From positions 1 through 13,184 of the forward strand of contig PWGS01000278.1 of assembly GCA_003554505.1 (NCBI GenBank): a stretch of DNA of 13,184 nucleotides, read 5' to 3'. The notes under the pieces are model-generated. The model made no database searches. It was given only the letters and a program-made list of their open reading frames with translations, and was not told the DNA's origin. The translations under genes were made by a program, and so were the position numbers. The first letter of the stretch is position 1; each line of letters opens with the position of its first letter. Below, in pieces: positions 1 through 13,184 of the stretch. The DNA is from Desulfonatronospira sp. Its GTDB lineage: Bacteria > Desulfobacterota > Desulfovibrionia > Desulfovibrionales > Desulfonatronovibrionaceae.

Positions 1-51
1 AGCTGTTGGGGAACGCCCCACGCAACTTTGTTTTTCGGTTTTCTATCGAAC

Positions 52-81
52 CCGATACCGATACCGACCCCGACACCGATG
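52..81. repeat. Degenerate hexamer tandem repeat CCGAYN x5
   Basis: Five head-to-tail hexamers are visible: CCGATA, CCGATA, CCGACC, CCGACA and CCGATG. The first two are identical and the others differ only at the last two positions. The tract is non-coding. Short tandem tracts like this can vary in copy number by slippage, but this copy is already degenerate. Confidence 0.75.
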
Positions 82-109
82 GCCAGAACAAGAGTACACA
101 CAAAATGTG

Positions 110-199
110 CTGAACAGTTACAAATTAAGTAACTATTCACCAATTTTATCAGATGGTGAATAGTTACAAAAATAAAGCTAAAAAAATGTTCTGTTACAG
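110..199. repeat. Nested inverted-repeat element with GTTAC motifs
   Basis: A perfect 14-bp inverted repeat pairs 129-142 with 154-167 around an 11-base loop. The right arm reads TGGTGAATAGTTAC. An outer imperfect stem pairs 110-117 with 191-199 (CTGAACAG against CTGTTACAG, one bulged base). The arms are related: TGAACAGTTAC at 111-121 matches TGAATAGTTAC at 157-167 in 10 of 11 positions, and CTGTTAC recurs at 191-197. The element therefore has repeated GTTAC modules in both orientations in AT-rich DNA. It could be a small non-autonomous mobile repeat, a protein-binding site array, or a structured RNA. No T-run directly follows the inner hairpin, so it is not a standard terminator. Confidence 0.7.
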
Positions 200-431
200 A
201 CTGTCTGCGGAATCACCGGAGCCCTGCCAGTAAAAACCCGATAGAATGTCGCTGCAGGTATGCGTGGACAACTATGCCGAACGGGAATTGCTCTCAGGGC
301 CATAGATTTTTTTAAGCCCCTGGAAGCATCGTTGCAGGAGGCGGCAAAGAGGTGCAATCGTTTTCAACAACCATTGCAGGGCAATAATCCTGAAAATCTC
401 TATTGAATCGCGCTACAATTCGGAGGTGGTT

Positions 432-662
432 ATGAAGGAACTGATTGAATACATTGCCAAATCACTGGTGGACAATCCGGATCAGGTCGAAGTTGCCGAA
501 GTGGAAGGGGAGCAGACTTCAGTCATTGAGCTCAAGGTGGCCAAGGAAGACCTGGGCAAGGTCATAGGCAGGCAGGGGCGAACTGCACGGGCCATGCGCA
601 CCATCCTGGGTGCTGCCTCCACCAAGGCCCAGAAGAGGACTGTTCTGGAAATAATTGAATAG
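432..662 (+). CDS. khpA: KH-domain RNA-binding protein KhpA
   Basis: This 76-residue protein is a single type II KH domain with the GxxG loop in [13 protein letters not shown] near residues 41-53. KhpA proteins bind RNA and in several bacteria pair with KhpB (Jag) to influence cell envelope and division genes; the partner is not in this window. Length and placement before rimM and trmD are typical. I chose ATG at 432 because GGAGG at 422-426 sits five bases upstream. A GTG at 426 is also in frame but lies within that ribosome-binding site. rimM follows after eight bases, which suggests coupled translation. Confidence 0.93.
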
Positions 663-670
663 CTGATGAA

Positions 671-1207
671 ATGGCTGCCAAAGACCTGTTGACCTGCGGG
701 AAGGGGGTCAAACCACATGGACTGAGAGGGGAGCTCTGCATAATCTGGTATGCAGACTCCCCTTTATTATTGCAGGAGTCTGCCAGAATATATTTGCGAA
801 TGCCTGGAAGGCGTCCCAGGGCTTTTAACCCGGAGGCCCTGAGAGAACACCAGCAAAGACTGCTGCTTCAGCTGGAAGAGATCACCGGCCGGGACCAGGC
901 TGAAAAATGGCGGGGAGCGGAAATACTTGCCGATGCCAGGGATCTGCCCCGTGCGGACGAGGACGATGTTTATCTGCATGAGCTCCTGGGCTGCCGGGTC
1001 TATCTGGAAAGCGGGGAATATCTGGGGATGCTGCAGGGGTTTGTGCCCCGGAAAAGTGGTGAAGTCTGGCAGATAATTGACGAAAAGGGCAGAGAGATTT
1101 TATTCTCGGCAGAGGATGACTTCATTGTCCATCTTGATCCCGGGGAGAAGAAAGCGGTCATTTCCCCTCCGGAGGGCCTTCTGGAGCTTTATATCAACCA
1201 GGAGTGA
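671..1207 (+). CDS. rimM: Ribosome maturation factor RimM
   Basis: The 178-residue product has the RimM layout. An N-terminal barrel domain carries the family motif PHGLRGE at residues 15-21. A C-terminal PRC-barrel begins at about residue 97 with LHELLGCRVY, and the family-typical PPEGLLELY lies near the end. RimM binds ribosomal protein S19 and the 30S head and helps mature the 3' domain of 16S rRNA in the cytoplasm. No clear Shine-Dalgarno sequence precedes ATG 671, and only eight bases separate it from the khpA stop, so ribosomes probably reinitiate from khpA. Length is normal for the family. Confidence 0.95.
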   Translation: MAAKDLLTCGKGVKPHGLRGELCIIWYADSPLLLQESARIYLRMPGRRPRAFNPEALREHQQRLLLQLEEITGRDQAEKWRGAEILADARDLPRADEDDVYLHELLGCRVYLESGEYLGMLQGFVPRKSGEVWQIIDEKGREILFSAEDDFIVHLDPGEKKAVISPPEGLLELYINQE

Positions 1208-1242
1208 GCCTGCGGACCACAGGGTCTACCGGGCAGCAGGCT
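1207..1242 (+). other. Intercistronic nested hairpin, rimM-trmD
   Basis: AGCCTGC at 1207-1213 pairs perfectly with GCAGGCT at 1236-1242. Inside, GACC at 1215-1218 pairs with GGTC at 1223-1226 around ACAG. No T-run follows, so this looks like an mRNA fold between cistrons and not an intrinsic terminator. It begins at the last base of the rimM stop codon. Confidence 0.4.
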
Positions 1243-1270
1243 GGAATTTACTTCAATAACAGGACCAGGC

Positions 1271-2548
1271 GTGCATTTTCATATTATTACCCTTTTTCCG
1301 GAATATTTTGATTCCCCCCTGGACTGCGGGCTCATGGGCAAGGCCCTGGAAAAAGGCATCCTGGAAGTTTCCAGGATCAATCCCCGCGAATTTACCCGGG
1401 ACAGGCACAGAACCGTTGATGACCGTCCATACGGCGGTGGTCCGGGCATGGTCATGCTCCTGGATCCCCTGGTTCAGGCCCTGAATGAACTGCCTTCCGG
1501 CTGCAGAAAAGTCCTGCTTACGCCCAAGGGAAACCCCCTGGATCAGTCTCTTGCCGCCCGTCTGGCCGGTGAAGATGATCTGGCCCTTGTATGCGGGCGC
1601 TATGAAGGCATTGACGCCCGCCTGGAAGAGCTTTTTGACCTGGAGCTTGTTTCAGTGGGCGACTTCGTCTTAAACGGCGGAGAATCTGCAGCCCTTTGCC
1701 TCATGGAGTCGGTGGCCAGGTTTATGCCGGGTTTTCTGGGCAGGCAGGAATCCGCCGGTGAAGAGAGCTTTTCCTCAGGTCTTCTGGAATACCCCCATTA
1801 CACACGGCCGGAGGAGTACGCGGGGCTTAAGGTTCCCGACGTCCTTCTGTCCGGGGATCATGGCCGTATAGCTGCATGGCGCAGGCAAAGGTCCCTGGAA
1901 AATACGTTCAGGCTCCGCCCCGAGCTCCTGACCAGCCCCCTTCTAACTCCTGAAGACCTGGATTTTCTCCAGGGGCTGCAAAGGACTCGTCCCGGGAGGA
2001 ATCTCTATCTGGCCCTGGTTCATCACCCGGTTAAAAATAAGATGGGTCAGGAGAGCACAACCTCTTTGACAAACCTGGATATTCACGATATAGGACGCGT
2101 TTGTGCCACTTACGGGCTGGGGAAATATTACCTGTGCACGCCTCTTCAGGACCAGCAGGTCCTGGCCGGAAGGCTTCTCCGGCACTGGAGGGAGGGTTCC
2201 GGGGCGCAGGCCAATCCGGACCGGGCCAGGGCTCTTTCGGGTGGGGAGGTTGTTTCTTCCCTTGAGGATGCAGTTGAAAACATAGAGAGCCTCACCGGCC
2301 GAAAGCCCCGCGTTGTGGCCACCAGTGCTTCCGGAAACGGGGATCTGGACTGCAGTCAGGTGTTGCAATGCCTGGATGAGGATCCGGTTTTGATGGTACT
2401 GGGCACAGGATACGGGCTTTCGGACAGGATTGTTCAGGAGGCGGACAACCTGCTTGCCCCGTTGCGGCTTCTGGGTGGATACAATCATCTCTCGGTTCGT
2501 TCCGCAGCCTCAATTATAGTGGACCGTATTCTGGGTGATTTCGCCTGA
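1271..2548 (+). CDS. trmD: TrmD tRNA m1G37 methyltransferase fused to a second SPOUT methyltransferase domain
   Basis: Residues 1-240 are a full TrmD, which uses S-adenosylmethionine to methylate G37 of tRNAs and so prevents frameshifting. Visible motifs are TLFPE (7-11), DRHRTVDDRPYGGGPGM (44-60), the knot loop GRYEGIDAR (109-117), SVGDFVLNGGE (128-138) and LLEYPHYTRP (171-180). R150 and E165 fall where E. coli has R154 and the catalytic D169, so the general base is Glu here. Residues 243-425 form a second domain: LALVHHPVKNK, TNLDIHDIGR (267-276), GTGYGL (378-383) and YNHLSVRSA near the end. These match my memory of the SPOUT-type Methyltrn_RNA_4 family, whose substrate is not known to me. 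Ordinary TrmD is about 240-260 residues. The start is GTG, with AGGA six bases upstream. Confidence 0.93.
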   Translation: MHFHIITLFPEYFDSPLDCGLMGKALEKGILEVSRINPREFTRDRHRTVDDRPYGGGPGMVMLLDPLVQALNELPSGCRKVLLTPKGNPLDQSLAARLAGEDDLALVCGRYEGIDARLEELFDLELVSVGDFVLNGGESAALCLMESVARFMPGFLGRQESAGEESFSSGLLEYPHYTRPEEYAGLKVPDVLLSGDHGRIAAWRRQRSLENTFRLRPELLTSPLLTPEDLDFLQGLQRTRPGRNLYLALVHHPVKNKMGQESTTSLTNLDIHDIGRVCATYGLGKYYLCTPLQDQQVLAGRLLRHWREGSGAQANPDRARALSGGEVVSSLEDAVENIESLTGRKPRVVATSASGNGDLDCSQVLQCLDEDPVLMVLGTGYGLSDRIVQEADNLLAPLRLLGGYNHLSVRSAASIIVDRILGDFA

Positions 2549-2573
2549 TCCGTTTTTGTCGATTGCGACGGAT
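2548..2573 (+). promoter_or_regulatory. Candidate leader hairpin before rplS
   Basis: ATCCGT at 2548-2553 is the reverse complement of ACGGAT at 2568-2573, and a nested alternative pairs GTCG (2558-2561) with CGAC (2566-2569). The structure begins at the last base of the trmD stop and lies in the 97-base leader before the L19 start. It may affect termination, processing or translation of rplS. This is only a visible fold; I cannot assign it to a known leader RNA. Confidence 0.3.
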
Positions 2574-2645
2574 TATATGGAGTTCAAAGCTTCCGTCCAG
2601 AATTTCAGTTTAAAATCAATCATTTTTTCGTCAGGAGCAAGATCC

Positions 2646-3005
2646 ATGAATATCATGCAGCAGATCCAGCAGGAACAGATGCGTACCGATATCCCCAGCT
2701 TCAAGGCCGGAGATACGGTAAAAGTTCACGTTCGTATCATAGAAGGTGAGAAGGAAAGAGTTCAGGTATTTCAGGGGACCGTACTCAGGGTAAAGCGCGG
2801 AACCACGAACTCCACCTTCCTGGTGCGCAAGATTTCCGACGGAGTTGGAGTGGAGAGGGTTTTTCCCTTGAACTCCCCTTTTATCGAGAAAGTGGAAGTG
2901 GTTACCAGGGGCAAGGTCAGACAGGGCCGCATCTACTTCCTGCGCAAGCTCAGGGGCAAGGCTGCCCGCATCAAGGCCAGGACCGACTGGCACAAGGGCA
3001 ACTGA
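2646..3005 (+). CDS. rplS: 50S ribosomal protein L19
   Basis: The 119-residue product is a typical bacterial L19, which sits at the 30S-50S interface of the ribosome. Family signatures are FKAGDTVKVHVRIIEGEKER near the N-terminus, FQGTVLRVKRG, VGVERVFPLNSPFIEKVEV, and a basic tail RGKVRQGRIYFLRKLRGKAARIK. I chose ATG 2646 because AGGAG at 2633-2637 lies eight bases upstream and the resulting length fits the family. The frame stays open further upstream, but the added residues do not resemble L19. A second ATG at 2655 is a less likely start. Confidence 0.97.
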   Translation: MNIMQQIQQEQMRTDIPSFKAGDTVKVHVRIIEGEKERVQVFQGTVLRVKRGTTNSTFLVRKISDGVGVERVFPLNSPFIEKVEVVTRGKVRQGRIYFLRKLRGKAARIKARTDWHKGN

Positions 3006-3027
3006 TACCAAACCTAAGTCTATTGCA

Positions 3028-3071
3028 GCGGATAAAGATGAAAGAACCGGCTGGTACTCATCTTTATCCGC
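3028..3071 (+). other. Strong intergenic stem-loop, rplS-rnhB
   Basis: A perfect 14-bp inverted repeat pairs 3028-3041 (GCGGATAAAGATGA) with 3058-3071, around a 16-base loop that can itself form ACC-GGCT-GGT. It lies 22 bases after the rplS stop and 18 bases before the rnhB start. No T-tract follows on the + strand, so it is not a canonical intrinsic terminator. It may be an mRNA processing or stability element that sets L19 expression apart from the downstream genes. Confidence 0.65.
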
Positions 3072-3089
3072 CTGAAAACAGGGGTGTGA

Positions 3090-3728
3090 GTGAAAGCATC
3101 CGGGCATCCCGCTTTTAATTTTGAGTCGCTCTGCGATTCGTTGCCTCCGGCAGGCCTTGATGAGGCCGGCAGGGGGTGTCTGGCCGGACCTGTGGTGGCT
3201 GCCGCCGTAGTATTATCCCCTGATGCCGGCATTGCCCGGCTTACTGATTCCAAAAAACTAAACCCTAAAATACGTGAAGCCCTTGTTCCGGAGATAAAGT
3301 CCGCCTGCCTTGCCTGGTCTCTGGGGCTTTCCTGGCCCGGGGAAATCGACCGCATAAATATCCTTCAGGCTACTTTGACCGCCATGAAAAGGGCTGTCCT
3401 GCACCTTGATCCTGTTCCCGGAAAACTACTGGTTGACGGCAACCGGAAAATCCCATTGAATATTCACCAGAGATGCATTGTCAGGGGCGACATGACCGAG
3501 CCCTGTATCTCTGCAGCCTCTATCCTGGCCAAAACCTTCAGAGACTTGCTCATGACAAAGCTGGACCAGCGCTATCCGGGCTACGGGCTGGGCGAGCACA
3601 AAGGCTACGGCACCAGAAAACCCCTGCATCTCCTCAAAAGCCTGGGGCCTTCGCCCATGCACAGAAAAAGCTTTAAAGGGGTTCTGCCCAGGCCCAGGGA
3701 GAAAGTGCCTTGTCTGCCCATAACCTGA
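3090..3728 (+). CDS. rnhB: Ribonuclease HII
   Basis: This 212-residue protein cleaves the RNA strand of RNA-DNA hybrids and removes ribonucleotides misincorporated into DNA. The RNase HII signature GLDEAGRGCLAGPVVAAAVV is at residues 22-41. The metal-binding acidic set is visible as D24, E25, D116 (in LLVDGN) and D134 (in VRGDMTE), followed by the conserved SAASILAKTFRD. The conserved YPGYGLGEHKGYGT segment is also present, so the enzyme should be active. The start is GTG 3090, with AGGGG about five bases upstream. The last 19 bases overlap yraN. Confidence 0.96.
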   Translation: MKASGHPAFNFESLCDSLPPAGLDEAGRGCLAGPVVAAAVVLSPDAGIARLTDSKKLNPKIREALVPEIKSACLAWSLGLSWPGEIDRINILQATLTAMKRAVLHLDPVPGKLLVDGNRKIPLNIHQRCIVRGDMTEPCISAASILAKTFRDLLMTKLDQRYPGYGLGEHKGYGTRKPLHLLKSLGPSPMHRKSFKGVLPRPREKVPCLPIT

Positions 3729-4108
3729 ATCTGGGGCGCTTCGGTGAAGAGGTGGCCCGGGACTATCTTGCGGAAAAAGGTTACAGGATAAAGGAGCGCA
3801 ACTGGAGAGCCCGCGGCGGTGAGCTGGACCTGGTCTGCACCCGGGATGACTGTATCGTTTTTGTGGAGGTAAAGACCCGCACCGAGGAAGGCATGGGCCA
3901 TCCCCTGGAAAGTCTGGGGGTTAAGCAGCGGAAAAAACTTATGCGCACGGCCGGGCTGTACCTTAGCTGGCACAGCATGTGGTCCAGTCAGAGCCGTTTT
4001 GATTTCATCTGCGTCACTGTGGGCCGGGAAGTACAAATTGAACATATCCAAAACGCCATCGAGTTCAGCTCTGTGGGTGGTGGCCACACCCCTTGGCAAC
4101 CCTGGTGA
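3710..4108 (+). CDS. yraN: UPF0102 family protein YraN
   Basis: The 132-residue product belongs to the UPF0102/YraN family, a restriction-endonuclease-like fold of unsettled function. Conserved pieces are LGRFGEEVARDYLAEKGY (8-25), NWRARGGELDLV (31-42), VFVEVKTR (50-57) and RFDFI (96-100). The putative nuclease residues E38, D40, E53 and K55 are all present. The start is an uncommon TTG at 3710, supported by AGGGAG at 3696-3701 eight bases upstream. It overlaps the end of rnhB by 19 bases, and its own 3' end overlaps the start of rsmI. rnhB and yraN are commonly adjacent, which hints at a nucleic-acid repair or processing role, but that is inference. Confidence 0.93.
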   Translation: MSAHNLNLGRFGEEVARDYLAEKGYRIKERNWRARGGELDLVCTRDDCIVFVEVKTRTEEGMGHPLESLGVKQRKKLMRTAGLYLSWHSMWSSQSRFDFICVTVGREVQIEHIQNAIEFSSVGGGHTPWQPW

Positions 4109-4892
4109 TCTGTCCCCCAGGGCTGCAGAGGTGCTGTCCGGCTGCGACCTGATTCTGGCCGAGGATACCAGACGGGCCGGGGTATTGTTTAAAAGCCTGG
4201 ACATTAAAGCCGGGGAACTTTTAAGTTTTCACGAGCACAATGAAGAAGGGCGCATGCACAAGGTGGCCGCCAGAATCCAGGCCGGTGAAAACTGTGCACT
4301 CATAAGCGATGCCGGCACCCCTCTCATGGCTGATCCGGGCTACCGTCTGGTACGCCATTGCCGGGATTCGGGAATCAGGGTAGTTCCCATACCCGGCCCC
4401 TGTTCTTTTGTAGCCGCCCTGGCTGCATCCGGACTTCCCCCTTATCCCTTTGCTTTCCTGGGATTTCTGCCCAGGAAGCCGGCGGAACTGGAAAAGGCTT
4501 TAAAAAGCTGGCAGGGGATGTCTGTTACCCTGGTTTTTTTCGAGCGCAAAAACAGGGTGCCGAGTACCCTGGACAAGGCATACAGGGTGCTTGGGCCCAG
4601 GGATTTCTGCCTGGCCAGGGAATTGACCAAGAAATACGAGGAATTTATCCGGGGCAGGCTGGACAGGATTGAACTGGAGCCGGAAAAGCTGCGGGGTGAA
4701 CTTACGGTCATTATAGGCCCCCCTGATCCGGCTGACTTGACAAAAGATGCTGAAAGCGTGAAGGATTTGATATCCAGATATCTGGAGCATGGTCTTTTGC
4801 CCAGAGATGTTGTGCGGGAAGTGAGAAAGAATGCCAAAGGGTGGAGCGGCAAGGAAATTTATGCGCTGATGCAGGATATGCGTTCAAAATAG
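4038..4892 (+). CDS. rsmI: 16S rRNA 2'-O-methyltransferase RsmI
   Basis: This protein of about 284 residues methylates the 2'-hydroxyl of C1402 in 16S rRNA, in the 30S decoding centre. It has the tetrapyrrole-methylase fold and the family motifs WVVATPLGNPGDLSPRA near the N-terminus, LAEDTRRAG, ALISDAGTPLMADPGYRL, IPGPCSFVAALAASGLP and FAFLGFLPRK. I chose TTG 4038 because GGGAAG at 4026-4031 lies six bases upstream and it leaves a short, plausible N-terminus before the first conserved strand. There is no in-frame ATG before the conserved ATPLGNPGD motif. A TTG at 3999 is possible but less supported. The gene overlaps yraN by about 71 bases, so the two are probably translationally linked. Confidence 0.92.
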   Translation: MNISKTPSSSALWVVATPLGNPGDLSPRAAEVLSGCDLILAEDTRRAGVLFKSLDIKAGELLSFHEHNEEGRMHKVAARIQAGENCALISDAGTPLMADPGYRLVRHCRDSGIRVVPIPGPCSFVAALAASGLPPYPFAFLGFLPRKPAELEKALKSWQGMSVTLVFFERKNRVPSTLDKAYRVLGPRDFCLARELTKKYEEFIRGRLDRIELEPEKLRGELTVIIGPPDPADLTKDAESVKDLISRYLEHGLLPRDVVREVRKNAKGWSGKEIYALMQDMRSK

Positions 4893-4961
4893 CGTGGACA
4901 GCAGGTGTTTTTCCAAAAAAAGACCGGCAATAATCAAACTGGTTCTGAAACAAGATAGTCT

Positions 4962-5723
4962 ATGGCCCATCTGGACTTCAAATCCCTCTACAGATGCCTG
5001 CTGCGCAGTCAGCTGGTGGGATGCGCCTTTAATACCCGGGGGCTGCAGAATATCGGCCTGGCCTATGCCCTGGACCCCGGCCTGCAGAAGATTTACTCTG
5101 ATGATCCCCATGGCTTGCAGAGAGCCAGACGCAGGCATCTTAAGTTCTATAATACTCACCCCTTCTGGAATCCTTTACTGGTGGGTATCTTTCTGACCCT
5201 GGAAAGCAAAATTTCCAGGAAGCTGTTCCCACCCGCCTCCCTTCCAGGAGTCAAGTCCACTCTTGTGTACACCCTGTCTGCCATAGGGGACTCCTTTTTC
5301 AGCGGCAGCCTCATGGTCACCTGGTCGCTGGTGACAATGGTCCTGGTCATGGCCGGTTTATACTGGCCGGCCATAATTCTGGGCGTTATTTTTTTTGTGT
5401 CTGTGCAGTTGTTTAAAATATACGTTTTTTATCAGGGGTATGTGCAGGGGATAGTGTTTGTACAGCGGCTCAAGCAATGGAATCTCATCAACTGGGGTAC
5501 CAGGCTCAAGCTTGTCAATTCCTTGCTGCTTCTGTGTTTTTGGCTTGTAATCTGGCCGTTTCAGTGGCATACATTAAACTTTATCGGGATATGCATTCTG
5601 GGACTTCTGATGGCCTGGGCGTTCAAAAGGATACAATGGAGCCGGGAGATTTTTATGGCAGCGGTTTTTCTGTTTCTTCTCCTGCTCCCCTGGGAACAGA
5701 TGGGCCTTGATTTCTTGTTTTAG
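4962..5723 (+). CDS. Mannose-family PTS permease subunit IID
   Basis: The 253-residue membrane protein matches the IID subunit of mannose-type phosphotransferase systems, which forms the sugar channel with IIC. Signatures include NTRGLQNIGLAYALDPGL (24-41), the highly typical RRHLKFYNTHP (57-67), LTLESKISRKL (78-88) and a TLSAIGDSFFSGSL segment (104-117). Several hydrophobic segments follow between about 119 and 250. Family members are usually slightly longer. IIA, IIB and IIC are not beside it, yet HPr and Enzyme I follow directly. It could belong to a permease whose other subunits are encoded elsewhere. ATG 4962 has no strong ribosome-binding site, and a 69-base gap separates it from rsmI. 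Confidence 0.88.
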   Translation: MAHLDFKSLYRCLLRSQLVGCAFNTRGLQNIGLAYALDPGLQKIYSDDPHGLQRARRRHLKFYNTHPFWNPLLVGIFLTLESKISRKLFPPASLPGVKSTLVYTLSAIGDSFFSGSLMVTWSLVTMVLVMAGLYWPAIILGVIFFVSVQLFKIYVFYQGYVQGIVFVQRLKQWNLINWGTRLKLVNSLLLLCFWLVIWPFQWHTLNFIGICILGLLMAWAFKRIQWSREIFMAAVFLFLLLLPWEQMGLDFLF

Positions 5724-5770
5724 ACTTTATCCACCAGCAAATACAGTCTGCCGGGAGTATTTTAACGGAT

Positions 5771-6055
5771 ATGGCGGAAGATAACATCTGCGAGACTACA
5801 ATAAACCTGCATAACGAGTTCGGGCTTCATGCCCGTCCTGCCGGGCGGATAGCCAGGGCGGCCCAGCAGTTCGAGGCCCGGATAAAGCTCGGTTTTGACG
5901 GCCGTGAAGTAGATGCCAAGAGCATCCTGGATATACTAAGCCTGGCGGCACCAAACGGAAGCGCTCTGCGCATCCTGGCCCAGGGGAATGATGCCAGGCA
6001 TGCAGTAGAGCATCTTGAAAGCCTTTTCCGGGAAAAGCTCAGAGAAGATGGATGA
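5771..6055 (+). CDS. ptsH: Phosphocarrier protein HPr
   Basis: This 94-residue protein carries phosphate from Enzyme I to the PTS IIA domains. The active-site motif GLHARPAG places the phosphorylated histidine at H20 and the conserved arginine at R22, equivalent to H15 and R17 of model HPr proteins. S51 in DAKSILDIL aligns with the regulatory Ser46 targeted by HPr kinase, so serine phosphorylation is possible; no such kinase gene is in this window. The N-terminus is about five residues longer than usual. GGGAG at 5753-5757 lies rather far upstream of ATG 5771. A 140-base spacer separates it from ptsI. Confidence 0.95.
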   Translation: MAEDNICETTINLHNEFGLHARPAGRIARAAQQFEARIKLGFDGREVDAKSILDILSLAAPNGSALRILAQGNDARHAVEHLESLFREKLREDG

Positions 6056-6118
6056 GTATTCGACGGTGGAACCAGGGCCGGTTATACCCAGATCCAGGCC
6101 AGGTTCAGCAGGCTTCTG

Positions 6119-6134
6119 TTTCTGCCCGCAGAAA
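6119..6134 (+). other. Short hairpin in ptsH-ptsI spacer
   Basis: TTTCTG at 6119-6124 pairs with CAGAAA at 6129-6134 around the four-base loop CCCG. It lies in the 140-base non-coding spacer between HPr and Enzyme I. No T-run follows, so it is unlikely to be a terminator. I see nothing else in that spacer. Confidence 0.3.
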
Positions 6135-6195
6135 AAACCCGACTCCACGCACAAAAACACCCCCGGGAGGCTCCCCGCAATAAGGTGTTGAAATT

Positions 6196-7965
6196 ATGGC
6201 CTCAAAAGTGTTCAAAGGAATTCCGGTTTCAGCAGGGCTTGCCATAGGCAGGACCTATTTCCTCAATCGCGAAGCCGGTACTTCCATAGTCCGGATCAAT
6301 ATAATTCCGGAACAGGTCCCCCAGGAGACGGCCAGGCTCAAGCAGGGATTCAATGCAGCTCTTGATGAGCTGGAGAACATTCTCAAGAAGGTCCCCCGCG
6401 ACCTGAAAGAGCAGGCCGCTATAATTGATTCGCACATAATGATATTGCGGGACGAAAAGTTTCAGAAATCAGCCTGCGACTATGTACATTCCAGACTGAT
6501 AAACGCGGAGTGGGCCCTGGAAAATGCCGTCAATGACATAGAGAGGGCTTTCAGCCGGATAGAAGACGAATATATCCGCAGCAGGACGCAGGATGTGCGT
6601 CTGGTTGCCGGGCGGGTGCGCAACAAGCTCTACGGTCAGTCCAAAAGTTATGACAGTAAGTCCGAGAGAATGATCCTGCTGGCTCATGATCTTTCACCGG
6701 CTGATACCATAGAGCTTAAGCTGGACAGGATCATGGCCTTTGCCACGGCCACAGGCGGCAAGACCTCGCATGCAGGCATAATCGCCCGTTCCCTGCAGAT
6801 ACCCGCAATAGTCGGCGCCGAAGGGCTGGAAGAAATTCAGGACGATCACGTAGTGATTCTGGACGGTTTCAGCGGAAAGATAATTGTTGAGCCGGATGCG
6901 GAAGAACTTACCCATTACACCGACCTGAAGCAGCGTTTTTCTGAATACTACTCCCAGATAAAGCGCAACTGCTATCTGCCTGCGGAAACCATTGACGGCT
7001 ACCAGATGCAGGTGCTGGCCAACATAGAACTCTTTGAAGAGGTGACCTCGGTAATTGACAACGGCGGGGAAGGTATAGGGCTTTACCGCACAGAGTACAG
7101 CTTTTTAAACCGCAACAACTGGCCTTCGGAAGAGGAGCTTTACGAAGAATACCGGGATATGGCTTCCATAGTCTATCCCCAGAAGGTCGTGTTCCGCACT
7201 CTGGACCTGGGAGCGGACAAAATCTCGCCTCACTTCGGACCTTTGGAAGAAGTGAATCCCGCCCTGGGTCTCAGGGCCATCAGATTCTGCCAGCAGAATA
7301 TAGAGCTTTTCAAGGCCCAGCTGCGAGCCATTTTAAGGGCCAGTACACTGGGAAACGTTGCAGTCATGTTTCCCATGATTTCCGGGCTTCAGGAACTTCG
7401 AGAGGTCAAGGAGATATATTTCGACGTCCGCGAAGAGATGCGCAAGGCGGGCCAGCCATTCAACGATGAGGTCCCTTTCGGGATCATGATCGAGCTTCCC
7501 AGCGCAGTTTTCATTGCCGATGTCCTGGCCAGGGAAGTGGATTTCTTCAGCATCGGCACCAACGACCTCATTCAGTATTCACTGGGAATAGACCGCACCA
7601 ACAGGTATGTATCCTACCTTTATCAGCCCCTGCACCCGGCTGTTTTGCGAAGCATAAAGTATGTGGTTGATGCCGGGCACGAGGCAGGGATCGAGGTCAA
7701 TGTCTGCGGGGAGGTGGCAGCGGATCCCTACTGCATACCCATCCTCATGGGCATGCAGCTGGACTCCATAAGTCTCAACCCCCAGGCCATCCCGGGCATC
7801 AAGCGAATAATCCGCCAGACCACCATGGAAGAGTGCAAGGAGCTGCTGAAGCAGGTACTGACCTCCAGCCAGGTACAGCAAAGCAACCGTCTGGTCCGGG
7901 ACAAAATATTCACCCATTTTCCAGAGGGGCTCATGTTCTATACTTCCCTTATAGAAGAATCCTGA
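6196..7965 (+). CDS. ptsI: PTS Enzyme I (phosphoenolpyruvate-protein phosphotransferase)
   Basis: This 589-residue cytoplasmic enzyme takes phosphate from phosphoenolpyruvate and passes it to HPr. The swivelling phosphohistidine domain has GGKTSHAGIIARS with the active H192 (H189 in E. coli). The C-terminal barrel has YRTE with R298, VVFRTLDLGADK with R334, the metal-binding IELPSA segment (E433), FSIGTNDLIQY, and NVCGE with C504, which match the known PEP-site residues. Length and domain order are complete: an N-terminal HPr-binding helical region, the phosphohistidine domain, then the PEP-binding barrel. AAGGTG at 6182-6187 lies eight bases before ATG 6196. With HPr and IID directly upstream, this is the energy-coupling part of a PTS. 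Confidence 0.97.
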   Translation: MASKVFKGIPVSAGLAIGRTYFLNREAGTSIVRINIIPEQVPQETARLKQGFNAALDELENILKKVPRDLKEQAAIIDSHIMILRDEKFQKSACDYVHSRLINAEWALENAVNDIERAFSRIEDEYIRSRTQDVRLVAGRVRNKLYGQSKSYDSKSERMILLAHDLSPADTIELKLDRIMAFATATGGKTSHAGIIARSLQIPAIVGAEGLEEIQDDHVVILDGFSGKIIVEPDAEELTHYTDLKQRFSEYYSQIKRNCYLPAETIDGYQMQVLANIELFEEVTSVIDNGGEGIGLYRTEYSFLNRNNWPSEEELYEEYRDMASIVYPQKVVFRTLDLGADKISPHFGPLEEVNPALGLRAIRFCQQNIELFKAQLRAILRASTLGNVAVMFPMISGLQELREVKEIYFDVREEMRKAGQPFNDEVPFGIMIELPSAVFIADVLAREVDFFSIGTNDLIQYSLGIDRTNRYVSYLYQPLHPAVLRSIKYVVDAGHEAGIEVNVCGEVAADPYCIPILMGMQLDSISLNPQAIPGIKRIIRQTTMEECKELLKQVLTSSQVQQSNRLVRDKIFTHFPEGLMFYTSLIEES

Positions 7966-8011
7966 GGGCTATCAATTTGTCTTTAAATATTAAATTCAAA
8001 GTGCCGGGCTT

Positions 8012-8782
8012 ATGAGATCAATTCTTGGCTGGCTGGGACATCAGTTTCTAGGACTTCTCCAGGAGCTGGGGCGGATTATGGTTCTTCTTCTCCAGGCCCT
8101 GTCCTGGCTGGGGAGACCTCCCTTCAGGATAAGACTTTATTTCAAGCAGATGGAGTTCATCGGGGTCAACTCCCTGTTCGTAGTGGCCCTGACCTCACTT
8201 TTTACGGGCATGGTCCTGGCCCTGCAGACCTTTTACGCCTTCAGCATGTTCGGGGCCGAACCACTGGTGGGAGCTACAGTGGCCCTGTCCATGACCCGGG
8301 AACTGGGCCCTGTGATTACCGGGCTCATGGTAACCGGCAGGGCCGGCTCGGCCATCTGTGCCGAGATAGGGACCATGCGGGTAACTGAGCAGGTGGACGC
8401 CCTGACGGTCATGGCCATAAACCCTGTTCAGTACCTGGTATTGCCCAGAATCGTGGCCGGAGTCATAATGCTGCCTCTTTTGACCATTATAAGCGACGCC
8501 ATGGGTATTCTGGGGGGGTACCTGGTGGGGGTTCAGCTCCTGGATATCCACGGAGGCATGTTCATGAACAAGATCCAGGAGCACGTGACCCTGGCGGATG
8601 TTTACAACGGGCTTATCAAGGCCTCGGTGTTCGGAGGGATTCTTACCCTGGTGGGATGCTACAAGGGGTTTTACACCCGGGGCGGAGCAGAAGGGGTGGG
8701 CAGGTCCACCACTCAGGCCGTGGTCATGTCTTCGGTGCTTATCCTGGTGAGCGATTATTTCCTGACCGCGCTCATGTTTTAG
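8012..8782 (+). CDS. mlaE: Phospholipid ABC transporter permease MlaE
   Basis: The 256-residue inner-membrane protein matches the MlaE permease family of MCE-type lipid transporters. It has several hydrophobic segments and the conserved block from about 97 to 131, including RELGPVITGLMVTGRAGSA and AEIGTMRVTEQVDAL. It should form a dimer carrying the MlaF ATPase and the MlaD ring. Length is typical. mlaF follows after 15 bases and mlaD after that, so these three are an operon. The 46-base gap after ptsI is AT-rich, but I cannot see a convincing promoter or terminator there. The ribosome-binding site for ATG 8012 is weak. Confidence 0.95.
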   Translation: MRSILGWLGHQFLGLLQELGRIMVLLLQALSWLGRPPFRIRLYFKQMEFIGVNSLFVVALTSLFTGMVLALQTFYAFSMFGAEPLVGATVALSMTRELGPVITGLMVTGRAGSAICAEIGTMRVTEQVDALTVMAINPVQYLVLPRIVAGVIMLPLLTIISDAMGILGGYLVGVQLLDIHGGMFMNKIQEHVTLADVYNGLIKASVFGGILTLVGCYKGFYTRGGAEGVGRSTTQAVVMSSVLILVSDYFLTALMF

Positions 8783-8797
8783 AGGACAGAGGACAGT

Positions 8798-9562
8798 ATG
8801 CAGAATGACCGGGATATTATACATATTGAAAGCCTGTACAAAAGCTTCGGGGATTTCAGGGTGCTGGACGGGCTGGATCTCAGCCTGGAAAGAGACCGGG
8901 TGAATATTATCATCGGTCGCAGCGGCGGGGGCAAAAGCGTACTCATCAAGCACATCATCGGGCTGTTGAAGCCGGACAGCGGCCGGATTCTCGTGCGCGG
9001 CGAGGATATAGTGCCCCTGAATGAAGGTGAAATGGCCCGGGTACGCAAGGAATTCGGCATGCTCTTTCAGGAGGCGGCCCTTTTTGATTCCCTGAATGTG
9101 CACGAAAATGTGGCTTTTCCCTTGCATGAACACACTACCAAGAGTTATAGTGAGATTAACGAGGTGGTGCAGGCCAAGCTTGCAGCTGTCGGGCTGCAGG
9201 GCATGGACAAGAAAATGCCGGCTGAGCTCTCGGGGGGAATGCGCAAAAGGGTCGGCCTGGCCAGGGCTCTGGCCCTGGAGCCGAAAATCGTCCTCTTTGA
9301 TGAGCCGACCTCAGGTCTTGATCCGGTCATGGCCGCAGCTATAAATGAACTGATACAGAGGACCAGGCAGGAATTCGGAGCCACCTGCATAGTTATCAGT
9401 CATGATATTGACGCCACCATGAAGATAGCCGACAATATATCCATGCTCTATGAGGGGAAAATTATCGCCCGGGGCAGTCCGGCGGAAATAAGGGAAAACA
9501 GCGACCCTGTGGTGCGGCAGTTCATCAGGGGGGAAGCACAGGGACCCATCAAGGTCAATTAA
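8798..9562 (+). CDS. mlaF: Phospholipid ABC transporter ATP-binding protein MlaF
   Basis: The 254-residue ATPase powers the MCE transporter. All ABC motifs are present: Walker A GRSGGGKS (40-47), the Q-loop at Q91 in [11 protein letters not shown], the signature LSGGM (144-148), Walker B IVLFDE (164-169), and the switch histidine H202 in ISHD. The [16 protein letters not shown] stretch after the Q-loop is typical of MlaF proteins. GAGGACAG sequences just before ATG 8798 can serve as ribosome-binding site. Known MlaF proteins work with MlaE and MlaD, and often with the STAS protein MlaB. No mlaB is present in this cluster. Confidence 0.96.
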
Positions 9563-9625
9563 ATTTCAACCAGAGACATGTCCGCCGGTGCATTCTTCCG
9601 CCCCGGCTGATGAATCAGGGGTTTT

Positions 9626-11140
9626 ATGGCCAAGACTCCCAGCGCGGAAATCAAGGTGGGCATTTTTGTCCTCATAGCCATTGTCCTTCTGGGGTATCTG
9701 ACCACAGTACTCACCAGGGACAGGATAATCACCAGGGATACTTACGAGATCCACGCATATTTTGATAACGTTTCCGGGCTGCGCACCAATTCCCCGGTGG
9801 AAATAGCCGGGATCGACGTGGGCACGGTCAAGGATATCACCCTGCACGAGAACAGGGCCAGGGTTACCATGGCCATACGCCCGGACATATCCATACATGC
9901 CGACTCCCAGGCAACCATCCGCACCAGGGGGGTTCTGGGGGACAAGTTCGTGGAGATCAACCCGGGAAGCGCAACCGAGCCCACCCTGGAGGAGGGCGGA
10001 GTCGTATCCCGCGGGATTCAGCCCACGGACCTGGACCAGGTCATGGCCCGCATAGGAGATATCGCAGATGATATAAGCGAGGTCTCCAGGAGTGTTTCCA
10101 ATGTATTCGGCGGACCTGAAGGCGAGCAGGATATGCGCGAATTTTTCGACAATCTGCGCGAAGCAGCGGTGCATCTGAATCAGATAGTACAGACCAATGC
10201 CCGGGGCATTGAAAATATCGTGGCCAACCTGCAGGATTTTTCCGGGGATTTAAAAACCATAAGCGAGACCAACAAGGAAGGCATCACCCATATTGTGGAT
10301 AACTTTGCCCAGGCCTCCAGTCAGCTCAATGTTTCTCTGCAGCAGCTGGGAGAGATTATGGACACGGCCCGGCACGGAGATGGGCCTGTGGCCACTCTTC
10401 TGGAAGACCGCCAGATGAGCGAGGACATGCGCCGCACTGCTGCATCCCTGGAAAGTCTTACCCGCAAACTGGATGAGGGCGAAGGAACTCTGGGCAAGCT
10501 CATAAGCGAGGATGATACCGGCAGAAAGATCGATGAAGCCCTGGACGGGATCAATGAATTCCTGGAGCGCCACGACCGGTTTCAGACAGCGGTGGATTTC
10601 CGCAGCGAATACATGGCCAGCACCGGAGACATGAAATCATACCTGGACCTGACCCTGCAGCCGGCCGAGGACAGGTTCTATATGCTGTCTCTCATCGATG
10701 ACCCCAAGGGACGCACCCGGACCACGGAAACAGTGACCACCACTAAAAGGGACGGGCAAACCGACAAGGTCTGGGAAAAAGAGGAAAAGACCTACAAGGA
10801 CAGGTTCAAATTTTCCGCTCAGATAGCCAAGAGGTGGAACGACTTCATCCTGCGCGGGGGGCTTATCGAATCCACCGGCGGGTTCGGCATGGACTACTTT
10901 CTCTGGGACGAGCGAATCAAGCTGTACACCGATGTTTTCGACCTGGGAGCGGATCGCCCGCATGTCAAATCCGGGGCCAACCTCTATTTTCTGGACAATT
11001 TCTACCTCACCGCCGGTTTTGACGATTACCTGAGCAAGCACGGGGACAGCTCGTTTTTTGGAGGACTTGGATTTTATTTTACAGACGAGGACCTGAAGTA
11101 CCTTATGTCGTCAGTGCCTGTACCCGACGGCAACTTTTAA
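9626..11140 (+). CDS. mlaD: Long MCE-domain protein MlaD with beta-rich C-terminus
   Basis: The 504-residue protein is far longer than E. coli MlaD (about 180). A single membrane helix (about 11-29) is followed by one MCE domain (about 38-115) with SPVEIAGIDVGTV and RGVLGDKFVEI. A long helical region (about 135-315) includes the G-rich repeat GEGTLGKLI. The last third (about 318-486) alternates polar and hydrophobic residues in eight to ten short strands, such as FKFSAQIAKRW, DFILRGGLIES, RIKLYTDVFDL and FFGGLGFYF. The protein ends with Phe. This fits a chain anchored in the inner membrane whose tail forms an outer-membrane barrel, as described for MlaD of Veillonella; that last step is inference. 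AGGGG lies six bases before ATG 9626. Confidence 0.9.
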   Translation: MAKTPSAEIKVGIFVLIAIVLLGYLTTVLTRDRIITRDTYEIHAYFDNVSGLRTNSPVEIAGIDVGTVKDITLHENRARVTMAIRPDISIHADSQATIRTRGVLGDKFVEINPGSATEPTLEEGGVVSRGIQPTDLDQVMARIGDIADDISEVSRSVSNVFGGPEGEQDMREFFDNLREAAVHLNQIVQTNARGIENIVANLQDFSGDLKTISETNKEGITHIVDNFAQASSQLNVSLQQLGEIMDTARHGDGPVATLLEDRQMSEDMRRTAASLESLTRKLDEGEGTLGKLISEDDTGRKIDEALDGINEFLERHDRFQTAVDFRSEYMASTGDMKSYLDLTLQPAEDRFYMLSLIDDPKGRTRTTETVTTTKRDGQTDKVWEKEEKTYKDRFKFSAQIAKRWNDFILRGGLIESTGGFGMDYFLWDERIKLYTDVFDLGADRPHVKSGANLYFLDNFYLTAGFDDYLSKHGDSSFFGGLGFYFTDEDLKYLMSSVPVPDGNF

Positions 11141-11164
11141 AAATTATGCGGGAGGCTTTGCAAG

Positions 11165-11434
11165 ATGGAAGTTGTACTGTTTAAAAGCGAAGAAAGGAAA
11201 AATACCCAGGAGGTGGCCGCAATCCTGCGCCAGATCGCGGACAGGGTGGAATCCGGTGAAGTGGTGCTGACCCGGGGACAGGAGGAGGTCAGGCTGCAGA
11301 TACCTGCCAATGTGACCCTGGAGATCAAGGTGGAGGAAGAAACCAAGAGGACCACGAAGAAATCTCTGGAGATAGAGATTGAGTGGCCTGAAGGTGAAGA
11401 GGGCAGCCCCCGGGGAGATATGAGCATCGGCTGA
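11165..11434 (+). CDS. Amphi-Trp domain protein
   Basis: The 89-residue protein resembles the amphi-Trp domain family, small proteins of unknown function. Typical parts are the N-terminal LFKSEERKNTQEVAAILRQIADRVESGEVVL, a short strand RLQIPANVTLEIKVEE, and the family-defining ending LEIEIEWPEGEEG with its tryptophan. It is highly charged and has no signal peptide or membrane helix, so it is probably cytoplasmic. GGAGG at 11151-11155 precedes ATG 11165 by nine bases. It sits 24 bases after mlaD, so it is likely co-transcribed with the lipid transport genes, but a role in lipid transport is only a guess. Confidence 0.8.
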   Translation: MEVVLFKSEERKNTQEVAAILRQIADRVESGEVVLTRGQEEVRLQIPANVTLEIKVEEETKRTTKKSLEIEIEWPEGEEGSPRGDMSIG

Positions 11435-11528
11435 TGACGATCTTTACTGTTACCCAGAAATTCATGGCGATCCGCATCCTGGTCCGGGTAAACTGCCAGG
11501 AGTCGGATAGTTGTCCGGGACTTGGAAA

Positions 11529-12392
11529 ATGTCCGTTTTGAAAGCTTTGATTGTACATCCTGACCGTGAGGTCACCCTGAAATTACGCGAGTTTTTTGCA
11601 GGGGAAAAGAGGATAAAAATCCTGGGCGAGGCTGTCAGTTCCAATGAGGCCCTGGAGTTGCTGGAAAGCATATCCTATGATGTGTTTTTTCTGGGAATAG
11701 ATCTGCCCAACGGGGTCAGCGGCATGGAGCTTACTCAGATGCTGGCTCAAAGAAAGAGCAGGCCGCACATTGTTCTCATTGCCCCTGACCAGGGGCACGC
11801 CTACAAGGCATTTGAGCTGGGGGTAGCCGACTACCTGATCTGGCCTTTTGAGAAGGGCAGGCTGGAAAACACGGTGGAAAGACTGCTTCGTTATGCCGAT
11901 ATGCCGCACATAGTTGGAAAAGAGGGCTACAATTCGCAGGGGTTGGACCGGTCCAGGGACGATGGAACCGTTCACCTGCCCATGGCGGATGCTGATGAGG
12001 ATTCCTTTTTAAACGCCCTTCGCCAGGCCTGGGACGTGTCGCCCAAAAAGCAGCTGGAGATTGAAAAACTGCCCATAAACCAGGAAGGAAGACTTCTCCT
12101 GGTGCCCTACAACCAGATAGTCTTTGTGGAGGCCTATGAAGACTACAGCTTTGTACACACCTTCAAGGAGAAATTCTTGACTTCCTACCGTCTCAAAAGC
12201 CTTGAAGAAAGACTGAATAAACACGGTTTTTTCCGGGTGCACAGAAAGTACCTGGTGAACCTGGAGATGGTTACAGAGATAGCCTCAATGCCCGGCAGCA
12301 ACTTCATGCTCAGAACTGCGGGCAGGACAAAAATCGAACTGCCCATCAGCCGAAGACGGATCAATGACCTGAAGCAGATTCTGGGACTTTAG
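11529..12392 (+). CDS. LytTR-family regulator with degenerate receiver domain
   Basis: The 287-residue protein has a receiver-like domain (about 3-120), a linker, and a LytTR DNA-binding domain (about 175-285). The LytTR part is intact, with PYNQIVFVEAYEDYSFVHT (193-211) and the signature FFRVHRKYLVNLEMV (234-248). The receiver keeps the overall fold pattern but not its chemistry. The acidic pair is H10-P11, the phospho-Asp position is G56 (LGIDLP), the Thr/Ser position is A85 and the Lys position is W105. It therefore probably does not take phosphate in the usual way and may respond to protein or ligand binding. ATG 11529 gives a normal N-terminus. TTG 11511, preceded by AGGAG at eight bases, is an alternative start adding six residues. 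Confidence 0.9.
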   Translation: MSVLKALIVHPDREVTLKLREFFAGEKRIKILGEAVSSNEALELLESISYDVFFLGIDLPNGVSGMELTQMLAQRKSRPHIVLIAPDQGHAYKAFELGVADYLIWPFEKGRLENTVERLLRYADMPHIVGKEGYNSQGLDRSRDDGTVHLPMADADEDSFLNALRQAWDVSPKKQLEIEKLPINQEGRLLLVPYNQIVFVEAYEDYSFVHTFKEKFLTSYRLKSLEERLNKHGFFRVHRKYLVNLEMVTEIASMPGSNFMLRTAGRTKIELPISRRRINDLKQILGL

Positions 12393-12609
12393 ATGGCCTC
12401 ACCGTTCAACGTGACCTATCAGCCTTTAGTCGATTATCTATGCCAATTTTTCTTGTATGATATAAACATGCCCCTGACCTTGCGGTGGAAGCAGCTGTAT
12501 GCTGGCAGCAAACCGCCTTATAAACCGGTTGCTTGGAGATCCGGGGATCAAAAAATCCAAAATGTTTTTTAATGATTACTATTCGGATCGAGTTTAAAGG
12601 AGGAGTGTT
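12393..12609. other. Intergenic region before acs
   Basis: This 217-base gap is AT-rich and has no recognisable gene. It holds a candidate LytTR-like box ACCGTTCAA at 12401-12409, a candidate promoter at 12458-12466, a GCGGT/ACCGC stem (12482-12486 with 12512-12516) enclosing CAGC/GCTG, the palindrome AACCGGTT at 12523-12530, and GATCC/GGATC at 12538-12549. No hairpin followed by a T-run is visible, so I cannot point to a terminator for the regulator gene. Confidence 0.6.
12458..12466 (+). promoter_or_regulatory. Candidate extended -10 promoter for acs
   Basis: TGATATAAA reads as an extended -10 (TGn followed by TATAAA). The 17-base upstream position has only a weak -35 (CTATGC), which extended -10 promoters tolerate. 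An overlapping alternative -10, TATGAT, is at 12456-12461. Transcription would start near 12473, giving an acs leader of roughly 137 bases. Confidence 0.35.
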
Positions 12610-13184
12610 ATGGAAGACAAAGGAGCCCTTGACTCTTTGCTGCAGGAGGAAAGGATTTTTCGGCCGCTGCCCCAGATGGTGATTGACGCCAACATCAACC
12701 CGCAGGAATATTCCGCGGGGATGAAACAGTGCCAGGAAAATTATCTGGACTACTGGGATGACGCGGCCAAGGAACTGGACTGGTTCAAGAAGTGGGACAA
12801 GGTCCTGTATGATTCCGAGGCCCCTTTCTACAAGTGGTTTACAGGCGCCAAGTGCAATATCGTGTACAATGCGCTGGACAGGCACATTACCACGGCCAAC
12901 AAGAACAAGCTGGCCCTTATCTGGGAAGGCGAGCCCGGGGACACCAAGAAATTCACTTATTACGAACTTTACCGGGCTGTAAACCGCTTTGCCAATGCCC
13001 TGCGTTCCCTGGGCATCAAGAAGGGGGACCGGGTGGTGCTCTATATGCCACCGCTTCCCGAGACCATGATTTCCATCCTGGCGGTGGCCAAGATAGGAGC
13101 TGTGCACAGCATGGTCTTCGCCGGTTTTTCCGCCAAGGCCCTGCGCGAGCGCATCCAGGACGCCGAGGCCAAGCTGGTCATTAC
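12610..13184 (+). CDS. acs: Acetyl-CoA synthetase (N-terminal part, cut by window end)
   Basis: The first 191 codons of an acetyl-CoA synthetase are visible; the window ends before the catalytic core. The enzyme converts acetate, ATP and CoA to acetyl-CoA via acetyl-AMP. Matching N-terminal features are [20 protein letters not shown], the [10 protein letters not shown] segment typical of this family, [37 protein letters not shown], and [35 protein letters not shown] related propionyl-CoA synthetase cannot be fully excluded from this fragment. A strong ribosome-binding site, AAAGGAGGAG at 12596-12605, precedes ATG 12610. The gene probably has its own promoter. Confidence 0.9.

Follow-up and report, generated by a model that had tools for sequence, protein, structure and literature searches.

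A pseudo-receiver LytTR response regulator conserved in Desulfovibrionales and its predicted link to acetate activation

What can a LytTR response regulator control, and by which switch, if its receiver domain lacks the residues of the phosphorylation pocket? This question is raised by a gene of Desulfonatronospira sp. located in a window (the whole stretch of DNA analysed, 13,184 nucleotides) which is an entire contig of a draft genome, 82.6% complete. The features of the locus are shown in Table 1. The gene starts with an ATG at 11529, whose equivalent is also the start of the orthologues, and an alternative TTG at 11511 would add six amino acids. The encoded protein shows both domains of a LytTR response regulator above their Pfam cut-offs: a receiver domain (Response_reg, 45.4 bits, cut-off 30.2) and a LytTR domain (PF04397, about 85.3-88 bits, cut-off 22.6), and the latter looks intact, as the initial annotation of this stretch had put it. 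The LytTR half is also supported by Foldseek matches such as 3d6w, and the receiver fold is ordinary by Foldseek and by VIA-align, whose rows span residues 1-125. Elsewhere in the window of this sulfate reducer, a gene encoding a mannose-type IID protein of the PTS is found beside those of HPr and PtsI (4962-6055 and 6196-7965), and no further PTS permease part is present among the window proteins scanned.

Table 1. Position, strand and basis of the features of the regulator locus in the window.
Feature	Position	Strand	Basis
LytTR response regulator with pseudo-receiver, 287 aa	11529..12392	+	ORF, PF00072 + PF04397, orthologues
Pseudo-receiver domain, residues 4-122	11538..11894	+	
LytTR DNA-binding domain	12090..12383	+	PF04397
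H10-P11-D12 at the acidic pair and next acid, codons CAT CCT GAC	11556..11564	+	
G56 at the phospho-Asp position	11694..11696	+	pairwise alignment, row counts
A85 at the Thr/Ser position, codon GCC	11781..11783	+	
W105-P106 at the Lys-Pro position	11841..11846	+	
Linker helix, residues 154-168, core FLxALxxAW	11988..12032	+	conserved; helix predicted, low confidence
Tandem direct repeat CCGTTCAAC-N12-CCTTTAGTC(GATTA), predicted regulator site upstream of acs	12402..12436	+	
TATGAT, possible -10, 24 bp past the second repeat, without consensus -35	12456..12461	+	inference
acs, acetate-CoA ligase, truncated by the window end	12610..13184	+	NCBIfam, partner in relatives
amphi-Trp domain protein, upstream neighbour	11165..11434	+	PF20068, 99.9 bits

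The canonical phosphorylatable set (acidic pair, Asp, Thr/Ser and Lys) is replaced in this protein by His-Pro, Gly, Ala and Trp, and Pfam and the alignments agree with the initial annotation on these substitutions. The domain is thus recognised as a receiver with its key residues missing, that is, an aspartate-less pseudo-receiver. In a pairwise alignment with the solved receiver 2qv0, G56 lies opposite its Asp and D58 falls at D+2. The search gave 502 homologues, of which 120 were listed, and 46 loci belong to named genomes. The main alignment contains 167 rows (the window, the 46 loci and the 120 listed proteins) and is redundant, with the window's own protein among them. His10 is invariant (164 of 164 rows); P11 is present in 136 of 164, with Glu instead in two, and D12 in 134 of 164. 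Position 56 is occupied by Gly in 141, Ala in 13, Ser in 11 and Pro in one of 166 rows, and by Asp in none. Position 85 shows Ala in 149 and Ser in 17 of 166 rows; Ser is a normal variant here, and those 17 rows were not counted as loss. Position 105 shows Trp in 154 of 167 rows, Phe in five, Leu in four, Arg in two, Gln and Cys in one each and Lys in none, and P106 is found in all 167. A second set of 70 genome-derived rows, which includes the window and involved no residue-based selection, gives a similar distribution: His in 69 and Ile in one at position 10; Gly in 59, Ala in seven and Ser in four at position 56; Ala in 60 and Ser in 10 at position 85; Trp in 65, Phe in three and Tyr and Arg in one each at position 105. 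Further lineages with Phe at position 105 appear among later rows. No aligned Desulfovibrionales orthologue of either set retains the phospho-Asp or the Lys, and the comparison of orthologues proposed by the initial annotation shows that the substitutions are common across the order.

Omega ranges from 0.07 to 0.15 for the receiver and from 0.004 to 0.05 for the LytTR domain in six non-saturated pairwise comparisons; these values are rough, a seventh comparison being saturated and several dS values exceeding 1. The receiver still folds and purifying selection acts on it. The conservation across the order, together with the low omega, indicates that the state of the pocket is not due to drift. 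Between both domains, the linker helix contains A163 and L164 in 71 of 71 and A167 and W168 in 70 of 71 non-redundant Desulfovibrionales rows; this A-L-x-x-A-W core is nearly fixed and the rest of the receiver-LytTR linker is variable.

Outside the order, a second homologue search, started from an outgroup protein, shows a graded loss. Seven proteins (P0132, P0134 and P0137-P0141) have an intact pocket (DDE, D, T, K), and three (P0133, P0135 and P0136) have lost only the Thr. P0121-P0127 have no acidic pair and show Ala or Ser instead of Thr, with Asp and Lys retained, and in a side branch, P0128-P0131, Tyr replaces Asp. The series is imperfect: the side branch retains one acid of the pair, and at position 85 P0130 has Thr and P0131 has Gly. 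In a 67-row tree the successive inward forks have supports of 100/98, 95/85 and 99/96, and the Desulfovibrionales of 100/100. The tree is midpoint-rooted, with the canonical regulators on the far side, and the direction and order of pocket loss are accordingly putative. The initial annotation had described all four changes as occurring together; this holds within the Desulfovibrionales, but in the wider family they range from an intact to a partly lost pocket. Orthologues with the normal residues, which would speak against the reading of the pocket, thus exist on the presumed ancestral branch outside the order and not inside it, and the claim stands for the window protein. The clade with the intact pocket was also sought in 395 genomes of the phylum: 13 genomes matched, none was recognised as that clade, and one of the matches (G232) is a canonical regulator, the same as that of locus L224.

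No histidine kinase gene is present in the window, a contig-length stretch of the draft genome, in agreement with the initial annotation. A wider search, for LytS-type kinases of the PF06580 family, found none in the window's own genome (82.6% complete), none in five genomes of the same genus and none in 30 of the 40 pseudo-receiver carriers of a 61-genome sample. The family is present in 11 of these 61 genomes, always within 2 kb of a LytTR gene other than that of the pseudo-receiver, and the remaining 10 carriers show the kinase beside this second LytTR gene. Nine kinase-linked LytTR genes were tabulated or translated and encode the intact set where aligned; G007 has a second LytTR gene with no PF06580 partner. 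The absence of Asp and Lys from the aligned orthologues of the order, the conservation of the residues that replace them and the scarcity of PF06580 kinases support the pseudo-receiver reading of the initial annotation.

The constant neighbour of the regulator is acs. In 109 of 117 loci it is located downstream on the same strand, at no more than 492 bp. The 117 consist of the 46 loci of named genomes, L047 and one locus from each of 70 of the 105 carriers, with duplicates present and the window included twice. In the window, the acs fragment matches best the NCBIfam acetate--CoA ligase model PRK00174 (223 bits for the first 191 residues; the cut-off for the whole protein is 657). Six of the other eight loci, three of them duplicates, stop 79-515 bp past the regulator, and in two (L067 and L110, from genomes G048 and G123) acs is located elsewhere. 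Among six outgroup loci fetched, acs comes directly after the regulator in L263, L264, L266 and L267; in L265 and L268 no acs was found. The initial annotation had placed the regulator directly downstream of an Mla operon, but the amphi-Trp gene sits between mlaD and the regulator, and mlaD is nearby in only five of the 46 loci of named genomes; some of these 46 contain little upstream DNA. All five are near relatives, as are the seven of the 46 with an amphi-Trp gene nearby, and an Mla association was therefore rejected: the interesting partner is acs. The MlaD protein of the window (504 aa, 9626-11140) shows a long C-terminal extension past its MlaD domain (residues 39-114).

Sampling of 150 genomes of the order showed the regulator in 105, in 94 of the 131 of good quality and in 26 of 36 genera, and the matches in these 105 genomes are free of internal stops. 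The 45 genomes without it include all 11 of one family (f2), all 26 of one genus (g12) and eight others. Since acs is present in 140 of the 150 genomes, including 36 of these 45, the regulator is not required by acs alone.

A tandem repeat of 9-12-9 bp geometry, CCGTTYANC-N12-CCKTTNGCC, is found between the regulator and acs. Of 84 distinct intergenic regions of at least 40 bp, shorter and overlapping ones being excluded, 74 contain it and the other 10 do not. In those 74 regions CCGTTYANC-N12-CCKTTNGCCGAWTA scores at least 19 bits, with a period fixed at 21 bp and a matrix fitted to the same regions it scores, and none of 1680 shuffles, which preserved base composition only, reached 10 bits. 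The window's own genome shows one exact match of the pattern, at 12402; with up to three mismatches there are 20 matches versus 49 for the reversed pattern, so that only the exact match stands out. Exact matches occur in 55 of 105 carriers versus 0 of 45 non-carriers, many of the positives being training sites. Allowing up to one mismatch gives matches in 85 of 105 carriers and nine of 45 others, 94 of 150 genomes in total; the reversed control matches in 49 of 150, so that single matches of this kind are weak. In G048 and G123, where acs is not adjacent to the regulator, the repeat is found before the distant acs with 27-28 bits. In G006 no repeat was found in front of either acs gene or of the regulator, and the sole candidate in G009 scores 9.5 bits. 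Boxes with a 20-bp period were recognised in outgroup loci, three by eye and two by pattern. A scan for sigma-70 promoters gave no match upstream of acs, and thus did not support the TATGAT, and the bases downstream of the repeat show only a weak common signal. The window has no Rfam match at gathering scores, and an Rfam element was accordingly rejected as explanation of the repeat. From its sequence, the repeat is the predicted binding site of the regulator, the protein and the motif being linked by correlation.

Candidate sites are also found before other genes. Promoters of a second acs were compared in 48 carriers and 12 non-carriers, leaving out eleven genomes already examined: 17 of 48 versus 0 of 12 score at least 12 bits and 30 of 48 versus 0 of 12 at least 8 bits. 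The other 31 carrier promoters are below 12 bits, and the 12 non-carrier promoters come from two genera, 11 from g12 and one from g31. In three genomes of one genus (g20) a repeat of 20-25 bits lies between the second acs and a divergent gene encoding an NDP-type acyl-CoA synthetase-GNAT protein, whose domains were checked in two of them. A profile of 69 regulator-acs sites was run on five genomes of a Nitratidesulfovibrio-like genus (g24) which contributed none of them. Genome-wide, the repeat in the second acs promoter ranks first in three genomes and second in two, and the region before a DUF485-SSF (actP-like) operon ranks first in two of the five, in reverse orientation; the E-values are weak (0.05-0.11), and hence it is the rank that matters rather than the score. 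The SSF protein is nearest to the cation/acetate symporter ActP (729.8 and 729.2 bits, slightly below the cut-off of 750), and a divergent pat-like gene lies by the second acs in both loci inspected (L191 and L192). Some repeat-like sites inside reading frames or near apparently unrelated genes, judged by eye, were taken as chance. Two further groups of repeat-like sites are taken as leads only: four genomes belonging to a single genus have one in front of a pyruvate:ferredoxin oxidoreductase gene (21-22 bits; L181, L182, L194 and L195, domains checked in L181), and two genomes, likewise of a single genus, have one in front of nuoA (28 bits; L167:3739-3773 and L168:3514-3548, domain checked in L168).

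These observations make it likely, in our opinion, that the window protein is an orphan LytTR factor freed from phosphorylation control, which binds paired repeats and governs the activation and uptake of acetate. The initial annotation is upheld in the pseudo-receiver and not in its hint at Mla, the conserved partner being acs. The regulator would bind the two 9-bp direct repeats, 12 bp apart, before acs and, in related genera, also before the second acs beside the gene of a Pat-like acyltransferase and before the operon of the actP-like acetate symporter. It would most likely act as an activator, because the repeats sit where LytTR activators bind, upstream of the possible -10. The pocket has been rebuilt: His occupies the first acidic position, Asp is replaced by a small residue and Lys mostly by an aromatic one. 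It probably keeps the receiver competent for DNA binding or dimerising, perhaps tuned by a metabolite. We infer the binding of the repeat by the window protein, the activation, the role of the pocket and its signal.

How the receiver would work in this orphan factor can be explained in more than one way. It may be a locked dimerisation or structural module, the activity being set by the protein level or by promoter competition, to which we give somewhat less than an even chance. Many pseudo-receiver regulators dimerise without phosphorylation, according to a 2025 review (PMC12632262). Moreover, five loci, two of which are the same contig, have a site of 16-21 bits upstream of the regulator itself, a hint that some genera may use autoregulation; such sites are rare, though, only six of 115 regulator-upstream regions reaching 12 bits, and a passive module needs no strict conservation of the pocket. 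The conservation of the replacement residues, with no drift, speaks for a one-component sensor in which His10, Asp12, the small residue at 56 and the aromatic one at 105 would bind a metabolite of the acetate/acetyl-CoA pathways that switches DNA binding. Ligands gate other pseudo-receivers (PMC12632262), and the likely targets belong to one pathway, but Trp105 may just fill the cavity, and we regard this sensor as possible but less likely than not. With similar reserve, the proposal may be extended to the whole order as a kinase-free LytTR sensor of acetate or acetyl-CoA status. It would descend from a two-component regulator whose pocket was lost stepwise, beginning with Thr, followed by the acidic pair and finally by Asp and Lys, with the adjacency to acs kept, outside the order too, and whose emptied pocket, closed by the near-invariant His and Trp, would have become a metabolite or conformational switch.

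Other explanations are less probable. The correlative link between protein and motif would also allow another regulator to bind the repeat, or an element of the acs mRNA to account for it; the LytTR geometry, the co-occurrence with the regulator and the absence of Rfam matches in the window make this unlikely. Phosphorylation at another residue such as D58, which the initial annotation had considered as a working phospho-acceptor, seems very improbable: an acidic residue, Asp or Glu, occupies position 58 in 145 of 166 rows, but this position lies at D+2 and is not invariant (33 rows have Glu, and 20 have Asn, His, Ser or Arg). In addition, neither the acidic pair nor Thr nor Lys is left, and most carriers have no LytS-type kinase. 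D58 was rejected on its position and variability. A decaying gene or an annotation artefact, which the joint loss of four catalytic positions might suggest, is hardly credible given the low omega of both domains and the stop-free matches in the carriers; decay is contradicted by purifying selection.

BtsR (YehT) is the LytTR regulator of a pyruvate-sensing system. Among the NCBIfam models it is the one that matches the window protein best, and each of the 91 proteins in alignment A2 matches it too, but the window protein, with 124.2 bits, is below the equivalog cut-off of 246 and differs from BtsR in that no PF06580 kinase was found and in the loss of the phosphorylation residues. RitR, HP1043, ChxR and GlnR also have a receiver fold without the phosphorylation set; to our knowledge, none of them is a LytTR protein. 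The 2025 review calls the activation and inactivation of bacterial pseudo-receivers a mystery, and its available text makes no mention of LytTR, LytR, Desulfovibrio or Trp (PMC12632262). In published LytTR sites, two repeats of about 9 bp lie 11-13 bp apart (PMC4847170, PMC6193735), a rule equalled by the 9-12-9 geometry of the site predicted here from sequence, and the YehT probe contains ACCGCTTAC, close to the present half-site (PMC4847170). The core box of AlgR, the LytTR regulator of Pseudomonas aeruginosa, CCGTTCGTC, is close to CCGTTYANC, but AlgR is phosphorylated by AlgZ, and the sites described for it have a single core, several being far from the start site, instead of the present tandem (PMC4064291). 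In the HdrRM and BrsRM systems, too, the direct repeats measure 9 bp and are mostly spaced by 12 bp, and they lie immediately before the -35. These systems use a membrane inhibitor partner (PMC6193735), while the window regulator adjoins the amphi-Trp and acs genes.

The closest system is DVU0749 of D. vulgaris Hildenborough, a LytR-type regulator with four DAP-chip targets, which include DVU2969 (acs), DVU2970 (acyl-CoA synthetase plus acetyltransferase) and DVU0443-0448 (PMC3333781). According to the text of that 2011 paper, DVU0749 is in an operon with the acs DVU0748, lacks a kinase in its vicinity and has Gly instead of Asp, its activation by phosphorylation being considered improbable, and it binds promoters of such genes in vitro; direct-repeat sites are named in the text, as distinct from figures and supplements, solely for DVU2394 and DVU1083 (PMC3333781). 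The window protein is alike in its LytR type, the Gly at the phospho-Asp position, the absence of a nearby kinase, the acs neighbour and the predicted targets in acetyl-CoA metabolism, and by this Gly and the adjacent acs it can be assigned, from the published description, to the DVU0749 group as a probable member; Nitratidesulfovibrio relatives are among the proteins compared. The targets predicted in the g24 genomes resemble those published, and DVU0443-0448 would correspond to the DUF485-ActP-like operon. The Gly substitution and the acetyl-CoA role are thus already in print for one species, the Gly being the sole change noted (PMC3333781). No acs-linked LytTR site was found in the literature searched, which covered text rather than figures and supplements and few subscription papers; as far as these searches show, the novelty lies in the conservation throughout the order, in the graded series of pockets and in the operator predicted here. 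Living intermediates between an intact pocket and one replaced completely are found in the family, together with acs as likely constant target and a predicted binding site. The findings suggest that a major group of anaerobes has a regulator devoted to acetate assimilation and, as a counterpart exists in the laboratory strain D. vulgaris Hildenborough, the steps of phosphorylation loss can be tested singly.
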